IMG/VR virus record: IMGVR_UViG_3300042350_001802
Span: 1 to 64,000 of that record
Length of the DNA: 64,000 bases
Origin: a virus
Reading direction: 5' to 3' (one strand)
The position numbers and the translations under genes were made by a program. Position 1 is the first letter of the stretch, and each line of letters opens with the position of its first letter. The notes below the pieces were generated by a model, which was not told where the DNA came from, searched no databases, and was given only the letters and a program-made list of their open reading frames with translations. Below are positions 1-64,000 of this stretch, piece after piece.

Positions 1-56
1 TTTACATAAGCTTACATACCCCCTCAACATCTTCTGTAAGCTGCCTAAGCAAAAGT

Positions 57-80
57 AAGGGTCCCACAATCGGGACCCTT
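57..80. terminator. Perfect 9-bp hairpin, bidirectional terminator candidate
   Basis: AAGGGTCCC and GGGACCCTT pair around a 6-nt loop. On the + strand the stem runs into TTTTCC; on the - strand it follows the stop codon of the uracil-DNA glycosylase gene with only a weak T tract. Confidence 0.7.
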
Positions 81-88
81 TTCCTTTA

Positions 89-817
89 CTACCAAGATAT
101 ACCACCAAGATTCTTAGATGCTAACCATGTATTAATATCATTAAATACATGACCACCATCCCAGTCTTTATCTTTTTTATACGCTGCAGATGCAGGATGT
201 GATACAGATATAATTGGATGTTGATATGCAGAAGCTCCCAGTATAGGACTTTCTATATACTCTCTGAATGTTTCTGCTTGTTTACCTAACAGAACAAATA
301 GTACATCATCTTTCTTTGCTCTTATCTGATCTATAACAAATATCAGGAAATCTTTCCAAATTCCATAGTGTGTACCTGGTTTATTCATCTGCACAGTGAG
401 TGCTGAATTAAGGAGTAAGACACCCTGATTAGCCCAACGTGTAAGATCGGGATCTTGTTCATGTGATCCTAATGCATTAAACATATACTTTAAACTGGGT
501 TGTGCTTTACCTGTAAGTCCACAGGAAAACGCAATACCATCTGCTACACCAGGAGTGAAATAGGGGTCTTGTCCTATCATTACCACCTTAGTTTTACTCC
601 AAGCACACTGTTCAAATGCTCTAAACACATATTTTAACCCAGGAGTGAATCTCCTATCCATTGTAACTTCGTTATACAATCTTTGTATAACTTGTTCAAA
701 ATCAGAGCTATTGAGGAATAGCTTTAATACATCCCCCCATCCTGATTCTTGTAGTTTTGCTATAAGTTTTGTTTTGGTATCTTGTATAATACCTGTTTTT
801 TCTTCAGTTGTTGTCAT
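89..817 (-). CDS. ung: Uracil-DNA glycosylase, family 1-like
   Basis: Removes uracil from DNA by cleaving the N-glycosidic bond, which protects phage DNA from deaminated cytosine or misincorporated dUMP. Seen: the water-activating loop GQDPY at residues 82-86 (Phe follows instead of the usual His), a short Ser/Thr-rich core, and the C-terminal leucine-loop motif SHPASA with the catalytic-type His. Length 242 aa is normal for the family. I chose the start MTTTEEK at 817; the frame is open 25 codons further upstream, but that extension would run into the leader of the divergent gene at 849. The SHPASA motif deviates slightly from the canonical HPSPLS, so activity is inferred rather than certain. 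UDGs are common in crAss-like phages. Confidence 0.93.
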   Translation of the reverse strand: MTTTEEKTGIIQDTKTKLIAKLQESGWGDVLKLFLNSSDFEQVIQRLYNEVTMDRRFTPGLKYVFRAFEQCAWSKTKVVMIGQDPYFTPGVADGIAFSCGLTGKAQPSLKYMFNALGSHEQDPDLTRWANQGVLLLNSALTVQMNKPGTHYGIWKDFLIFVIDQIRAKKDDVLFVLLGKQAETFREYIESPILGASAYQHPIISVSHPASAAYKKDKDWDGGHVFNDINTWLASKNLGGISW

Positions 818-821
818 AAGT

Positions 822-840
822 TTGTATATTTGATGTAACA
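822..840 (+). promoter_or_regulatory. Late-type promoter box before the lone rightward left-arm gene
   Basis: TTGTATATTTGATGTAAC shares the GTATATT core and trailing GTA/AC of the boxes found upstream of right-arm operons (18695, 29194, 55983). It lies 9 bp before the ATG at 849. Confidence 0.45.
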
Positions 841-848
841 AATATTGT

Positions 849-1166
849 ATGGAAAAGTTACAGATTGAAAGAATAAAGAATGAAGGAATCATAGATATAA
901 AACTAAGTGGTAGTTTTTATAAAAGAATCCAGCACGTTTTAAACTTTATAGCTTCTGTAGAAGATAAAGATTCTCTTACAGATCTTATCGATAAATTAAA
1001 TGATGAAGTTTCTGATGAGAATTTTTCAGAATGGGAGACCGTTGTAGAAACAATGATGATCTTGTGTTCTGAAATAGAAACAAAAGCTAAAGAGCAAGGA
1101 CATACAGAGATGGTAGATATAGAAGTTACACCTACCACCACTGATGCTCCTCCTGCTAACCTATAG
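849..1166 (+). CDS. Hypothetical acidic 105-aa protein
   Basis: The only convincing rightward gene in the left arm. It is divergent from the uracil-DNA glycosylase gene (31-bp spacer) and its last codons overlap the convergent gene ending at 1156 by 11 bp. The product is rich in Glu/Asp, predicted mostly helical, with a Thr/Pro tail (TPTTTDAPPANL) like those of the virion proteins further right. A late-type promoter box directly upstream suggests it is expressed with the structural genes. Function unknown. Confidence 0.72.
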   Translation: MEKLQIERIKNEGIIDIKLSGSFYKRIQHVLNFIASVEDKDSLTDLIDKLNDEVSDENFSEWETVVETMMILCSEIETKAKEQGHTEMVDIEVTPTTTDAPPANL

Positions 1167-1554
1167 GATAATCAATCGCTTGACCTATAGATACAATAGT
1201 CTCTATTACAAGAGATAGTTCTTCCTTACTGCATTTACCAAAGCTTTTACAATAGAGAAAGGTTTCTCCCTCTATTTCTTTTTCAATACATATGCCAGCT
1301 CTGCGTTTAACTATCAGTTTCATATCTTCAAAAGTTTCTCCAATATGTTGCGATAGTTCTCTAATCATCGCGTGAATCTTTGCAAGCTGTGCAAGACTAC
1401 CATCATCGCTTTGAACTTCCATATAAACTTCTAGCTTATAACCTTCAGGTAGGTTATTTATAAAAGCTTCATACTTTATTTTATCAGCAGCTGTTACATA
1501 ATCAATTTGACCATTCTTTTTTTCTAATATGGTCATTAACGTATTCTTTCTCAT
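1156..1554 (-). CDS. Hypothetical protein, possibly NinB-like recombination protein
   Basis: 132 aa; its ATG overlaps the helicase stop codon (ATGA), so the two are translationally coupled. The C-terminal half has the layout of NinB/Orf-type phage recombination mediators: a helix with HAMIRELSQHIG, a basic stretch KLIVKRR, then SFGKCSKEELSLVIETI and a short end. This assignment rests on pattern only and is weak, but position beside an SF2 helicase and an HNH nuclease with a zinc finger fits a recombination/repair cassette. An alternative is a phage-specific protein of unknown fold. Confidence 0.6.
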   Translation of the reverse strand: MRKNTLMTILEKKNGQIDYVTAADKIKYEAFINNLPEGYKLEVYMEVQSDDGSLAQLAKIHAMIRELSQHIGETFEDMKLIVKRRAGICIEKEIEGETFLYCKSFGKCSKEELSLVIETIVSIGQAIDYPIG

Positions 1555-2672
1555 AAGTTTAAAATTTTTTCACCTTGTTTAACCCAGGTTATTTTAGAGC
1601 TATCAAAATCCTTGAGAGCTTCTGTAATCCATTTCTCATCAACTGTACCTTTATAGCACAGGATGTGAATAGTAGCACACTCATCTGGATTTAAACGTAG
1701 TAGTCGTCCTATTCTTTGCGAACTCTTGCGTTCATTACCGTAAGCGTGCATAATAATACCTTCTTTTAGTCCTTTTATATTTACACCCTCATTTAACTGC
1801 AGTACACAGGATAGCTTAGTTATTCTACCAGCAGAGAATGCTTGTAGGTTTTCTTCACTATCAGGATTTGCAGAGTCATAAGTAATAGGACATATCCTAC
1901 GAGCTTGAGCTATCGTATTAGCAAACAGAATACATTTTTCTTCTGAACTATCTAATAGTTTTTTAGCATATACCTCTTTACTAAGATAATCCATCATAGA
2001 CTTCATACGAAGAACACTAGTTATTTGCTTAGCTTTTTGTGTCTTAGCACCAGCTATTCTTCTTGTCCAATACTCATACGAATCAAACTCTGATGTCCAC
2101 CAACTTTTACCTTTACTTTCAATCTTAAGATTTTTTCTAGCATCAAGATATAGTTCGTGTACTACTATCTTATAGTCATTAAGAATTTGATCCTCTACAG
2201 CGTAGTCAGTCATATACTTATATACAATAGGACAGAATCTATTTACCATACGTCCTTTCTCTGAATCTCTCCATCGTGGAGGCGTACCAGTAAGTCCTAG
2301 TATATATCCGTTATATTCTTCTAAAAAGGTTTCGTGAGAATGTAATAAGCTATGACATTCATCCAATACAATATATGTATACTCTTTTGGATCTTTTTTG
2401 TTTAAAGATACATACGTAGTATATTCAATACGTTTCATTAGTGATTTAGAAATATGAAATCTTTCTGCATCTTGTTTCCAAGATTCAAAAATGCTCAACT
2501 TTGGTGCTACCACTAATATCTTATGTATCTTCTCTGTTATCTTATGATAGTGTTCAAGGTATTTTAAACCTATAAGAGTTTTACCAACCCCCATAGATAT
2601 CCCTAATCCACATCTTTTATATTTAAGTGCTTCTGCAAGTGCTTCAGCTTGTACTTCATCTCTTTTACTCAT
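1551..2672 (-). CDS. Superfamily 2 DNA/RNA helicase (DEAD/SNF2-like)
   Basis: ATP-driven nucleic-acid translocase. Seen: Walker A GVGKT at residues 28-32, motif II DECH at 104-107, motif III LTGTPP near 130, and motif VI SQRIGRLLRL near 316, giving two RecA-like lobes. At 373 aa it is compact, with no accessory domain, like minimal UvsW/SSL2-type phage helicases that act in recombination or replication fork remodelling. It overlaps the genes on both sides by a few bases (HNH nuclease upstream, NinB-like candidate downstream), so the three form one operon. Confidence 0.9.
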   Translation of the reverse strand: MSKRDEVQAEALAEALKYKRCGLGISMGVGKTLIGLKYLEHYHKITEKIHKILVVAPKLSIFESWKQDAERFHISKSLMKRIEYTTYVSLNKKDPKEYTYIVLDECHSLLHSHETFLEEYNGYILGLTGTPPRWRDSEKGRMVNRFCPIVYKYMTDYAVEDQILNDYKIVVHELYLDARKNLKIESKGKSWWTSEFDSYEYWTRRIAGAKTQKAKQITSVLRMKSMMDYLSKEVYAKKLLDSSEEKCILFANTIAQARRICPITYDSANPDSEENLQAFSAGRITKLSCVLQLNEGVNIKGLKEGIIMHAYGNERKSSQRIGRLLRLNPDECATIHILCYKGTVDEKWITEALKDFDSSKITWVKQGEKILNL

Positions 2673-3084
2673 TTTTAATGTTTAATCGTGATTCAGATAG
2701 TCCTAGTTCTTTTGCTTCAATAGGATGGAGTTCTATCCATCTATGACAACTATTGCAAGCAGCTAACCAGGTTGAAATGTTTAGATAATCATCACCCACT
2801 CTACCACGCTTATGATGTACTTCAGTTGCCACCTTTGTACAACTAGGTAAATTAGCTTGACAAAACTTATTTAAAGCAAGAAATGCCAATCTACGTTTAT
2901 CGTAGACTGACATTTCCTTCTTTCTTTTATCACTCACCTTTTTTACAGGTGTGCGTTGTTTTGGTTTTTCTGGAGGATTAATACTATACCAGCATTCTTT
3001 ACAATACTTCTGCTTCCCTTCGCTTTTCCAGATATATTTCATCTGATTGCATTGAGCGCATTTCTTGAGTTTTGATTGGATCAT
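2665..3084 (-). CDS. HNH endonuclease with N-terminal zinc ribbon
   Basis: 139 aa. Cys9, Cys12, Cys28 and Cys31 form a treble-clef-like zinc ribbon; a basic linker follows. The HNH core is EVHHKRG (His90-His91), then ISTWLAACNSCHRWIELHP with Cys110, Cys113 and the final His, the usual beta-beta-alpha-Me metal site. The arrangement resembles small phage HNH enzymes and NinG/Rap-type recombination nucleases. Its start lies 86 bp inside the upstream gene (2999-3274), an unusually long overlap, but the zinc ribbon begins only 8 residues after the chosen Met, so a later start is unlikely. Confidence 0.85.
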   Translation of the reverse strand: MIQSKLKKCAQCNQMKYIWKSEGKQKYCKECWYSINPPEKPKQRTPVKKVSDKRKKEMSVYDKRRLAFLALNKFCQANLPSCTKVATEVHHKRGRVGDDYLNISTWLAACNSCHRWIELHPIEAKELGLSESRLNIKNE

Positions 3085-3274
3085 ATTCTATTGATGATTC
3101 TATTAACATACCGCCAATAGCGGGTCTACCCATAATATCTACAGGTCCTTTAATCATATTAGCAATTACACTTCCTCTTTTTAAAAGGTCTTCAAGTAAT
3201 GCTCTCTCTGTTGTTGTTTGTGGTAGTAATACCAATTTTGTTTCTTGATTGATTGTAACAAAAATTGTTTCCAT
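2999..3274 (-). CDS. Hypothetical 91-aa protein
   Basis: Small protein without recognisable motifs; N-terminal part looks like beta strands (TIFVTINQETKLVLLPQ), C-terminal 25 residues are charged and helical and are encoded in the stretch shared with the HNH gene in another frame. It starts one base after the stop codon region of the gene at 3276, so it belongs to the same operon. Function unknown. Confidence 0.7.
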   Translation of the reverse strand: METIFVTINQETKLVLLPQTTTERALLEDLLKRGSVIANMIKGPVDIMGRPAIGGMLIESSIEYDPIKTQEMRSMQSDEIYLEKRREAEVL

Positions 3275-3275
3275 T

Positions 3276-3584
3276 TTAGTAATTGTGGCTTGGAAAGATT
3301 ATCTCCACTTCTTCAGCAAGTTCCGGTTGTACATCTTTGATAATTTCGTAAACCGGTTTTAGTTTATCGTGTATGGATTTCATATATAGATAATGATTAC
3401 TCTGTAGCATTTCATCAAGTACTTTTTCAGGTACTTCTGTTTCTACATTAATAATACCGTGTTTAGTGGGTATTTTTTGATCCACTTTATGGTCTTCATA
3501 CACTCTTTCATACTGTTCTTTAATAGTCTTTGCTGTAAAGAATAAAAAGATGATCTCTTGATTAGTTAAATTAAGTTGAGTCAT
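3276..3584 (-). CDS. Hypothetical 102-aa protein
   Basis: Mostly helical by composition, with a mid-section NVETEVPEKVLDEML; no known motif. Overlaps the preceding gene by 4 bp (ATGA), indicating coupled translation. Function unknown. Confidence 0.75.
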   Translation of the reverse strand: MTQLNLTNQEIIFLFFTAKTIKEQYERVYEDHKVDQKIPTKHGIINVETEVPEKVLDEMLQSNHYLYMKSIHDKLKPVYEIIKDVQPELAEEVEIIFPSHNY

Positions 3585-4126
3585 TGTTTGGGGAACAGAC
3601 CTTTTAGACGCAGATATTCTACAATCTCCTGTTCGGACACTAAGGTACGAATATCTGTTCTACTAACATCAGTTCCAACTGGATTTTCTTTGCAGACATC
3701 AACAAACTGCTTCATAAATTTTGAATGAGGGAATAGTTTTAACAGCAGGTTGTCTAGTCTTGTGCTAATGATTTCTTTCTTCCAGTTATATAGCACTTTC
3801 TCCACCTTTCTTGCTACGTCTAGAATATAATACTGACGTATTAAAGGCATTTCCTTTATCTGCTTATCTGTATATCTGTGTTTAGAATACAAAATGTCAT
3901 TAAGGATTCTCCTGTGCGTAGGTGATAAAAAGTCATCTTTACTGGATAGAGCTCTTTGTCCTTTGTACACCTTGCCAAATAGAACAACTTCTTTTGTAGG
4001 TGTTTGATTTTCAAGCTTATAAACGTAATGCTTGTTTGTGTCTGTATAAACAACAGACATCTTGTTAGCTTCAACGCTAATTGTTTTGAATTGGTTAGAG
4101 GGTTTTTTGGGTTTCTTCCTTGTCAT
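3581..4126 (-). CDS. Hypothetical basic 181-aa protein
   Basis: Lysine-rich N terminus (TRKKPKKPSNQ) and high overall charge suggest nucleic-acid binding, but no fold is recognisable. First gene of the operon that runs through the HNH nuclease and helicase to 1156: it is preceded by a strong hairpin terminator (4153-4180) and by an early leader with the TTAAACCCT-type sequence before the ATG. Function unknown. Confidence 0.78.
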   Translation of the reverse strand: MTRKKPKKPSNQFKTISVEANKMSVVYTDTNKHYVYKLENQTPTKEVVLFGKVYKGQRALSSKDDFLSPTHRRILNDILYSKHRYTDKQIKEMPLIRQYYILDVARKVEKVLYNWKKEIISTRLDNLLLKLFPHSKFMKQFVDVCKENPVGTDVSRTDIRTLVSEQEIVEYLRLKGLFPKQ

Positions 4127-4152
4127 GTGACATTGATTTAAGGGTTTATAAA

Positions 4153-4180
4153 TAAAAAAGGGGATAGAAATCCTATCCCC
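4153..4180 (-). terminator. Hairpin terminator between transcription units
   Basis: GGGGATAG pairs with CTATCCCC around a 5-nt loop; on the - strand it is followed by TTTTTTATTT. A T run on the + side makes it potentially bidirectional. Confidence 0.8.
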
Positions 4181-4221
4181 TCTTTTTAGAGTTGGTGTGT
4201 AAATACTTGATTTACTATATA

Positions 4222-4473
4222 TTATTCTTCGTCAGGTGTGTAATCAATATCAGGTTTAACAGCATCTTCTACAATCTTATCCACTGGAGGAACAAAGTTA
4301 TCTTCTGAATCAAATCTGGTAGCTTTACCTTCTAATATAGATCCAAAGAATGGATCTTCAATAGGTTCACCATAATTGATGGACAGCAAAAACTCAAATT
4401 CCTCATCATCCATTTCAAGATACTGCTCTACAGATATTTCAATTACCTTACCATTTGGTAGACTGTACAGCAT
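4222..4473 (-). CDS. Hypothetical acidic 83-aa protein
   Basis: Highly acidic, especially after residue 15; no motif recognised. Lies directly upstream of a terminator, so it is the last gene of the small-gene run that starts near 5729. Function unknown. Confidence 0.65.
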   Translation of the reverse strand: MLYSLPNGKVIEISVEQYLEMDDEEFEFLLSINYGEPIEDPFFGSILEGKATRFDSEDNFVPPVDKIVEDAVKPDIDYTPDEE

Positions 4474-4552
4474 TACTATTAATTTCTATACGAATTTAAT
4501 AGATAACTGTCACATTTCCAATAGCTTACGCTAACAATTCAGCAGTATACAG

Positions 4553-4708
4553 CTATACCTTCTTTTTTTTCAGGTCTCTTACCACTCCTTTCCAGTAAGC
4601 GTTGGTTTTGTTAATAGCTAACTGACGCTCTTCAAGCTTTCTTTTAAGCTCTTCATTCTCGCGTTCAAGTCTATCAATTCCTAGCAGCTTCTTAAATAGC
4701 TTCAGCAT
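4553..4708 (-). CDS. Hypothetical 51-aa coiled-coil protein
   Basis: Reads MLKLFKKLLGIDRLEREN at the start, followed by ENEELKRKLEERQ-type heptads and a basic tail ending in KKKKV. Leucine spacing suggests a short dimeric coiled coil. Starts 16 bp after the neighbouring upstream gene. Function unknown. Confidence 0.6.
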   Translation of the reverse strand: MLKLFKKLLGIDRLERENEELKRKLEERQLAINKTNAYWKGVVRDLKKKKV

Positions 4709-4723
4709 ATACTCTTATTTTAA

Positions 4724-5254
4724 TTAATCAATTAATCCATTTATAAACTTGTGATATAGATTTGTAAATCTACCAGCAGTTTTTTGGGATTCTCCTTTGT
4801 CTTTAACTCTATCTGATTCGGTCAATTCTACTGTTGATTTAAGATCACCATTCTCATCCACCTCATATGGATGGCGTGTGATATTATATACAATTACATC
4901 ATCGCCTTCTTCAGTACTTATATTGATAATAACAACTTCCTCTTTACTCTCTTGTTGTTTTTCTTTGTTGAATATTCTCATCCAAGCTTCTGCTACAAAA
5001 GAAATACATATAGGACTAATATTGTGCTTTTTTATCTTTTTGCATATTACTGGAATACCTTCTGACATAAAGAACTCTTTATCTTCTTCTCCTTTAAAAT
5101 CTGTTTCAATATGAACTATTGCAAGTTGGTCTACATCTTCTTTTATTCCCATAATTTGTATATAAGCACTTATATTTCCTGTTTTATTTATTTCTCTTCG
5201 GATATTTTCGATTAGTTCTTCTTTATAGTTTTGTATAATTAGATCATATTTCAT
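4724..5254 (-). CDS. Hypothetical 176-aa protein
   Basis: Mixed alpha/beta composition with Glu-rich segments and a C-terminal basic part (GRFTNLYHKFINGLID). Overlaps the gene at 5251 by 4 bp. No family recognised. Confidence 0.75.
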   Translation of the reverse strand: MKYDLIIQNYKEELIENIRREINKTGNISAYIQIMGIKEDVDQLAIVHIETDFKGEEDKEFFMSEGIPVICKKIKKHNISPICISFVAEAWMRIFNKEKQQESKEEVVIINISTEEGDDVIVYNITRHPYEVDENGDLKSTVELTESDRVKDKGESQKTAGRFTNLYHKFINGLID

Positions 5255-5577
5255 ATATGTACTGTTTCGTAATCAGTAATAATCTCTATTTGTCCCTTAT
5301 AGAGTCCTGTACCTAATGTATTTAAATATGATAGTAGGATGTATAGTTCTGATACAACATCATACCCCATTTCTTTGGAATTTACATTAGTTATTTTATA
5401 ACCGCTTCCGGTATCTTCAGCAGATATTGCTGTTTGTGCTTTTGCGTGATCAGTCCATCCTATACCAGATCTAATAAGATGATATACAGGATTACCTGTT
5501 TTTTCATTCTCTGCTTCTATAATAGTATAGTCTTCGACACAATCACCACCGTATGTATCATAAACTCTTACTTTCAT
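5251..5577 (-). CDS. Hypothetical 108-aa protein
   Basis: Begins MKVRVYDTYGGDCVEDYTIIEAENEKTG in outline, a beta-rich layout seen in small phage accessory proteins. Overlaps both neighbours by 4 bp. No function can be assigned. Confidence 0.75.
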   Translation of the reverse strand: MKVRVYDTYGGDCVEDYTIIEAENEKTGNPVYHLIRSGIGWTDHAKAQTAISAEDTGSGYKITNVNSKEMGYDVVSELYILLSYLNTLGTGLYKGQIEIITDYETVHI

Positions 5578-5729
5578 AAGTCTCTGGTCTTATCAAGTTT
5601 ACCGAATACACCTTCACACATTTCATCAAAGTAGTCAGCGTTCCATACAAGAAGACTTGTAATAGCTGCCCATAAAATAATAGGAATTGATAACATCACT
5701 CCTACCCAGTAGTAAATAAACTTTAACAT
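5574..5729 (-). CDS. Small single-pass membrane protein, 51 aa
   Basis: Starts MLKFIYYWVGVMLSIPII; residues ~4-29 form one hydrophobic segment, followed by an acidic/basic cytosolic or periplasmic tail (DYFDEMCEGVFGK). It overlaps the next gene with ATGA and is the first gene downstream of the tmRNA. Function unknown; a small phage membrane effector is possible. Confidence 0.65.
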   Translation of the reverse strand: MLKFIYYWVGVMLSIPIILWAAITSLLVWNADYFDEMCEGVFGKLDKTRDL

Positions 5730-5807
5730 AGTTTAGTTTTTAGATTTAAAAAATGTCCCCAGTGTAGAAACACCGGGGTTGATTGCTTGTCATATGAAAA
5801 AAAACAG

Positions 5808-6162
5808 TGGAGGTGACGGGAATCGAACCCGTGTCCAACTAAGAACCTGTACATACAACGTCTCACATGCTTAGATCTGCAAGCTGATCAGTATAGGGAA
5901 CCAAGAGGTCGCATCCACCACCTAGTTTTATGACTACTAGGAAAACTGCTTGTCAGTTTCTGTTGCCAGGTATGACTACCCCGTAGGTTAGGCAGCTACT
6001 GCTACTTCACCGAAGATAGAAGCAAGGATTGCTTCACCTTCTGCTACACGCTCAGACTGAGTCATTGCGTTTATTAGTTGATTCCGAGATTAAAGTGGTT
6101 GGAGAACCATCCCACTGCATGTGTACATACCGACTGCATAGCTGTCAAATCCATGCACCCCC
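5808..6162 (-). ncRNA. ssrA: tmRNA (transfer-messenger RNA) with a 26-residue tag
   Basis: Rescues ribosomes stalled on mRNAs lacking a stop codon. The 5' end GGGGGTG pairs with 3' CACCTCC in a 7-bp acceptor stem containing the G3-U pair that alanyl-tRNA synthetase recognises; the discriminator is A at 5808. The T arm is ACGGG-TTCGATT-CCCGT, followed directly by the acceptor strand. The 5' segment ATGGATTTGACAG matches the tmRNA signature. A tag frame can be read from the resume codon GCA at 6068 (context AATAAACGCAATGAC, as in host tmRNAs) to TAA at 5988-5990: 26 residues beginning AMTQSERVAEGEA and ending GEVAVAA. CCA is not encoded (ACTG follows) and must be added. The tag is about 2-3 times the usual length and ends AVAA rather than ALAA. 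Confidence 0.95.
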
Positions 6163-6167
6163 AAGAA

Positions 6168-6353
6168 TTATTCTGAATCAGCGTCTTGCTCGTCAAACAT
6201 TTCCATAATGTTATCCAGCTGATCATTAAACTCTCTGACAATTTCTTCTTCATCTACATGTATAATACGTGGTTTTTTATTATCCGCGTCATCAATGTAG
6301 TAATATACTGGAACCTTAATGTTTAGGTTCTTTATAAGTTTAGCCTTCGTCAT
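6168..6353 (-). CDS. Hypothetical acidic 61-aa protein
   Basis: Stop codon lies 6 bp before the tmRNA 5' end, so the tmRNA is probably cut from the same transcript. Composition: short beta N terminus (LIKNLNIKVPVYYYI), acidic tail EQDADSE. Unknown function. Confidence 0.6.
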   Translation of the reverse strand: MTKAKLIKNLNIKVPVYYYIDDADNKKPRIIHVDEEEIVREFNDQLDNIMEMFDEQDADSE

Positions 6354-6549
6354 CTGATATAGTTATTTCAAGTGTGACTTCTTTAAATAAATCCCAAGGC
6401 ATACTCTCATCTTGTAAGAGATCTTTAGCAGTTTGTTTAGTAAATGTCATAGGATAGAGCTGTGGTATTAAAGATGTGGTGTATGAACCGTCATCTGTAA
6501 AATGTACAAACTCATCCGTAATGATATACTGTAATGCTTTTAGTTTCAT
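6340..6549 (-). CDS. Hypothetical 69-aa protein
   Basis: Overlaps the next gene by 14 bp and the previous one by 4 bp (ATGA). Small acidic protein with no motif recognised. Confidence 0.6.
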   Translation of the reverse strand: MKLKALQYIITDEFVHFTDDGSYTTSLIPQLYPMTFTKQTAKDLLQDESMPWDLFKEVTLEITISDDEG

Positions 6550-6701
6550 TTGTCAATTAAAATTAGTTCAAGACCACGATTAAACCAAAGAATTTCTATA
6601 GAAAGATTACATAGTTCTTCTTCGTATGTTCTTTCATGCCATATACGTAGTGCAGGAAGAATATAGAATGTACTGTGTAACTCACTGATTTGCAGTCTCA
6701 T
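6546..6701 (-). CDS. Hypothetical 51-aa protein
   Basis: Reads MRLQISELHSTFYILP at the start; no motif. Its ATGA overlap with the following gene and the lack of any other use for this stretch support it as coding. Confidence 0.5.
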   Translation of the reverse strand: MRLQISELHSTFYILPALRIWHERTYEEELCNLSIEILWFNRGLELILIDK

Positions 6702-6704
6702 ATG

Positions 6705-6986
6705 TTAATATTTACCTCTACCTCTACGATACGTTTCTAAATCGTCCATTTGTGTTTTTGCACGGGATTTTGACTTGATGGACTTTACAAAGTCTTCCCC
6801 TTTTCCTATAAGTTCCACTAGTGTTTTAATATTGCTAGACTTGAGTATACCTGGAGTATTTGGATTAGACCAATACTCTTGATATTTATCTCTAGGAATA
6901 GCTGACCAGTTTTTAGTCATTGAGTTGTAGTGGAATACATAATTGTATACATTCTCTTCCATATAAATGGTTTTATTCTTCGTCAA
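6705..6986 (-). CDS. Hypothetical 93-aa basic protein
   Basis: N terminus TKNKTIYMEENVYNYVFHYN, C terminus strongly basic (YRRGRGKY), suggesting RNA or DNA contact. Overlaps the upstream gene by 14 bp. No family recognised. Confidence 0.65.
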   Translation of the reverse strand: MTKNKTIYMEENVYNYVFHYNSMTKNWSAIPRDKYQEYWSNPNTPGILKSSNIKTLVELIGKGEDFVKSIKSKSRAKTQMDDLETYRRGRGKY

Positions 6987-7431
6987 AGATTTTAATTTCT
7001 ACGCTTTTAAGATAACCATCACTAGTGAAGTTACCATATACAGGATACATTCCATCACCTATCACAGTGGAAAATGCTACACCTGCACCAGTATGTCCCA
7101 TCTTAAACTTTAGTTCACCAAATCCATCTTCAGATAATGTATGCATAGCGCAAGCATTATAACTAAAAGGGGCTTTTGGTTCGTGCTCTTCAATAAGCAC
7201 CCACTCACCAGTGGAGTTAAGCTCGTTCATTGTCTTTCCATACTTAGGAATAACGCTTTCGTAGTTTTCAAAATCTACACGATATTGTAATCTATCACCT
7301 GTACTTTTGTGCTGATAAATACGGATGTCTTCAAAGTCTTCCTTTTGCCACTCGCTATCTATATAGCAAGGATCGCAGATTAGGAGCTGACCAGAGTCCA
7401 CTGCAGCATACCCCATTAGTAGTGTTTCCAT
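6973..7431 (-). CDS. DUF4241-like phage protein
   Basis: 152 aa. The opening AAVDSGQLLICDPCYID and the later MGHTGAGVAFSTVIGDGMYPV match the layout of a family of small beta-rich phage and bacterial proteins (DUF4241-like, 'VDSG...DPCY' signature). The biochemical role of the family is unknown to me. It sits mid-operon between two small unknown genes. Confidence 0.7.
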   Translation of the reverse strand: METLLMGYAAVDSGQLLICDPCYIDSEWQKEDFEDIRIYQHKSTGDRLQYRVDFENYESVIPKYGKTMNELNSTGEWVLIEEHEPKAPFSYNACAMHTLSEDGFGELKFKMGHTGAGVAFSTVIGDGMYPVYGNFTSDGYLKSVEIKIFDEE

Positions 7432-7433
7432 TT

Positions 7434-7664
7434 TTATTTTTTTGGATTATTAAATGTTTCTTCGTAAACTTCTTCAAATGTTTTGAAGTCTTTTCCTCTT
7501 CCAGCGTTCCAAGCTTGCTGTCCACCCATAATAAAGAACTGTCTAAGAAGACTTCTTTCCATTATGCGTGCTTGTTCATATGTAATGTCCCAAATAGCTT
7601 TTGATTTGGGTTGCTCATCTTGAATCTCTTTGATAAGTAGTTCTACTCCTGTTTTTTCCTTCAT
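7434..7664 (-). CDS. Hypothetical 76-aa protein
   Basis: Helical, Glu/Lys-rich. First gene of the run that continues through the DUF4241-like gene to the tmRNA region; the palindrome array at 7687-7808 lies immediately upstream and may control it. Function unknown. Confidence 0.65.
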   Translation of the reverse strand: MKEKTGVELLIKEIQDEQPKSKAIWDITYEQARIMERSLLRQFFIMGGQQAWNAGRGKDFKTFEEVYEETFNNPKK

Positions 7665-7686
7665 ATTATTTTTTTTAAACGTTAAT

Positions 7687-7808
7687 GTGCGTTATAATGC
7701 ACAAAATGTGGGGTTTTTGTCCGTTATAAGGGACATTATATTGCACTTATTGTTAAAAAACTATACCTAATTCGGTATAATTCCGAATAAAGGTGCATTA
7801 TTATACAC
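7687..7808. promoter_or_regulatory. Array of four palindromes, operator-like
   Basis: Four dyads follow one another: GTGCGTTATAATGCAC (7687-7702), TGTCCGTTATAAGGGACA (7718-7735), ATTCGGTATAATTCCGAAT (7770-7788) and the imperfect GTGCATTATTATACAC (7793-7808). Arms differ but each centre carries TTATAA, TATAAT or a close variant. The array fills the gap between the phosphoesterase gene and the gene starting at 7664. Confidence 0.55.
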
Positions 7809-7820
7809 TTTTACATATAA

Positions 7821-8510
7821 TTATAGAGATAGGATATTACCAAAGGATATTAACCCCTTCTCAAACTCACCATCCTCTACACACGCAGCGTTAGAAAACA
7901 TAGTGGGTGTATTAGAAAAGTGACTAACTCCTTGATTATTAAGGTCTTTATAGTTGTGTATATGACCAAAGCACACTAGTTTAAGCGTATCTTTTAGAGC
8001 ATAACAGCGCTTCATAAGTGATAAGTCACCGCACATCTCTAGGTTATTCTGTCTATCATAGCTTAGATCACGGATACCCTTGGGAGGACCGTGTACAACA
8101 AGCACATCAGTATACTCTGGTATTTTCTGCCACACTGCGTGAGTTTTATCTCTAGCTTTCATAAATGCCCAGTCACCAAACGTTGGTGTAACAGGAGTTC
8201 CATAAAACACTACACCATCAATAGTGGCGGTAGCATTTTCTAGATAGGTGATTTCAGCTTGAGCAAAATGTGCTAGGGTAACTAAGTTCCTTTCGATAGA
8301 TGTATCGTGGTTACCTGCTACATAAATCTTATGCTTTACAGGTACAGACTGATACCATTCTACAAAGTTGAGTACCTCTTCTCTGTTTCTATATGGATCT
8401 CTCCAGTTGGAGCAGTCCCCGCTGTGTACCACCACATCAACACCATCAAACCTTTCGTCAGGTATCATATGATGGAAGCTGTGCGTGTCGCTAATGTGTA
8501 GAATTTTCAT
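7821..8510 (-). CDS. Calcineurin-like metallophosphoesterase
   Basis: 229 aa, binuclear-metal phosphoesterase. All signature motifs are visible: ISDTH (Asp8, His10), HSGDCSNW, AGNHDT, VVHGPP and CFGHIH near the C terminus. The family cleaves phosphomono- or diesters; the closest look-alikes are YfcE/MPPED-type enzymes, and substrates in phages are unknown. I start at MKILHISDTH (8510); the frame is open for 17 more codons upstream, but those sit in the structured leader and the family starts at this Met. Confidence 0.92.
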   Translation of the reverse strand: MKILHISDTHSFHHMIPDERFDGVDVVVHSGDCSNWRDPYRNREEVLNFVEWYQSVPVKHKIYVAGNHDTSIERNLVTLAHFAQAEITYLENATATIDGVVFYGTPVTPTFGDWAFMKARDKTHAVWQKIPEYTDVLVVHGPPKGIRDLSYDRQNNLEMCGDLSLMKRCYALKDTLKLVCFGHIHNYKDLNNQGVSHFSNTPTMFSNAACVEDGEFEKGLISFGNILSL

Positions 8511-8561
8511 AATAATGGGTTTTAAAATAACACTCTTATCTATCCAACTTACAAGTGTCAT

Positions 8562-8729
8562 GGCTGTCCCCTTGCAGTGATTCTGCGTAGGTTAGGAATA
8601 GACTGTTCAGAAGTTCATCATCAGGTATAGTCAACCTGCTGTTACCAAGTAACCGCCACTTACCTATACGGTTATCATACCGTTTCTCATCGTATTAGGC
8701 ATACTATCCAGTGATTAACCTGGAACGTG
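8562..8729 (-). other. Structured non-coding RNA region downstream of tRNA-like element TLE4
   Basis: No gene. On the - strand small hairpins follow one another: CCAG/CTGG, ACGGT/ACCGT, GTTAC/GTAAC, CAGGT/ACCTG with a 7-nt loop. The stretch shares AACCGTAT and TGGCGGTNACT with the region at 13047-13203, which also follows a tRNA-like element. Confidence 0.45.
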
Positions 8730-8807
8730 TAGTCAGGACAGGATTCGAACCTATGAAGTACCACCACGGAAAAACAATCCTTGAGAAAACAATTCCGCCA
8801 CCTGACT
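8730..8807 (-). ncRNA. tRNA-like element TLE4 (acceptor and T arm, extra hairpin, no clear anticodon)
   Basis: AGTCAGG pairs perfectly with CCTGACT (7 bp, discriminator A). The T arm ATAGG-TTCGAAT-CCTGT (one G-U) joins the acceptor 3' strand without a gap, giving the standard 12-bp coaxial stack. Upstream of the T stem is TGGTACTTC, parallel to the TGGT bulges of TLE1-3. Between acceptor and TGGT is a 31-nt hairpin CGGAA/TTCCG with a 21-nt loop instead of normal D and anticodon arms. A tRNA finder might call a divergent tRNA here; I could not fit a sound anticodon stem (a forced fit gives GTT with mismatches). 97 bp after the stop codon of the 261-aa gene. Confidence 0.65.
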
Positions 8808-8903
8808 ATATACCCCCATATTCATTCCTAGACCAAAACCCAATCTGATAAGTAAGTAATATAGGGGTTTGTTATGTCAGATTATAGACCTCCATAACAC
8901 GGT

Positions 8904-9689
8904 CTATTTCAAAAATATCAAATCTTTTTCAGATGGAGTCCATCCTTCTGGCATTGGATCATCATCCACATCGGAATCTACTGTTACAGGAACAGGGTTA
9001 TCATTAGTAGTACCATTTATAAATGCTAGATAATCAGCAGTGTATATGAGTTTAATATCTTTAGTGTCATTTGTACAGATCTTATTATTCTTTACCATTA
9101 CAGACCAAGAATGTTTAAAACCATACATATTCTTTACACCTGATATCCGAGGCATAACAAACTTATCACTTCCTGTACGAATATCTTGACATATAACAAA
9201 CTCACTGTGAGCAGGTGTAATATTAACAATGTTAACGCGACCAACTACTACATCTTTTGGTGAGCTAGGATTACCAAGAGTTGCTTGTACAAGACACCCC
9301 TCGTGATATTCTACATCATTAATGGTGACATAGTTTCTTTCATATAATGGTAAAATCCACTCAGTATCATCAGATGTTATAATTCCAGCTTCATCTACGT
9401 CAAATACCCAACCATATTCATACTCAAATTTTTCATTAGCTTCAGTGCAACCATTCCAATCATCATCATCGTGACATATCCATGCTCTAAAAGCTCTATC
9501 TTCAAGATTCACCTTATTAATACAAAGCATTGCATCTGTAATTTCAACTGTTTCATCTGGATCATCTTGGTCTCCTCTAAATAGCTTTACTTTTATTTTA
9601 TCACCATGAAATATTTTAATACCATCTACAACTATATACCATAACGACTTATCAATCTGTGCTTCTGATTTAACTTTAAGTCTTTTCAT
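8904..9689 (-). CDS. Hypothetical 261-aa protein
   Basis: Beta-rich, acidic; starts MKRLKVKSEAQIDKSLWYIV, contains the charged segment CHDDDDWNG and an acidic run DSDVDDDPMPEGWTP near the end. No domain recognised. It has its own terminator upstream (9701-9734), so it is transcribed separately from the AAA/vWA group, and is followed by TLE4. Confidence 0.75.
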   Translation of the reverse strand: MKRLKVKSEAQIDKSLWYIVVDGIKIFHGDKIKVKLFRGDQDDPDETVEITDAMLCINKVNLEDRAFRAWICHDDDDWNGCTEANEKFEYEYGWVFDVDEAGIITSDDTEWILPLYERNYVTINDVEYHEGCLVQATLGNPSSPKDVVVGRVNIVNITPAHSEFVICQDIRTGSDKFVMPRISGVKNMYGFKHSWSVMVKNNKICTNDTKDIKLIYTADYLAFINGTTNDNPVPVTVDSDVDDDPMPEGWTPSEKDLIFLK

Positions 9690-9700
9690 ACAAGAGTTTT

Positions 9701-9734
9701 AAAAAAGCTCCCAGGAATAATTTCCCAGGAGCTT
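9701..9734 (-). terminator. Rho-independent terminator
   Basis: AAGCTCC pairs with GGAGCTT, with an inner GGAA/TTCC stem, followed on the - strand by TTTTTT. It closes the operon AAA/vWA to 9741. Confidence 0.85.
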
Positions 9735-9740
9735 ATATTA

Positions 9741-10163
9741 TCAATCATCATCCTCGTCATCAGCTTGTCTACTCTTATGAGCTTTTGCTTCATTTTTGTA
9801 GCTGATGAATTTTTCTACGAACTTATCCTCATCACCATCTACAGCTTTATAAAGCATAGTCATACCAGCAAGCACGTGCTGTAACTTCTTGTCGGTATCC
9901 ATTCTTAAATCAAGACGAGAATACTCCCATACAAGATAGACACGCTCATTATCTGTCTTCGCTTCATCAAGAATTTTTTCAATAACTCCTGTTTTTGTAC
10001 GAAGATTTGAAGGTGCATCGTCAGGATCATCAAATAACTTATTAACCATAACTGCTTGATTAATAATGTTGAACAATACCTTTGCGTCCAATACATCAGA
10101 TCTGTGATCTGGAATACTCAAAGCAGCTTGGACATTACCTGCTGAGTGATCAAATTTTACCAT
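9741..10163 (-). CDS. Hypothetical 140-aa protein
   Basis: Helical protein ending in an acidic tail (RQADDEDDD). Begins MVKFDHSAGNVQAAL. Overlaps the upstream gene by 14 bp. Last gene before the terminator; no family recognised. Confidence 0.75.
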   Translation of the reverse strand: MVKFDHSAGNVQAALSIPDHRSDVLDAKVLFNIINQAVMVNKLFDDPDDAPSNLRTKTGVIEKILDEAKTDNERVYLVWEYSRLDLRMDTDKKLQHVLAGMTMLYKAVDGDEDKFVEKFISYKNEAKAHKSRQADDEDDD

Positions 10164-10476
10164 TGTCGGTAGTTTTAGGGTTTAAAGATTGTTTTACCAT
10201 TTTCACTGCTTCAGTGTGACCTTGCAGTGACTCGTTATACGTTTTATATCGACGTTGAAACTCGTCATACTGTCCACCAAATATCATTGTCTCAAATAAT
10301 ATGGGTGTTGATTCGTCTATAAATGAATGATCCCATCCAAGGAAGACTGTTGATATTTTAATGTTGTCTATATAATCAATAGCAACACGTTTCATATCAT
10401 CAGTCATTCCTTTTCGGAACTCATCAAAACTCACAACATATGGATTCTTATTCTCATCTAAAAGATAGGAGTTCAT
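10150..10476 (-). CDS. Hypothetical 108-aa protein
   Basis: Small acidic-to-neutral protein (MNSYLLDENKNPYVVSF start). Overlaps the vWA-like gene by 4 bp. No motif recognised. Confidence 0.7.
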   Translation of the reverse strand: MNSYLLDENKNPYVVSFDEFRKGMTDDMKRVAIDYIDNIKISTVFLGWDHSFIDESTPILFETMIFGGQYDEFQRRYKTYNESLQGHTEAVKMVKQSLNPKTTDNGKI

Positions 10477-11330
10477 GATTTAGTTTTATGAAGTTGTTCG
10501 AAAATAGAGTTTACCTGCTTAACAGGACCAACAGCATTAAGACCAATGACAGCGGTATATCCAAAGTTATCTTTCTTTTTGATATCACTATCATCCATTG
10601 GCCTACCTAAACCACTGGTAATATGGAACTCACTAAATATTTCAGCAAGAAACACAGACTCACGGAAAGACCCTAATGTAAATACAGGAGCAAAGGTAGT
10701 CCAATTGAAACGCTCTTGTGCAGATTTAATCTTTGCTTGCACAATACAATACTTACCTGCTAATTTAGGGTCTTTGTATGTATCTGATGAAAACGAACAA
10801 TACCATACTTCTGTTGCAATACCAGCTTGTTCTAGTGCATAGATGGTAGGGATTGCTGTTGCTGCCACCTTACGAAATGATTCTTGATCTACACACGCAG
10901 AACCACAGATATTAATAGCAATCTTTACAACAGGCTTTCTAGCGTTTTTGTAAACACCAAAATATCTATCCTCACCACTGAGTGCTTTTGGAACATTCAG
11001 TCTGAACCCGTGATCAGTAAACTCTATGCGTTTACGGTAGGTGCGTGCTTGTCTAATAAGATCTTTATACTTCTTATCAGCCATAGTTTTCTTCACCTCA
11101 GCTAGACACATATCTTTACCCTTCTTAGGATCAAATCTCGTAGTGTGAAAACCATCTTTACTTTTTTCGTCACCATAACGCCAGCTTGAATCATCTGTCA
11201 TATTATCCAATTGACCTTGATTTCTAGGGTGCATAGTGGCAGGAGGATTATCTATATCAGTATTAGCAAAGAAATCTGCAACAGATTCATACATAATATG
11301 ATATGTATCATCTTTTATAAATCTTTTCAT
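10473..11330 (-). CDS. vWA-like protein, partner of the MoxR-type ATPase
   Basis: 285 aa from MKRFIKDDTY (11330); an upstream Met at 11360 is possible but falls in the terminator-adjacent leader. The middle (about residues 125-250) reads VVKIAINICGSACVD...AIPTIYALEQAG...VWYCSFSSD, the Rossmann-like pattern of a von Willebrand A domain. The MIDAS motif DxSxS appears degenerate (INICGS), so metal binding is doubtful. It lies directly downstream of a MoxR-like AAA+ ATPase, the usual MoxR-vWA gene pair that works as a metallo-chaperone or remodelling machine. In phages such pairs are found but their targets are unknown. Confidence 0.7.
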   Translation of the reverse strand: MKRFIKDDTYHIMYESVADFFANTDIDNPPATMHPRNQGQLDNMTDDSSWRYGDEKSKDGFHTTRFDPKKGKDMCLAEVKKTMADKKYKDLIRQARTYRKRIEFTDHGFRLNVPKALSGEDRYFGVYKNARKPVVKIAINICGSACVDQESFRKVAATAIPTIYALEQAGIATEVWYCSFSSDTYKDPKLAGKYCIVQAKIKSAQERFNWTTFAPVFTLGSFRESVFLAEIFSEFHITSGLGRPMDDSDIKKKDNFGYTAVIGLNAVGPVKQVNSIFEQLHKTKS

Positions 11331-11348
11331 ATGATTTATTTTAAAGTT

Positions 11349-11382
11349 AAAAAAAAGCAAAGGGGTTTTTACGCCCCCTTGC
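11349..11382 (-). terminator. Rho-independent terminator after the AAA ATPase gene
   Basis: GCAAGGGG pairs with CCCCTTTGC and is followed by TTTTTTTT on the - strand. It separates the ATPase from the vWA-like gene, so readthrough or a second promoter must supply the latter. Confidence 0.85.
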
Positions 11383-11395
11383 TATAACCCATCCA

Positions 11396-12715
11396 TCAGG
11401 ACACTCCAACAGTGTTTTTTAGCTTTTTCTGAAGCTCTTCATCCCAATGACTAGAAATCATATTTAGGATATCCTGCTTACAGAAATTGTTGAACAGTAA
11501 TGTAGATGCATCAAACACAGAGCGCGTTGAGAACTTCTCGCTTTCTACGTGAGAGTTCATAAATGCTCTGATGCCCTGCATCCATACATAATGATCACCA
11601 GCAATGCTCTTCTCGATGTTCTCATCATAGTCGATGAATATACGACACAGTTTAAAACGATCGAGGAATGCCATATCCTGCATCTCTCTACCCTGATATT
11701 CAACAGAACCTGATCCCCACGTATTACCTGCTAGAATACAGAAGAAATCCTTATGCTTTTTAGCAATAGGATTACCTTGTCTATTAGGTACAGAGATCTG
11801 TCCGCTTCTGTCAAATACAGCGTTAAGCACTACAGCAATAGATGGTGACATTGCATCATACTCATCGATTAGAAACAAACCACCGTTCTCATAGAAGTCT
11901 AGGAACTGTGATGTAACATAACCGTTGAGATTAGCAAATCCCACCAACTCTGACTTAGATGCCTCCATATTACAGGAGAAGGATGCATAGCGAAGCTGCA
12001 TAGAATCAGCAGCTTGTTTTGCTAGCGTTGATTTACCAGAACCTGTAGGTCCTACAATCATAGCTTGCTTAAACAGTTGCAGATAACTGATGAGCTTCGG
12101 AAGTTCTTTGTGTGCAGAAGGATTGTCAATTACTGCTTTCAATTCACCTTTTAAGTGAATCTGTGTGCGTTTGCTCTCTAAAAATGACTCAATAATCTTT
12201 TCTTTCTTACTAGAGTAGTCGTCTTTAAGTGCTTCCAACAGCTCCTTCTTTAACTGTTTGGTTAGTTTGTCTTTTTCTGATACCACGACATCAGACAATA
12301 TACCGTGGATTTTTTCGTGTCTGAGCTTGTACATAACAAGTTTATCGACACGTTCTTGAATTGCTTGTTCGGGAATCATCACTTGAAATCCCGTTGTTGT
12401 TGAAGTGTTACTCATCTTCGTTTCTATTTTAGGGGGTTTTTGAATACTCTGTTCTTTTTTAACTGTTCTAATTACATTAAAGTAGGTGTTGGTACAACTC
12501 CATCTAATTGGTTCATTTTTATCACCATAAAAGAATAGATTAAAAATACCATCATGAGTGGTGCTACTTGATTTAGCTTTCACTGTATAAGTGCTACCTT
12601 TTGTAACATACGCATATCCACCTGTATGTAATATCTCAATGGTGTCTCCTGCTTCTATATCCTCGTAAGCAATCTTTTCTATTCTAATTGTTGTTTTTTC
12701 CATAGGATACACCAT
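11396..12715 (-). CDS. MoxR-like AAA+ ATPase
   Basis: 439 aa. Residues ~15-85 form a small beta-rich domain (EAGDTIEILHTGGYAYV); residues ~110-200 are helical and charged. The AAA+ core has Walker A GPTGSGKST (222-230), Walker B GGLFLIDEYDA (about 278-288), sensor-like LAGNTWG and an arginine in MAFLDRFKL, all in the MoxR/McrB/dynein-like branch of AAA+ proteins. With the adjacent vWA-like protein it probably forms a MoxR-vWA remodelling complex. A second Met at 12703 (MEKTTIR) is an equally plausible start. The gene overlaps the preceding one by 32 bp. Confidence 0.9.
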   Translation of the reverse strand: MVYPMEKTTIRIEKIAYEDIEAGDTIEILHTGGYAYVTKGSTYTVKAKSSSTTHDGIFNLFFYGDKNEPIRWSCTNTYFNVIRTVKKEQSIQKPPKIETKMSNTSTTTGFQVMIPEQAIQERVDKLVMYKLRHEKIHGILSDVVVSEKDKLTKQLKKELLEALKDDYSSKKEKIIESFLESKRTQIHLKGELKAVIDNPSAHKELPKLISYLQLFKQAMIVGPTGSGKSTLAKQAADSMQLRYASFSCNMEASKSELVGFANLNGYVTSQFLDFYENGGLFLIDEYDAMSPSIAVVLNAVFDRSGQISVPNRQGNPIAKKHKDFFCILAGNTWGSGSVEYQGREMQDMAFLDRFKLCRIFIDYDENIEKSIAGDHYVWMQGIRAFMNSHVESEKFSTRSVFDASTLLFNNFCKQDILNMISSHWDEELQKKLKNTVGVS

Positions 12716-12992
12716 TTTTAACAGTGAGTAAGAAGCTTGTCACTACACCGCACTTTATAGAAAAGTCAGCGTTGTTGTGTGCATACTTGCACAAGTCCTT
12801 GAGAGACTTTGGTACATTTAATGTAACAGGTGACTTAGTCCAGCTATCAGATAGACGCTCTAATAGCATCACTCTAACAGGTGCTGGGATTCTTGCATCA
12901 CTAATGTTTTTTAGCACTTCAATAGTGCCAGTGATTGTACTATCTAACATATCAGATAGTGCATTTTGAATGAATTGATGTTGGGTTTCCAT
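12684..12992 (-). CDS. Hypothetical 102-aa protein
   Basis: Helical N terminus (METQHQFIQNALSDMLD), central LLERLSDSW; overlaps the AAA gene start by 32 bp, so co-expressed with it. Possibly an accessory subunit; no homology recognised. Confidence 0.7.
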   Translation of the reverse strand: METQHQFIQNALSDMLDSTITGTIEVLKNISDARIPAPVRVMLLERLSDSWTKSPVTLNVPKSLKDLCKYAHNNADFSIKCGVVTSFLLTVKNGVSYGKNNN

Positions 12993-13012
12993 ATGTTTAG
13001 GTTATTAATTAC

Positions 13013-13046
13013 AAAAAAAGCAGGAGACAATTACATTACCTCCTGC
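13013..13046 (-). terminator. Rho-independent terminator
   Basis: GCAGGAG pairs with CTCCTGC around a 13-nt loop and is followed by TTTTTTT on the - strand. It ends the transcript carrying TLE1 and its downstream structured region. Confidence 0.88.
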
Positions 13047-13203
13047 GTTAGAACTACTTGAGTAGAAATTAGAGGAGCGACTATACGGGATGAGCTGACG
13101 CGTTCCAGAAACTAGTATTCTGTACTAAGCTAAATCAGAGTGACCGCCAATACGGTTCCGGTTTTTCTACGTTTCGTTCTAGGATGTGTGTTTTACATCT
13201 TTG
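13047..13203 (-). other. Structured non-coding RNA region downstream of TLE1
   Basis: No gene. Successive - strand hairpins: GATGT-AAAACAC-ACATC, ACCG/CGGT, CAGAA-TACTAGT-TTCTG, CTAC/GTAG, ending in the terminator. AACCGTAT and TGGCGGTNACT are shared with the region after TLE4. Confidence 0.5.
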
Positions 13204-13245
13204 CATCAGGGGTGGAATCGAACCACCCTTAACACCATGCTGATA
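13204..13245 (-). ncRNA. Miniature tRNA-like element TLE1
   Basis: Outer stem TATCAG/CTGATG (6 bp, one U-G) stacks without a gap on the inner stem GGGTGG/CCACCC capped by the T loop TTCGATT, 12 bp in total as in the tRNA acceptor/T minihelix. The only other part is an 11-nt 5' bulge, CATGGTGTTAA, whose GG could mimic the D-loop G18-G19 that docks on the T loop. It starts 5 nt after the stop codon of the Fis-type HTH gene. Confidence 0.75.
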
Positions 13246-13250
13246 AATTA

Positions 13251-13649
13251 TTATTCAATATCGTATTCTCTTATTTTACGATATAAAGTACGAGCACTAA
13301 TACCAAGAGCTTCAGCAGCATTATCTCTATGTCCTTTATGTCTTCTTAAAGCATTAATTATAGATCCTTTTTCCAGTACTATCATAGGAAGAATATTTTC
13401 TTCATCGTCTTCATATCGGTTATTCTTATATTCTTCAGAAGGTACTTTTAATGGTTCATATTTAAAAGTGTCTATCTCTTTTTTTTCTAGCTCATCCTGT
13501 AGTATTTTTACAAACATGCGTTTTAATTCTGTTACATCTTTTTTCATGTCAAAGAAAAGCTTGTAAAGAATTTCTTTTTCTGATGTATTAGCTTGTACTT
13601 CAGCTTTTAATTTTTCAATTAATTCAGATTTTAGGGTTTCAATATCCAT
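13251..13649 (-). CDS. Fis-type helix-turn-helix DNA-binding protein
   Basis: 132 aa, probable transcription regulator. Residues ~5-60 are helical and Glu/Lys-rich (possible dimerisation); residues 92-132 match the Fis/NtrC C-terminal HTH: EKGSIINALRRHKGHRDNAA, then EALGISARTLYRKIREY. There is no sigma-54 activation domain. I start at MDIETLKSEL (13649) because the longer open frame would run through the tRNA-like element TLE2 in its leader. Flanked by TLE2 upstream and TLE1 downstream, next to a ParB-like gene: a candidate regulator of the early-to-late switch. Confidence 0.85.
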   Translation of the reverse strand: MDIETLKSELIEKLKAEVQANTSEKEILYKLFFDMKKDVTELKRMFVKILQDELEKKEIDTFKYEPLKVPSEEYKNNRYEDDEENILPMIVLEKGSIINALRRHKGHRDNAAEALGISARTLYRKIREYDIE

Positions 13650-13664
13650 AGATTTAAGTTTTAG

Positions 13665-13707
13665 AACTAGGAGGGGGAATCGAACCCCCTCTAGAACCAT
13701 TCTAGTT
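13665..13707 (-). ncRNA. Miniature tRNA-like element TLE2
   Basis: Outer stem AACTAG/CTAGTT (6 bp), inner stem GAGGGGG-type 7 bp closing T loop TTCGATT, and a 10-11 nt bulge AATGGTTCTA. The first two bases of the outer stem are the last two bases of the TAA stop codon of the ParB-like gene. Both stems differ from TLE1 and TLE3 by paired changes, while the bulge ATGGT and T loop are kept. Confidence 0.78.
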
Positions 13708-14602
13708 AAGCACACTCGTTAAAAAAGTTAAAGATGTTATCTTTATCTCCATTAACAAATGTGAGTTTTTCACTATTCTTTTTCAGATAGTTACAAAATC
13801 TTGTGTGATTATAAGTGGAAAAGTTTTGGGTTACGTATTCTACATAAGCACCTACAAAGAACTTATTAGAAATACGGTCCATACGAGGTACAATGTTCAA
13901 TACATCAGTTACAAAATCTAAGATTTGTACTGCTCTATCTTCGTTTTTCACTTTAAATGTACCCTTCTTGATAACCGAGTTTACTCCACCACTACCAGCA
14001 TTTCTACCACTAAGAATAGAAGCAATAGTTTGCACTTCAAGATCATACTGATTAAAGTAGTGAGATAGTTTCTTATAATCAGGACGGATAAATGACCATA
14101 TTTGGATATAGTCTTTTAACTGCCATGACTTAGAACTTGAGTTTAACAATGCTGTTTTCTCTACTAATTCTTCTTCGTTTTTGATTTCTATCTCTACATA
14201 TGGAATATCCATATTTAGACGAAGAAGAGCAAAATAGAGGTGTTGACCATCAATAATGTACCAACCTTTAAGACCAGCAAAATCAAGATATGCAACTACA
14301 ACAGGACGGATGATCCCCATTAGTTGTATAGATGTTGCAAGAAGCGTCACTTGAGCAGGAATAATGGCACGGTTGATACCTTCTAAGAACTTAAAACCAA
14401 TCTTCGCTACTTTCTCAAGGATCTTTACATTAAATAAATCGCGCATCTTTTTACTGTAGGTGTTACGCTGACCTTTTGTTTTTGATGATTGGTTCTCGGT
14501 TTGAGGTTCATCAGGTGTGACTCGCATTTTACCTTTCTCTATTACTAGAGCTTTTCTTTTGACAGTGAGTTTGTTACTGTCATTCTTTTTTTTGTTTTTC
14601 AT
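13706..14602 (-). CDS. ParB/Srx-fold protein
   Basis: 298 aa. Basic N terminus (residues 1-60, KNKKKNDSNK...) then the ParB/sulfiredoxin fold: IIPAQVTLLATSIQLMG, RPVVVAYLDF, and the signature WYIIDGQHLYFALLRL with Asp118-Gly-Gln-His121. A helical part with EKTALLNSSSKSW and SIL-type HTH-like segment follows. ParB-fold proteins bind DNA and hydrolyse CTP or act as nucleases; phage versions are common but untested. Its stop codon is embedded in tRNA-like element TLE2, and TLE3 lies just before its leader. Confidence 0.85.
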   Translation of the reverse strand: MKNKKKNDSNKLTVKRKALVIEKGKMRVTPDEPQTENQSSKTKGQRNTYSKKMRDLFNVKILEKVAKIGFKFLEGINRAIIPAQVTLLATSIQLMGIIRPVVVAYLDFAGLKGWYIIDGQHLYFALLRLNMDIPYVEIEIKNEEELVEKTALLNSSSKSWQLKDYIQIWSFIRPDYKKLSHYFNQYDLEVQTIASILSGRNAGSGGVNSVIKKGTFKVKNEDRAVQILDFVTDVLNIVPRMDRISNKFFVGAYVEYVTQNFSTYNHTRFCNYLKKNSEKLTFVNGDKDNIFNFFNECA

Positions 14603-14639
14603 ACAAAGATGAATTTAGGGTTTAAAATAAGGGTTTCAG

Positions 14640-14683
14640 AACCAGGGAGAGGAATCGAACCTCTCCTTGCTACCATACTGGTT
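14640..14683 (-). ncRNA. Miniature tRNA-like element TLE3
   Basis: Outer stem AACCAG/CTGGTT (6 bp), inner stem GGAGAGG/CCTCTCC (7 bp) with T loop TTCGATT, 11-nt bulge TATGGTAGCAA. The AA of the preceding gene's TAA stop codon (14682-14684) forms the first two bases of the outer stem, exactly as in TLE2. Confidence 0.78.
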
Positions 14684-15023
14684 AATATGTGATCACCAAT
14701 CTCTGCACTCCATCTGCGTAGTTCATAATAGAAATGCTTTTGATGGGAACATAGATGGTGTTACCTTCTGTTTCAATAACAGTTGGTGTGGTGTACACAT
14801 CGTTTGCTCTCACAGTTTTAGATCCTAGGGGTTTACCAAGTTTAACAGTCGGATCTATGTCTGTTAATCTTTTACCTGTTAGTTTACGCCAATAAGCGTA
14901 TACAGAGGCATAACTGTGCTTCGTTGTCCGAGAAAAGGATCTAAGTTCTTTTCTGGTAGAGAGTGTAGCTAACTCTTTTAGCTGACTATCAGTGTAATAC
15001 TGATATTTTTTACGTCTTCCCAT
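14682..15023 (-). CDS. Small basic DNA-binding-like protein
   Basis: 113 aa. The first 60 residues (MGRRKKYQYYTDSQLKELA, then SVYAYWRKLTGKRL) look like a basic three-helix, homeodomain/SANT-like or HTH unit; the rest is beta-rich. Position beside the ParB-like and Fis-type HTH genes supports a regulatory role. The family is not recognised. Confidence 0.68.
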   Translation of the reverse strand: MGRRKKYQYYTDSQLKELATLSTRKELRSFSRTTKHSYASVYAYWRKLTGKRLTDIDPTVKLGKPLGSKTVRANDVYTTPTVIETEGNTIYVPIKSISIMNYADGVQRLVITY

Positions 15024-15064
15024 GATTTTTAACGGGTTTTATGGTGGATTAAAAAATACAAATA

Positions 15065-15089
15065 AAAGGGGAGTGTAGAGACACCCCCC
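15065..15089 (-). terminator. Hairpin terminator
   Basis: GGGG.GTGT and ACAC.CCCC pair around AGAG with one A-C mismatch; TTTTATTTG follows on the - strand. It closes the unit of the small lipoprotein at 15110-15247. Confidence 0.7.
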
Positions 15090-15109
15090 GTATTGCTTAT
15101 GCTTACCTA

Positions 15110-15247
15110 TTACTGCTTTACGCGAGTAATAATCTTTGAGCGTCCTTTACATCCATATCCATTAGTGGCACAGGAGGAGAACAAGGATGCTACAGTGAGT
15201 AGAAATGCGATGTACATAAGGATGTACGCTCCAGGGATCTTATTCAT
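15110..15247 (-). CDS. Small putative lipoprotein, 45 aa
   Basis: MNKIPGAYILMYIAFLLTVA leads into the lipobox-like LFSSC (Cys about residue 25), then ATNGYGCKGRSK and a basic tail. That is a signal-peptidase-II-type signal with a very short mature part, as in phage superinfection-exclusion lipoproteins of the Llp kind (analogy only). Second lipoprotein gene follows upstream at 15498. Confidence 0.65.
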   Translation of the reverse strand: MNKIPGAYILMYIAFLLTVASLFSSCATNGYGCKGRSKIITRVKQ

Positions 15248-15261
15248 ATGATAGAATTTAC

Positions 15262-15451
15262 ATTACTTCCCCTCTGCGTTCAATGGTATGCTAAACACAC
15301 ATATGTCACCATATATGCAGACCTAATTACCACTGTCTGTCCTTGGGAAACAGATTATGACGCATTAAAAGTTCTGTGAATCTCCTTATAAAAGGATATA
15401 CTACCTTCACAGACAAACCAGTAGTCTGGTATCACCCCTAACTATGTCCTT
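15262..15451 (-). other. Structured intergenic region between two lipoprotein genes
   Basis: About 190 bp with no gene. On the - strand: ACCAG-ACTA-CTGGT, then the 8-bp stem TCTGTGAA/TTCACAGA enclosing an AAGGA/TCCTT-type hairpin, then TCTGT/ACAGA with inner CC/GG, then CATAT/ATATG. The regular spacing suggests a folded 5' leader or a small RNA. Confidence 0.4.
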
Positions 15452-15478
15452 AAAAAAGGAGAAGGCACTTGCGTCTCC
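15452..15478 (-). terminator. Terminator after the second lipoprotein gene
   Basis: GGAGA/TCTCC with an inner GC/GC step, followed by TTTTTTAA on the - strand; the outer TGTCC/GGACA can extend the fold. Confidence 0.7.
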
Positions 15479-15497
15479 GGACACAGTGGGTATACTA

Positions 15498-15707
15498 TCA
15501 TTCATTATCTGCCATAAACACGCTATCTAACACTCCTGTCTTTTCATATGGGACAGTGGCTACATGACGTCCGTGGTCAGATATCACCATAGCACTATCT
15601 TCAAGTGTGACTTGGTAGTGCCAGGATTTACAACATTCAGCGGGTGCTTGACGGGTGCTACAAGAGGCTAATAACACCCCTAATAACACAAACAACATCT
15701 TATACAT
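15498..15707 (-). CDS. Putative phage lipoprotein, 69 aa
   Basis: MYKMLFVLLGVLLASCSTRQ is a textbook lipoprotein signal with lipobox LLASC (Cys16). The mature part has two adjacent cysteines (PAECCKSWHY) and beta-like segments. Expected at the cell envelope. Candidate roles include blocking superinfection at the receptor or interfering with host envelope functions; nothing in the sequence decides. Confidence 0.78.
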   Translation of the reverse strand: MYKMLFVLLGVLLASCSTRQAPAECCKSWHYQVTLEDSAMVISDHGRHVATVPYEKTGVLDSVFMADNE

Positions 15708-15894
15708 ACACTATAACAGTTTTATTATAACAGATCTCTGTATGTCTATAATAGACACATAGGAAACAGATCTTAATACATATATATCTATAGCCATCTA
15801 CTGGCGATGACACATTTACACTTTCTACCACTTTCTCCCACCCATAGAAATACCACTGAGGAGTCCACCCACCCCCTAACTCCTTCACATTCAA
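15700..15894 (-). CDS. Doubtful 64-aa open frame
   Basis: Overlaps the lipoprotein start by 8 bp. The first half (VKELGGGWTPQWYFYGWEKV) is odd in composition, and the second half is read through the perfect hairpin TGTCTA/TAGACA near 15750, so it may be only a leader. Kept as a low-confidence call; the 347-bp gap 15708-16054 otherwise holds only that hairpin and a terminator. Confidence 0.25.
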   Translation of the reverse strand: MNVKELGGGWTPQWYFYGWEKVVESVNVSSPVDGYRYICIKICFLCVYYRHTEICYNKTVIVYV

Positions 15895-16008
15895 CGAATT
15901 ACGTCGTTTAATCCTGTAAATCTATGCATTTGCACTGTGACACCCGACACGTGTAGGTGCAGTCCATATATTGTCCATACAAGGTGCTGTGGTGATGTGG
16001 TGAAAAAG

Positions 16009-16044
16009 AAAAAAGAACCCCCGTCTATATGAGCGAGGGTTCTT
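16009..16044 (-). terminator. Rho-independent terminator
   Basis: AAGAACCC pairs with GGGTTCTT, followed by TTTTTTC on the - strand; ends the unit of the gene at 16055. Confidence 0.85.
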
Positions 16045-16054
16045 ATGTTATTGA

Positions 16055-16594
16055 TTAGAACGGAGCGCTTTCTGTTTCAAGCGTCAGTTCAGCGGGTTGC
16101 TCCGCAGATGGTGTTTCATCTGTATCGGGAGCATCAGCAACAGCAGGGCGGGATGCTATGCGTGCGAGCAAAGCGAGTTTCTTTGCGTTCATAATCTCAC
16201 GCTCTTTCGCAATCTTCACTTGCGCGTTGGTGCGAGCGAGCAGTTCGATGTTCTCTTCCTTGTAGATGTCACTACGCTCAATCGTGTGATTGAGGGAATT
16301 GAACAGCACTAAACGCTGTTTACCTTCGAGCGCCATTTCCACTCTCTCGTCCCCGTTGATGATTGCACCTGTCTCACGGTCAACGAAGTCTTTCGTCTTA
16401 ACAGAGCAACCTACCAAACGAGATAAGCTTTCGGGTGCAGTGTCATAACCTGCACGAGTTAGAGAGTTGTGGGTAACACCGATTTCGAGGGAGTTACCGT
16501 CGCATACTGCGGAAAACATAGCGTACGCAGTTGCATTAGCACCAAATAATTGAGTAGGATTGGTGAGACCTACGATTGTCAGCGTCTTTGCCAT
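16055..16594 (-). CDS. Hypothetical 179-aa protein, own transcription unit
   Basis: Starts MAKTLTIVGLTNPTQLFGAN; the middle is charged and helical (IAKEREIMNAKKLALLARIA), the end is an acidic Pro/Thr/Glu tail. It uses GCG, CGT and other GC-rich codons more than its neighbours, as a highly expressed or recently acquired gene would. It has its own upstream box (16631) and terminator. No domain recognised. Confidence 0.8.
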   Translation of the reverse strand: MAKTLTIVGLTNPTQLFGANATAYAMFSAVCDGNSLEIGVTHNSLTRAGYDTAPESLSRLVGCSVKTKDFVDRETGAIINGDERVEMALEGKQRLVLFNSLNHTIERSDIYKEENIELLARTNAQVKIAKEREIMNAKKLALLARIASRPAVADAPDTDETPSAEQPAELTLETESAPF

Positions 16595-16630
16595 ACAATT
16601 TGAATTTAAAATTAAAAAAAAAGATTACGC

Positions 16631-16643
16631 ATTTATATAGTTT
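16631..16643 (-). promoter_or_regulatory. Early promoter-like box
   Basis: On the - strand AAACTATATAAAT, about 37 bp before the ATG of the 179-aa gene; matches the AAACTATNTGAAT boxes of the three next genes. Confidence 0.45.
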
Positions 16644-16731
16644 AAAATTACAGCTTTGATACTGTGTGATAAACGCAAGATGCACGATAGTAAAGGTGTC
16701 CTGCGTAGCAGAGTGAAATAAAGCGGGATGT

Positions 16732-16755
16732 AAAAAAGGGGGAATAACCCCCTTT
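16732..16755 (-). terminator. Rho-independent terminator
   Basis: AAAGGGGG pairs with CCCCCTTT around a 5-nt loop, followed by TTTA on the - strand. Confidence 0.82.
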
Positions 16756-16758
16756 GTG

Positions 16759-17178
16759 TTAACATTCGTAAGACTGCGATTCTAATGCATTTAATTCTTT
16801 TTCGTTCTTTAAATCCTGCATAAATCTATCGTAGTCGTCTTTCTGTTTCATCTGCTCAAACCAATGGTCCATAGCAGATGACTCTTCTGCTGGCGTAGCA
16901 AACCCGTATTTGATGTCGAGTCTGCGTTGCATTACAGATTTGAGGAACATATTTAGTTCCCGGATGTTAGCACTATGTACATTAGTGTCAGATGTAATCC
17001 AACGGATGTGTACATAATACCATTGACCTGCATCTGCTGTTCTAACCTGTGCGTTAGCAAATGGTGGCATAAGAGTGTCTTTGTCTACGCGCACGCGGAT
17101 TTTAGCGTAGAACAATTTGAATGTCTCGATGTTTACGGAGCTAATCCCGTAAGGAAGCATGATGACTTTGTTGTCCAT
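16759..17178 (-). CDS. Hypothetical 139-aa protein, own transcription unit
   Basis: Beta-rich first half (ETFKLFYAKIRVRVDKDTL), then helical and acidic (HWFEQMKQKDDYDRFMQDL). Has its own upstream box at 17211 and terminator at 16732. One of a series of single-gene units next to the switch region, typical for immediate-early host-takeover genes; function unknown. Confidence 0.78.
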   Translation of the reverse strand: MDNKVIMLPYGISSVNIETFKLFYAKIRVRVDKDTLMPPFANAQVRTADAGQWYYVHIRWITSDTNVHSANIRELNMFLKSVMQRRLDIKYGFATPAEESSAMDHWFEQMKQKDDYDRFMQDLKNEKELNALESQSYEC

Positions 17179-17210
17179 AATGATGGATTTAGGTTAAGGA
17201 AATATATATC

Positions 17211-17225
17211 TAATTCATATAGTTT
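17211..17225 (-). promoter_or_regulatory. Early promoter-like box
   Basis: AAACTATATGAATTA on the - strand, followed 20-30 bp later by the leader CCTTAACCTAAATC and the ATG at 17178. Confidence 0.5.
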
Positions 17226-17228
17226 AAA

Positions 17229-17264
17229 TAAGAACCCCTACGGACTTTCGTCTTTCGGGGTTTC
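17229..17264 (-). terminator. Nested hairpin terminator
   Basis: AACCCC/GGGGTT outer stem with inner GAC-GAAA-GTC tetraloop hairpin, then TTCTTATTT on the - strand. Confidence 0.72.
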
Positions 17265-17271
17265 CTAACCA

Positions 17272-17487
17272 TTAAAAGGTCTCGTCTTCTAGACGACCGC
17301 AAACTTGCAGTTGATTGATACCACGAGCACCCCATTCTGTATGGTAGTTGATTTGCTCCTTGAGCGCTTCAATAGCACTCTGTTCGTCGCAAGCTACCAC
17401 ATCGAAGGTGTCCTGTTCTACATCAATCTCTTCTGGTGAAGAGAAGTTTACGGTGATGATTTCCACTACAATAAAGTAGGTGTACAT
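17272..17487 (-). CDS. Hypothetical 71-aa protein, own transcription unit
   Basis: Acidic alpha/beta protein (MYTYFIVVEIITVNFSS start; DEQSAIEALKEQI helix). Upstream box at 17521, leader CCTTAACCTAAATC nearly identical to that of the neighbouring gene at 17178. No family recognised. Confidence 0.72.
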   Translation of the reverse strand: MYTYFIVVEIITVNFSSPEEIDVEQDTFDVVACDEQSAIEALKEQINYHTEWGARGINQLQVCGRLEDETF

Positions 17488-17520
17488 AACAAATGATTTA
17501 GGTTAAGGAAAATTGTTACA

Positions 17521-17532
17521 TTCAAATAGTTT
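17521..17532 (-). promoter_or_regulatory. Early promoter-like box
   Basis: AAACTATTTGAA on the - strand about 34 bp before the ATG at 17487; the TATTTG core also resembles the Bacteroidota -7 element TAnnTTTG. Confidence 0.5.
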
Positions 17533-17722
17533 ACTTCCACCAGTAGTCTCTGGTCCAAACGAAGGGTAGTCCGAGTACGAGTAGAACATACGTATACCCC
17601 ACCCATCCACCGTTTAGATTTTCATCACTCCAATAAAATGTGTCATCTGAGGGTTCTACGAGCATAAGCATAAACAGCATCACCCAAATGCTGAATAGCG
17701 CGATTCCGATAAACTTTTTCAT
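17531..17722 (-). CDS. Small two-helix membrane protein, 63 aa
   Basis: Two hydrophobic segments (IGIALFSIWVMLFMLMLV and YTYVLLVLGLPFVW) joined by an acidic loop DDTFYWSDEN. Likely inner-membrane. A second, similar-sized membrane gene is next upstream. Function unknown. Confidence 0.68.
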   Translation of the reverse strand: MKKFIGIALFSIWVMLFMLMLVEPSDDTFYWSDENLNGGWVGYTYVLLVLGLPFVWTRDYWWK

Positions 17723-17750
17723 ATGATTAGAATTTAGATAACATAGTTAA

Positions 17751-17780
17751 GAAAAGGGGAAATGCGGAAATCCCCTTTTC
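17751..17780 (-). terminator. Perfect 10-bp hairpin terminator
   Basis: GAAAAGGGGA pairs with TCCCCTTTTC; the stem itself supplies the T tract on either strand. Confidence 0.8.
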
Positions 17781-17787
17781 TCTACAA

Positions 17788-17979
17788 TCAATCCCTGGTA
17801 TCAGGATGATTACCTATGTAAACGCAGAATAGCAGGTTTAACATAGATAAGATCATACCAAATACAAAGAACCAATGCGTAATAATCTGCTTACTCTCAT
17901 CCATCATAGCAAGCATCAGGTGGATTAATACCCAGAAAACTGAAAGTACGAACCACCAATTCCAATTGTACTGTGTCAT
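17788..17979 (-). CDS. Small two-helix membrane protein, 63 aa
   Basis: Hydrophobic segments WWFVLSVFWVLIHLMLAMM and WFFVFGMILSMLNLLFCVYI flank a short charged loop (DESKQIITH). Last leftward gene before the switch region; upstream box at 18018. Function unknown. Confidence 0.68.
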   Translation of the reverse strand: MTQYNWNWWFVLSVFWVLIHLMLAMMDESKQIITHWFFVFGMILSMLNLLFCVYIGNHPDTRD

Positions 17980-18017
17980 TTGAATAAATTTAGATTAAGA
18001 AAAGATAACTCATTCAC

Positions 18018-18030
18018 ATTCATACAGTTA
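18018..18030 (-). promoter_or_regulatory. Early promoter-like box
   Basis: TAACTGTATGAAT on the - strand, about 39 bp before the ATG at 17979; one change from the AAACTATATGAAT pattern core. Confidence 0.42.
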
Positions 18031-18469
18031 TACAATTCTCTACATCTTTCTAAAAATACATAAACATTCTAAAACAATACTCTCACCCTCCTTGTACATT
18101 GATTTTCAAAACATTAGGTCTGCACATACGGGGGTAGTACCGCTTGTTTTTTTAGCTGGGGTCTTAATATATAATACCCCCACCTCTCTCACACACAATA
18201 CATTTGCATCGTCGGAATGTAAAGATGTAAAGAAAATAAAGGGTGTGGGGGGTTGAATATGGGTTTACAAACCGGGGGTATTTGGATTTTATATAGATTT
18301 GTGGTATATTATAGTGTACCCACCTGTAGACGCGGGTGATCCTGTTCGATGGTCCAAAGATAGTTAGAATGGTAGACGTTGGGTTATGGGAGTAGCACAC
18401 AGCTTGTGATGTGAAACTGGTTTTCTCCAATAGGTACGAAAACGGTAGTTCTTTAAAATAGTTTTGTAG

Positions 18470-18526
18470 GTGGAAACATTACACATAGGGTATGTGTTCC
18501 GAGGTCACGGAGATTTTAGTTTCCAC
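18470..18526 (+). ncRNA. Predicted three-way-junction RNA element
   Basis: GTGGAAAC (18470-18477) pairs perfectly with GTTTCCAC (18519-18526). Inside are two clean hairpins: ACACAT-AGGGT-ATGTGT (18481-18497) and TCCG-AGGTCA-CGGA (18498-18511). Self-complementarity holds on either strand, so orientation is uncertain. Confidence 0.45.
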
Positions 18527-18670
18527 GTGGGTGTAGGCATTATGCTAACGTACAGTACAAAACTGTTTGAACTATTAAAGTATGTGAGTGATGTAAAAAT
18601 CACACGGGGAGTTCTATGTTCAATACACAAGGTGTGGATAAGTAATATTATTTAAAGAGTTATACAGATT

Positions 18671-18689
18671 AAATTTGTATAGTTTAAAC
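18671..18689 (-). promoter_or_regulatory. Early promoter-like box in the switch region
   Basis: GTTTAAACTATACAAATTT on the - strand, back-to-back with the late-type box at 18695; no leftward gene follows at once, so it may drive the structured region or be part of a divergent control site. Confidence 0.4.
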
Positions 18690-18694
18690 TTTTT

Positions 18695-18716
18695 AAGTAT
18701 ATTATATTATAAACCA
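18695..18716 (+). promoter_or_regulatory. Late promoter-like box of the right arm
   Basis: AGTATATTATATTATAAACC matches GTATATTNTATTRTARAC and lies just before the ATG at 18725, the first rightward gene. Confidence 0.5.
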
Positions 18717-18724
18717 AGTGTATT

Positions 18725-18952
18725 ATGAATAAGCCAAAGACTGTTCAGAACGAGGGGCAACTTTCTTATTATATCCAAACAGAAGACAAATATGGGCAAG
18801 CAGTGTATATTCCTGTTATTGATGTTAGAGATGGAATAGCAGAACGTGCTTTAGCTGAGCAGATTATAAAAGCTCAAAATCGTAGTAGGTATATTAACTA
18901 CAATCAGTATCATTTTTCCCAAAAACAAGACAAAAAACAATTTGATATATGA
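18725..18952 (+). CDS. Hypothetical 75-aa protein
   Basis: First gene of the right arm. Starts MNKPKTVQNEGQLSYYIQ; Gln/Tyr-rich, basic end. Its stop overlaps the next start (ATGA). No family recognised. Confidence 0.68.
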   Translation: MNKPKTVQNEGQLSYYIQTEDKYGQAVYIPVIDVRDGIAERALAEQIIKAQNRSRYINYNQYHFSQKQDKKQFDI

Positions 18953-19254
18953 TGCATTCATGTAATGTACATTGTCATTCTATAAACATAGAAGACATGG
19001 GTATTATGGGTGTAAACGATAATGGTAAATGGTTACCCTTTGCTTTTTTATTAGATGTTGTTATTGCAATAAAGGTGGCATCTGATGATGAAGAAGAGCC
19101 AGTGTTTAATTGTACCACTGTATTCACTGATGCAGGTGAATCATACACTATTGACACCCCGTATATGACATTCCAAGAAATATGGAAAAACTATCTCACC
19201 TATTCTGAAGAAAATGAGGGTGATGATGAAGACGATGATAATTTTAAACTTTAA
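18949..19254 (+). CDS. Hypothetical 101-aa protein
   Basis: Several Cys/His near the N terminus (HSCNVHCHSINIEDMG) and an acidic tail EENEGDDEDDDNF. Coupled to the gene before it. Unknown function. Confidence 0.68.
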   Translation: MMHSCNVHCHSINIEDMGIMGVNDNGKWLPFAFLLDVVIAIKVASDDEEEPVFNCTTVFTDAGESYTIDTPYMTFQEIWKNYLTYSEENEGDDEDDDNFKL

Positions 19255-19265
19255 AACCAACAAAC

Positions 19266-19514
19266 ATGTCAGAAGAAAAAAAGATCCCAACCGTTGAAGA
19301 GTTCGTAACACATTTAAACGAACAGATTCAAATTGCTGAAGTGAGAGCTAAACTACAAGCTCTTAACACGCAGATTGCAAAAGACAGAGCTGAAGAGTTG
19401 AATGCTTTAGCGTTTATTGCGCAAGTGACAAACCCACAATCAGGTTCTGATGCTGATTTAGATGAAGAAGAATCTGAGGAGCAGTTGCCAAAGAGAAAGC
19501 TTAAAAAAGACTAA
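19266..19514 (+). CDS. Hypothetical 82-aa helical protein
   Basis: Mainly one long helix (VEEFVTHLNEQIQIAEVRAK...) followed by an acidic then basic tail. Leader AAAACCAACAAAC without Shine-Dalgarno. Possibly an assembly or packaging accessory by position; no evidence beyond that. Confidence 0.68.
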   Translation: MSEEKKIPTVEEFVTHLNEQIQIAEVRAKLQALNTQIAKDRAEELNALAFIAQVTNPQSGSDADLDEEESEEQLPKRKLKKD

Positions 19515-19517
19515 TCT

Positions 19518-19883
19518 ATGGCTATTGTCAATCAGGTGGAGAAACGCGTAAAGCTGTCTCTCGATCAGGTGGTGCAATATCAAATACTTACACATTGTTT
19601 TCTTTCGAATATTGCATTAAGCAGTGCGGATCTTAAATGTCTCACAATGTTAGCTCTGGAAAAAGATTCAGAGCTTAACACCTTTTGTACTAAGGTGTAT
19701 CAGAAGGGGATATTTAAGAGTCCGCAATCTGTGCGTAATGCAATTATTAAAGCAGAGAAAAACAATTTGATTAAGAAAGAAGGAAAGAGTAAGAAGAAGA
19801 TTTGGATCAATCCAGATCTACGCATACAAGTGGAAGGAAATGTTTTTCTTGATTATAAATTTTTAAGTATTGCACCCCAATAA
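19518..19883 (+). CDS. Putative winged-helix DNA-binding protein
   Basis: 121 aa. Residues ~30-110 fit a winged helix: SSADLKCLTMLALEK, recognition-helix-like SPQSVRNAIIKAEKNNL, then a beta wing (KKKIWINPDLRIQVEGNVF). It lies directly before the HU/IHF-like gene and a few genes before terminase, a place where phages often keep DNA-packaging or late-regulation factors. No exact family assigned. Confidence 0.72.
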   Translation: MAIVNQVEKRVKLSLDQVVQYQILTHCFLSNIALSSADLKCLTMLALEKDSELNTFCTKVYQKGIFKSPQSVRNAIIKAEKNNLIKKEGKSKKKIWINPDLRIQVEGNVFLDYKFLSIAPQ

Positions 19884-20271
19884 ACTTCGTAATCTTTTGC
19901 CCTCCTTTGCAATGGAGATGGATAAATCTGTGGAGGAGGTGGATGCTGTGATGTCCTTTTTCTATAAGACGTTAAGATCTCGTCTTTCTTCTTTAGAAAA
20001 TCCCACGGTGCATGTCCAAAACCTTGGGAATTTTTATATTAAAGAAAAAGCACTAGATGCCACTATTGAACAATATGGTCGTTTATTAGAAAAATTAGAT
20101 AACACTAGTTTTAAAGAGTACGGAATTAAGAAAACATTAGTTACAGAAATAGAAACCATGCGTAAGGTGAAAGAGAAGTTGAATGAAGAGCGTGGTAGAA
20201 GACGCGAAATAATTAATAAACGCTTTAACAATGAATCTACAAAAGAACATAATACAGATATGGAAGAGTAA
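19870..20271 (+). CDS. HU/IHF-like DNA-bending protein
   Basis: 133 aa. Residues ~5-65 follow the HU/IHF pattern: N-terminal helix, VDAVMSFFYKTLRSRLSS, and the conserved turn VHVQNLGNFYIKEK corresponding to the GxGxF segment. The extra C-terminal half is helical and basic. The chosen start is TTG at 19870, 14 bp inside the previous gene, because it restores the first HU helix; an ATG at 19912 would remove it. IHF-like proteins are a recurrent feature of crAss-like phages. Confidence 0.75.
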   Translation: MHPNKLRNLLPSFAMEMDKSVEEVDAVMSFFYKTLRSRLSSLENPTVHVQNLGNFYIKEKALDATIEQYGRLLEKLDNTSFKEYGIKKTLVTEIETMRKVKEKLNEERGRRREIINKRFNNESTKEHNTDMEE

Positions 20272-20560
20272 GGGTCAGATTATTGAGGGCATTACCAATT
20301 CCATATTTAAAAGAGAAGATGTAGAAGAGATTGCAGAGCAGAGAATAAGTATTTGTAAAGAATGCACACTCTATGATCAAAGTGGTAAGGGATGTGCAGT
20401 TCCAGGTACACAACCTTGTTGTAATGAGGGTATGGGTGGATGTGGGTGTTCTCTATCCTTAAAAACAAGAGCTCTTTCTTCTGAGTGTCCACTAGGATAT
20501 TGGAAAGCTGTTCTTTCAGAGGAAGAAGAGGATAAACTGAATGAAAAATTAGGATTATGA
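20231..20560 (+). CDS. Cysteine-rich zinc-binding protein
   Basis: 109 aa. Nine cysteines in CKECTLYD, GCAVPG, PCCNEGMGGCGCSLS and ECPLG suggest two zinc sites in residues ~40-90; the N terminus is helical and the C terminus acidic. Overlaps the HU/IHF-like gene by 41 bp. A similar small Cys-rich gene often accompanies terminase in related phages, but its function is not known. Confidence 0.78.
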   Translation: MNLQKNIIQIWKSKGQIIEGITNSIFKREDVEEIAEQRISICKECTLYDQSGKGCAVPGTQPCCNEGMGGCGCSLSLKTRALSSECPLGYWKAVLSEEEEDKLNEKLGL

Positions 20561-21369
20561 GTTTAATATTTAAACCAGAAAAGCACGAGTATGTATCATT
20601 AAATGGAGAGAATGTAGATTGGACTAGTGTCACTAGTTTCATTTCTAACTTTAAACAACCATTTGATGCGGATACTATTGCTCTTAAATCATCTCGTAAT
20701 AAAAAAAGTAAATGGTATGGAATGAGCGCAGATGATATTAAAAGTGCTTGGAAGTCTGAAGCAAAACGTGCTACAGACCTTGGTACATGGTATCATAACT
20801 GTAGAGAAGCTGATCTTTGTCATTTAGAAACAATAGAACGAGAAGGAGTGACGGTTCCTGTTTTTAAACCCGTAGAAGTAGACGGTATCAAGTATGCGCC
20901 AGATCAAAAACTTAAGGATGGAATCTATCCTGAGCACATGGTCTATTTGAAATCTGTTGGTCTTTGTGGTCAGTCTGACTTAGTAGAAGTAGTAAATGGA
21001 CATGTTAACATTACAGACTACAAAACTAATAAAGAAATTAAGATTGAAAGCTATGTAAATTGGGAAGGTGTCTCGCAAAAGATGTCTCCTCCAGTAGCGC
21101 ACCTTGACGATTGTAACTTTAACCATTATGCGTTACAACTGAGTTTGTATATGTACATGATACTAAAGCATAATCCAAAGCTAAAAGCAGGAACCCTCAC
21201 TCTTCATCACATTTTATTTGAAGAAGCAGGAAGAGATAAGTTTGATAATCCAATTACAGCGTTAGATACAAATGGAGATCCAATTGTACTAGACGTTGTG
21301 CAATATGATGTACCCTATTTAAAATCAGAAATAAGTGAATTAATAAAATGGAAAACCAGCAACCAGTAA
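20557..21369 (+). CDS. PD-(D/E)XK nuclease, RecB/Cas4-like
   Basis: 270 aa. RecB-type nuclease layout: GTWYHN (His80, as in motif I of the family), CGQSDLVEVV with the metal-binding Asp141, and NITDYKTNKEI carrying D154-x-K156, followed by the QLSLYMYML-like helix (HYALQLSLYMYMIL) with the usual Gln. A metal-dependent DNase is the likely role, for example genome processing or degradation of host DNA. Overlaps genes at both ends. Confidence 0.88.
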   Translation: MSLIFKPEKHEYVSLNGENVDWTSVTSFISNFKQPFDADTIALKSSRNKKSKWYGMSADDIKSAWKSEAKRATDLGTWYHNCREADLCHLETIEREGVTVPVFKPVEVDGIKYAPDQKLKDGIYPEHMVYLKSVGLCGQSDLVEVVNGHVNITDYKTNKEIKIESYVNWEGVSQKMSPPVAHLDDCNFNHYALQLSLYMYMILKHNPKLKAGTLTLHHILFEEAGRDKFDNPITALDTNGDPIVLDVVQYDVPYLKSEISELIKWKTSNQ

Positions 21370-21602
21370 TCTACAAACTCAATGATCTAATAGATCTTTA
21401 TTTAGCAGCTAAACTTCCAGAAGGAGAAAAGATATTTAAATATGAAGCATCTTTTGGTCTTCATAAATGGATACATCTTGATGAACTTAGAATACAAGCT
21501 AATTTTAAAGCTTACTATCCAACAGGTCAAAAGTATATAGAAGGATTTGCTGGTGTAGTTAATAATCACCATCAAGTTAAAAAAGATGATAAGACTATTT
21601 GA
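21348..21602 (+). CDS. Hypothetical 84-aa protein
   Basis: Overlaps the nuclease by 22 bp and the next gene by 17 bp. No motif; basic C terminus. Unknown. Confidence 0.65.
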   Translation: MENQQPVIYKLNDLIDLYLAAKLPEGEKIFKYEASFGLHKWIHLDELRIQANFKAYYPTGQKYIEGFAGVVNNHHQVKKDDKTI

Positions 21603-22098
21603 TATACAAAATGGACAGGTGATACCATCTGAACATTGTTACACATTAGCATTTTTAAAAGATATAATGGACAATTTTCCTGACGATTGTAATAAGATAT
21701 ATACATATCTTTTTTATATGACTTGTCCAAATCCAGATCTTAATCCTTTTTTTCATTTTCCAGATGAAGAAAAAGAAGAAATAATATTACAAGAAATAGG
21801 AGCAGAGTTTTCTACAGATGAAGATATGATAGTTAGAGCATTGAAATTATGCGAAAAAATGTATCAGACAGAAACATCTAGAGCATACTATGGTATTAAA
21901 AAAGCATTAGATAATATAGCAAGATATATGTCTAGTACACAAATTACTGATGGACGAGATGGTAATATTGCTCAAATAGGACGTATAGCAAAAGACTTTG
22001 ACGCTATTAGACAGAGTTATAAAGGAGTGTATAAAGATCTTATGGAAGAGCAACAATCATCTGTACGTGGAGGTCAAAATCTAGCATATGATCAGTAG
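21586..22098 (+). CDS. Hypothetical 170-aa protein, possible small-terminase position
   Basis: Helical, acidic (DEEKEEIILQEIGAEF), with a C-terminal half DNIARYMSSTQITDGRDGNIAQIGRIAK resembling oligomerising packaging proteins only in general layout. It lies two genes before TerL, where a small terminase subunit would be expected, but I see no HTH; that role is speculative. Confidence 0.68.
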   Translation: MIRLFDIQNGQVIPSEHCYTLAFLKDIMDNFPDDCNKIYTYLFYMTCPNPDLNPFFHFPDEEKEEIILQEIGAEFSTDEDMIVRALKLCEKMYQTETSRAYYGIKKALDNIARYMSSTQITDGRDGNIAQIGRIAKDFDAIRQSYKGVYKDLMEEQQSSVRGGQNLAYDQ

Positions 22099-22099
22099 T

Positions 22100-22198
22100 A
22101 TGGCATTAAATGTATTTACGGTGTGGATTTTTATACTATCTATAATAGCGGTTATTATTGCTGGAATAGATGTATGGGATCAAACTAAGGACAAGTGA
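22100..22198 (+). CDS. 32-aa single-pass membrane peptide
   Basis: MALNVFTVWIFILSIIAVII continues to AGIDVWDQTKDK. Its TGA overlaps the GTG start of terminase, which ties the two translationally. One clean transmembrane helix with a short polar tail. Unknown role. Confidence 0.5.
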   Translation: MALNVFTVWIFILSIIAVIIAGIDVWDQTKDK

Positions 22199-24405
22199 AT
22201 TTATCTGTATATAAAACAGTTCCTACGTGGAATAATGGTGTGTGGGAAACTACAGAATTTGCATCTAGAGATGAGTGGAAAGAATTTGTGCGTTCTATAT
22301 TTATAGAAGAAGGTCCTGATGTGGGGTATAAATTTGATGAAACATCTTTTCTTTTTAATGAACAAGCAAGAAAGTTTCAAAAAGATGGATATTATTGTTC
22401 AGCTCCTGTAAGAACTAAAGATTATATAAACTACTGGGACGATCAAAAGACAAAGTGTAAATCAGGGGTTATTTTTAAAAATAAGGATAACACTTGGTAT
22501 CTAAGTAGAGACTACTACATGTGGTTAAATTTTCTTCCTATTTATGACAAGGAAGAATCTAGATTTGACTTTGCTAAGGTGAGAGACGCACAATATCACA
22601 TGGCATTATATGAATGTTTAGCAGAATTAGAGTATAAACATTGCCCTATTCTAAAAAAGCGTCAGATAGCATCTTCCTATTTTCATGCTGGTAAACTTAT
22701 TAATCAATATTGGTTTGAGTCTGGTGCTATTCTTAAAATTGGTGCTAGTCTTAAGGATTATATCAACGAAAAGGGTACATGGAGAATGCTCAACGAGTAT
22801 AAAAACTTTTTGAATGAGCACACTGCATGGTATCGTCCTAATGATCCCGATAAAGTATTAGCATGGCAGCAGCGTATTAAGGTGAGAGTGAATGGTAGGG
22901 ATACGTTTAAGGGGTTATTTTCAGTGCTACAAGGAACATCTTTTGAGAAAGACGCAACAGCTGGTGTCGGTGGCCCTGTCACCTACTTTTTTCATGAAGA
23001 AGCTGGTATTGCTTCTAAGATGGATGAAACATATGAGTATATGCGTCCTGCTATGCAATCAGGTATGATTACTACCGGAGTTTTTATTGCTGCAGGGTCT
23101 GTGGGTGATCTTGATCAATGCGAACCTCTTAAGAACTTCATCTTAAATCCGGAGGTTTATGATATGTTAGCAGTAACAACATCATTATTAGATGCTAAAG
23201 GTACAATAGGTAAGAGCGGACTTTTTATTCCAGAACAGTGGTCAATGCCACCATTTATAGATGAATATGGTAATTCTAAGGTGGTAGAAGCTCTAGAAGC
23301 TATTAAAAAAGAAAGAGAAAAATGGAAGAAGGAGTTAAATCCAGAACAATATCAGCTCCGTATATCCCAGAAACCTACAAATATTGAAGAAGCTTTTGCG
23401 TTTAGAAAAGAGTCTAAGTTTCCTCAACATCTAGTTTCTAAACAAATGCAACGTGTAGAAGATAAAGAATATCCTTATGAGCTGTTAGATCTTTACAAAA
23501 ATGAACAGGGTAAGATTATTGCACAAGAGTCTAGAAAGCTTCCCATCTCCGAGTTTCCTATTTCTAAGACAGCAGAAGATAAAGAAGGATGTATTGTTGT
23601 TTGGGAAAAACCTGTTTCTAATCCTGGGTTTGGAATGTATTATGCATCTATTGACCCTGTAGGGGAAGGTAAGACGACCACCTCAGATTCATTATGTTCC
23701 ATTTTCATTTACAAAACTAAGGTGGAGGTGACAAAGGATGACGGATATGGAGACCGTAAAACATATGTAGAACATGATAAGATTGTAGCTAGCTGGTGTG
23801 GGAGGTTTGATGACATCAATAAAACACATGAGCGTTTAGAGCTAATAATTGAATGGTATAATGCCTGGACTGTGGTGGAAAATAACATCTCACTATTCAT
23901 CCAGTATATGATTTCTAGAAAAAAACAGCGCTATCTAGTACCAAAAGACCAAATCTTATTCCTTAAAGATTTAGGATCTAATGCCACTGTATATCAAACA
24001 TACGGATGGAAAAACACTGGGACACTCTTTAAGCAACACCTCTTATCCTATGGTATTCAATATCTTACAGAAGAAATAGACGAGGAGATAAATGAAAAAG
24101 GAGAGACAACAAAAGTGATGTTTGGGGTGGAGCGTATTCCAGATCCCATGCTTTTAAAGGAGATGCAGGCATACCATGAAGGTTTAAACGTGGACCGTTT
24201 AGTGGCATTCTGTGCACTTATAGCGTTTGCAAAAGTGCAGGAGTCAAACAGAGGGGTACATAAGCGTTTAGAAGCAAACTCAAATTTGGAAAAGTCAGAA
24301 AAAAGTTATAAATTAAAATTGAACCCTTTTAGACATATTGGAGGTTCACAATCAATTGGTTCTGGTATGTCTAAACCCCGTTCACCATTTAAAAACTTAA
24401 AGTAG
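22195..24405 (+). CDS. terL: Terminase large subunit
   Basis: 736 aa DNA-packaging motor. The ATPase half has an altered P-loop region (CPILKKRQIASSYFHAGKL, near residue 157) and the Walker B/coupling segment YFFHEEAGIAS near 264-272. The C-terminal nuclease half has the RNase-H-like first aspartate in YYASIDPVGEG near 482 and further acidic sites (TVVENN near 560, later DP). Starts at GTG 22195 overlapping the previous stop; no ATG fits better. Length and motif spacing fit the large crAss-like/T4-like TerL group. Confidence 0.92.
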   Translation: MNLSVYKTVPTWNNGVWETTEFASRDEWKEFVRSIFIEEGPDVGYKFDETSFLFNEQARKFQKDGYYCSAPVRTKDYINYWDDQKTKCKSGVIFKNKDNTWYLSRDYYMWLNFLPIYDKEESRFDFAKVRDAQYHMALYECLAELEYKHCPILKKRQIASSYFHAGKLINQYWFESGAILKIGASLKDYINEKGTWRMLNEYKNFLNEHTAWYRPNDPDKVLAWQQRIKVRVNGRDTFKGLFSVLQGTSFEKDATAGVGGPVTYFFHEEAGIASKMDETYEYMRPAMQSGMITTGVFIAAGSVGDLDQCEPLKNFILNPEVYDMLAVTTSLLDAKGTIGKSGLFIPEQWSMPPFIDEYGNSKVVEALEAIKKEREKWKKELNPEQYQLRISQKPTNIEEAFAFRKESKFPQHLVSKQMQRVEDKEYPYELLDLYKNEQGKIIAQESRKLPISEFPISKTAEDKEGCIVVWEKPVSNPGFGMYYASIDPVGEGKTTTSDSLCSIFIYKTKVEVTKDDGYGDRKTYVEHDKIVASWCGRFDDINKTHERLELIIEWYNAWTVVENNISLFIQYMISRKKQRYLVPKDQILFLKDLGSNATVYQTYGWKNTGTLFKQHLLSYGIQYLTEEIDEEINEKGETTKVMFGVERIPDPMLLKEMQAYHEGLNVDRLVAFCALIAFAKVQESNRGVHKRLEANSNLEKSEKSYKLKLNPFRHIGGSQSIGSGMSKPRSPFKNLK

Positions 24406-24501
24406 ATGTACGTATTTGAAAGTACTTTCACTACACCAAGTGTTTACACTTATTCTTCTAGCACAGCTGGAGACACTATTTTTTTTATAAGTAACTCATA
24501 A
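24406..24501 (+). CDS. 31-aa open frame between terminase and portal
   Basis: ATG follows the terminase TAG directly and the frame stops 2 bp before the portal start. Ser/Thr-rich (VYTYSSSTAGDT) with a short hydrophobic end. Could be a real small protein or a spacer; the tight fit favours translation. Confidence 0.4.
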   Translation: MYVFESTFTTPSVYTYSSSTAGDTIFFISNS

Positions 24502-24503
24502 TC

Positions 24504-27227
24504 ATGCAGATATTAAATGCTTTAGATCTTAAATCTGGCAAGAAAGCTGAGTATAACAAGTTGGGTACACTCACCCAACCTATTCAGTTTTTACCCCTGT
24601 CTGCTAAAGATGAGCAGTGGAGAGCTAGTAACATGGACTGGTTGGAGTGGCAGGGTATTAAACAAATACGCAGAAACGCTCGTAAACTTCTTAAAAACTA
24701 TAAGCTTGCTAAAGGTATTATTGACCGTACAGACTATATAGTAGAAGAAAATAATGAATACGCAGATCTAATTGAGACGTTAACCAAAGAAGATCAGTCT
24801 GCTTTAGAACTTAAGTTTTACCCCATTATTCCAAATGTAATTAATCTTTTAAGTGGGGAGTTTTCAAAAAGAGCTTCTAAAGTTATATTTCGTGCAGTTG
24901 ATGACATTTCCTACAATGAAATGTTAGAACAAAAACGTTCAATGATTGAACAAACCCTCATTACAGAAGCTGAACGCGAGATGACAATGAGGATGATGAA
25001 TATGGGGATGGATCCAAACTCTGAGGAAGCTCAGCAAGCACTTTCTCCTGAAGCTATCCGATCGCTTCCTGAGATTGAGTCTTTCTTTAAAAAAGACTAT
25101 CGTTCTATGGTGGAGGAATGGGCAACTCACCAGATGAAGGTAGATGAGGAAAGATTTAAGCTCTTTGAATTAGAAAATATGGCATTTCGTGATATGCTCA
25201 TCTCAGATCGTGAGTTTTGGCATTTCCGCATGCTGGAAGATGATTATGAAGTGGAGCTTTGGAACCCTGTCTTAACTTTCTACCATAAGAGTCCTGATGC
25301 ACGTTATGTATCTCAGGGTAATTGGGTGGGTAAGTTTGATATCCTAACTGTTGCTGATGTTATTGACAAGTATGGCTACATGATGACACAGGAGCAGTTG
25401 GAATCTTTAGAGGCAATCTATCCTATTCGTTCTGCGGGTCTTCCTATGGGAGGATTACAAAACGATGGTAGCTTTTATGATCCTAGTAGATCTCATAAAT
25501 GGAATACTGAAGGACCATCTTTAGCGATGCGTCAGTTCTTATCTGCATATGAGAATATGCCATACAATGGTGACATTGTACAGTGGATTTTAAGTGAGAG
25601 CGAAGATTTCTTCGATTATGGACCCAACTTTATGCTTCGTGTAGCTACCATTTATTGGAAGAGTCAGCGTAAAGTGGGGCATCTCACTAAGATTACAGAA
25701 GATGGAGAGATGATTCAGGATATTGTAGACGAGACATTTAAGGTGTTAGAAAAACCTATTTATGACACTCGTCTTTCTACAAAAAAGACTAGAGAAAATC
25801 TAGTTTACGGAGAACATATTGATTGGATTTGGATTAATGAAACATGGGGTGGCATTAAGATTGGTCCAAATAGACCTACATTCTGGGGTATGGAAAATCC
25901 CACAGGATTTAGTCCTATCTACCTTAATGTTAAAAAACTTCCATTCCAATTTAAAGGAGACCACACACTTTATGGATGTAAACTTCCTGTAGAGGGTTCT
26001 GTGTTCTCTGATCGCAATACGCGATCCGTATCTCTGGTGGATCTTATGAAACCATATCAGATTGGATACAATATTGTAAACAATCAGATAGCAGATATAC
26101 TAGTCGATGAGTTGGGAACCGTAATCCTTCTAGACCAGAATGCTCTACCTCGTCACTCTTTAGGAGAAGACTGGGGACGAAATAATCTGGCAAAGGCTTA
26201 CGTAGCAATGAAAAACTTTTCAATGCTTCCGTTAGATACAACTATCACTAACACTGAGAATGCTCTTTCATTCCAACACTATCAAGTGTTAAATCTGGAG
26301 CAGACTCAACGCTTGCTTTCTAGGATTCAGTTATCTAACTATTTTAAAACGCAAGCATTTGAGTCTATTGGTATCACTGGGCAGCGTATTGGAACACCTG
26401 TTGGTCAAGAAACAGCAACAGGTATCCAACAGTCTGTAGCAGCATCATATTCTCAAACTGAACAGTATTTTACGCAACATAGTGACTTTTTGATGCCACG
26501 CGTACATCAAATGCGTACTGATCTTGCACAATACTATCAGTCTAAAAACCCTTCTCTACGCTTACAGTATGTAACAACTGCAGAAGAGAAGGTGAATTTT
26601 GAAATTAACGGTACAGATCTTCTACTCAGAGATCTAAACATATTTGCTACTACCAAGAGTAATCATAAGTTTGTTCTTGAGCAGCTTAAGCAACTTGCTA
26701 TTACAAATAATACAGCAGGTGCATCTATTTACGATCTTGGTAATATCATTAAATCAGAATCGATTGCAGAGCTTTCTCATGTTCTTAAGTCTGCTGAAGA
26801 GAAGCAACAAGCAAATCTCGAACAACAGAGACAACAAGAACAAGCTCTGCAACAACAACAAATTGAAGCTCGTCAGCAAGAACAAATGATGAAGATGCAG
26901 TTTGAAGCTGAAGAGAATGAAAAAGATAGACAAGCAAACATTTTACAAGCTGAAATACGTTCTGCTGGATATGGTTCTATGATGGATATTGATAAGAATC
27001 AACAAAGTGATTATCAAGATGCTCTAGAAAATATCCAAAAACAAGAGAATTATCAGCAGCAGATGGGTCTTGAAAGAGACAAAGAGATTAATAAGACAAA
27101 CACTGCACGTGAGCAACTTCGTATTAAAGAGCAAGAGATTTCAGCAAAAGAACGTATTGCAGAAAAACAAGTGGAGATTGCTCGTATGAATAAGAACAAA
27201 TACGATGTAAAAAAACCTAAAAAATGA
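24504..27227 (+). CDS. Portal protein
   Basis: 907 aa; forms the dodecameric DNA entry ring at the capsid vertex. Position after TerL, length, and an N-terminal part rich in helices with YPIIPNVINLLSGEFSKR and later KKLPFQFKGDH-type segments fit the large crAss-like portal family. The last ~150 residues are Gln/Glu-rich coiled coil (QQQIEARQQEQMMKMQFE...) ending in a Lys tail, which is typical for these portals. No competing candidate in the window. Confidence 0.85.
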   Translation: MQILNALDLKSGKKAEYNKLGTLTQPIQFLPLSAKDEQWRASNMDWLEWQGIKQIRRNARKLLKNYKLAKGIIDRTDYIVEENNEYADLIETLTKEDQSALELKFYPIIPNVINLLSGEFSKRASKVIFRAVDDISYNEMLEQKRSMIEQTLITEAEREMTMRMMNMGMDPNSEEAQQALSPEAIRSLPEIESFFKKDYRSMVEEWATHQMKVDEERFKLFELENMAFRDMLISDREFWHFRMLEDDYEVELWNPVLTFYHKSPDARYVSQGNWVGKFDILTVADVIDKYGYMMTQEQLESLEAIYPIRSAGLPMGGLQNDGSFYDPSRSHKWNTEGPSLAMRQFLSAYENMPYNGDIVQWILSESEDFFDYGPNFMLRVATIYWKSQRKVGHLTKITEDGEMIQDIVDETFKVLEKPIYDTRLSTKKTRENLVYGEHIDWIWINETWGGIKIGPNRPTFWGMENPTGFSPIYLNVKKLPFQFKGDHTLYGCKLPVEGSVFSDRNTRSVSLVDLMKPYQIGYNIVNNQIADILVDELGTVILLDQNALPRHSLGEDWGRNNLAKAYVAMKNFSMLPLDTTITNTENALSFQHYQVLNLEQTQRLLSRIQLSNYFKTQAFESIGITGQRIGTPVGQETATGIQQSVAASYSQTEQYFTQHSDFLMPRVHQMRTDLAQYYQSKNPSLRLQYVTTAEEKVNFEINGTDLLLRDLNIFATTKSNHKFVLEQLKQLAITNNTAGASIYDLGNIIKSESIAELSHVLKSAEEKQQANLEQQRQQEQALQQQQIEARQQEQMMKMQFEAEENEKDRQANILQAEIRSAGYGSMMDIDKNQQSDYQDALENIQKQENYQQQMGLERDKEINKTNTAREQLRIKEQEISAKERIAEKQVEIARMNKNKYDVKKPKK

Positions 27228-28525
27228 TATATTCATCACAAATAGAACCTATTCTATCTAAGATATATAACAGAGTTTGTTGTATTACAACTAGTATTGG
27301 AGAACCACAACCAATTGTGTTTGCACCTTCCACTGGACAAGATAGTTTTGGTAGACTAAGAACATCTTCTCCTTTTACATTATTTGATTCTAGTCATAGG
27401 TTTGATGATAATGACCTTTGGGCAACAGAAACATCTACTAGTGGGACAGCTGTATTTAATGCAAATCAGGGACTTGTAGACTTAAATGTTACAGCAGCAT
27501 CCGGGTCTTCAGTGCTAAGAGAAACAATTAAAGTGTTTGCTTATCAACCAGGTAAGTCACTTCTTGTAATGAATACATTTGTGATGAATGCTCCTAAAGC
27601 AGGACTTACACAACGTGTTGGATATTATGGGGATGAGAATGGGTTTTATTTGGAGCAAGCAAATTCTGATATAGCTTTTGTAAAAAGAAGTATGGTGACA
27701 GGTTCTTTAGTAGAAACACCTGTACCTCAAGCAGATTGGAATGGTGATAAACTTGATGGTACTGGACCTTCAGGACTTACACTTGATCTAACTAAAGCAC
27801 AGATTTATTGGATGGATCTTGAGTGGTTAGGAGTAGGATCAGTTAGAATGGGTTTTGTGATTAATGGACAGTTTATTCTTTGTCATACATTCAACCATGC
27901 TAACATTATAGCTTCTACATATATAACAACCGCTTCATTACCGCTACGTTATGAGATATTTAATGATACTGGTACAGACTCAGCTTCTACTTTGAAGCAA
28001 ATTTGTTCTACTGTCATTTCTGAAGGAGGGTATGAATTAAGAGGTAAACAGCAATCTGTTGGTACATCTATCACTGCTCCAAGAATATTTACTGTAGCAG
28101 GAACATATTATCCAATTGTAGGTATAAGACTTAAAACTACAAGACTAGATGCTATCGTAATAGCAACAGCTATTTCTCTTATAGGACTTGGTAATGGAAA
28201 GAACTATCAGTGGAGAGTAATGAATGGTAATGTAGCAATCTCAGGAGGAACTTGGTTCAGTGCTGGTGGCGATTCTGCTGTAGAATATAATACTACAGGA
28301 ACAGGTGCTACTGGTGGTAGAATTTTAGCTAGTGGGTTTGTAAACTCTTCTAATCAAGGATCACCCAGTATAAACATTCTTAAAGAAGCTCTTTTTTCCA
28401 ATCAGCTTGAGAGAAATGCACTAGCAGGTGTTCCTTATGAGTTTGTAGTGGAAATGGCTATAGACGCAGTGGGGGGACTTTCAGGTGCATATGCTTCCAT
28501 AGACTGGGAAGAAGTAAGTAGATAA
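27224..28525 (+). CDS. Putative head fibre / decoration protein
   Basis: 433 aa. The segment GQDSFGRLRTSSPFTLFDS near residue 45 and the following jelly-roll-like beta composition (VGYYGDENGFYLEQ, MDLEWLGVGSVRMGFV) are recurrent in phage head-fibre or capsid-surface proteins encoded next to the portal; in crAss-like phages the gene after the portal encodes a head fibre. Start overlaps the portal stop (ATGA). Function by position and pattern. Confidence 0.65.
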   Translation: MIYSSQIEPILSKIYNRVCCITTSIGEPQPIVFAPSTGQDSFGRLRTSSPFTLFDSSHRFDDNDLWATETSTSGTAVFNANQGLVDLNVTAASGSSVLRETIKVFAYQPGKSLLVMNTFVMNAPKAGLTQRVGYYGDENGFYLEQANSDIAFVKRSMVTGSLVETPVPQADWNGDKLDGTGPSGLTLDLTKAQIYWMDLEWLGVGSVRMGFVINGQFILCHTFNHANIIASTYITTASLPLRYEIFNDTGTDSASTLKQICSTVISEGGYELRGKQQSVGTSITAPRIFTVAGTYYPIVGIRLKTTRLDAIVIATAISLIGLGNGKNYQWRVMNGNVAISGGTWFSAGGDSAVEYNTTGTGATGGRILASGFVNSSNQGSPSINILKEALFSNQLERNALAGVPYEFVVEMAIDAVGGLSGAYASIDWEEVSR

Positions 28526-28541
28526 TATAAACTATTATAAG

Positions 28542-28718
28542 ATGATTCAAGGTATATACGAAAGATTAGACTGGTTAACAAACAAGGTGAAAAAGCTTTG
28601 TTGCATAGTAGATTATACTAATCTTCCTGAGTATGCAGATAATGCTGCAGCTTTAGCAGGAGGTTTAACCGTAGGTCAAGTGTATAGAACAGGAGACTTT
28701 TTAAAAGTTGTTCACTAA
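28542..28718 (+). CDS. Small virion-associated module protein, 58 aa
   Basis: Reads MIQGIYERLDWLTNKVKKLC then NLPEYADNAAALAGGL and GQVYRTGDFLKVVH. The 'NAAALAGGLTVGQVYRTG' turn is a common module at the tips of phage fibre and decoration proteins, here as a stand-alone gene after the head-fibre candidate. Confidence 0.65.
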   Translation: MIQGIYERLDWLTNKVKKLCCIVDYTNLPEYADNAAALAGGLTVGQVYRTGDFLKVVH

Positions 28719-28753
28719 TAATTATTAATCACCCTTTATAAAAAACAAAAAAC

Positions 28754-29101
28754 ATGAGACCAATTGAACCTGTACAAGTGTGGTTTAACGGTGTAGAAAT
28801 GCAAGCTAACCGTCTCAACTTGTATATTACTAATGACAATTTGAAAGACACTGCTCAGTTTTATTATGCTTTATGTGTAGAAGAAGAAATTCCTACAACT
28901 ACTACTACTACTGGAGAAGGTCCTACACCTCCCTCTGCAGTTATATCTGTAGGTCCTCCAATGAAAATTATACAAGTAACTCAAGGTAATTTAACTATGA
29001 CTGGACAAGAATACCTTGATTGGGATGAGTCTTCTGCTGGTACTATCAATGAAGCAGCTTTTGTATGGGCAGCTGGAAAGTTGAACCTTACTCTTGTTTA
29101 A
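28754..29101 (+). CDS. Hypothetical 115-aa protein with Thr linker
   Basis: Two small halves joined by PTTTTTTGEGPTPP at residues ~49-62: N-terminal beta part (VQVWFNGVEMQANRLNLYI) and a C-terminal helical part. The Thr linker is the same kind as in the large proteins at 54-62 kb. Probably a virion component. Confidence 0.65.
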   Translation: MRPIEPVQVWFNGVEMQANRLNLYITNDNLKDTAQFYYALCVEEEIPTTTTTTGEGPTPPSAVISVGPPMKIIQVTQGNLTMTGQEYLDWDESSAGTINEAAFVWAAGKLNLTLV

Positions 29102-29108
29102 TAATTTA

Positions 29109-29146
29109 GTGTAGTATACAGTTAAATCTATAGCTGTATACTACAC
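29109..29146 (+). terminator. Perfect 13-bp hairpin terminator
   Basis: GTGTAGTATACAG pairs with CTGTATACTACAC around a 12-nt loop; TTTCATTTTTTT follows. Ends the packaging operon. Confidence 0.82.
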
Positions 29147-29193
29147 ATATTTCATTTTTTTAGTCTACATTTTTAAAATTTACAAGTATTATT

Positions 29194-29215
29194 TTGTATA
29201 TTCTATTGTAGACTA
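29194..29215 (+). promoter_or_regulatory. Late promoter-like box before scaffold and capsid genes
   Basis: GTATATTCTATTGTAGACTA, differing at one base from the box at 55983. Its end TGTAGACTA forms a perfect 9-bp inverted repeat with TAGTCTACA at 29161-29169, so a regulator may bind here. Confidence 0.65.
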
Positions 29216-29227
29216 AAAACAACCAAC

Positions 29228-30490
29228 ATGAGCACACAAAATGCTGCTGCACAAACAAATGTGCAACAAATAGATCTTGACATTGATAGTCTTTTTTCAG
29301 GTGCACCCGATGCATCTAGTGTAGTTACTCCGGATGCGCTCGCACCTACGCCCGCGCAGGATAAGAAACCAAGTGTTTTTACAAAACCACAAATGGACTT
29401 GAGTTTTTTAGATCCTAGTAAGGATAACGAAACTGAAGAAGAAGAGAAACCTGAAGAAGACAATAGTAAAAAAGAGGTGAAGACTGAAGATGTTTCACGT
29501 GAAACGTTGGATGATATTCTTAAACCTGATGTCGAAGATGATCAAAAACAAGGTGGTAGACCAAAACTAGATAAATCTGGGATGGTTGAAACCTTTGGTA
29601 AGTTGATCGAAGAGGGTCTCATTGTTCCCTTTGAGGATGAGAAACCGATGGAGGAATACTCCGTAAAAGATTGGAAGGAACTTTTAGAAGCAAACTTCCA
29701 AGAAAGGGAAAAAAAGGTGAGACAAGAAACACCTAAAGAGTTCTTTGAGTCGTTACCGGAAGAGTTGCAATATGCTGCAAAATATGTCGCAGATGGAGGA
29801 CAAGATCTTAAAGGTCTTTTTCAAGCTTTAGCTCAAGTGGAAGAGTTTCGTGAAATGAATCCACAAGATCCTAATGATCAAGAGTTTATAGTGAGAAGTT
29901 ATCTACGAGCTACAGGATTTGGAAATGATGATGAGATTTCAGAAGAAATCAGTACATGGAAAGATCTTGGTAAACTTGAACAGCAAGCAACTAAGTTTAA
30001 ACCGAAATTGGATGCAATGCAAGAAAGTGTTGTACAACAACAACTTGCACAACAAGAGCAAATGAAAGTGCAGCAACAAGCTGCTGCTGAAGCATATATA
30101 GAGAATGTATATGAAACTCTTAAAGCTGCAGAAATCAATGGTTTAAAACTAGATAGAAAAACACAAGCAACTTTGTATACAGGGTTGGTTCAACCTCAGT
30201 ATCCTTCAATAAGCGGACGTCCTACAAATCTTTTAGGACACCTTTTAGAGAAGTATCAGTTTGTAGAACCTAACTATCCACTGATTGCAGAAGCACTTTG
30301 GTTACTATCTGATCCGGAAGCATATCGACAAAATCTTGTTAAACAGGGTAAGAATCAAGCAGTTGAAACAACTGTAAGACAATTAAAGACAGAACAATCT
30401 AGAAAGATTGCAAGTTCTGTACAAGAACAACCTGAAACTAAACCCTCACAAAACAAGATACCTCGTAACACAAATATATTTAAAAGGTAA
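29228..30490 (+). CDS. Putative scaffold / capsid assembly protein
   Basis: 420 aa, acidic and Gln-rich, with a low-complexity first third (DSLFSGAPDASSVVTPDALA, EEEEKPEEDNSKKE) and helical segments (MQESVVQQQLAQQEQMKVQQ). It lies directly before the capsid gene and has the general character of scaffolding proteins. No protease domain is visible. A portal-binding or internal head protein is the alternative. Confidence 0.68.
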   Translation: MSTQNAAAQTNVQQIDLDIDSLFSGAPDASSVVTPDALAPTPAQDKKPSVFTKPQMDLSFLDPSKDNETEEEEKPEEDNSKKEVKTEDVSRETLDDILKPDVEDDQKQGGRPKLDKSGMVETFGKLIEEGLIVPFEDEKPMEEYSVKDWKELLEANFQEREKKVRQETPKEFFESLPEELQYAAKYVADGGQDLKGLFQALAQVEEFREMNPQDPNDQEFIVRSYLRATGFGNDDEISEEISTWKDLGKLEQQATKFKPKLDAMQESVVQQQLAQQEQMKVQQQAAAEAYIENVYETLKAAEINGLKLDRKTQATLYTGLVQPQYPSISGRPTNLLGHLLEKYQFVEPNYPLIAEALWLLSDPEAYRQNLVKQGKNQAVETTVRQLKTEQSRKIASSVQEQPETKPSQNKIPRNTNIFKR

Positions 30491-30518
30491 ATATTATTAA
30501 TCTAAACAAACATTTACT

Positions 30519-32147
30519 ATGGCAACTCCAGTTTTAAACAATGGTATATTTCTACGTGATACCAGTTATTCGGGCGCAAGCTCACACGTAGATTCTTACC
30601 ACCTGGTGAACATGATGAAGACTGCAGAACCTATGGACCTTGGTCCTGTGGATCTGTGGGCGATGGCACAAAAGGTAGAAATGCCTTTGTACCAAATGTC
30701 ATCTTTTGGTGGAAAGAACGTAATCGATGTTAACAATGCTCGTGGAGAGTATAAGTGGCAAGTTCCTGTGTCTCAAGACCTTCCCTACATTGTAGAGAAT
30801 GTTGAAGATTCTCAAGCTCAATTGGGTATTGATGGTACTACCTTCAAGATCAAATTGAACCGTCGTATCTTCGGACATGGTGATATCATCACTTATGACA
30901 AGTACAATGGTGTGGAATTGTACATTGTTCCTACAGAAGATGTTCTTCCTGTAGCGGATGGTGTAATCTACACAGTTCAACTTGTTAACAATGACAACAC
31001 AAGGTATTTGGATCAAAAGTATCTGAAACCTGGTACTAAATTCTTCCGTAAAGGTTCTGCTCGTGGTGAATACGGTGAGCGTTTCTCTGATATCGGAGCA
31101 TATGGTGCTGGTTTCCGTGAGTTCTACAACTACGTAGGTGGTGCTGAAGCTCACGTACACTATTCTGTTTCTTCTCGCGCTGATCTTATGTTGAAAGGCG
31201 GTTTGAAGAACGATGGTTCTGTACCTGTAGTGGAAATCTGGCGTAACTTCGACAAAAATTTGACAGATCCTTCTATTCCTAATTTGGAAGGACTTGCAAA
31301 CAAGTTTGGTAAAGATGCTGTAAAGCGTGCTATGCAAAGTGGTACACTTACACGTACATTCTTGACTGCTCTTGAAGCAGCTCACCTGACTAAGATTGCT
31401 ACTGACATCGAGACCTACTTAATGTGGGGACATGGTGGACGTGTTAAGCAAGATGGTCCAGATGATGTACGTTTGTCTGTGGGTCTTTGGAAGCAGCTTG
31501 ACAACTCTTACAAGCGTATTTACAACAAAGCTAGTTTCAATCTTGACCTGTTTAAATCTGAGATCTTCAACTTCTTCAACGGTCGTGTGGAGTTCAAAGG
31601 ACCTGATCCTCAGCGTTCATTGATTGTACAAACTGGTATGGGTGGTATGCGTCTTGTTAACGAAGCTATCAAGAAAGAAGCAATCAACAGTGGTCTGGTG
31701 ATCAATGCTTCTGAGGTTGGTGCAATCACTGGTAAGGGTATGGATCTGAACTTTGGATTCGCTTACACTAGCTACGTGATTCCGTTCCTTGCTAACGTTA
31801 AGTTTGTACTGAACCCTGCGTTTGATAACGTACACACTAACGATATCGAGAACCCAATCATTGATGGTTTCCCTCTTTCTTCTTACAACTTTATCATTTT
31901 CGATATCACTGACAACACCAACGACAACATCTTCTTGTTGAAGTTGAGCTGGGACAACCAGTTGAAGTGGTGGTATCAGAATGGTACTATGGACTATATG
32001 GGTCGTACGAACGGATTCCAGTCTTCTGGACAGTTCAACGGTTACCGTGTATTCATGAGTCAGACAATGCCTGCTATCTGGGTTAAAGACCCAACTAAGG
32101 TGTTGAAGATTGTGATGCGCAACCCGATCACCGGTGGTTCATTCTAA
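30519..32147 (+). CDS. Major capsid protein
   Basis: 542 aa, expected HK97 fold. Support: position after the scaffold-like gene, own well-spaced leader, and codon choice visibly different from neighbours (TTC, AAC, CGT, GGT dominate), as in the most highly expressed virion gene. Segments such as AEPMDLGPVDLWAMAQK at the N terminus and WDNQLKWWYQNGTMDYMGR near the end resemble crAss-like capsid proteins. The gene is followed by a structured non-coding stretch. Confidence 0.82.
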   Translation: MATPVLNNGIFLRDTSYSGASSHVDSYHLVNMMKTAEPMDLGPVDLWAMAQKVEMPLYQMSSFGGKNVIDVNNARGEYKWQVPVSQDLPYIVENVEDSQAQLGIDGTTFKIKLNRRIFGHGDIITYDKYNGVELYIVPTEDVLPVADGVIYTVQLVNNDNTRYLDQKYLKPGTKFFRKGSARGEYGERFSDIGAYGAGFREFYNYVGGAEAHVHYSVSSRADLMLKGGLKNDGSVPVVEIWRNFDKNLTDPSIPNLEGLANKFGKDAVKRAMQSGTLTRTFLTALEAAHLTKIATDIETYLMWGHGGRVKQDGPDDVRLSVGLWKQLDNSYKRIYNKASFNLDLFKSEIFNFFNGRVEFKGPDPQRSLIVQTGMGGMRLVNEAIKKEAINSGLVINASEVGAITGKGMDLNFGFAYTSYVIPFLANVKFVLNPAFDNVHTNDIENPIIDGFPLSSYNFIIFDITDNTNDNIFLLKLSWDNQLKWWYQNGTMDYMGRTNGFQSSGQFNGYRVFMSQTMPAIWVKDPTKVLKIVMRNPITGGSF

Positions 32148-32153
32148 TATATA

Positions 32154-32357
32154 TGTACTAAGGATAGGGGTGCTATATGTTCCCCTATCCCTCTGGTACA
32201 CATTGTAAAAAGATCCCACTCTGTAGATAGTATCTGCAGATCACCTGTTGTACGCACACCGAGTTTGATCAACCGGAGAGCTTGCAACTCTCAACAGGTT
32301 CAAAATAAATAGTTAGTATTACACTAATCCGTCTAAGACGAGAGTCTGGACCTATTT
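32154..32357 (+). ncRNA. Structured non-coding element after the capsid gene
   Basis: About 200 nt with four successive folds: (1) GGATAGGGG/CCCCTATCC (32162-32190) framed by TGTAC/GTACA; (2) CTGTAGAT-AGT-ATCTGCAG (32221-32239); (3) ACCTGTTG/CAACAGGT (32243-32250 with 32292-32299) enclosing CCGaGTT/AACCGG and GAGAG-CTTGCAA-CTCTC; (4) AAATAG/CTATTT (32307-32312 with 32352-32357) enclosing TTAGT-attac-ACTAA and a GAGA-tetraloop hairpin AGAC/GTCT. In fold 3 the last hairpin joins the closing stem without a gap, as a T arm joins an acceptor. Confidence 0.55.
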
Positions 32358-32376
32358 ATAAACCAAAAAACCAAAC

Positions 32377-33393
32377 ATGAGTAGTATTACAATGGTGGAG
32401 AAGTATCCACAAAACAAAAAGTCTAGTATCGCAGTGCGTCCATTTTTTGAAGCTAATGTTTCAAACATGGGACTCGAAAAGTACGGACTCTCGCTCTTTG
32501 ACGGTGCATTTCATGAAGAACAGCTTGCTTGTTTAGAGATAAACGGTATCAAGCGTTATCTGACAGGACTTAATGAGTTTGCTCCTGAGATTAAAGCACT
32601 ATCTGCTGATGAAGCTGATGCGAAAGTGAAGCAAATCAGAATAGTGGTAGCTCAGTTAGAAAAAGAACTAGCAGCAAACATCATTGATCCTAAAGATGAG
32701 CAGTTCTGGAATAAGGTGAAACTCTTAAAACCCGATAATGATGAGTTTTGGGGTAGAATTAAGATTGCTTGTGGTAATGAACCTTTATTCTTAGAACCTG
32801 ATAAAGATCCTTATGATCTTATTAAATTATACGCAATCGAAGCTGGTGGTTTTTCTATCGTAGCTAAATCTTTTGAGGAAGCGCGTAGAATGCCAACACC
32901 TCCTAAGTTCTATTTAGATAAACTAGAAGATACAGTGTCTACTAAGACAGAGGTGAAGAAACTTCGCAACAAAGCTCTTGCAGAACTACAAAAGCTCTTT
33001 GATAAGAATACAAATAAACTGTTTTATGTAGCTAAGGTGGTAGATATTAATTCCACTCAGTATAAAAAGTCTACACCAAATGATGTATTGTACGATAATA
33101 TGGACAAGTACATTAATGGAGAAACAGTAGAAACAAATAAAAAGAAGACAGCTGAGCGTTTCTTAGAAGTGGTAGATCTTGATATGGAAACACTTAAGCT
33201 TAGAGCAATTGTGAAAGATGCAACCTATTACAAGTATATTTCACCACGTGGAGATGGATTTATCTATCACATGCAATCTGGAACAATGCTTGGTAAAACT
33301 CCTACAGATATTGTAGAATATCTTAAGAATCCACTTAATGATCAGATTCTTATAGATCTTCAACAAAAGGTAGAAAAAACATGGAATAAGTAA
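32377..33393 (+). CDS. Hypothetical virion-assembly protein, 338 aa
   Basis: Mixed alpha/beta, Lys/Asp-rich (DPKDEQFWNKVKLLKPDNDEF contains a duplicated 'FWNKVK/FWGRIK' pattern). Placed between capsid and ring-like adaptor genes and coupled to the latter (TAATG). Likely head-completion related by position only. Confidence 0.68.
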   Translation: MSSITMVEKYPQNKKSSIAVRPFFEANVSNMGLEKYGLSLFDGAFHEEQLACLEINGIKRYLTGLNEFAPEIKALSADEADAKVKQIRIVVAQLEKELAANIIDPKDEQFWNKVKLLKPDNDEFWGRIKIACGNEPLFLEPDKDPYDLIKLYAIEAGGFSIVAKSFEEARRMPTPPKFYLDKLEDTVSTKTEVKKLRNKALAELQKLFDKNTNKLFYVAKVVDINSTQYKKSTPNDVLYDNMDKYINGETVETNKKKTAERFLEVVDLDMETLKLRAIVKDATYYKYISPRGDGFIYHMQSGTMLGKTPTDIVEYLKNPLNDQILIDLQQKVEKTWNK

Positions 33394-34091
33394 TGGATAA
33401 TAATCTTGTTAAAGTTAAATTTTATGAACGCTTAAATAAACTTGCAAGCTTTGATTATGATAACATCGAATGCTGGCAGATTGCAGAAGCGTTTAATAAA
33501 GCTCAACGTGAGTGGTTTCGTAGACAAGTGCACGGTATTAATGTGCGCAAACAATCTACGGAACAAAGCACAGCTTTAATAGATGATATTCAGAAGTTTA
33601 TTAAATCGCAAGATTTAAAAGGAACTAATAAAAAGTTGTTCTTTGAAACAGAGCAGATTCCTGGTGATTATGCTCACTTTATTCGTTTAAGTTCTTATGC
33701 TGATGCTGGTAATTGTAAGAACAGAGAAGTGACAGTGTATTTAGCTGAAGAAGCAAATGCTGATGTTCTTCTTACAGATGTTTTAAAAGGACCCAGTTTT
33801 GAGTGGGCAGAAACATTCACTACAATGTACTTTGATCGTTTTAAGGTGTATACAAACGATAAGTTTAAAGTTACAAAAGCTGTTTTGTATTATTACAGAA
33901 AACCTGCAGATATTTCTTTTGATGGGTGTGTAAATCCTTCTACAGGACAATCTTCTACAGAACAAATATGTGAACTTAGAGATGATGTTGTAGAGATTAT
34001 TATAGATGAAGCAGTAGCAATACTTGCAGGTGATATGGATAATTTTAATCAGTATCAGCGTAACTTACAAAACGGACAAAGAAATAGTTAA
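33393..34091 (+). CDS. Head-tail ring/adaptor-like protein
   Basis: 232 aa. Residues 20-45 (DNIECWQIAEAFNKAQREWF) and the helix-beta layout with YYRKPADISFDGCVNP and RDDVVEIIIDEAVAIL match the layout of connector proteins that sit below the portal in crAss-like and T7-like phages. Starts one base inside the preceding stop. Assignment by pattern and context. Confidence 0.68.
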   Translation: MDNNLVKVKFYERLNKLASFDYDNIECWQIAEAFNKAQREWFRRQVHGINVRKQSTEQSTALIDDIQKFIKSQDLKGTNKKLFFETEQIPGDYAHFIRLSSYADAGNCKNREVTVYLAEEANADVLLTDVLKGPSFEWAETFTTMYFDRFKVYTNDKFKVTKAVLYYYRKPADISFDGCVNPSTGQSSTEQICELRDDVVEIIIDEAVAILAGDMDNFNQYQRNLQNGQRNS

Positions 34092-34093
34092 TC

Positions 34094-34570
34094 ATGAACC
34101 GAGTACTAGCAAGACAACAGTCTATGATTCCATCGCAAAAATTACAGAGACCTGCAGAAACTCCTGTAGCTCAAGATCCTGTAATGAAAACACCTTGTGC
34201 TGAAACAGGAATGTTGGTTGGAGAAATGATGAGCGCTAGTGTAAGTTTTCATAATCTTCATTTAAAAATCACTGGACCTGGTTCTTTTTCAGCACATAAA
34301 GCTCTTGGAGATTTTTACGAAGGTATTCAAGGTCATGCTGACAGTGTTGCTGAGCAGTATCAAGGAGCTCGCGAGTCATTATTAGATATTCCCGCAGTGT
34401 ATCCAACAACTCTATCATCTGTAGATGAAGCAGTTCAGTATTTGAGAGATCTTTCTGGTAAGGTGGACACTTTGCAAAAGATGATGCCTTTTAGTGAGAT
34501 TGTTAATCAACTGGATGAAGTGAAGAGTTTAATTGATTCAACTAAGTATAAACTATTATTCCTAAGCTAA
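34094..34570 (+). CDS. Hypothetical 158-aa virion-related protein
   Basis: Helical middle (HKALGDFYEGIQGHADSVAEQ) with a Pro-rich N terminus; HADSVAEQYQGARE resembles Dps/ferritin-type helices superficially, but metal ligands of that fold are not evident. Between adaptor-like and major tail-like genes. Function unknown. Confidence 0.65.
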   Translation: MNRVLARQQSMIPSQKLQRPAETPVAQDPVMKTPCAETGMLVGEMMSASVSFHNLHLKITGPGSFSAHKALGDFYEGIQGHADSVAEQYQGARESLLDIPAVYPTTLSSVDEAVQYLRDLSGKVDTLQKMMPFSEIVNQLDEVKSLIDSTKYKLLFLS

Positions 34571-34606
34571 TTATTTTTTATTTTTTAACCCATAAATGTA
34601 AACAAC

Positions 34607-35971
34607 ATGGCTTATTTTAATCATGCGTTCAAGAAAGCGTTTCTTCCTGCAACAACTGGAAATGCGCTTGTTCTTGCTGATGGTGGTAGCACAGCAGATC
34701 TTACTGCTGGTGAACTGGGTCTTTTTGACGCGAAGACTTACCAGGCTATTACTACTGTAAGTTCTAAACCCTTTATTCTTGCACAGGGTTCTTATTTCAC
34801 TAGTGATAAGATCGGACCTTTTCACGGTGGGTATAAAGAGTCTGTAAAGAGTAAGGTGATCAATCCTAAGTACATCACCAAAGTATGGACTGCTTGTGCT
34901 GAAGAACCTCAGAATCAAGAGATTGAAGTATCTGTTAGTGGCGCTGAGTGCGGTACTACTTACTATCTTCGCTTGGATCTTAAAGGATCTCCTGCTTTGC
35001 GTCTGCTTTCTCACAACATTTATCGTACTGTAGATGCTTTTACAGGATGTTGCGATGATGATTGTTCTGCTACTTGTACTGGAGCTTTGGTTGACCCAAC
35101 TATCGTAACTATCAACTGGGCAAAGCAAATCCTGGAGCGTCCTATTCTCCCTGATTTTGTAAAGTTGGTTGTAACAGACTACGAAGGAAACACTGTAGCT
35201 ACACAAGCTGGTACATCTCAAGCTGATATTGCTGCGTTTATCGCTGCTTTAGATGCTTATCTTGCTGGTCCTGTGCATGCTGCTTTTGATCCTACAACTG
35301 ATGCTTCTACAGATTCAGTTCTGACATTAGTTGCTGCTTATGTAGACACTAAATTCGGTAACTGTACTTTCACTCCTACAGATCATTACGAACTTCAACC
35401 TTTGCAGATTTTCCCTTCATTGGTTGATGAGTCTGGTGAACCTTGTGTTGTGAGAAGCGGTCCTAACGCAGACTACGATTGGACTTGGAAAGGATTTGCT
35501 TGTAACCTCATCCAACCTGGACTTCAAGCTCAGGGAACTGGTGAGACAGTTGTACGCGAATTGATCCTTGATACTCGTTATCATCAGAACGCTTTCCCTG
35601 ACAACAAATATGTTGACAGCTTGCGTATGCGTGAGATCGAGACTGATCCTGCGATTAAGAACTTTAATCGTAACACCTTGTGGGATTCTATCAACATTCT
35701 TCACAGTGTTCCTCGCTTTAACAACCCAACTGGTACATTTGACAACGATCAGTATTTGCTGAGCTTGTACATTCCTAAAGGAACAAATGCTATCTTATTC
35801 CTTAACATGATTCAGGATATCCTGAACTGTGCTGGAAATGGTGTTGAAATTGAGAGCACTAACGCTACACCTTGTTCTAATTTGACACCTGGTGTACCTT
35901 TTGTGAACAATTGTGACACTACTCCTACAACAACTGTGCCTCCTACTAGTAGCACTACCACTGTAGGTTAA
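34607..35971 (+). CDS. Putative major tail tube/structural protein
   Basis: 454 aa. Codon use is as biased as in the capsid gene (AAC, TTC, CGT), indicating very high expression; with the capsid it is the second such gene, so the main tail protein is the natural reading. Features: CCDDDCSATCTGALVDP Cys cluster near residue 145, Ala-rich insertion, and a C-terminal Thr/Pro tail TTPTTTVPPTSSTTTVG. Followed by a strong terminator. Confidence 0.65.
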   Translation: MAYFNHAFKKAFLPATTGNALVLADGGSTADLTAGELGLFDAKTYQAITTVSSKPFILAQGSYFTSDKIGPFHGGYKESVKSKVINPKYITKVWTACAEEPQNQEIEVSVSGAECGTTYYLRLDLKGSPALRLLSHNIYRTVDAFTGCCDDDCSATCTGALVDPTIVTINWAKQILERPILPDFVKLVVTDYEGNTVATQAGTSQADIAAFIAALDAYLAGPVHAAFDPTTDASTDSVLTLVAAYVDTKFGNCTFTPTDHYELQPLQIFPSLVDESGEPCVVRSGPNADYDWTWKGFACNLIQPGLQAQGTGETVVRELILDTRYHQNAFPDNKYVDSLRMREIETDPAIKNFNRNTLWDSINILHSVPRFNNPTGTFDNDQYLLSLYIPKGTNAILFLNMIQDILNCAGNGVEIESTNATPCSNLTPGVPFVNNCDTTPTTTVPPTSSTTTVG

Positions 35972-35995
35972 TAACTACATTGATTAACATAAAAG

Positions 35996-36026
35996 AGGGT
36001 GGGGATTTTTCCCTACCCTTTTTTTA
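35996..36026 (+). terminator. Strong rho-independent terminator
   Basis: AGGGTGGGGA pairs with TCCC.TACCCT and runs into TTTTTTTA. Ends the capsid/tail operon. Confidence 0.9.
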
Positions 36027-36046
36027 TTTGCAGAAGTGCTCTTTTT

Positions 36047-36070
36047 TTGTTATATTATTATTGAGTAGTA
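36047..36070 (+). promoter_or_regulatory. Late promoter-like box (weaker match)
   Basis: TTATATTATTATTGAGTAGT resembles GTATATTNTATTGTAGAC with one extra base; about 45 bp before the ATG at 36114 and right after the terminator. Confidence 0.4.
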
Positions 36071-36113
36071 TGCCCAATTTAGACATACACTTTTAAAGTG
36101 TAAACCATTGATT

Positions 36114-36662
36114 ATGAGACACATATTAGGTTTAGATAATATAGAAACAGCAAATAAAACAATCATACGTATTGCAGATGCTAGTATTTATGCTGATTTT
36201 CCAGCAACTTGTGGACTTTTAGAAATACAAGCACCAGGTTTTAACATCATTAAACAGTTTGATGTCACTCCTAATTTTACGCTTGTTTTGAATGCATGTA
36301 GTCTTGGTTTACAGACAGATGATTGTGGTGATCACGCTGCTGATCTTCCTGATGGAATTTGGAAAGTAAAGTACTCTGTTTCCCCTAATGATAAAGTTTA
36401 TGTAGAATATGCATGGTTAAGAACCACTGCATTCATGGCAAAGTATTATGATATACTTTGTAACCTTGACATGTCTGGATGTGATCCTTCACAAGAAGTA
36501 GCGTCACAACTAGAGCAGTTAGGGATGATTCGTATGTATTTGGATTCTGCTAAAGCGGAAGTTGAATACTGTCATGAACTTCAGAAGGGAATGGATGTTT
36601 ATAAATATGCAAAAGCTCAGTTGGATAAACTAAGCGTTGCATGTTGTGGAGCGACTTGTTAA
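36114..36662 (+). CDS. Hypothetical 182-aa structural protein
   Basis: Starts at MRHILGLDNIETANKT (ATG 36114; a TTG two codons earlier is possible). Beta-rich N-terminal half, helical Cys-containing C-terminal half (LAVACCGATC-like end SVACCGATC). First gene of the fibre operon; probably a tail component. Confidence 0.7.
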   Translation: MRHILGLDNIETANKTIIRIADASIYADFPATCGLLEIQAPGFNIIKQFDVTPNFTLVLNACSLGLQTDDCGDHAADLPDGIWKVKYSVSPNDKVYVEYAWLRTTAFMAKYYDILCNLDMSGCDPSQEVASQLEQLGMIRMYLDSAKAEVEYCHELQKGMDVYKYAKAQLDKLSVACCGATC

Positions 36663-36681
36663 ACCAAAAATAAAACCAATT

Positions 36682-36828
36682 ATGTCACAGTCAGTTTGTC
36701 CAAACTGTTCTTCTAAGATTACATGCGGATGTCAAAGAAGAACAGCATCAGATGGTAAATCCGTATGTTCTAATTGTGTAACGCTTTACGAAAAGAAGTT
36801 ACAGGAACAAAAAGCACAAAAAAGATAA
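36682..36828 (+). CDS. Small zinc-ribbon protein, 48 aa
   Basis: MSQSVCPNCSSKITCGCQ with a second pair CSNC: one compact zinc ribbon, then a basic helix. I start at MSQSV (ATG 36682, leader AAATAAAACCAATT) instead of a longer frame reaching into the previous gene. Confidence 0.65.
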   Translation: MSQSVCPNCSSKITCGCQRRTASDGKSVCSNCVTLYEKKLQEQKAQKR

Positions 36829-36829
36829 A

Positions 36830-37393
36830 ATGTCTTGTTATTCTACACCCACATCAGAAACAAATACATGTTGCCCAGCAGAAGCACCTAACTTAGTTAA
36901 AGATGCTAAGAAGGTCTACTCGCAATACGCATCTAATGTATATGCAGAGTTTCTCACTAAAAGATATGGAGTGAAGTCATGCAGAAAACAGCGTGACTTC
37001 ATTTCTGCTTCTATACGTAAGCAAATGCTTGATTGGCAACTTATTGCTGGTGTTAAGTGTGATGTAAATATTGGGTTTGCAGATGGATCTATTGTACTTC
37101 CTTCTTCTGGAGTTCTTGAGATTCCTGTACAAGGAACAGATGGTCTTATTCATGTTAATATGGGTGGTTGTGAAATTAAACTTAAAGTGACTAGTAGACC
37201 TGATAACTATGCACACGTTCAGTCTATTCCGTCTACTAACTGGTTTATTAAACATAATCTTGGATATAACCCAGTTGTACGTACAGAAAATGCTATGGGT
37301 GTAGATATGGAAGGTGTGATTACACATGATAATGTTAATGAACTCACTATCGTATTTTCTCAACCCGTTACCGGAACAGCATACTTATCATAA
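36830..37393 (+). CDS. Tail-associated protein with fibre C-terminal module
   Basis: 187 aa. N-terminal Cys-rich helical part (TCCPAEAPNLVKDAKKV). The C-terminal ~60 residues are NWFIKHNLGYNPVVRTENAM...IVFSQPVTGTAYLS, a beta module ('W-I-x-HNLGxxP') also present at the C termini of the next two genes. Likely fibre attachment or chaperone part. Confidence 0.7.
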   Translation: MSCYSTPTSETNTCCPAEAPNLVKDAKKVYSQYASNVYAEFLTKRYGVKSCRKQRDFISASIRKQMLDWQLIAGVKCDVNIGFADGSIVLPSSGVLEIPVQGTDGLIHVNMGGCEIKLKVTSRPDNYAHVQSIPSTNWFIKHNLGYNPVVRTENAMGVDMEGVITHDNVNELTIVFSQPVTGTAYLS

Positions 37394-37926
37394 TGGCAGA
37401 TAATAAATTATATCTACATAATATTGATTTAGCAACAAATCAGTTGTTAAATGCTAGAATGCAACCAGTTACAACTGGAGTGAGAAATGCTCTTGCTAGC
37501 AATTATAACTCAGGAGATGAAGGCATTCTAGTTTATGATATTGATTTAGATGCTTTTTTTGTATGGGATGGAAATCAGTGGGTACAGGTAACACTAACTC
37601 CTATTCAGATAGCTCAGTTACAAGCTGCTTATGATAATATTATAACAGGAATAACGGTAAGTCCGATTAATCCTGAGCAAGCGATGATTACGCTTAGTAA
37701 GCTTAATGCTGTTCCTATCACATACACTTATGAGCGTGCTTATATTCATAATCAAACATCACCAGCTTCTACATGGACAGTAGCACATAATTTAAATAAG
37801 TATCCATCAGTTTCTGTAGTGGATAGTGCATATGAAGAAGTGATAGGTGAGGTGGAATACTTAACCCCAAATACACTAGAGGTTAGATTTACAGCACCTT
37901 TTAGTGGACAAGCATATATAAATTAA
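37393..37926 (+). CDS. Short tail fibre protein
   Basis: 177 aa built of two exchangeable modules: N-terminal HNIDLATNQLLNARMQP...YDIDLDAFFVWDGNQW (a fibre-network module with WDG) and the C-terminal TWTVAHNLNKYP...FSGQAYIN module. Start overlaps the previous stop. Confidence 0.72.
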   Translation: MADNKLYLHNIDLATNQLLNARMQPVTTGVRNALASNYNSGDEGILVYDIDLDAFFVWDGNQWVQVTLTPIQIAQLQAAYDNIITGITVSPINPEQAMITLSKLNAVPITYTYERAYIHNQTSPASTWTVAHNLNKYPSVSVVDSAYEEVIGEVEYLTPNTLEVRFTAPFSGQAYIN

Positions 37927-37937
37927 AAATATTCGTC

Positions 37938-39155
37938 ATGTCAAAAAGAGTCTTAACCAGTCTCGACTTTGCGAAAAATCAGATACTGAACGTAGCTCTA
38001 CAAAATCTACCTTCACCTCCTGGTTCTCCTGTCGCAGGTCAGATATATTATGATACAACAGATTTTCGTGTATACTTCTGGGATGGTTCATCCTGGATAG
38101 ATATGTCAGGAGATATCCGTGATGTTATTGGAGGAGCAGGTATTACAACAACCACTGTAGGAGATGTCGTTACAGTGGATGTAAACGTAGACAATGTTAC
38201 CATCGAAGTAGATGGTAGTGATAATCTACGAATTAAAGATCTTGGTGTAAGTACAGCAAAACTTGCTGACTCTGCAGTTACAACTATTAAGATTAATGCT
38301 AACGCAGTAACATATGATAAGATCCAGCAAGTTGGGTCTATGAAAGTGTTAGCAAACCTTACAGGTTCAACAGCTAACGTAGCTGAGTTTGATGTTTTAA
38401 CAGATATATCTACAGGAGCTAGTAATACAAATCTAGGTACAGCGCTTGCTGTTAAAAACTATGTAGATAATGCGATAGCAGGTATTGGTATTTTACAGGG
38501 TGGATGGGACGCATCTAGCGGTGCGTTTCCCTCAGCTCCTGGTGGTACAATGAAGGGTGACTACTGGTATGTTACAGTTGCAGGTACTTGTTTTGGACTA
38601 GTATTTAATGTAGGAGATGTAATTATTGCAGCTATAAACAGTGCATCAACAACCAATCCTAACGACTGGATAGCACTTGAAGTTAACCGTGATCAAGCTA
38701 CTGAAACAGTTCTTGGTATTATTAAGCTTGCAACACAAGCACTTACAGATGCAGGTACAGATGACCTCACTGCTGTCACTCCTTTAAAGCTAGCAGGACG
38801 TACAGCAACTGAGACACGTACTGGTATAGCAGAAATTGCTACACAAACAGAAGTTAATGCTGGTCTTGACGATAGTAGAATTGTAACTCCTTTAAAACTT
38901 GTTACATATTTAGCTACGTTTGCAGGTGGATATAAAGCAACCATAAATGTTACTGCAGCAGGTACATATACAGTGACACACAACTTAAATAACTTAGATG
39001 TTCAAGTTGAGGTGTACAGAGAGTCTACGGGTGAAACAGTGATATGTGACGTAGCTCGTATTACAGTGAATGATATTAATCTTACATTCTCATGGGATGC
39101 TTCTGTAGCAGCTTCCATGACTGGTAACTATCGTGTACTTGTTAAAGAACAATAA
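37938..39155 (+). CDS. Tail fibre protein
   Basis: 405 aa. Same N-terminal module as the gene before (FAKNQILNVALQNLP...YFWDGSSW), a central collagen-like/T4 gp12-like repeat area (TETVLGIIKLATQALTDAG and TRTGIAEIATQTEVNAG, the 'G-ix-lAtqae-a-G-d---VTPlkl' repeat of phage fibres), and the C-terminal TYTVTHNLNNLDVQVEV module. A host-binding fibre. Confidence 0.82.
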   Translation: MSKRVLTSLDFAKNQILNVALQNLPSPPGSPVAGQIYYDTTDFRVYFWDGSSWIDMSGDIRDVIGGAGITTTTVGDVVTVDVNVDNVTIEVDGSDNLRIKDLGVSTAKLADSAVTTIKINANAVTYDKIQQVGSMKVLANLTGSTANVAEFDVLTDISTGASNTNLGTALAVKNYVDNAIAGIGILQGGWDASSGAFPSAPGGTMKGDYWYVTVAGTCFGLVFNVGDVIIAAINSASTTNPNDWIALEVNRDQATETVLGIIKLATQALTDAGTDDLTAVTPLKLAGRTATETRTGIAEIATQTEVNAGLDDSRIVTPLKLVTYLATFAGGYKATINVTAAGTYTVTHNLNNLDVQVEVYRESTGETVICDVARITVNDINLTFSWDASVAASMTGNYRVLVKEQ

Positions 39156-39157
39156 TA

Positions 39158-42100
39158 ATGAAGTTTGTAACCGACATACTAGCAAAAGCAAATCTAGTTG
39201 TCGATGGTAGCGTCATACTGAATACTACACCTAATGCTATCGTTGATACAGATAAGTTTTTGGTTCAAGATGGAGCAACCATTAAGTACCGTACAGGAGC
39301 AGAAGTGCTTTCTGATATTGGTGCTCAGGGTGCTATCACTCTCACTGTTATAGGAAATAGTGGTCCAGCTACTCTGATAGGTAATGGACTAAATATTCCT
39401 ACATATTCTTTATCAGGACTCGGAGGGGTTCCTCTCACTCGTACTCTTACAATAAACGGAACTAGTTACGATCTTAGTTTTGATAGAACCTGGTCAGTAG
39501 GTACTGTCACTAGTGTTGATATGTCCGTACCTACAGGATTTACTATATCTGGTAATCCTATTACAACCACTGGTACTTTAGCATTAGCTTTTGCATCGGG
39601 ATATGCACTTCCAACTGTAGCATCTCAGCTTAACTGGAATAGTGCGTATAATAATATGATCACTGCAATCTCCTATAATACATCAACAGGGGATGTTACA
39701 CTTACACAACAGGATCTTGGGACACTTAGTGCTACTATTACATTACAACCTTTTACTACTACAAACCTTGCAGAGGGAACTAATCTCTACTACACGGACG
39801 CGCGCGCGAGACTAGCTTTATCAGCTGGTACAGGTATAAGTTATAATAATCTCACAGGTGTTATCACTAACTCAGACACAGGTTCTGCTCAGAATATATT
39901 TAAAAATATTGCAGTAACTGGACAGAATACTATCGTAGCAGATAGTAATAATGATACACTTACAGTGGTAGCTGGAACAGCTATTTCTATTACTACTGAT
40001 GATACTACAGATTCTATCACTATTACAAATACTCTACCTGATCAAACTGTAGTATTAACTGGAGCTGGTACAACTGTAGTTTCTGGAACCTATCCTAATT
40101 TTACAATTACATCAAATGATTCATATGGAGGAACAGTAACAAATGTTTCTGCTTTAACTATTGGAACTACTGGTACAGATTTAAGCAGTAGTGTAGTAAA
40201 TAGTACAACCACTCCAGTTATTACATTAAATGTTCCAACAGCATCTTCTGTAAATAGGGGAGCTCTTTCTGCAGCAGATTGGAGTATGTTTAATGCAAAG
40301 CAGGATGCTCTCACTCTTACTACAGTTGGTAGTTCAGGAGCGTCAACATTAATTGGAGCTACTCTTAATATTCCTGCTTATACACTTTCTGGACTTGGTG
40401 GGGTTCCTAGCACACGTACAATTAATGGTTTAGCTCTTTCTTCTGATCAAACATTTGCTACTGGAACAACGGGTACAGACTTTAATATTGTAAGTGCAGG
40501 TACTGTTCATACATTTAATATTCCTGATGCGTCTTCTACAGCTAGAGGACTAATTAACGATATTTCACAAACTATTAATGGTACAAAAACTTTCTTAAAC
40601 TCTCCTGTAGTTCCTTCTTTGTTTTTAACAAACATGGGAGCAGGAAGTGGGGCTGTTTATTATGATGTTCCAGATAATCGTTTAACACTTGCTAACTATA
40701 ATGTAGGTGGTGAGATTAAGTTTGAGGTGAATGGTGGTGTGTACACAATGACTCTAAATAGTGACCTCACTATTGAGTTAATGGGATATACAACTAATGG
40801 ATTCCTTAAAACATCCGGATCTAATGGTTTATTAGTAGTAGATACTACATCTTACACTCCAACTACTAGAACTCTTACTATAAATGGTGTTGCTCATGAT
40901 TTGTCAGCAGATAGATCATGGTCTGTTGGAACAGTAACATCTGTTGGACTTTCAGTTCCTACAGGATTTAGTGTTGCAAGTTCTCCAGTTACTACATCTG
41001 GAACTATAGCTTTAAGTTTTGCTTCTGGGTATAGTCTTCCCACAAATGCTTCTCAGTCCAATTGGGATGCAGCATATACTGGAAGAATAGATTCTTTGAC
41101 AACTACAGGAACAAGTGGTGCTGCAACCTTTGTAGCAAACGTTCTTAATATCCCTCAGTATCAAGCTCAGGGTAACTATATCACTTCTCTTACTGGTGAA
41201 GCTACTGGATCAGGTCCAGGTGCAACTACTGTAACTCTTACTAACTCTGCTGTAATAGGTAAGGTGCTAACAGGACTTACAGTTACTAGTGGTGCAGTGG
41301 TTGCAACAGATAGTATTTTACAAGCATTTGGAAAAGTACAAGGTCAAATCAATGCTCTTGCTGGGGGTCTTCAGTTTCAGGGTACATGGAATGCTAATAC
41401 TAACTCTCCAACGATTACATCTGGTGTTGGTACACAAGGTTATTTTTATATTGTAAATGTAGCAGGTAATACCACAATTGATGGTAATACTGGATGGCAA
41501 GTAGGTGACTGGATCTTGTTTGACGGTACAGTGTGGCAAAAGGTGGATAACACTGATGCTGTTACATCTGTTAACGGATTTACAGGAGCTGTTGTTCTTA
41601 CAACCACTAATATATCTGAGGGTACAAACCTTTATTATACTGATGCTAGAGCTAGACAAGCAATCAGTCTTACCACTACAGGATCTAGTGGAGCAGCCAC
41701 TTATAGTAATGTAACAGGTATTCTTAATATACCACAATATACATTAACAGGACTTGGTGGTGTTCCCACTTCTAGAACAATAACTATTAATGGTACAGCA
41801 CAAGACTTATCTGTTGACCGCACTTGGAACGTAGGCACTGTAACTAGTATTGCAACTACAGGTCCAATTACAGGAGGCACTATTACAGGAACTGGTACAA
41901 TTGGTATTACACAAGCTACTACATCAACTAATGGATATCTATCTAGTACAGACTGGAACACCTTTAACAATAAGCAGAATGCTATCACACTAACAACAAC
42001 AGGAAGTAGCGGATCTGCAACTTTTGTTGGTGCAACACTGAATATACCTAACTACACTTTATCTGGTTTAGGTGGTGTTCCTGATAGTAGAACTTTGACC

Positions 42101-44044
42101 ATTAATGGTACAAGTTATGATCTTACTACTAACCGTACATGGTCAGTGGGTACTGTTACATCTATCACCTTCTCAGGACCTCTTACAGGAGGAACCATTA
42201 CAGGAAGCGGTACAGTAGGAATATTACAAGCAAGCGGTTCTCAGAATGGTTTCTTGTCTTCTACTGACTGGACTACGTTTAATAACAAACAGAATACTAT
42301 TACGCTTACTACTACTGGTTCTTCTGGTGCTTCTACACTTGTAGGGGCTACTTTAAACATCCCAACTTATACTTTGTCAGGTTTAGGGGGAGTACCAACA
42401 TCAAGGACACTTACAATTAATGGTACTGCTCTTGACTTATCCGTTGATAGATCTTGGAGTGTTGGAACCGTAACTAGTGTAGCAGCTCTTACTTTAGGAA
42501 CATCGGGTACAGATTTAAATAGTTCAGTAGCTACAGGAACAACAACTCCTGTTATAACATTAAATGTACCAACTGCTTCTGCTACGAATCGCGGTGCTTT
42601 ATCATCTACCGATTGGTCAACTTTTAACAATAAGATTGGGGGTAGCGGAACAACTAATTATATATCAAAGTTTACAGCGTCTGGAACTATTGGTAATTCT
42701 CAAATATTTGATAATGGTACTACAGTTGGTATTGGAACCTTAACACCAGTAGGAACCGGATTAGAGATATTTAATGATACTATTAGTGGTAGATTAAGAT
42801 TATCTCGTGATTCAGGTCAGATTAAAGGTATTATTATTTTTGGAAGAAATAATGGAGGTTCATTTCAAGAGACAGCTAGTATAACAGGAAGAGCGGATAG
42901 CGCATCTCAAAATAATGGTACTTTAACTTTTAATACTTCTGATAGTACGGGTGCATCGGTAGTACGATTAACTTTAGAAGCTAATGGTGATGTAAGAATA
43001 GCTACAATTAATAATGCCACTATAGATACGGATAGGTTTTTAGTTAGCGATAACGGGGTTATTAAATATCGAACTGGAACCGAACTTCTTTCCGATATTG
43101 GAGCACAAGCTGCTTTAACAAATCCTGTAACTGGCACTGGAACAGCTAACTATGTAGCTAGATGGACAGGTTCTACTACTCTTAGTACAGGTACATTATA
43201 TGATACTGGATCAGCAGTTGGAATTGGTACAACAACAATGACCTCAGTATTTAACGTAACTGGATCTAATTCAGGTAGTGTTCCTCTTATAAATCTAACA
43301 GTATCAGGAAGTGGTTCATTCCAAAGAGGTGTAAGAATGCTTAATAGTGGAATGAGCACTGGTGATAGTCTTATGTATGCTGTTGGACGTTCTGATGATG
43401 CTAGAAACATGGGTCAGTTTTATTTCTATTATTCATCAGCAGGTTCTGTTTCTAACAGATTATCAATGGGACTTCATTCTGTTGATGATGTATTTAATAT
43501 ACAAGGAACTGGAGATGTTACTATTGGATCAACCACAAATACAGGATTAGCTAAACTACAAGTGACTGGAGCTATACAGCAAACATCTGTTACTTCCTCA
43601 ATGCTTAAAGTAAACTCTAATGGTGTTCTTGTAGCAGCTGTAGCAGGTACAGATTATTTAACCGCTACTAGCTCTGACTTTACATACAATGCAAGCTTGA
43701 CACTTTCTACCAGTTGGCAGAATACAGGTGTTACCTCAGCAAATCTAGGAACCAAGGGTACTTATGTTGTAACATGTTATGCAAATGACTACTCTGTTGG
43801 AGGATCACAATACATGTGCACTTACGTAGGACTTATGTTCTGGTATACAGATGGAACTAATAGTGTTGATACTATATCTGAGATAGCATTACATCATTCT
43901 GGTCATCATGATGGTGGAAGATTTATATATTTGAGAACTTTATCTACTCTTAATGCAGATGGTAAAACTTATCTACAGATTAAAGGTAACGGAACTAACT
44001 CAGGAGCATCCACTTACACATTCACATTTAAACGTCTACTATAA
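39158..44044 (+). CDS. Giant repeat-built tail fibre, 1628 aa
   Basis: Repeats of roughly 100-130 residues with the core TLSGLGGVPTSRTLTINGT, then YDLSVDRTWSVGTVTSV and LTTTGSSGAATFVGATLNIP occur at least six times, with shorter partial units between. Later sections (GGSGTTNYISKFTASGTIGN, VSDNGVIKYRTGTELLSDIGA) are variations of the 'NYISKF' fibre module. The end is a separate lectin-like domain (residues ~1490-1628). Function: long fibre for receptor binding. The repeats make length changes by recombination likely. Confidence 0.85.
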   Translation: MKFVTDILAKANLVVDGSVILNTTPNAIVDTDKFLVQDGATIKYRTGAEVLSDIGAQGAITLTVIGNSGPATLIGNGLNIPTYSLSGLGGVPLTRTLTINGTSYDLSFDRTWSVGTVTSVDMSVPTGFTISGNPITTTGTLALAFASGYALPTVASQLNWNSAYNNMITAISYNTSTGDVTLTQQDLGTLSATITLQPFTTTNLAEGTNLYYTDARARLALSAGTGISYNNLTGVITNSDTGSAQNIFKNIAVTGQNTIVADSNNDTLTVVAGTAISITTDDTTDSITITNTLPDQTVVLTGAGTTVVSGTYPNFTITSNDSYGGTVTNVSALTIGTTGTDLSSSVVNSTTTPVITLNVPTASSVNRGALSAADWSMFNAKQDALTLTTVGSSGASTLIGATLNIPAYTLSGLGGVPSTRTINGLALSSDQTFATGTTGTDFNIVSAGTVHTFNIPDASSTARGLINDISQTINGTKTFLNSPVVPSLFLTNMGAGSGAVYYDVPDNRLTLANYNVGGEIKFEVNGGVYTMTLNSDLTIELMGYTTNGFLKTSGSNGLLVVDTTSYTPTTRTLTINGVAHDLSADRSWSVGTVTSVGLSVPTGFSVASSPVTTSGTIALSFASGYSLPTNASQSNWDAAYTGRIDSLTTTGTSGAATFVANVLNIPQYQAQGNYITSLTGEATGSGPGATTVTLTNSAVIGKVLTGLTVTSGAVVATDSILQAFGKVQGQINALAGGLQFQGTWNANTNSPTITSGVGTQGYFYIVNVAGNTTIDGNTGWQVGDWILFDGTVWQKVDNTDAVTSVNGFTGAVVLTTTNISEGTNLYYTDARARQAISLTTTGSSGAATYSNVTGILNIPQYTLTGLGGVPTSRTITINGTAQDLSVDRTWNVGTVTSIATTGPITGGTITGTGTIGITQATTSTNGYLSSTDWNTFNNKQNAITLTTTGSSGSATFVGATLNIPNYTLSGLGGVPDSRTLTINGTSYDLTTNRTWSVGTVTSITFSGPLTGGTITGSGTVGILQASGSQNGFLSSTDWTTFNNKQNTITLTTTGSSGASTLVGATLNIPTYTLSGLGGVPTSRTLTINGTALDLSVDRSWSVGTVTSVAALTLGTSGTDLNSSVATGTTTPVITLNVPTASATNRGALSSTDWSTFNNKIGGSGTTNYISKFTASGTIGNSQIFDNGTTVGIGTLTPVGTGLEIFNDTISGRLRLSRDSGQIKGIIIFGRNNGGSFQETASITGRADSASQNNGTLTFNTSDSTGASVVRLTLEANGDVRIATINNATIDTDRFLVSDNGVIKYRTGTELLSDIGAQAALTNPVTGTGTANYVARWTGSTTLSTGTLYDTGSAVGIGTTTMTSVFNVTGSNSGSVPLINLTVSGSGSFQRGVRMLNSGMSTGDSLMYAVGRSDDARNMGQFYFYYSSAGSVSNRLSMGLHSVDDVFNIQGTGDVTIGSTTNTGLAKLQVTGAIQQTSVTSSMLKVNSNGVLVAAVAGTDYLTATSSDFTYNASLTLSTSWQNTGVTSANLGTKGTYVVTCYANDYSVGGSQYMCTYVGLMFWYTDGTNSVDTISEIALHHSGHHDGGRFIYLRTLSTLNADGKTYLQIKGNGTNSGASTYTFTFKRLL

Positions 44045-44047
44045 CAT

Positions 44048-47000
44048 ATGTCATTTAGAATAGACCAATTAGCAGTACTAAACTTAGCAACGGTAGGTAA
44101 CTCTATCACTGCAGGTTCGTTTGTGAGATCTGGTGGCACATCCTCTCAGTTTTTAAAAGCTGATGGATCTGTAGACTCAAGTGCTTATATCACAGGTATC
44201 ACCTCTGGTATGGTGACCACTGCTTTGGGATATACGCCAGTACCAACTACACGTACATTAACCATTAATGGAGTAGCACAAGATCTTTCTACTGATAGAA
44301 GCTGGACTATTTCTGCAGGTGTATCTTCTGTATCAGGATCTGGTGCTGGAATTTCTGTATCTCCTACAACAGGAGCAGTGGTGGTTAGTAATACGGGAGT
44401 AACATCTAATTTAGCTGGTACGGGCATCTCTGTATCAGGTGCAACGGGTGCTGTTACTATTACAAACACGGGTGTTACATCTATTGTAGCAGGAACAGGA
44501 ATATCAATTTCTGGAGCTACAGGAGCTGTAACAGTAACAAATGCTGGTGTTACATCAGTGAACGGATCTTCAGGTGCTATTACAGGTATTGCTACAACAG
44601 CTCAATTAGCAAGTTATCTTCCTTTAGCAGGTGGTACAATGACTGGAGTAATTACAACTCCAAATGGTACTCATGGTATTATAGTTGGTGATGATTCAAG
44701 ACTTGCAGATAGAAATATTGCTAATACATTATTTGTAGAGGGTGTTCAAAATAATGATAGAGGATATATAAACTTTAGTTCAACAACAGGAAATGCTCTT
44801 GGAGCAATTAATGCAGGTTCATTAACATGGAGGGGGGATGTTGTTTTAACATCTGCAAACTATAATAGTTATGCTCCCACATTAACTGGAACAGGAGCTT
44901 CTGGTAGTTGGGGGATTAGTATTACAGGTAACTCAGCAACCACTTCACAAACTAACTTTACTACCCTCACTTTAAATAGTGCAACAGTTGCAACACAAAC
45001 TTGGGTGACATCTCAGGGGTATATTACAAGTGCGTCTGTTGGAAATGGTACATTAACTCTTGCTGTAGCTGGAACTGGATTAACAGGGTCTGCTTCTTTT
45101 ACAGCAAACCAATCTGGTAATACTACATTCACTGTAACATCTAATGCTACAAGTGCAAATACAGCTTCTACAATAGTAGCTCGTGATGCATCTAGTAACT
45201 TTACTGCTAGTAGAATAACAACAAGTGGTCTTTATGGTCCTAGTACTAGTGGTGGTAATATTCCTATATGGCAGTATGATTCAGCTAATACTGGCTATGG
45301 TATTGTTTATGTAGAAGGAGCAACAGACAGTTTAAGAATTGATGTTAGTGGTCAAGCTTTAACGGGTACCCCTGATTTATTAGTTACTCCAGATACTTTA
45401 CAAATAAATGGTAATACTGTACTTCACGCAGGTAATTTTAATTCTTATGCTCCAACGCTAGCAGGAACAGGAGCTTTTGGAACCTGGTCTATAAATATCA
45501 CAGGAGATGCGGGAAGTGTGGATGGGTATAGTGCTTCTACATCAATATTAGGTACACATATTGTTGTAAGAGATCCTAATGGTTACATATTTGGTAACTA
45601 TATAAATATGACAGATGATGGTAATCCGGGAGGAGGAACAGCTATCACTTCTTTCATCACCAAACAAGGTGACAACTATTATCGTTCTGTATCTCCAACA
45701 AATGCAATGGTTTCTATAAGAAGCGTTGCATCAGGATCATGGGGTATTAATATTACTGGTACAGCTGGATCAGAAACTCTTGGTACAGTAACTGGAAGAG
45801 GAAGCAGTACAGGAACGTTCTCTACGTTTTCTGGAGGATTAAGTGTAAGTTCAAGTACATTATATTTTAGAGGTAGTAACACTGAAAGGATTCAGGGTGA
45901 AGGATGGGCAATGGGTATTTACGGGTATAATAATAACGATGGGTTTTTATTTTACCAAAGAGATACCGCAGATGCTGCTCATCCATGCTTTCATATAGGT
46001 GGCTGGAATAATGCTAGTTATGGAGGGTGGTCTAATGCAGACTCCTTAATCACATTAGTAAGAGGAGATGGTACTAATACAACAGGACCTAGTTATGCTT
46101 ATAGAGGTCTTTCTAACTCTTCTTACTATAGTAATATTGTAAAAACAGTATCTAGTACAATATTTAAAGATTCTCAGGGATTACATGAGTTTGTTGGTTC
46201 GGTTAATATAAATGGATCAGGAGTTCAACCTTTAGTATTAACTACTAACTCTAATGGACCTTGGGCATTAAATCTTTATAGATCTGATTTAGTTAGTAGT
46301 ACACGTGTTTTTAATAATGGTGGATATTGGTATTTTGAACATAGACCAATGTTTAATGGTAACTGGGCATTAGATGCAGGTAACTATAACTCTTACTCTC
46401 CAACTTTGACGGGTGGGGGAGCAAGCGGTACGTGGGGTATTAATATTACAGGTAACGCTGGATATGCATCTTCTGCAGGAAGTGCAGATGTATTAAATAC
46501 TTTCTTTTTAGGTACTGGCTCAATGAATACTAGTGCTGGTAGTTCTCGTATTTTGAGAGTAGATGGTGGTTCTGGGGCTGCTGTACAATATTCACCTTTA
46601 TTTCATGCTGCAGCAAGTGATACTATGTGGCAAATTCAAGGTACATATGGTACTTCGGGTGATGGTATTCTATATTTTAGACAAGGTTATGCGGGTAGTT
46701 GGGGGAATTGGCTTACAATGCTTTCTTCTTCTAACTTTAGTTCCTATGCTGTTCCATTAAGAACTCAGTCTAACTGGAATGATGCAACATCAGTGATAGG
46801 TAATGTAGTTGGACTATTAGCTTGGAAGGAATATCAAAATAATCACGTTATCTTTGATGCTTCTGATGGTACATCTCCAAGTGGCACTAGTATAAATAGT
46901 GTAAATTCTCAAATAGCTTGGTCTAACACATATCCAACTCTCATGGGTTGGAATGGAGCAAACACGTATGGTGTACGTGTAGATAGAGCAAGACTTGCTG

Positions 47001-47572
47001 ACAGTGCAAATTATGCTTTATCTGCAACTCAGGTGGTTAGTATTCAAGATTCTGTTCCTCCTACAGCACTTACTGGTGAATTGTGGTGGGAAAGTGATAC
47101 AGGAAGACTTAAACTTTATAACGGAATAGCAGCTGCATGGGTTGATGCTATGCCAATTCCAGATATGTCGATTTACTACCCTAAAGCGGGTGGTCCTATT
47201 TATGGGGATGTGTCAATTCAACAAACCCTTAATGTAGTAGGAAACGTTCTCATTCAGGGTTTTTTAACTGAAACCTCAGATGCATCTTTAAAGGAAAATG
47301 TAGTTTCTCTTGAAGGTTCATTAGATAAAGTAATGAAACTCAAAGGAGTATCTTTTAATAAAAAAATCACTCCACATATAAAAGAAGTTGGTTTTATTGC
47401 ACAAGAAGTGGAAGCTGTTATTCCTGAACTGGTAACAGAAACTGATCAGGGTATTAAAACAGTATCCTATTCAAGAGTTGCTGCTGTACTTGTTGAAACT
47501 ATTAAAGAACAACAAAGTCAGATTGATGAACTTAAAGACTTATTAAATAAATTAATTCTAGGAAAACTTTAA
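44048..47572 (+). CDS. Giant tail fibre with C-terminal endosialidase-type chaperone
   Basis: 1174 aa. N-terminal part carries the last copy of the TRTLTINGVAQDLSTDRSW repeat of the preceding gene, then GTGISVSGATGAVTITNTG repeats, then beta-helix-like domains (several LHAGNFNSYAPTLTGTGASG units). The last ~99 residues are a peptidase S74 intramolecular chaperone: SDASLKENV with the Ser-Lys pair used for self-cleavage, IGFIAQEVE-type GFIAQEVEAVIPELV, and a final coiled coil. The chaperone trimerises the fibre and is then cut off. Confidence 0.88.
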   Translation: MSFRIDQLAVLNLATVGNSITAGSFVRSGGTSSQFLKADGSVDSSAYITGITSGMVTTALGYTPVPTTRTLTINGVAQDLSTDRSWTISAGVSSVSGSGAGISVSPTTGAVVVSNTGVTSNLAGTGISVSGATGAVTITNTGVTSIVAGTGISISGATGAVTVTNAGVTSVNGSSGAITGIATTAQLASYLPLAGGTMTGVITTPNGTHGIIVGDDSRLADRNIANTLFVEGVQNNDRGYINFSSTTGNALGAINAGSLTWRGDVVLTSANYNSYAPTLTGTGASGSWGISITGNSATTSQTNFTTLTLNSATVATQTWVTSQGYITSASVGNGTLTLAVAGTGLTGSASFTANQSGNTTFTVTSNATSANTASTIVARDASSNFTASRITTSGLYGPSTSGGNIPIWQYDSANTGYGIVYVEGATDSLRIDVSGQALTGTPDLLVTPDTLQINGNTVLHAGNFNSYAPTLAGTGAFGTWSINITGDAGSVDGYSASTSILGTHIVVRDPNGYIFGNYINMTDDGNPGGGTAITSFITKQGDNYYRSVSPTNAMVSIRSVASGSWGINITGTAGSETLGTVTGRGSSTGTFSTFSGGLSVSSSTLYFRGSNTERIQGEGWAMGIYGYNNNDGFLFYQRDTADAAHPCFHIGGWNNASYGGWSNADSLITLVRGDGTNTTGPSYAYRGLSNSSYYSNIVKTVSSTIFKDSQGLHEFVGSVNINGSGVQPLVLTTNSNGPWALNLYRSDLVSSTRVFNNGGYWYFEHRPMFNGNWALDAGNYNSYSPTLTGGGASGTWGINITGNAGYASSAGSADVLNTFFLGTGSMNTSAGSSRILRVDGGSGAAVQYSPLFHAAASDTMWQIQGTYGTSGDGILYFRQGYAGSWGNWLTMLSSSNFSSYAVPLRTQSNWNDATSVIGNVVGLLAWKEYQNNHVIFDASDGTSPSGTSINSVNSQIAWSNTYPTLMGWNGANTYGVRVDRARLADSANYALSATQVVSIQDSVPPTALTGELWWESDTGRLKLYNGIAAAWVDAMPIPDMSIYYPKAGGPIYGDVSIQQTLNVVGNVLIQGFLTETSDASLKENVVSLEGSLDKVMKLKGVSFNKKITPHIKEVGFIAQEVEAVIPELVTETDQGIKTVSYSRVAAVLVETIKEQQSQIDELKDLLNKLILGKL

Positions 47573-47574
47573 CT

Positions 47575-48612
47575 ATGCCCGCTACATTTACATTTCCATC
47601 ATCACCAACTATAGGAACATTGTATGTTTCTCCTGTTGGGGTTATGTATGTTTGGGATGGAACCTGGACAACATCTGGGTCAACTCAGACATCTAATCCA
47701 TTTAATAATAGCTTTTTGTATAGAACAATTTATACAAAGGGGTATATGACCGCAGGATACAAAAATAGTTCTCCATGGAGAAACGTTAATAAAACTATTC
47801 ATGCTATAGATTTAACAACCAACTTAGGAGATAAACTGGTTTATAGTAGTAGTTATATTGGTGGAGGATTTAGTGATTATACTAGTTATAATTATCCAAG
47901 TACTGGAGCTGTTCAAGGAACTGGTACTATAGTGGAAGCTATGAATATGGCTACTGAGTCAATGTTTTCTTTAGATTCAGCTAGATATCTTAAAACATCA
48001 CGTACCGACTGTGAAGCATTAATGACCCCCTCTTTAACTTCTGCATATATTGTTGGAGGTGGATCAGTAACAGTCGATAGACATAACTTTACAACAGATG
48101 TTATGTTTTCTGCTGGAACAGCTCCCAACTCTCCATTAGCTGGTGGAACAGCTGGTGGACTTGGTTCATTTTTTGGACAGTATAAAGGATGGGTATCTCA
48201 AGGAGCTGGTTCTAGTTTTACATTTGCTACAGAAACTTGGGCTACTGGTGGCATGAGTTGGGCTACAGATGGACAACCAAAGGGTTTATCTAGTAAGCAT
48301 GGTTATGGATATGGTGGAACAGGTTCATATCCTGGTTCAGTAAACTTAGGTAAGTATAGTGAAGCCACTGGATCAAATCTTGCAACTATTAGTAGAAATA
48401 AAACAAATGGTGAAGAAAACTGGCAGGTAGGACAGAACTGGGGGTATATGCTTGGTGCTTATGATGGGTCTGCTCAAAATAATGATGCTGGTAGACTTAA
48501 CTATTTAACGGATGTTTATACAGCATTGGGTAGTACCGCTGAACCAAAAGGACATGATGGTGCATCATCGGGTTGTTGTTCTACAGGTTCTGCAATGTTA
48601 GTTGGGTATTAA
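47575..48612 (+). CDS. Fibre-associated protein, possible receptor-binding tip
   Basis: 345 aa. Begins with a fibre-linking WDG module (PTIGTLYVSPVGVMYVWDGTW), the rest is Gly/Ser/Tyr-rich with repeated turns (GGTGSYPGSVNLGKYSEATG), the layout of seven-bladed or beta-helical receptor-binding tips. No enzyme motif visible. Located between chaperone-carrying fibre and the 180-aa gene. Confidence 0.68.
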   Translation: MPATFTFPSSPTIGTLYVSPVGVMYVWDGTWTTSGSTQTSNPFNNSFLYRTIYTKGYMTAGYKNSSPWRNVNKTIHAIDLTTNLGDKLVYSSSYIGGGFSDYTSYNYPSTGAVQGTGTIVEAMNMATESMFSLDSARYLKTSRTDCEALMTPSLTSAYIVGGGSVTVDRHNFTTDVMFSAGTAPNSPLAGGTAGGLGSFFGQYKGWVSQGAGSSFTFATETWATGGMSWATDGQPKGLSSKHGYGYGGTGSYPGSVNLGKYSEATGSNLATISRNKTNGEENWQVGQNWGYMLGAYDGSAQNNDAGRLNYLTDVYTALGSTAEPKGHDGASSGCCSTGSAMLVGY

Positions 48613-48646
48613 TTAAAACTGATATATATTTGCTAATAAAAGATAT

Positions 48647-49189
48647 ATGAAATACTTTCTTATAAGATTCTATAAAGAGATCCCTACAATCGCGGGTATG
48701 ACCTCATTAAGTAGGTTTGATTCTTATGGTATATATCTACTCACTCCAGAAGCAGAAAATGAAATAACTCAACTTAACTTAAGTATGGAGGAAATTTCAG
48801 AAGATGAAGCTTTAATCGGAGCTAAGTTTTATTCTGTATCTAGAGACTACCGTAAAGCATATTCTGTTGTAGAAGGACTTGAACCAGATGAAGTGGGGGG
48901 ATCTAAAACTAAAGTGTATCATACAGAACATACAAGAGAGGTAACTCTTAGTTTGATGAAGAAGATTACAAAACTTAGAATAATTGATGAGTTTAATAGG
49001 AGAGAAGATCAGACGAATAAAGATACTATTTTAGATTCTGTCGATGCTTGCACTTCTATCTGGGATATTAATATTCTAAGAGAAGATCTTTTAGGAGTAG
49101 AAATGCCTGTTTATCAAGCTACTGAAATGGGTCTTTTTAATGAAAACGGTGTACGTATTGTACCTGTTAACTATAATAAAGGATTTTAA
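48647..49189 (+). CDS. Hypothetical 180-aa protein
   Basis: Acidic alpha/beta protein (MKYFLIRFYKEIPTIAGM start). Contains VYHTEHTREVTLSLMKKITK. Between fibre genes and the outer-membrane-like gene; unknown role. Confidence 0.68.
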   Translation: MKYFLIRFYKEIPTIAGMTSLSRFDSYGIYLLTPEAENEITQLNLSMEEISEDEALIGAKFYSVSRDYRKAYSVVEGLEPDEVGGSKTKVYHTEHTREVTLSLMKKITKLRIIDEFNRREDQTNKDTILDSVDACTSIWDINILREDLLGVEMPVYQATEMGLFNENGVRIVPVNYNKGF

Positions 49190-49202
49190 ATAAAACTAAT
49201 AT

Positions 49203-50072
49203 ATGAGAATAGTATTAGCAGTACTGGTGATTTTATGCTTTAATATTTTTTCATTTGCTCAATATAGTAATAGTGCAATCAAACAGGGATCTGAGCAGAC
49301 TGTAAAGTCTCAGGACACGGTTAAAAATCAGTTACAGGAGATTATTGTAACTGCTAAGAAGGTTCCTTTGATGACTAAAGTTGGTCCTTATGGTCAACCA
49401 CTTTGGACAACTATTAGGATGTTTCCATCTACAAGAGTTTATGTTATGAACCCACCAGGTACAGCAATGTATGAGAAGTGGTTTGATATTAGACAACGTA
49501 GAAATGGAGCAGCTCAGATTAGGATGAGAGATGAGTTTACATTTGGTTTGGGTAAAAGAGTTCAGTTAGATCTTTATTCACATACAGTTTACGACGGTTA
49601 CAATGGTGATAAAACATTTAAGTGGAGAGGGTTTTCTTGGGAGTTTAGATATGCGTTAGCTGACTGGGGTAAAATCTGGGGTAATCCAACACTCTACTAT
49701 GAGATGAAAATGCTAGATGGTAGATGGGGTATTGAACCTAAACTTTTGTTAGGAGATAGAATAGGTAAAAGAGGTGTATGGGGATTTAATGCAATCTATG
49801 AAGCTAACCTTGGTGGAACAAAAGAAGAGCAAGAACGCGAATATGCATATACTGCATCATACGCCAATATCATTAACAGTGATTTATCTCTTGGTGTTTC
49901 ACATATGTTTAGATACAATGATTTTGAAGGAGGATCTAAAGAATGGTATATAGGACCGTTGCTTCAATATCGCTTTAGTAATAAAGGTTATTTAAATATT
50001 GAACATATGCCAGGTCTGAACCAAGACGCAAAACAGTCTAGAACGCTTATTATTTTTGGATGGAGATTCTAA
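49203..50072 (+). CDS. Putative outer-membrane beta-barrel protein
   Basis: 289 aa. Signal peptide MRIVLAVLVILCFNIFSFAQ with an A-x-A-like cut after FSFA, then QLQEIIVTAKKVP, a segment like the TonB-box/plug start of outer-membrane receptors. The rest has alternating, aromatic-rich strands (FTFGLGKRVQLDLYSH, KWRGFSWEFRYAL, GPLLQYRFSN) and ends TLIIFGWRF with the terminal Phe required by the BAM machinery. So a signal-bearing small barrel of ~10-12 strands, encoded among fibre genes. A role at the cell surface of the infected host is inferred; it would not be expected inside virions. Confidence 0.72.
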   Translation: MRIVLAVLVILCFNIFSFAQYSNSAIKQGSEQTVKSQDTVKNQLQEIIVTAKKVPLMTKVGPYGQPLWTTIRMFPSTRVYVMNPPGTAMYEKWFDIRQRRNGAAQIRMRDEFTFGLGKRVQLDLYSHTVYDGYNGDKTFKWRGFSWEFRYALADWGKIWGNPTLYYEMKMLDGRWGIEPKLLLGDRIGKRGVWGFNAIYEANLGGTKEEQEREYAYTASYANIINSDLSLGVSHMFRYNDFEGGSKEWYIGPLLQYRFSNKGYLNIEHMPGLNQDAKQSRTLIIFGWRF

Positions 50073-50082
50073 ATAAAAAACC

Positions 50083-50796
50083 ATGGAAAAAAAAGATGTT
50101 TTAAACTTAGTAGAAAGTTACGGAGGATGGAGCATGAGCGACTTCCAAAGTCGTTATTTTGTAGTAAACTCACAGGTTACTGACTATCGTAGAGTTAGAC
50201 AAGCTTTATTAGAGATTGAAACACGTATTGCTGCTAAAAAGCAAATCATTCGTGAATGTAAAAGATCTGAAGTTAAACTAAAGATTAAGGAAAGGGATAT
50301 TGCAGCTGAGTCTCAAGATCTTGAAAAAGAACTTATTCTTTTAGACATTGATCAGCTTCACTATGATATTTCTGTATATAAGAAAAGACTAAGGGTTGTA
50401 GAAGAAGAGCTTGATGAATTTGCAAAGCTTGTACTTGAGTTAGTACCTTCTTTAGCAGAACTAGAAACCTATAAGGAACATAATGAAGAACTAGAAAGAG
50501 AATACTGGATTTACCGTATGGCAAAGCAAGCTAGTGTAGATTTGGTGACAACTGGAAGAATTGGTGCAGGTAACTTAGATTCGATTGCTATGATGAGACC
50601 TAAAGATCAAGCTCTTACAATTGGTTCTGCTCTACTCAACTCAAAGAATCTCACTGCAGGTATTAATATGATTGAACAAGCTATTAATACCAATAGTGGT
50701 CTTCTTGATAATAACTTTTCAGGACTGTTTGGAGAAAAAGATCTTATTGCGCTAATATCAGATAAAAAGGAAAAAACAGATGGCGAAGATATTTAG
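50083..50796 (+). CDS. Coiled-coil protein, 237 aa
   Basis: Residues ~25-140 are almost continuous charged helix with heptads (VRQALLEIETRIAAKKQI...). The C-terminal half has MMRPKDQALTIGSALLNSK. Possibly a tape-measure-like or baseplate linker, but far too short for a tape measure. Function unknown. Confidence 0.68.
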   Translation: MEKKDVLNLVESYGGWSMSDFQSRYFVVNSQVTDYRRVRQALLEIETRIAAKKQIIRECKRSEVKLKIKERDIAAESQDLEKELILLDIDQLHYDISVYKKRLRVVEEELDEFAKLVLELVPSLAELETYKEHNEELEREYWIYRMAKQASVDLVTTGRIGAGNLDSIAMMRPKDQALTIGSALLNSKNLTAGINMIEQAINTNSGLLDNNFSGLFGEKDLIALISDKKEKTDGEDI

Positions 50797-52390
50797 TCTA
50801 CCAATCAATCCTAAATTATCTGTAAAACAGTTTGAAGAGTTTATAAGTTTTTGTGACAAGTATAAAGACTACATTTCAGATATATACTTTACATGCAGAA
50901 TCCCTCCTTTTACACAAGATGCAATGGGAGATCTGTTTGTTTCAGAGGATGATCCTCAATATATGATTGATGTAGCATTGTATATCCAGGAAACAACTGG
51001 TATTACAGCTTCTGCAACGTTTAATAATATATCCGTTAGACCTACGCAGGAGAACTTAGATCTTTGGATAGAATCGTTTAAACCTCTATATGCTAAAGGT
51101 GTTCGGTTATGTACATTACCGTTTAACCATTGGCTTATGACAGGTCAGATTCAAAAGGAGTTTCCGGAGCTGGAAGTTAGAGCTTCTATCTTGATGGATA
51201 CAAAGACACCAACAGATGTCTATAACGTGGTATCAAGTGGTTTCCATTCTGTTTGTATTGATAGAGCTTTGATGCGAGATCATGATACAATAAAGACTAT
51301 AGTTAAGATAAAGCGTAAAAAACCTTTTAAACTTGTCTTATTAGCTAACGAAGGATGCTTGGGTAAGTGTCCAGTGATGTCTGAACACTACCACTATAAT
51401 AATACCAGAACCACTGATAGTCAATACTTTAACAATCCTATTAGTCGAGTGTCATGTCCTAGATGGGATGTTACTAACAAAGCTGTTGTACTAAAGACTG
51501 CAGATATCCCAGCTTGGAAAGAAGACTGGGATGAGTTTCTTGACATGGGAGTAGATATCTTTAAACTGCACGGTAGAGAGAACGTAAACAAGGTTTACGA
51601 AACTATGGAAATAGTAATAAACTATGCAGAAAATAAAAGTATGCTCTATGATATAGATCTTAAGATTAGTGAAAGTAATGCTAATAAGTGGAGAAAGATT
51701 ATTAAGAACTGTAAGTTTGAGTGTTGGAGTTGTAACTTTTGTGATAAAATAGCTGGAGGTACATTGGATGAAAAAGCAGTTAGTGTAGCAGATATTTTAG
51801 TTACAAGTGTCAACTCAGACTTTGAAACAACTTTACCAGGGTTATCTAGTCCTAGAGTTAATAAGTTGCTAAATGAACTTGGTAAAATTTCAACAGCATA
51901 TTTAGAAGTTGGATGTCTTAGTGGTAAAACGTTTTCTAGTGCTATTGCGGGTAATAAGCTTAATGCTTATGCTGTAGATAACTGGAAAGAAGGAATAGGT
52001 GCTGAGAATGGGTCTATCGAGATAACAACTACTAAAGAAGATTTTATTAAAAACATCTTACCCTATAAAGGAGAGAATAAGATTAAGGTTTTTAACTGTG
52101 ACTTTATAGATGTAGATAAGACTAATATTAAGGATATAGATCTGTTTTTTTATGATGGTGATCATTCATATGAAAGCACTAAACTATCTGTAGAATATTT
52201 TGCTGATACGTTTGCTGAGGAATGCGTTCTTGTTTTTGATGATGCTAACTGGAAAGGAGTGGTGGATGGTGCTGTTGCAGGTATTCAGAAAGCTGGTCTA
52301 ACTATTGTATACGAGAAAAAAATGCTAAACGCAATAGAAGACGAAGATATGTGGTGGAATGGATTATATATAGTGGTGGTTAAAAAGTAA
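50780..52390 (+). CDS. Fusion: peptidase-U32-like domain plus class I methyltransferase
   Basis: 536 aa. Residues ~1-330 form a TIM-barrel-like domain with LLANEGCLGKCPVMSEHYHY at about 187-206, the U32 signature Cys pair, plus SCPRWD and CWSCNFCD. U32 proteins (RlhA, TrhP, UbiU/V) use such cysteines for an Fe-S cluster in hydroxylation reactions. Residues ~370-536 are a Rossmann methyltransferase of the Methyltransf_24 type: TAYLEVGCLSGKTFSSAI, FYDGDHSYES, CVLVFDDANWKGV. The fusion is unusual and lies inside a structural operon. Substrate unknown: RNA, glycan or protein modification are all possible. Overlaps the previous gene by 17 bp. Confidence 0.8.
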   Translation: MAKIFSLPINPKLSVKQFEEFISFCDKYKDYISDIYFTCRIPPFTQDAMGDLFVSEDDPQYMIDVALYIQETTGITASATFNNISVRPTQENLDLWIESFKPLYAKGVRLCTLPFNHWLMTGQIQKEFPELEVRASILMDTKTPTDVYNVVSSGFHSVCIDRALMRDHDTIKTIVKIKRKKPFKLVLLANEGCLGKCPVMSEHYHYNNTRTTDSQYFNNPISRVSCPRWDVTNKAVVLKTADIPAWKEDWDEFLDMGVDIFKLHGRENVNKVYETMEIVINYAENKSMLYDIDLKISESNANKWRKIIKNCKFECWSCNFCDKIAGGTLDEKAVSVADILVTSVNSDFETTLPGLSSPRVNKLLNELGKISTAYLEVGCLSGKTFSSAIAGNKLNAYAVDNWKEGIGAENGSIEITTTKEDFIKNILPYKGENKIKVFNCDFIDVDKTNIKDIDLFFYDGDHSYESTKLSVEYFADTFAEECVLVFDDANWKGVVDGAVAGIQKAGLTIVYEKKMLNAIEDEDMWWNGLYIVVVKK

Positions 52391-52392
52391 TT

Positions 52393-53265
52393 ATGGAAAC
52401 GTTAGTTAAACTGTTAGATGGAATATGGTTTGTTCCTTTTGTAGCAGCTATTATGGTTTTAACTAACCTTATTAATGCTAAAGGATACTTTATACCATTC
52501 TATACCTTTTTAGAAAGAAAGATAAAGTCAAAAAGGTTACTGGTAGCTTTGATTAGCGCAGTATCAGGAGTTCTTCCGATTCCAGGTAGGGTTATTATTA
52601 GTGCTGGAGCTCTTGATACTTTAGCACCAGATGACAAGAGGAGAAAGAACTTTGGTGTGATAAACTACCTATCTACACACCACTACTATCTCTGGTCACC
52701 ATTAGAAGCTACTGTACTTATTCCGCTTTCTGTACTTGGTATAAGCTACTTCTACTTCTTGTCTTTGATTGCTCCTTTGCTGATAACTGTTATTGCGTTT
52801 ACACTATATTATATATTCTATGTCATTAAGGAAGAAGATGTTATAATAAACAAGATGGAGCGTAAAAACCCAGGTGTTATAAAACCTATAAAGTGGGATG
52901 TAGTGGTACTGACAGCTTTGGTTATTATTACGGGTAATGCTATAAAAATGCACTCAAATACTATTGTAGACTTCTTTATGTCCTTTAATAGTAGTGTCTT
53001 TTTTGCGAGTGTGATAGCTTTTGCAACTAGTTTCATTTTAGGATCTAGTAGCAAATTTGCAGGAATAACAGCTTTACTTACTACGGTTTTTGGTATAAAC
53101 TATCTACCGTTGTTCTTTGCACTGGGGTACTCAGGATACTTAATAAGCCCTATGCACAAATGTTTGGTGATTACAAAAAGTTATTTTAACTTATATAGAG
53201 AGCTATATAAGATCCTAATACTTATAATTATAGTATTGATTATAGTAGGATGTTTATTAGTTTAA
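52393..53265 (+). CDS. Multi-pass membrane transporter-like protein
   Basis: 290 aa with about eight to nine hydrophobic helices. SGVLPIPGRVIISAG near residue 55 and the pseudo-repeat in the second half (SKFAGITALLTTVFGINYLPLF...GYSGYLISPMHKC) resemble DUF401 / citrate-transporter-superfamily membrane proteins with two inverted halves and helical-hairpin motifs. Such proteins are carriers in bacteria. Rare in a phage virion operon; begins 3 bp after the methyltransferase fusion, so the two are co-expressed. Function inferred, not proven. Confidence 0.72.
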   Translation: METLVKLLDGIWFVPFVAAIMVLTNLINAKGYFIPFYTFLERKIKSKRLLVALISAVSGVLPIPGRVIISAGALDTLAPDDKRRKNFGVINYLSTHHYYLWSPLEATVLIPLSVLGISYFYFLSLIAPLLITVIAFTLYYIFYVIKEEDVIINKMERKNPGVIKPIKWDVVVLTALVIITGNAIKMHSNTIVDFFMSFNSSVFFASVIAFATSFILGSSSKFAGITALLTTVFGINYLPLFFALGYSGYLISPMHKCLVITKSYFNLYRELYKILILIIIVLIIVGCLLV

Positions 53266-53283
53266 AAGATTAATCTTAAAAAA

Positions 53284-54117
53284 ATGGCAACTTTACTAAC
53301 AACCGTAATTAATGGTTCTTTGACGGTAGGTACTGGTTTAAATGCTAGTGATATTTACATGAATGATAGTGATGAAGGTACGCGTAGAATACACTGTAAT
53401 TCAAACCGTGTAGGATTTTTAAATCAAGGATCAGGATGGGGATCATATTGTGATGATACAGGAAACTGGGTGTCAGATTATGCAATATATTGTAGTAACT
53501 GGTTTAGAACATATGGGTTTACAGGAATGTATTCTGAGAGTTATGGATCTCATATTAGACCAGTAGCATTGGCAACTCATGGCACATGGGAAATATATGG
53601 GTATACTAAGAATGGTTATAATGGATTAAATATATATGATGCACAAGGTTATATCAATAACTATATGCATGAAAGTGGTAATGGTGGACTATACCTTGAA
53701 AATCAAAGTGGACGTTGGGCATGGTATTGGCATAGAAGTAATATATGTTTAGGTCTTGGTAATTCTACAACATCTAATTCATACCGTGTGTATGTTGATG
53801 GTGGTCTTTATGCAACTGGGGATGTAGTGGCATATTCAGATAGTCGTAAAAAGACTGATGTTATAACTATTAATAATGCTCTTGAAATAGTGACAAATCT
53901 TCGTGGTGTGTTTTACACTAAAGTGGGGGAAGAAGAAAAGGGTAGAAAAACGGGTGTTATTGCTCAGGAAATTAATAAGGTACTTCCAGAAGTAGTAACA
54001 TATGCTGCTGATGTTGATGAATATGGTGTAGCTTATGGAAACATTGTAGGTGTACTTATTGAAGCTATAAAAGAGCAACAGAAACAAATTGAAGAACTGA
54101 AAAAAATGTTGAAATAA
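53284..54117 (+). CDS. Tail spike/fibre with endosialidase-type chaperone
   Basis: 277 aa. Residues ~1-180: Gly/Tyr/Trp-rich beta domain (GTHGTWEIYGYTKNGYNG-type), likely a receptor-binding tip. Residues ~183-277: peptidase S74 chaperone (SDSRKKTDV, KTGVIAQEINKVLPEV, GVLIEAIKEQQKQIEEL). Second S74 protein in the window. Confidence 0.82.
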   Translation: MATLLTTVINGSLTVGTGLNASDIYMNDSDEGTRRIHCNSNRVGFLNQGSGWGSYCDDTGNWVSDYAIYCSNWFRTYGFTGMYSESYGSHIRPVALATHGTWEIYGYTKNGYNGLNIYDAQGYINNYMHESGNGGLYLENQSGRWAWYWHRSNICLGLGNSTTSNSYRVYVDGGLYATGDVVAYSDSRKKTDVITINNALEIVTNLRGVFYTKVGEEEKGRKTGVIAQEINKVLPEVVTYAADVDEYGVAYGNIVGVLIEAIKEQQKQIEELKKMLK

Positions 54118-54118
54118 T

Positions 54119-54733
54119 ATGTGTCTTCCTGCGTCTGGTACTATATCGATTAGTCAGATCCGTAATGAGATATATAATAACGGATGTGGACCTAGTACTT
54201 ATTCTTTAGGTGCTCTTGCAGGGTATGCCGGGTTTCCTGCTAATCCAGATGCTATGAGTGAGTTTTATAACTATTGTTGTAATTGTAACTTTGCAAACTT
54301 TTGTTATCATGCTACAGATTGTTATATGGCGTGTAACAGTACTCCATGTACAGATGTAGTAACATATTGGATTGGCACATTAACAGTGGGGACTGTCCTG
54401 CGTAATGGTGATTGTACAGGAAGTGGAGCATCAAATGGTTATTATGCTTATGCTGGAAACTGTTATACAGTTACAGGAGGAGCGGGTGTTGTAGCAAGTG
54501 TAACATCATGTCCTCCTCCAACAACTACAACCACTACATCTGGAACAACTACAACAACCACTACCGCAGCACCTGGAAACTGTGTCGATCACCAAGCAAC
54601 TGCTAGTGGATTTATGACATGGGACGATTGTTCTGGTAATATTCAAAGTCAGTATCTTATAGTTGGAGATATATTCTGTGCCATAGTGGGTACAGTTACT
54701 GGAAACTATATTAATCTTAATGTACCTTGTTAA
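54119..54733 (+). CDS. Cys-rich virion protein with Thr linker
   Basis: 204 aa. N terminus is the common phage tail-tip module ISISQIRNEIYNNG ... MSEFYNY; then a Cys-rich unit (NFCYHATDCYMACNSTPC) and, after the linker PPPTTTTTTSGTTTTTTTAA, a second small domain. Continues the fibre operon and starts the series of Thr-linked proteins. Confidence 0.75.
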   Translation: MCLPASGTISISQIRNEIYNNGCGPSTYSLGALAGYAGFPANPDAMSEFYNYCCNCNFANFCYHATDCYMACNSTPCTDVVTYWIGTLTVGTVLRNGDCTGSGASNGYYAYAGNCYTVTGGAGVVASVTSCPPPTTTTTTSGTTTTTTTAAPGNCVDHQATASGFMTWDDCSGNIQSQYLIVGDIFCAIVGTVTGNYINLNVPC

Positions 54734-54753
54734 ACCTTTAAAACTTATATATT

Positions 54754-55314
54754 ATGCCTACTTATTCTTTTAAACGTGCTCCTGGAGCAGTAACTGCAGA
54801 TTATAAACTTATTGAGGGAGGAGATAAATATAATTTATCTCGTGGAACTCTTACTGATCCTAATAACATTAGTGTTGCTAGTGTTGTTAATTATTCTGTA
54901 GCAAATAATATTATAGCTGCTTCTACCTCATGGTCTTCAATTAGTGCTCAAGTATATGAAACCAGAAAAGTAGATTTTGTATCATATTTGATAAATAGTG
55001 TTCCTTCTGAGTTTATTCCTGAAAGTGAAATATCATATTGGACTTTTGAGAAAAAAACATTTTTTGCTGTTACTACTTCAACAAAAAGTTATTCATTTTC
55101 AGAAACTATTAATTACAATGTAGATACTCTTGAGTTTAATGTTATTAGAAATAACAATCCTGCATATGTAAAAGCTCTTTATGAATTTTTAAAAAATACA
55201 CCAGGATTTGAACCATTTCCTGTTGAAGCATATAATAATGTAAGATATGAAGTTCTTCAGACGCTTTCAAATGAACAAACAGATATTCCTATTGATTTTG
55301 AGGTAGCAGGGTAA
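54754..55314 (+). CDS. Hypothetical 186-aa structural protein
   Basis: MPTYSFKRAPGAVTADYKLI start; Ser/Thr/Tyr-rich beta composition. Last gene of the fibre operon. No motif recognised. Confidence 0.66.
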   Translation: MPTYSFKRAPGAVTADYKLIEGGDKYNLSRGTLTDPNNISVASVVNYSVANNIIAASTSWSSISAQVYETRKVDFVSYLINSVPSEFIPESEISYWTFEKKTFFAVTTSTKSYSFSETINYNVDTLEFNVIRNNNPAYVKALYEFLKNTPGFEPFPVEAYNNVRYEVLQTLSNEQTDIPIDFEVAG

Positions 55315-55365
55315 AATGTTTATCCACATATGTTGATATGTCATTTAAAAACTCTAGAATAATAC

Positions 55366-55386
55366 TTGTATATTCGTATTAGATTA
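55366..55386 (+). promoter_or_regulatory. Late promoter-like box
   Basis: TTGTATATTCGTATTAGATT, a one-base-longer variant of the late box, 15 bp before the ATG at 55401. Confidence 0.55.
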
Positions 55387-55400
55387 ATCTACAAACATTT

Positions 55401-55910
55401 ATGGAAAAAATTACATTGAAACTTTTTGAGTTCTACAATCTAGATGCAGAACTCAACGGTCTTGTCAACCAATCGACAGGTGAAACCATCACTGCTGGTT
55501 TGCTTCGTGAAAAACTTCCTCTTGTTACAAAGTACTGGTTAACAGAACTTGGCAAGAAGGTAGCTGCTGAAAAAACTGCTATTGAGGAACTTAAGAATGA
55601 TCTTATCAAAAAGTATGGTAAAGAAGATGATAACGGTAAAATCTTTATTCCCATGCTTGTCGATGACCTTGATGGTAATGGAAATCCTATTAAAGACACA
55701 GATGCTGAGGAAAACGAAGTGATTCGTAAAAAGTTAAACCCTGACTATCAGCAATTTGAAAAGGAGTTTAATGAACTTCTCCAGACTGAAAAGGAGCTGG
55801 AGTACAAACCCGTTCTACTTTCTGACCTAGAAAAGGTTGAGACAGAAGAAAACTACGTAACCCTGTTTAAGCTTGTAAAAGCTGAGGATGGGAAGGTAGT
55901 ACCTATGTAA
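55401..55910 (+). CDS. Hypothetical 169-aa protein, monocistronic late gene
   Basis: Helical, Glu/Lys-rich: MEKITLKLFEFYNLDAELNG start, then LLREKLPLVTKYWLTELGKK. Own late box and own terminator mark a separately tuned, probably abundant product (codon use leans to AAC, CTT, GGT). Perhaps a tail assembly chaperone; not proven. Confidence 0.75.
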   Translation: MEKITLKLFEFYNLDAELNGLVNQSTGETITAGLLREKLPLVTKYWLTELGKKVAAEKTAIEELKNDLIKKYGKEDDNGKIFIPMLVDDLDGNGNPIKDTDAEENEVIRKKLNPDYQQFEKEFNELLQTEKELEYKPVLLSDLEKVETEENYVTLFKLVKAEDGKVVPM

Positions 55911-55935
55911 TCCTCTACTCTGTCAAACATTGAAG

Positions 55936-55964
55936 ACCACCTCATTCCTGGGGTGGTTTTTTTT
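55936..55964 (+). terminator. Rho-independent terminator
   Basis: ACCACC pairs with GGTGGT around a 10-nt loop, followed by TTTTTTTTG. Confidence 0.9.
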
Positions 55965-55982
55965 GTTTATATCCCTCAAAAA

Positions 55983-56004
55983 TTGTATATTGTATTGTAG
56001 ACTA
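55983..56004 (+). promoter_or_regulatory. Late promoter-like box
   Basis: GTATATTGTATTGTAGACTA, one base different from the box at 29194 over its whole length. Starts the transcript of the Cys/Thr-rich gene series. Confidence 0.65.
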
Positions 56005-56063
56005 TTCTGTTATGTCTGCATTATATCTGTTCTTATTTATAACAACCTGATATTCAGTATATT

Positions 56064-57332
56064 ATGCCTCCTATTAGCTCAAATATAAACAAGGAGACTT
56101 GCTCACCAATATCTTCCAACTGTATAGTGTGGCAAGGACCTGATCTAAAGTGTATCGATGTATGCACTGGTCAACCTCTATCTGAGACAGTTTACAATGT
56201 TGCAATGAAGGTCTGCGAACTGCAGAGTCAACTAGATCTTTCTGATCTAGATCTTAAATGTATCATTGATACTTGTTTAGCTTGTCCTCAACCTCAAAAG
56301 ATATTAGCAATTGTATTGCAACTTATTATAGATAAGGTATGTGACCTACAAGAAATCATTGATAACCTAACAACAGCTTCTACAACATCCGACCCATTGG
56401 TAAGGATGGCAACTTGCTTTCAATATACAGATCCATCTACTGGTGACCTAGTTAAGGATCTTCCTCACACACAGTACACCAAACGTATTGGTGTAGAGGT
56501 TTGTAACCTTGCTAATCAGATTACGGGTATACTCTTAGATATTACCAATTTACAAGATCAGGTGGATGCTCTAGATGTACGTGTTACTATTCTTGAGAAT
56601 CAGACACTTCCCGAAGTGACCCTTACATGTATCAATCCGGGATTACAACCTATGGATGATGCAATTGAAGCTATTGAAGCTGATTATTGTAGTTTAAAAG
56701 GTGTTCTTGGATCAAATACTGATGTAGCAGCTATTGCTGGTGCTGAACCCACTACGCTTCCTGTAATGTCATTAGTTAACCCTGCTACAGCTTTATGGTC
56801 TACAGCTTCTGCTAATGCTGCAGAGTCTTTAGAGAAGATGTGGTTGGCTATTAATGATCTTAGAAGTGCTGTTAAACTCATCCAAGATAACTGCTGTAAG
56901 ATTACTTGTGAGGACATCCTTATTGACTTTGATGTTGAGGTTAATGTAGCAGATGATGAGTTGACACTGTTCTTCTTACCAAAGAGCTTCTTGCCAACTG
57001 GATTTGCAGATTGTAATACAACACTTGGAACTAAGTTTATTATTACAGACACTGCAGGACATGAGTCTTACTTTTACATTAAACTCAGAGAAGATGTATT
57101 TGATGATCCTACAGTACTTCAAGATGGATATCTATTATCTATACCAGGAGCTATAGATCCTACATTAGGTATGACTATCACATCTGATGTTTGCGTAACA
57201 GATGGTAGCACTACATGCGTTAAATGCGTACGTGTAGAGGTTGCTCCTAAAGGTTGTGCATATTGTGAACTTACAGCAACTGGTCCTAAAGAAGGTGGTG
57301 GTACTGCTGTTGTCACTTACACAGTTGGTTAA
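56064..57332 (+). CDS. Large Cys-containing virion protein
   Basis: 422 aa. N-terminal module TCSPISSNCIVWQGPDLKC...ICTGQPLSETVYNVAMKVC recurs in simplified form in the genes at 57897 and 60286. A central coiled-coil/helical part (NLANQITGILLDITNLQDQV) suggests trimerisation; the C-terminal ~120 residues hold six cysteines in a beta domain. Probably a capsid- or tail-surface protein. Confidence 0.7.
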   Translation: MPPISSNINKETCSPISSNCIVWQGPDLKCIDVCTGQPLSETVYNVAMKVCELQSQLDLSDLDLKCIIDTCLACPQPQKILAIVLQLIIDKVCDLQEIIDNLTTASTTSDPLVRMATCFQYTDPSTGDLVKDLPHTQYTKRIGVEVCNLANQITGILLDITNLQDQVDALDVRVTILENQTLPEVTLTCINPGLQPMDDAIEAIEADYCSLKGVLGSNTDVAAIAGAEPTTLPVMSLVNPATALWSTASANAAESLEKMWLAINDLRSAVKLIQDNCCKITCEDILIDFDVEVNVADDELTLFFLPKSFLPTGFADCNTTLGTKFIITDTAGHESYFYIKLREDVFDDPTVLQDGYLLSIPGAIDPTLGMTITSDVCVTDGSTTCVKCVRVEVAPKGCAYCELTATGPKEGGGTAVVTYTVG

Positions 57333-57361
57333 TATTTTACATTTTTATAAACTCGCTATAT

Positions 57362-57880
57362 ATGTCTACTACTCAATCTATAACTTTAACTCCTGGACAA
57401 ACCTTTGTTCTTCCAGCAGGTGCTGTTGTTACAGGACTGTTTGTTGATGGAGCAATATCAGTTACATCTTCTTGTGATAATCTTCCACCTCCTGGTGAGT
57501 TTGTATGCGGGCATTTTTACATGAATATAGATGATGATGATAACCCAAGTCACCCTAATGATGAAGAATCTACTGAATTTACAAGTATTAAAATTGGTGA
57601 TACAACATATCCTTTAAATGGTCTTTTGTTAGATCAGACTGTTACTAACTTAAATGCACTACTTAATATTGGTGCTGTATTTACGTTTACATCAATTACT
57701 CGTTATATAATTGATGATGATCCATCAAATGATAAAAGAATGGCTATTAAATTATATTTTAAAGTTCCAGAAACACTTGTTGATACACTTGAGTTAATTA
57801 TTACTGGTAATAGCGGAGAACCTGAACCTACAACTCAGATATATAGACCTGTTGAGGTGGGACCTTGTTCAGAATCCTAA
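57362..57880 (+). CDS. Hypothetical 172-aa virion protein
   Basis: Starts MSTTQSITLTPGQTFVLPAG; beta-rich with an acidic stretch NIDDDDNPSHPNDEESTEF and a Pro/Thr end. Between Cys-rich genes, no enzyme motif. Confidence 0.68.
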   Translation: MSTTQSITLTPGQTFVLPAGAVVTGLFVDGAISVTSSCDNLPPPGEFVCGHFYMNIDDDDNPSHPNDEESTEFTSIKIGDTTYPLNGLLLDQTVTNLNALLNIGAVFTFTSITRYIIDDDPSNDKRMAIKLYFKVPETLVDTLELIITGNSGEPEPTTQIYRPVEVGPCSES

Positions 57881-57896
57881 TTAAAACTACTAGAAA

Positions 57897-58997
57897 ATGT
57901 CATCTTGTAATTGTAATAATCCTTGGCACGATAAGTGGTGTCCTTCTTTTTTACCACCTGCTGAAACATGTCCAGATGGAGAACCTTGTGATGAGCAAGT
58001 ATCTACAGACTGCGTAATTTATACAGGTCCTAGTATTCCTTGTTATGGAATTACTACAGGTATGACAGTTACTCAACTTCTTTCAATATTATACAGTTCA
58101 ATATATCCAAATTGTAGCACTACAACAACCACATTGAATCCTTGTGGATTATGTAGTGGATTTGCTGCTATTCCCACTATTGCTTGTTTATATAATCTTA
58201 AAATAGAATTTTTATATATAGCTGTTACCTCGGATCTTTCTTTATTACCATCGGGATATGTACACCCTTGTCCAGATTCAATAGCTACACATAATTGTAA
58301 CCGTGCTTTACATGAAGCATATTTAGCTAATTATTATATTGGAGATGTTTACATGAATAACGCGGATGGTGAATGTGGTTCTTTAACAGATTATGGGACA
58401 CCGATATGTAAAGATTTTAAAAACACACCTGCAGCTTTAAGACCAAATAAAATATGGAATGGTAACACTCATAGTAGATATACATCTATTACATTAGATA
58501 TGGATCAAGCTATAGAAATAGCTGCTGCTAATAGTAATAATTCAAATATTGTTTTTGATTTACAACACGCTGTTGGCAAATATGGTATTTCTTGTGATGG
58601 TACACAAGTTTCTCATGATCACGAAGTATGGGTGAGAATAACAAGAGCAGATGGGGTTGTTATCTATAATGGATGTGACACAGGAAATCCGTTTACCGTA
58701 AATGTTTGTCAATTAACTCCTTATACTACAACAACAACAACAATACCGGTTACAACAACGACAACATTGTCTTGTGCAACTTGTAATACATATTCAGTTA
58801 ATAATACAGGTGCTACTCCAGTTTATGTAACATATCGTATTTGTGGTTCAAATACATATAACACTCAACTTGTAAATAATGGATCAAGCGTTACAATTTG
58901 TGCTTGCACAGGATCTATAGCTGCTCCTACAGGATCTTCAGTAACAATAACAAATACTGGTGTCTGTGTTCCAACTACAACAACTACCACCGTGTAA
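57897..58997 (+). CDS. Cys-rich modular virion protein
   Basis: 366 aa. N-terminal knob SSCNCNNPWHDKWCPSF and the STDCVIYTGPSIPCYGI module; middle domain with four cysteines (HPCPDSIATHNCNRALHEAY); then PYTTTTTTIPVTTTTTLSC linker and a ~60-residue Cys module CNTYSVNNTGATPVYVTY...ICACTG, ending in a Thr tail. Same bead type as the genes at 59013, 60040 and 60286. Confidence 0.75.
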   Translation: MSSCNCNNPWHDKWCPSFLPPAETCPDGEPCDEQVSTDCVIYTGPSIPCYGITTGMTVTQLLSILYSSIYPNCSTTTTTLNPCGLCSGFAAIPTIACLYNLKIEFLYIAVTSDLSLLPSGYVHPCPDSIATHNCNRALHEAYLANYYIGDVYMNNADGECGSLTDYGTPICKDFKNTPAALRPNKIWNGNTHSRYTSITLDMDQAIEIAAANSNNSNIVFDLQHAVGKYGISCDGTQVSHDHEVWVRITRADGVVIYNGCDTGNPFTVNVCQLTPYTTTTTTIPVTTTTTLSCATCNTYSVNNTGATPVYVTYRICGSNTYNTQLVNNGSSVTICACTGSIAAPTGSSVTITNTGVCVPTTTTTTV

Positions 58998-59012
58998 TAT
59001 AAAATATTTGAC

Positions 59013-60029
59013 ATGCCATTTTCAGTAAGTATATCATTATCAGGATTAGGTGCTAATACAGGACCTTTTAACTTATTATCTAATGCATCTGGCTCATTTG
59101 TTGTTTTTATGACAGGTGTTAGCAAATCTTTAATTGCTTCACCAGCAATATTTACAGTTTTAGTTCCTGATAATACAACCATTATTAGAGTACAGTCCAC
59201 AGGTACATGTTCAACATTTATTGACCTTTTTGTAATTGGAGGACCTTTACCACCAACCACAACTACTACAACATCTGGAACTACCACTACTACTACATCA
59301 GGTGGATCAACAACCACCACCACAACAGTGAGTGGTCCGACAACTACGACAACTACATCTGGCGGATCAACAACTACTTCGACTACTGGGTCACCATCAA
59401 CTACGACTACTACTATATTAGTACCCACTACAACTACTACCACATCTGGAGCAACACCGACAACTACTACAAGTAGTACTACTTCTACAACATCTACTAG
59501 TTCTACAACTACAAGCACTAGTACTACTACCACAACAATAGAACCGACTACTACAACGACCAGTTCAACAACTAGTACAACATCTACAACAAGTTCTACA
59601 TCAACAACTACAACTGTTGAACCTACAACTACAACCACATCTTCTACTAGTACTACAACTACTGAAGAACCCACAACAACTACTACTAGTACTACATTAG
59701 AGCCAACTACAACTACTACAACTACAGAGTGTTTAAATCCTTGTTACGAAACTGAGTATAGTGTAAGTGGAGATGGAACTGCTGAATGGTTTAGTTGTAA
59801 TCAACAATCTGGACCTCCTAACACTCAAGCTGTTAGTACAGGAACATATTCGTTCTGTCATGATGGAAGTGGTGTAGTATTCTATAATGGTGCATCTGGG
59901 ACACCAATTGGTACTCCAACTATTTGTGGATGTAATGAACCACCTCCTACAACTACAACTTCAACAAGTACAACTACCACATTAGAACCAACTACTACTA
60001 CTACTTTTACAACATTAAATCCTGAATAA
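59013..60029 (+). CDS. Mucin-like Thr/Ser-rich virion protein with Cys modules
   Basis: 338 aa. After an 85-residue beta domain (SVSISLSGLGANTGPFNLL), about 150 residues are almost only Thr, Ser and Gly with Glu-Pro interruptions (EPTTTTTSSTTST-type), encoded by degenerate ACT/ACA/TCT triplets. A Cys module (CLNPCYETEYSVSGDG...PTICGC) and a second Thr tail follow. An extended, possibly glycosylated stalk. Confidence 0.78.
   Translation: MPFSVSISLSGLGANTGPFNLLSNASGSFVVFMTGVSKSLIASPAIFTVLVPDNTTIIRVQSTGTCSTFIDLFVIGGPLPPTTTTTTSGTTTTTTSGGSTTTTTTVSGPTTTTTTSGGSTTTSTTGSPSTTTTTILVPTTTTTTSGATPTTTTSSTTSTTSTSSTTTSTSTTTTTIEPTTTTTSSTTSTTSTTSSTSTTTTVEPTTTTTSSTSTTTTEEPTTTTTSTTLEPTTTTTTTECLNPCYETEYSVSGDGTAEWFSCNQQSGPPNTQAVSTGTYSFCHDGSGVVFYNGASGTPIGTPTICGCNEPPPTTTTSTSTTTTLEPTTTTTFTTLNPE
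59260..59730 (+). repeat. Low-complexity ACN/TCN triplet tract
   Basis: Nearly continuous ACT/ACA/ACC/ACG and AGT/TCT codons for Thr and Ser with short GGT-GGA or GAA-CCN breaks. The purine/pyrimidine pattern makes the opposite strand appear as a long Val-rich open frame. Confidence 0.8.
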
Positions 60030-60039
60030 ACGGAAAACT

Positions 60040-60264
60040 ATGAGCAATATAACTGAATGTAAATCTCCTTGTTATAATCAAGAATATATGGTTAACGGGG
60101 TTGGTGTTGCAGTATTCACAGAATGTAAAGGTTCTTCATCTATTTCAGTATTTGTTGAAACAGGATCATATACATTTTGTCATAATGGATCAGGAGTTGT
60201 TTTTAAAGGTAGTCTCTTTGCTTTTCCTGTTGGGGAAAAAGTAGTATGTGGATGCAACGATTAA
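60040..60264 (+). CDS. Single Cys-module virion protein, 74 aa
   Basis: Exactly one copy of the module: CKSPCYNQEYMVNGVG ... GSYTFCHNGSGVVFKG ... VVCGC. It closely parallels the C-terminal module of the previous gene (CLNPCYETEYSVSG...SYSFCHDGSGVVFYNG...TICGC), so it is a recent duplicate without the Thr stalk. Confidence 0.75.
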   Translation: MSNITECKSPCYNQEYMVNGVGVAVFTECKGSSSISVFVETGSYTFCHNGSGVVFKGSLFAFPVGEKVVCGCND

Positions 60265-60285
60265 TACACCTGAAGTAAAGTAAGC

Positions 60286-61752
60286 ATGTCTTGTAATTGT
60301 AACAATCAGTATGTTTTATGTGATCCTCCCTGTCCTAATAGTTCAGGAACGACTACATCGTCGACTACAACAACTACTACTTTATGTCTAGATGCTGAAG
60401 TTTGTGTAGATGTTAAAAAAGATATATGTGTAGTTCATCCTGGGAGTACATGTTATGGAATAGAGGCTCTTACTGATCTTAATACGCTAATATTAAATTT
60501 AATCAGTTTACTTCCTACCCCAACAGCATGTTTGACCACAACAACTACTACTGTCAAACCTACTACAACAACAAGTACAACATTAGTTCCCACTACTACA
60601 ACTACTACTTGTATTTGTCCTACAACAACGACAAGTACAAGTACATCTACAACATCTACAACCACACTTGCTCCGTGTAGTTGTTTAACATTTAGTATTA
60701 AAAATATTACTACTTCTACACAAAAGTATTCATATGAGAATTGTTCTCATGTGCAGATTAACAATGTAAATATTGCTGCTGGTGTTACACAGATTATATG
60801 TGTATGTAATGAAAATCTAGTTTATGATCGTACTAAGTTTATAGTGATTGCTACCGGACAAGGGTGTAATACTTCTACAACTACATCCACTAGCACATCT
60901 ACTACTAGTACTACCAGTAGTTCTACAACAACTACAACAACAAATCCTTGTCCTGCATGTAACACTTATAAGATACAATCTACATCTCTACCTGCATCAT
61001 GGCTAGGTAAGAGATGCGATGATGGGGTTGTTGTAAGCTATAACTTTACAAGCGTTGGTCAAATTATTACAACTCCTTGTATTTGTTCTACTTCTTTAGT
61101 AGTAAGCAACGCTTCTGTAAAAGAAACTACAAACTGTATTGGAACTACTACAACTTCTACAAGCACTTCTACTACATCTACAACTACAGCAGCTCCAACA
61201 ACTACAACTACTACAATAGCTTGTTTACAATATATTCTTTCTAGTCCTACTGGAGGATATGCAACCGCTACATCTTGTATTGGGGAAGAAGTTATTATTT
61301 CTGTACCTGTTATAACACCGGTGGTAACTCCTTGTGTACAGGTTGGGTCTCTTGTATTACATGAAGCTGTGATTGATTATAGTATTCCTTGTGGTGGAAC
61401 TACAAGCACTACAACAAGTACTAGCACTACAACCACTTTACCTGCATGCGAATGCTTCTCTATAGAGAACCTAACAGAATTAACTGAAGGAGCTGTGATT
61501 ATACCTTGTGGTAGTAATGATCCTTTAGAGGTTAGTATTGCTCCATTTACAATCAATAGTTACTGTGTTAAATACGGAACTGTTCCTTATGAGCAATCAG
61601 GGTCTAGTCTGAACATTGTAAGATGTTACACATTTACATGTACTTCAAATATAGATTGTACTGGATGTATTGATACTACAACGACAACTACAACAGCTCC
61701 GACTACAACTACCACTACAGAAATACCAACAACCACTACAACTACAATATAA
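60286..61752 (+). CDS. Bead-on-string Cys/Thr-rich virion protein
   Basis: 488 aa. N-terminal MSCNCNNQYVLCDPPCPN and the DAEVCVDVKKDICVV...CYGIEA module, followed by four ~55-65-residue Cys beads (CSCLTFSIKN, CPACNTYKIQ, CLQYILSSP, CECFSIENL starts) each separated by a Thr/Ser linker of 15-25 residues, and a final Thr tail. Probable surface fibre or decoration. Directly followed by glycosyltransferase-like genes. Confidence 0.78.
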   Translation: MSCNCNNQYVLCDPPCPNSSGTTTSSTTTTTTLCLDAEVCVDVKKDICVVHPGSTCYGIEALTDLNTLILNLISLLPTPTACLTTTTTTVKPTTTTSTTLVPTTTTTTCICPTTTTSTSTSTTSTTTLAPCSCLTFSIKNITTSTQKYSYENCSHVQINNVNIAAGVTQIICVCNENLVYDRTKFIVIATGQGCNTSTTTSTSTSTTSTTSSSTTTTTTNPCPACNTYKIQSTSLPASWLGKRCDDGVVVSYNFTSVGQIITTPCICSTSLVVSNASVKETTNCIGTTTTSTSTSTTSTTTAAPTTTTTTIACLQYILSSPTGGYATATSCIGEEVIISVPVITPVVTPCVQVGSLVLHEAVIDYSIPCGGTTSTTTSTSTTTTLPACECFSIENLTELTEGAVIIPCGSNDPLEVSIAPFTINSYCVKYGTVPYEQSGSSLNIVRCYTFTCTSNIDCTGCIDTTTTTTTAPTTTTTTEIPTTTTTTI

Positions 61753-61757
61753 TAAGA

Positions 61758-61771
61758 TTGTATATTTGTAG
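61758..61771 (+). promoter_or_regulatory. Late promoter-like box (shortened)
   Basis: TTGTATATTTGTAG followed by AAAACCAACATT and the ATG at 61784; keeps the GTATATT core and TTGTAG end with 4 bases missing between. Confidence 0.42.
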
Positions 61772-61783
61772 AAAACCAACATT

Positions 61784-62716
61784 ATGAAATTTGTCTGTGC
61801 ACAACCAGCGATAGACTATTACGCTTGGCAAGTTGAGGTGATGATTCTCAACTTTATCAGAAACGGAGTAAACGCAAATGACATACATATAGTATGTGGC
61901 TATTATGGATCTGTCCCAGAAAGATGGAGAAAATTAGCTAATACATACAACTATGTGTGTTTTTTCTTTTATCCGGATGATCGTCCTAAAAAGGGTTATA
62001 TACCAAGCATTCGTCCTTACATTTTACATAAACACTGGATAGCTCGTCCTGAGTTAGAAAAGGAAACAGTGTTCTATCATGATTCTGATATTATTTTAAG
62101 TAAACCTTTTGCTTTCCAACATCTTTCAGAAGGAGATACTTGCTATGTAGCTGATACTATTAGTTACATAGGAGCTAATTATGTACGTAGTAAAGGTGAG
62201 CACTATTTAGATATTATGACATCTATTGTAGGTGTCGATAAGCAACTAGTTATAGATAACGAAAAAGATAGTGGTGGTGCTCAGTATATCATTAAAGATA
62301 TAGATGCACTTTTTTGGGAAACTATGTATCATGATGTTGAAGAGATGTATACCACTGTAAATCAAATGATTGCGGAAGATAAAGCTAAAGATCCATCACA
62401 TCATGAGATTCAAATATGGTGCGCTGACATGTGGTGTTTACTTTGGGGACTTTGGAAGCGCGGTAAAGAGGTGAAAGTTACACAAGAACTATCTTTTTCT
62501 TGGGGGACATCTAATATAGAGCAGTGGGATATGCATAATATCTTTCACAATGCTGGTGTAACTCACGAAAGAGCTAATGAATTATTCTACAAAGGAGCAT
62601 ATATACATACACTTCCTTTTGATGATGTAAGTAAAAAGACTTATAGTGATAAGTTTTGTTCTATTAAGTATGTAGATGAAATCTTAAAAACAAAGGAGGT
62701 GACATGTTTAAAATAA
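61784..62716 (+). CDS. Glycosyltransferase-like protein (GT-A type)
   Basis: 310 aa. Early segments FVCAQPAIDYYAWQVEVMIL and IHIVCGYYGSVP look like a GT-A Rossmann start; VFYHDSDIILSKPF near residue 105 has the DxD metal/sugar-nucleotide motif in the usual place, and SGGAQYIIK with EIQIWCADMWCLLWGL later fit acceptor-side segments. Likely transfers a sugar to a phage or host glycan or to the Thr-rich proteins encoded just upstream (inference). Overlaps the next gene by 13 bp. Confidence 0.7.
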   Translation: MKFVCAQPAIDYYAWQVEVMILNFIRNGVNANDIHIVCGYYGSVPERWRKLANTYNYVCFFFYPDDRPKKGYIPSIRPYILHKHWIARPELEKETVFYHDSDIILSKPFAFQHLSEGDTCYVADTISYIGANYVRSKGEHYLDIMTSIVGVDKQLVIDNEKDSGGAQYIIKDIDALFWETMYHDVEEMYTTVNQMIAEDKAKDPSHHEIQIWCADMWCLLWGLWKRGKEVKVTQELSFSWGTSNIEQWDMHNIFHNAGVTHERANELFYKGAYIHTLPFDDVSKKTYSDKFCSIKYVDEILKTKEVTCLK

Positions 62717-63177
62717 ATAGTGAAGAACCAAAAGAGCATTGGTCATTTTTAGATATATCTGGAAAGATTGTATTAGATCTAGGATGTGGTAAGTTCTACT
62801 CATCTATATCTACAGCACAGTGGTTTTTAAATGAGGGTGCTGCAAAGGTAATAGGGGTAGATCTTTCTAAAGAAGGTATTGAAGACTCTAAACTTGTAGC
62901 ATATGCTAAAGCTGTTTCTAGTAAAGAAGACCTTGAATACTTTCTGCATTATATGCCAGAGATTATTAAGTGTGATATTGAAGGTGCTGAAATATATTTT
63001 GATGAGATTGAACAGCTTCCTACATCTGTAAAACAGTTTGCTGTAGAATACCACGATAACAATCTTAAGACAATCTGTGAGAAAGCTATTCAAAGATGGG
63101 GTTTTACTAATGTTGAACTATATCAGTTGTTTAACGAAAATACAGACCGAGTGGGGGTCTTACACGCATGGAAATAA
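62704..63177 (+). CDS. FkbM-like methyltransferase
   Basis: 157 aa. SAM-binding motif I LDLGCGKFYSS near residue 22, acidic loop IGVDLS, and the FkbM signature IIKCDIEGAEIYFDEI, with VEYHDN after it. Shorter than most FkbM enzymes. Such enzymes O-methylate sugars, in line with the flanking glycosyltransferase-like genes. Confidence 0.8.
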   Translation: MFKINSEEPKEHWSFLDISGKIVLDLGCGKFYSSISTAQWFLNEGAAKVIGVDLSKEGIEDSKLVAYAKAVSSKEDLEYFLHYMPEIIKCDIEGAEIYFDEIEQLPTSVKQFAVEYHDNNLKTICEKAIQRWGFTNVELYQLFNENTDRVGVLHAWK

Positions 63178-64000
63178 TTAAAGCAACATACGGTGGTGCA
63201 GATGTTACATCTGTTATAAAAGCTAGAATTAAGAATGGACAGCTAAGGATGAAAGTGTCTAACGATACTTTAGGTGACCCAGCTCCAGGTACTTTTAAGT
63301 TTTTAGAAGTGATTCATTCTGAGGGTATTAAGAAAGTTCCAGAAGGTTCCTACATCACTCTTCCAGAATCACAGATTAACAAACTTGGTATCTGGTATTC
63401 TAATAACAACCATGATAAAACAGTTAGGGAATCCGTAATGAATCTTCAACGATTTGAAAACGTCGCGGATATTCTTACATGCGTATGGAATCCCATACCT
63501 GGAAATCCTTTCTATGAGGTGAGTGCTATGACTAAAAGTAGCAGTCATCTCAATATCGTAATCCAGATCTTACAACTTTTATATGCTGCAAAGTCTAGTG
63601 GTAAGTATAAGTATGTCAGCTTTTTAGAGCATGATGTATTGTATCCAGATGGATACTTTAACTTCCCTGACTTTGAGACTGGCATCATGACTAATATGAA
63701 CTACATTGGTATTTGCGAAGCAGGTTTCCAGAGAAAGACAGCTAACCATGAACCTCTTCATCAGATGACAATGATCTTTACAGAAGCTATAGATCACTTT
63801 GAAAACTTAGTAAAGGAAGCTATAGAAAAAGGTGGTGTGCTTGTAGAACCTAATCCAGGTAGAAAACAGTGGATGTGTGCAAATCCTGCAATCCATGTAA
63901 ATCACGGTAGACACTTTACATCCCACTTTAGTATATACAGTAGGGATACATATGAAGAAGATGCTTTCTGGGGAAAAGCTGATTCTTTGATTAATAAACT
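63168..64000 (+). CDS. Glycosyltransferase-like protein with N-terminal beta domain, truncated by window end
   Basis: Starts ATG 63168 (MEIIKATYGGADVTSVIKAR), overlapping the previous gene by 10 bp; no stop before the window ends. Residues ~1-70 have the YGGxDVT...NDTLGDPAPGTFK pattern of a beta domain also found attached to other enzymes (DUF3395-like). From ~residue 95 a GT-A-like fold appears, with VSFLEHDVLYPDGYF holding a DxD-like EHD motif and AIHVNHGRHF further on. A sugar transferase working with the two genes before it is the likely role. Confidence 0.68.
   Translation, partial: MEIIKATYGGADVTSVIKARIKNGQLRMKVSNDTLGDPAPGTFKFLEVIHSEGIKKVPEGSYITLPESQINKLGIWYSNNNHDKTVRESVMNLQRFENVADILTCVWNPIPGNPFYEVSAMTKSSSHLNIVIQILQLLYAAKSSGKYKYVSFLEHDVLYPDGYFNFPDFETGIMTNMNYIGICEAGFQRKTANHEPLHQMTMIFTEAIDHFENLVKEAIEKGGVLVEPNPGRKQWMCANPAIHVNHGRHFTSHFSIYSRDTYEEDAFWGKADSLINK

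What the first reader, a model, noticed from the sequence alone, without database searches (positions are those of the whole stretch)
13204..14683. Three miniature tRNA-like elements placed at stop codons (TLE1-3)
Three elements of ~42-44 nt (13204-13245, 13665-13707, 14640-14683, - strand) share one fold: a 6-bp outer stem stacked on a 6-7 bp inner stem with a canonical T loop TTCGATT, and a 10-11 nt 5' bulge with ATGGT. Stem sequences differ but stay paired (TATCAG/CTGATG, AACTAG/CTAGTT, AACCAG/CTGGTT; inner GGGTGG, GAGGGGG, GGAGAGG), which is covariation, while loop and bulge are fixed. The 12-13 bp stack equals the tRNA acceptor/T minihelix, a known minimal substrate of RNase P and RNase Z; the bulge GG could imitate D-loop G18-G19. 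There is no anticodon arm. In two cases the stem begins inside the TAA stop codon of the preceding gene. I infer a punctuation system: tRNA-like marks that let host tRNA-processing enzymes cut or cap polycistronic phage mRNAs.
Basis: partly seen in the sequence, partly recalled or inferred. Interest (0 to 1): 0.92.

Follow-up and report, generated by a model that had tools for sequence, protein, structure and literature searches.

The report
Miniature tRNA-like gene separators in phages
Many bacterial viruses carry tiny tRNA look-alikes, without the codon-reading arm, just after the stop codons of their genes, and they are probably marks at which the host's tRNA-trimming enzymes cut long viral messages into single-gene pieces.

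Summary
The three elements are real: the descriptor finds 3 in the window and 0 in 300 dinucleotide shuffles. They belong to an RNA class without an Rfam family, present in well over a hundred phage records: 226 distinct elements in the loci fetched here, two of the scans truncated. The 12-13 bp acceptor/T stack covaries massively, with 135 acceptor stems and 107 T stems among 180 elements. The '5' bulge' is in fact a miniature D-arm: 1-3 bp closing a TGG triloop, itself covarying (126 of 138 Watson-Crick against 44 expected). The T loop and the GG are kept. The bases at the tRNA 3'-end position (CTA, CAA or encoded CCA after N73) match those of phage tRNA genes. The elements sit on the coding strand at stop codons: 108 of 165, against 10 on the opposite strand and 7% at random positions. 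One phage has 12 in a row, one after each small gene, 9 with CCA encoded exactly at tRNA positions 74-76. Best explanation: cis-acting tRNA-like punctuation read by host RNase P, RNase Z and the CCA enzyme. Cleavage itself is inferred. Closest known kind: plant-mitochondrial t-elements.

The parts
14640..14683 (-). TLE3: mini tRNA-like element; acceptor 14683-14678/14645-14640, D-arm-like T[ATGGT]A, T stem 7 bp, T loop TTCGATT; begins in the TAA of the 113-aa gene
   Evidence: 40.1 bits
13665..13707 (-). TLE2: mini tRNA-like element; begins in the TAA of the ParB-like gene; followed by U at position 75
   Evidence: 45.8 bits
13204..13245 (-). TLE1: mini tRNA-like element, 5 nt after the TAA of the Fis-like gene
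   Evidence: 54.4 bits
14682..15023 (-). 113-aa gene, no family match; first gene of the unit
13706..14602 (-). ParB-like partition protein (PHROG 12305), second gene of the unit
13251..13649 (-). 132-aa Fis-type HTH protein (Pfam HTH_8), third gene; ATG directly downstream of TLE2
15068..15089 (-). terminator-like site upstream of the unit
13020..13203 (-). about 180-nt non-coding stretch after TLE1, ending in a terminator-like hairpin (13046-13020); possible RNA freed by TLE1
   Evidence: folding z = -2.2

Best explanation
The elements are cis-acting tRNA-like processing signals ('punctuation') in polycistronic phage mRNAs. Each folds, once the terminating ribosome has left, into a minimal tRNA top half: a 12-bp acceptor/T stack, a T loop, and a 1-3-bp D-arm whose GG docks into the T loop. 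Host tRNA-maturation enzymes recognise this elbow and acceptor. RNase P cuts at the 5' side; RNase Z, or 3' exonucleases where CCA is encoded, matures the 3' side, and the CCA enzyme may complete it. The message is thereby split between genes into shorter mRNAs with defined ends, and a 42-45-nt mini-tRNA is excised or left as a stable 3' end. Shown here: structure, covariation, tRNA-type 3' flank, stop-codon placement, multi-gene arrays and occurrence in phages. Inferred: folding in vivo, the docking, the cleavage, which enzyme acts, and the benefit to the phage.
For: Covariation: 96.7% of pair cells paired against 54% shuffled, 125 double changes, 0 of 500 shuffles as high. Among 121 pattern hits retrieved without any pairing criterion, 71 form an acceptor stem of at least 5 bp against 7.5 when strands are dealt out. 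Elbow: in a scan that required neither the T-loop sequence nor GG, 127 of 127 T-loop elements (33 of them not matching the retrieval pattern) have GG in the bulge, against 5 of 18 minihelices with other loops. D-arm closing pair Watson-Crick in 126/138 against 44 expected, and 167/226 against 59 in the enlarged set. 3' end: C at 74, T/A at 75 and A at 76 are enriched, as in tRNA genes of the same contigs; in L260, 9 of 12 elements have CCA exactly at 74-76, 2 CTA, 1 CAA. U at 74 or 75 in 14/15 subfamily A and 36/62 subfamily B elements; such a U stimulates B. subtilis RNase Z about 200-fold (PMC10100781). Place: stop codon within -25..+10 of the element start in 108/165 on the same strand, 10/165 on the opposite strand, 6.8% at random; next ORF starts within 150 nt in 109/147 against 30% at random. 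All three genes of the window unit and 12 consecutive genes in L260 carry one. Known biochemistry: E. coli RNase P RNA cleaves acceptor/T-stem/T-loop hairpins at the canonical site (PMC11143913). In one phage (L060) a hammerhead and a twister ribozyme lie beside two TLEs on the same strand.
Against: No transcript-end or cleavage data. 40 of 112 stop codons lie partly inside the mature element, so a 5' cut would leave a message without a complete stop. Window TLE1 has no U at 74/75. Ribozyme neighbours were found in only 1 of 41 TLE-bearing records. Action of bacterial RNase Z on RNA with a long 5' leader is not established for these hosts. Homologous ParB loci (L007-L014) have no TLE after parB, so it is dispensable there.
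Confidence: 0.6

Rival explanations
1. 3' cap: only the 3' side is processed (RNase Z, CCA addition). The TLE stays on the end of the upstream mRNA as a tRNA-like structure that shields it from 3' exonucleases, as tRNA-like 3' ends of plant RNA viruses may do.
For: Stop codons lie partly inside the element in 40/112 cases, so leaving the 5' side uncut keeps the stop intact. The 3' flank CTA/CAA and U at 74/75 fit RNase Z.
Against: CCA encoded in L260 would, from established knowledge, block RNase Z but favour RNase P. The other 72/112 stops would survive a 5' cut.
Confidence: 0.17
2. Trans-acting mini-tRNA: the excised RNA is the product, a decoy or sponge for host tRNA enzymes or tRNA-directed defence toxins.
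For: The product would be a compact, modifiable tRNA top half, and several phages carry many copies.
Against: The fixed relation to stop codons and next starts is unexpected for a trans RNA, and copies are spread between genes rather than clustered like tRNA genes. Without an anticodon it cannot be a sponge for anticodon nucleases.
Confidence: 0.1
3. Translational device: the fold regulates termination, reinitiation or coupling between neighbouring genes, for instance by presenting a tRNA-like elbow to the ribosome.
For: The stop codon is embedded in the element in subfamily A (TGATGG) and in the +1/+2 class.
Against: Distances from stop to element (-25 to +8) and to the next start (2-150 nt) vary widely. 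It does not explain tRNA-type 3' flanks or encoded CCA.
Confidence: 0.07
4. DNA-level cassette boundary, like integron attC sites: the elements are recombination sites or mobile hairpins that mark exchangeable small genes.
For: Oriented, placed after stop codons, in arrays of small genes; present or absent at homologous junctions.
Against: What is conserved is the tRNA elbow and 3' end. Stem sequences differ between copies in many phages.
Confidence: 0.03
5. Remnants of decaying tRNA genes.
For: Larger, more tRNA-like variants occur nearby (window 8731-8807).
Against: Decaying genes would not keep covarying stems, GG, T loop and tRNA 3' ends in hundreds of copies placed at stop codons.
Confidence: 0.02

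Closest known systems
Plant mitochondrial t-elements and tRNA punctuation in organelles
   Same: tRNA-like structures at the ends of protein genes whose recognition by RNase P and RNase Z defines mRNA ends; CCA-tailed but not aminoacylated (PMC11658184)
   Different: t-elements are homologous to tRNA genes, are predicted to keep typical tRNA-like secondary structures, are organellar and few per genome (8 annotated in Arabidopsis). TLEs are 42-45 nt, lack the anticodon arm, have a 1-3-bp D-arm, lie in DNA phages and occur up to 12 times in 4 kb
tRNA (RF00005)
   Same: 12-bp acceptor/T stack, T loop TTCRANN, G18G19 equivalent, N73 followed by CTA/CAA/CCA
   Different: no anticodon arm, no ordinary D stem, 18.5 bits against 29 gathering, not called by ARAGORN
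Acceptor/T minihelix model substrates of RNase P and external guide sequences
   Same: the same minimal substrate that E. coli RNase P RNA cleaves in vitro (PMC11143913)
   Different: natural, genome-encoded, with a D-arm mimic, and placed at stop codons
Phage and bacterial non-tRNA RNase P substrates (C4 antisense RNA, M3 RNA, operon spacers)
   Same: RNase P processing of phage or operon RNA (PMC11143913)
   Different: individual RNAs of other kinds; no Rfam match at the TLEs
tRNA-like 3' structures of plant RNA viruses
   Same: viral tRNA mimicry
   Different: pseudoknotted, at the genome 3' end of RNA viruses; in some cases aminoacylation is needed (brome mosaic virus, PMC11658184)

Membership tests
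tRNA (RF00005) | score above the family's curated threshold | tested here: not met
   18.5 bits for TLE2 against 29; TLE1 and TLE3 not listed; ARAGORN none
tRNA (RF00005) | anticodon arm | tested here: not met
   no sequence for it: 10-11 nt between acceptor and T stem, occupied by a mini D hairpin
tRNA (RF00005) | 12-bp acceptor/T stack with T loop and GG partner | tested here: met
tRNA (RF00005) | tRNA-type 3' end at positions 73-76 | tested here: met
   C74, T/A75, A76 enriched as in phage tRNAs of the same contigs; 9 of 12 CCA in L260; window TLE1 is an exception (AAA)
plant mitochondrial t-element | homology to tRNA genes with typical tRNA-like secondary structure | tested here: not met
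   no cloverleaf, no Rfam or ARAGORN match
plant mitochondrial t-element | adjacent to ends of protein genes | tested here: met
   108/165 at stop codons
plant mitochondrial t-element | cleaved by RNase P and RNase Z in vivo, CCA-tailed | not testable with these tools
   needs RNA end mapping
intrinsic transcription terminator | hairpin followed by a U tract | tested here: not met
   3' flanks are A-rich, not U-rich; no terminator call at the elements
integron attC site | paired core sites and a cognate tyrosine integrase | not tested
   conserved positions are those of tRNA; no integrase search was made

The most novel reading that the evidence does not exclude
A pan-phage punctuation code: phages of very different lineages use minimal tRNAs fused to stop codons as gene separators. 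The ribosome that terminates on the embedded stop keeps the element unfolded, and host tRNA enzymes cut the message only when translation pauses. mRNA processing would then be coupled to translation through a stripped-down tRNA that never decodes.
Probability: 0.25. Interest if true: 0.95.

Novelty: new variant of a known kind. Interest (0 to 1): 0.88.

Why it matters
This is an RNA class without an Rfam family, and I found no paper on it in the library searched. It is simple enough to recognise by eye and occurs in crAss-like phages, a marine T7-like cyanophage, and single copies in genomes of Bacteroidota, Bacillota and Actinobacteria. It offers a concrete answer to how phages define mRNA ends inside long operons, and a bacterial counterpart to organellar tRNA punctuation. 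It also gives a natural series of minimal tRNA substrates (no anticodon arm, 1-3-bp D-arm, with or without CCA) for asking what RNase P, RNase Z, the CCA enzyme and T-loop modification enzymes really need. The test is simple: RNA ends during infection. Caveat on novelty: preprints and subscription papers could not be searched.

Tried and rejected
DNA relatives of the window region among named phages: none. Rfam in the window and in about 45 further TLE loci: no family at the TLEs; only tmRNA, one tRNA, one hammerhead, one sub-threshold twister and one Gln-II riboswitch of note. Idea that TLEs and self-cleaving ribozymes are generally interchangeable: found in only 1 of 41 records, kept as an anecdote. 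Idea that the acceptor carries aminoacylation identity: acceptor stems are too variable (135 among 180), not pursued. Idea that ATG in the D loop is a start codon: CGG, AGG and TTGGA variants lack it. Intrinsic terminator: no U tract. PhotoRC-II (psbA-linked cyanophage motif): no Rfam hit on the psbA-linked loci L059 and L084. BLAST for named phages around TLE contigs: no match for several contigs; one partial match to a Corynebacterium phage. Energy-only folding is not decisive.

Full report
WHAT IS IN THE WINDOW. The window is the first 64 kb of a 127,227-bp virus record. Its portal protein resembles those of Leptolyngbya phage Lbo-JY46 and of crAss-like phages. On the minus strand a terminator-like site (15089-15068) is followed by three genes: 113 aa with no family, a ParB-like protein, and a 132-aa Fis-type HTH protein. 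After them come about 180 nt of non-coding sequence and a second terminator-like site (13046-13020). Each of the three genes is followed by one element: TLE3 and TLE2 start inside the TAA stop, and TLE1 starts 5 nt after it. The model finds no further copy in the whole record.

IS IT REAL. A descriptor (11-13 bp stack, T loop TTCRANN closed by GG/CC, 7-14-nt bulge holding GG) gives 3 hits in the window, 0 in the reversed window and 0 in 300 dinucleotide shuffles. In 2.0 Mb of fetched viral loci it gives 195 hits against 0 in the reversed sequences. Energy folding alone is weak (z -1.7 to -2.5) and mispredicts TLE2, so the case rests on comparison.

A LARGE CLASS. A pattern holding only D-loop and T-loop letters, with no acceptor criterion, hit 120 viral stretches before the scan was truncated. 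Of 121 usable hits, 106 form a T stem of at least 5 bp (13.5 when linkers are dealt out) and 71 an acceptor of at least 5 bp (7.5 when strands are dealt out; maximum 15). On 23 aligned elements 96.7% of cells pair, with 125 cells changed on both sides and a covariation score of 1.09 against 0.20 shuffled (those 23 were chosen for a clean stack, so the unselected test is the stronger one). Among 180 distinct elements there are 135 acceptor stems and 107 T stems. The partition of the stack varies (7+6, 6+6, 7+5, 5+7), while its total is mostly 12 or 13 bp. The retrieved sets are biased towards ATGGT and TTCGATT by the search pattern. The scan, which required neither T-loop letters nor GG, removes that bias within the loci: every minihelix with a T loop has GG in the bulge (127/127, 33 not matching the pattern), against 5/18 for other loops.

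THE 'BULGE' IS A D-ARM. The bases flanking ATGGT are complementary in all three window elements and in 126/138 relatives (A-T 58, T-A 34, C-G 23, G-C 11; 44 expected, maximum 62 in 1000 shuffles). In the enlarged set the triloop is TGG (209), CGG (9) or AGG (8). The inner pair is A-T in 196 and T-A in 16. The next pair is Watson-Crick in 167/226 against 59 expected. So the element looks like a tRNA top half with a 1-3-bp D-arm whose GG could meet the T loop. The docking itself is inferred from tRNA structure.

THE 3' END. Counting from the T loop, 12 nt of helix and one discriminator base are followed, in subfamily B elements of the first scan, by C at position 74 (31/62), T or A at 75 (52/62) and A at 76 (33/62). 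The tRNA genes of the same contigs show C at 74 in 206/236, with CCA (74), CAA (27), CTA (26) and CTT (21) the commonest triplets. CCA itself is rarer in TLEs of the first scan (3/77) than in those tRNAs (74/236; p = 1e-7). In L260, however, 9 of 12 consecutive elements have CCA exactly at 74-76, two have CTA and one CAA. U at 74 or 75 occurs in 14/15 subfamily A and 36/62 subfamily B elements (backgrounds 0.39 and 0.42; p = 2e-5 and 0.008). A U within 2 nt of the discriminator stimulates B. subtilis RNase Z about 200-fold (PMC10100781).

PLACE. Of 165 elements, 108 have the stop of an ORF of at least 60 aa within -25..+10 of their first base on the same strand; 10 do on the opposite strand, and 6.8% of random positions do. 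A downstream ORF start lies within 150 nt in 109/147 against 30% at random. Relative to the 12-bp boundary, 72 of 112 stops would survive a 5' cut and 40 would not. In subfamily A (TGATGGTGTAGG) the TGA stop is part of the acceptor and D-arm. L260 is the clearest case: twelve small genes in a row (75-133 aa), each followed by a TLE. ParB relatives L007-L014 have no TLE after parB, so elements come and go at gene junctions.

WHO HAS THEM. Viral records carry up to 12. Named genomes: the isolated T7-like cyanophage S-TIP37, where the element overlaps the stop of gp32 just before the major head protein, and the crAss-like phage csAssE-Sib (OR575929.1:149811-149863). Neither record annotates it. 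Subfamily A also precedes psbA or capsid genes in marine contigs. In cellular genomes elements are rare and usually single: Cytophagaceae, Bacteroidales, Paenibacillus, Clostridia, Corynebacterium; 8 of 71 and 3 of 121 genomes in two surveys. They probably lie in prophages, but this was only glimpsed: one Corynebacterium copy lies beside a stretch resembling phage antirepressor genes.

HOW IT MOST LIKELY WORKS. E. coli RNase P RNA cleaves hairpins made of acceptor stem, T stem and T loop at the canonical site (PMC11143913). Plant-mitochondrial t-elements show that tRNA-like structures beside genes define mRNA ends through RNase P and RNase Z, receive CCA, and are not aminoacylated (PMC11658184). 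A T4 tRNA precursor likewise has UAA where CCA belongs (PMC11143913). TLEs carry the features those enzymes read and lack what is needed for decoding. Variable stems with a fixed architecture, copies after successive genes, and stop-codon placement fit a cis role better than a trans role. I therefore commit to cis punctuation by host tRNA-processing enzymes (0.6). A 3'-only, capping version is the main rival (0.17). That the terminating ribosome holds the element open is an inference from geometry.

NOVELTY. It works like a t-element but fails a defining test of membership (tRNA homology and cloverleaf). It fails membership of tRNA (anticodon arm, family score). No Rfam 15 family covers it, and ten searches of an open-access library found no description; preprints and subscription papers were not available. 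Hence 'new variant of a known kind', with high interest because it is widespread and directly testable.

Noticed in passing
window 5805-6162 (-): Phage-borne tmRNA gene (Rfam 87.5 bits) with a 26-aa tag AMTQSERVAEGEAILASIFGEVAVAA.
   Followed up: no
window 8731-8807 (-): Larger degenerate tRNA-like sequence, AGTCAGG...CCTGACT acceptor with T arm GGTTCGAATCC and a Leu/Ser-like D region, between two genes; not called by ARAGORN. May be an intermediate between tRNA and TLE.
   Followed up: partly
window 13020-13203 (-): About 180 nt of folded non-coding sequence between TLE1 and a terminator-like site: candidate small RNA whose 5' end TLE1 processing would make.
   Followed up: partly
L060:1158-1234 and 1283-1346 (-): RAGATH-1 hammerhead and a sub-threshold type-P1 twister ribozyme within 1 kb of two TLEs on the same strand.
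   Followed up: yes
L260:2900-7000 (+): Array of twelve small genes, each followed by a TLE; many leaders then hold a second hairpin-like stretch (CCATGCTACA..TGTAGCAG) and TAAACCAA before the start codon.
   Followed up: partly
L051 and L208, downstream of their TLEs (- strand): In two Corynebacterium-type loci a conserved sequence of about 200 nt (GTGTCC[TC]AGCGG[GA]ACTACTTG..TGTCTTAGAT[TC]GC[GC]ATGACC) follows the TLE; possibly another structured RNA.
   Followed up: no
NC_048026.1:20335-20388 (L327:5336-5389): Glutamine-II riboswitch just upstream of the small gene gp32 that ends in the TLE of cyanophage S-TIP37.
   Followed up: no
L059 and L084: Subfamily A elements start 105-106 nt before viral psbA genes, so the class also borders a photosynthesis gene.
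   Followed up: partly
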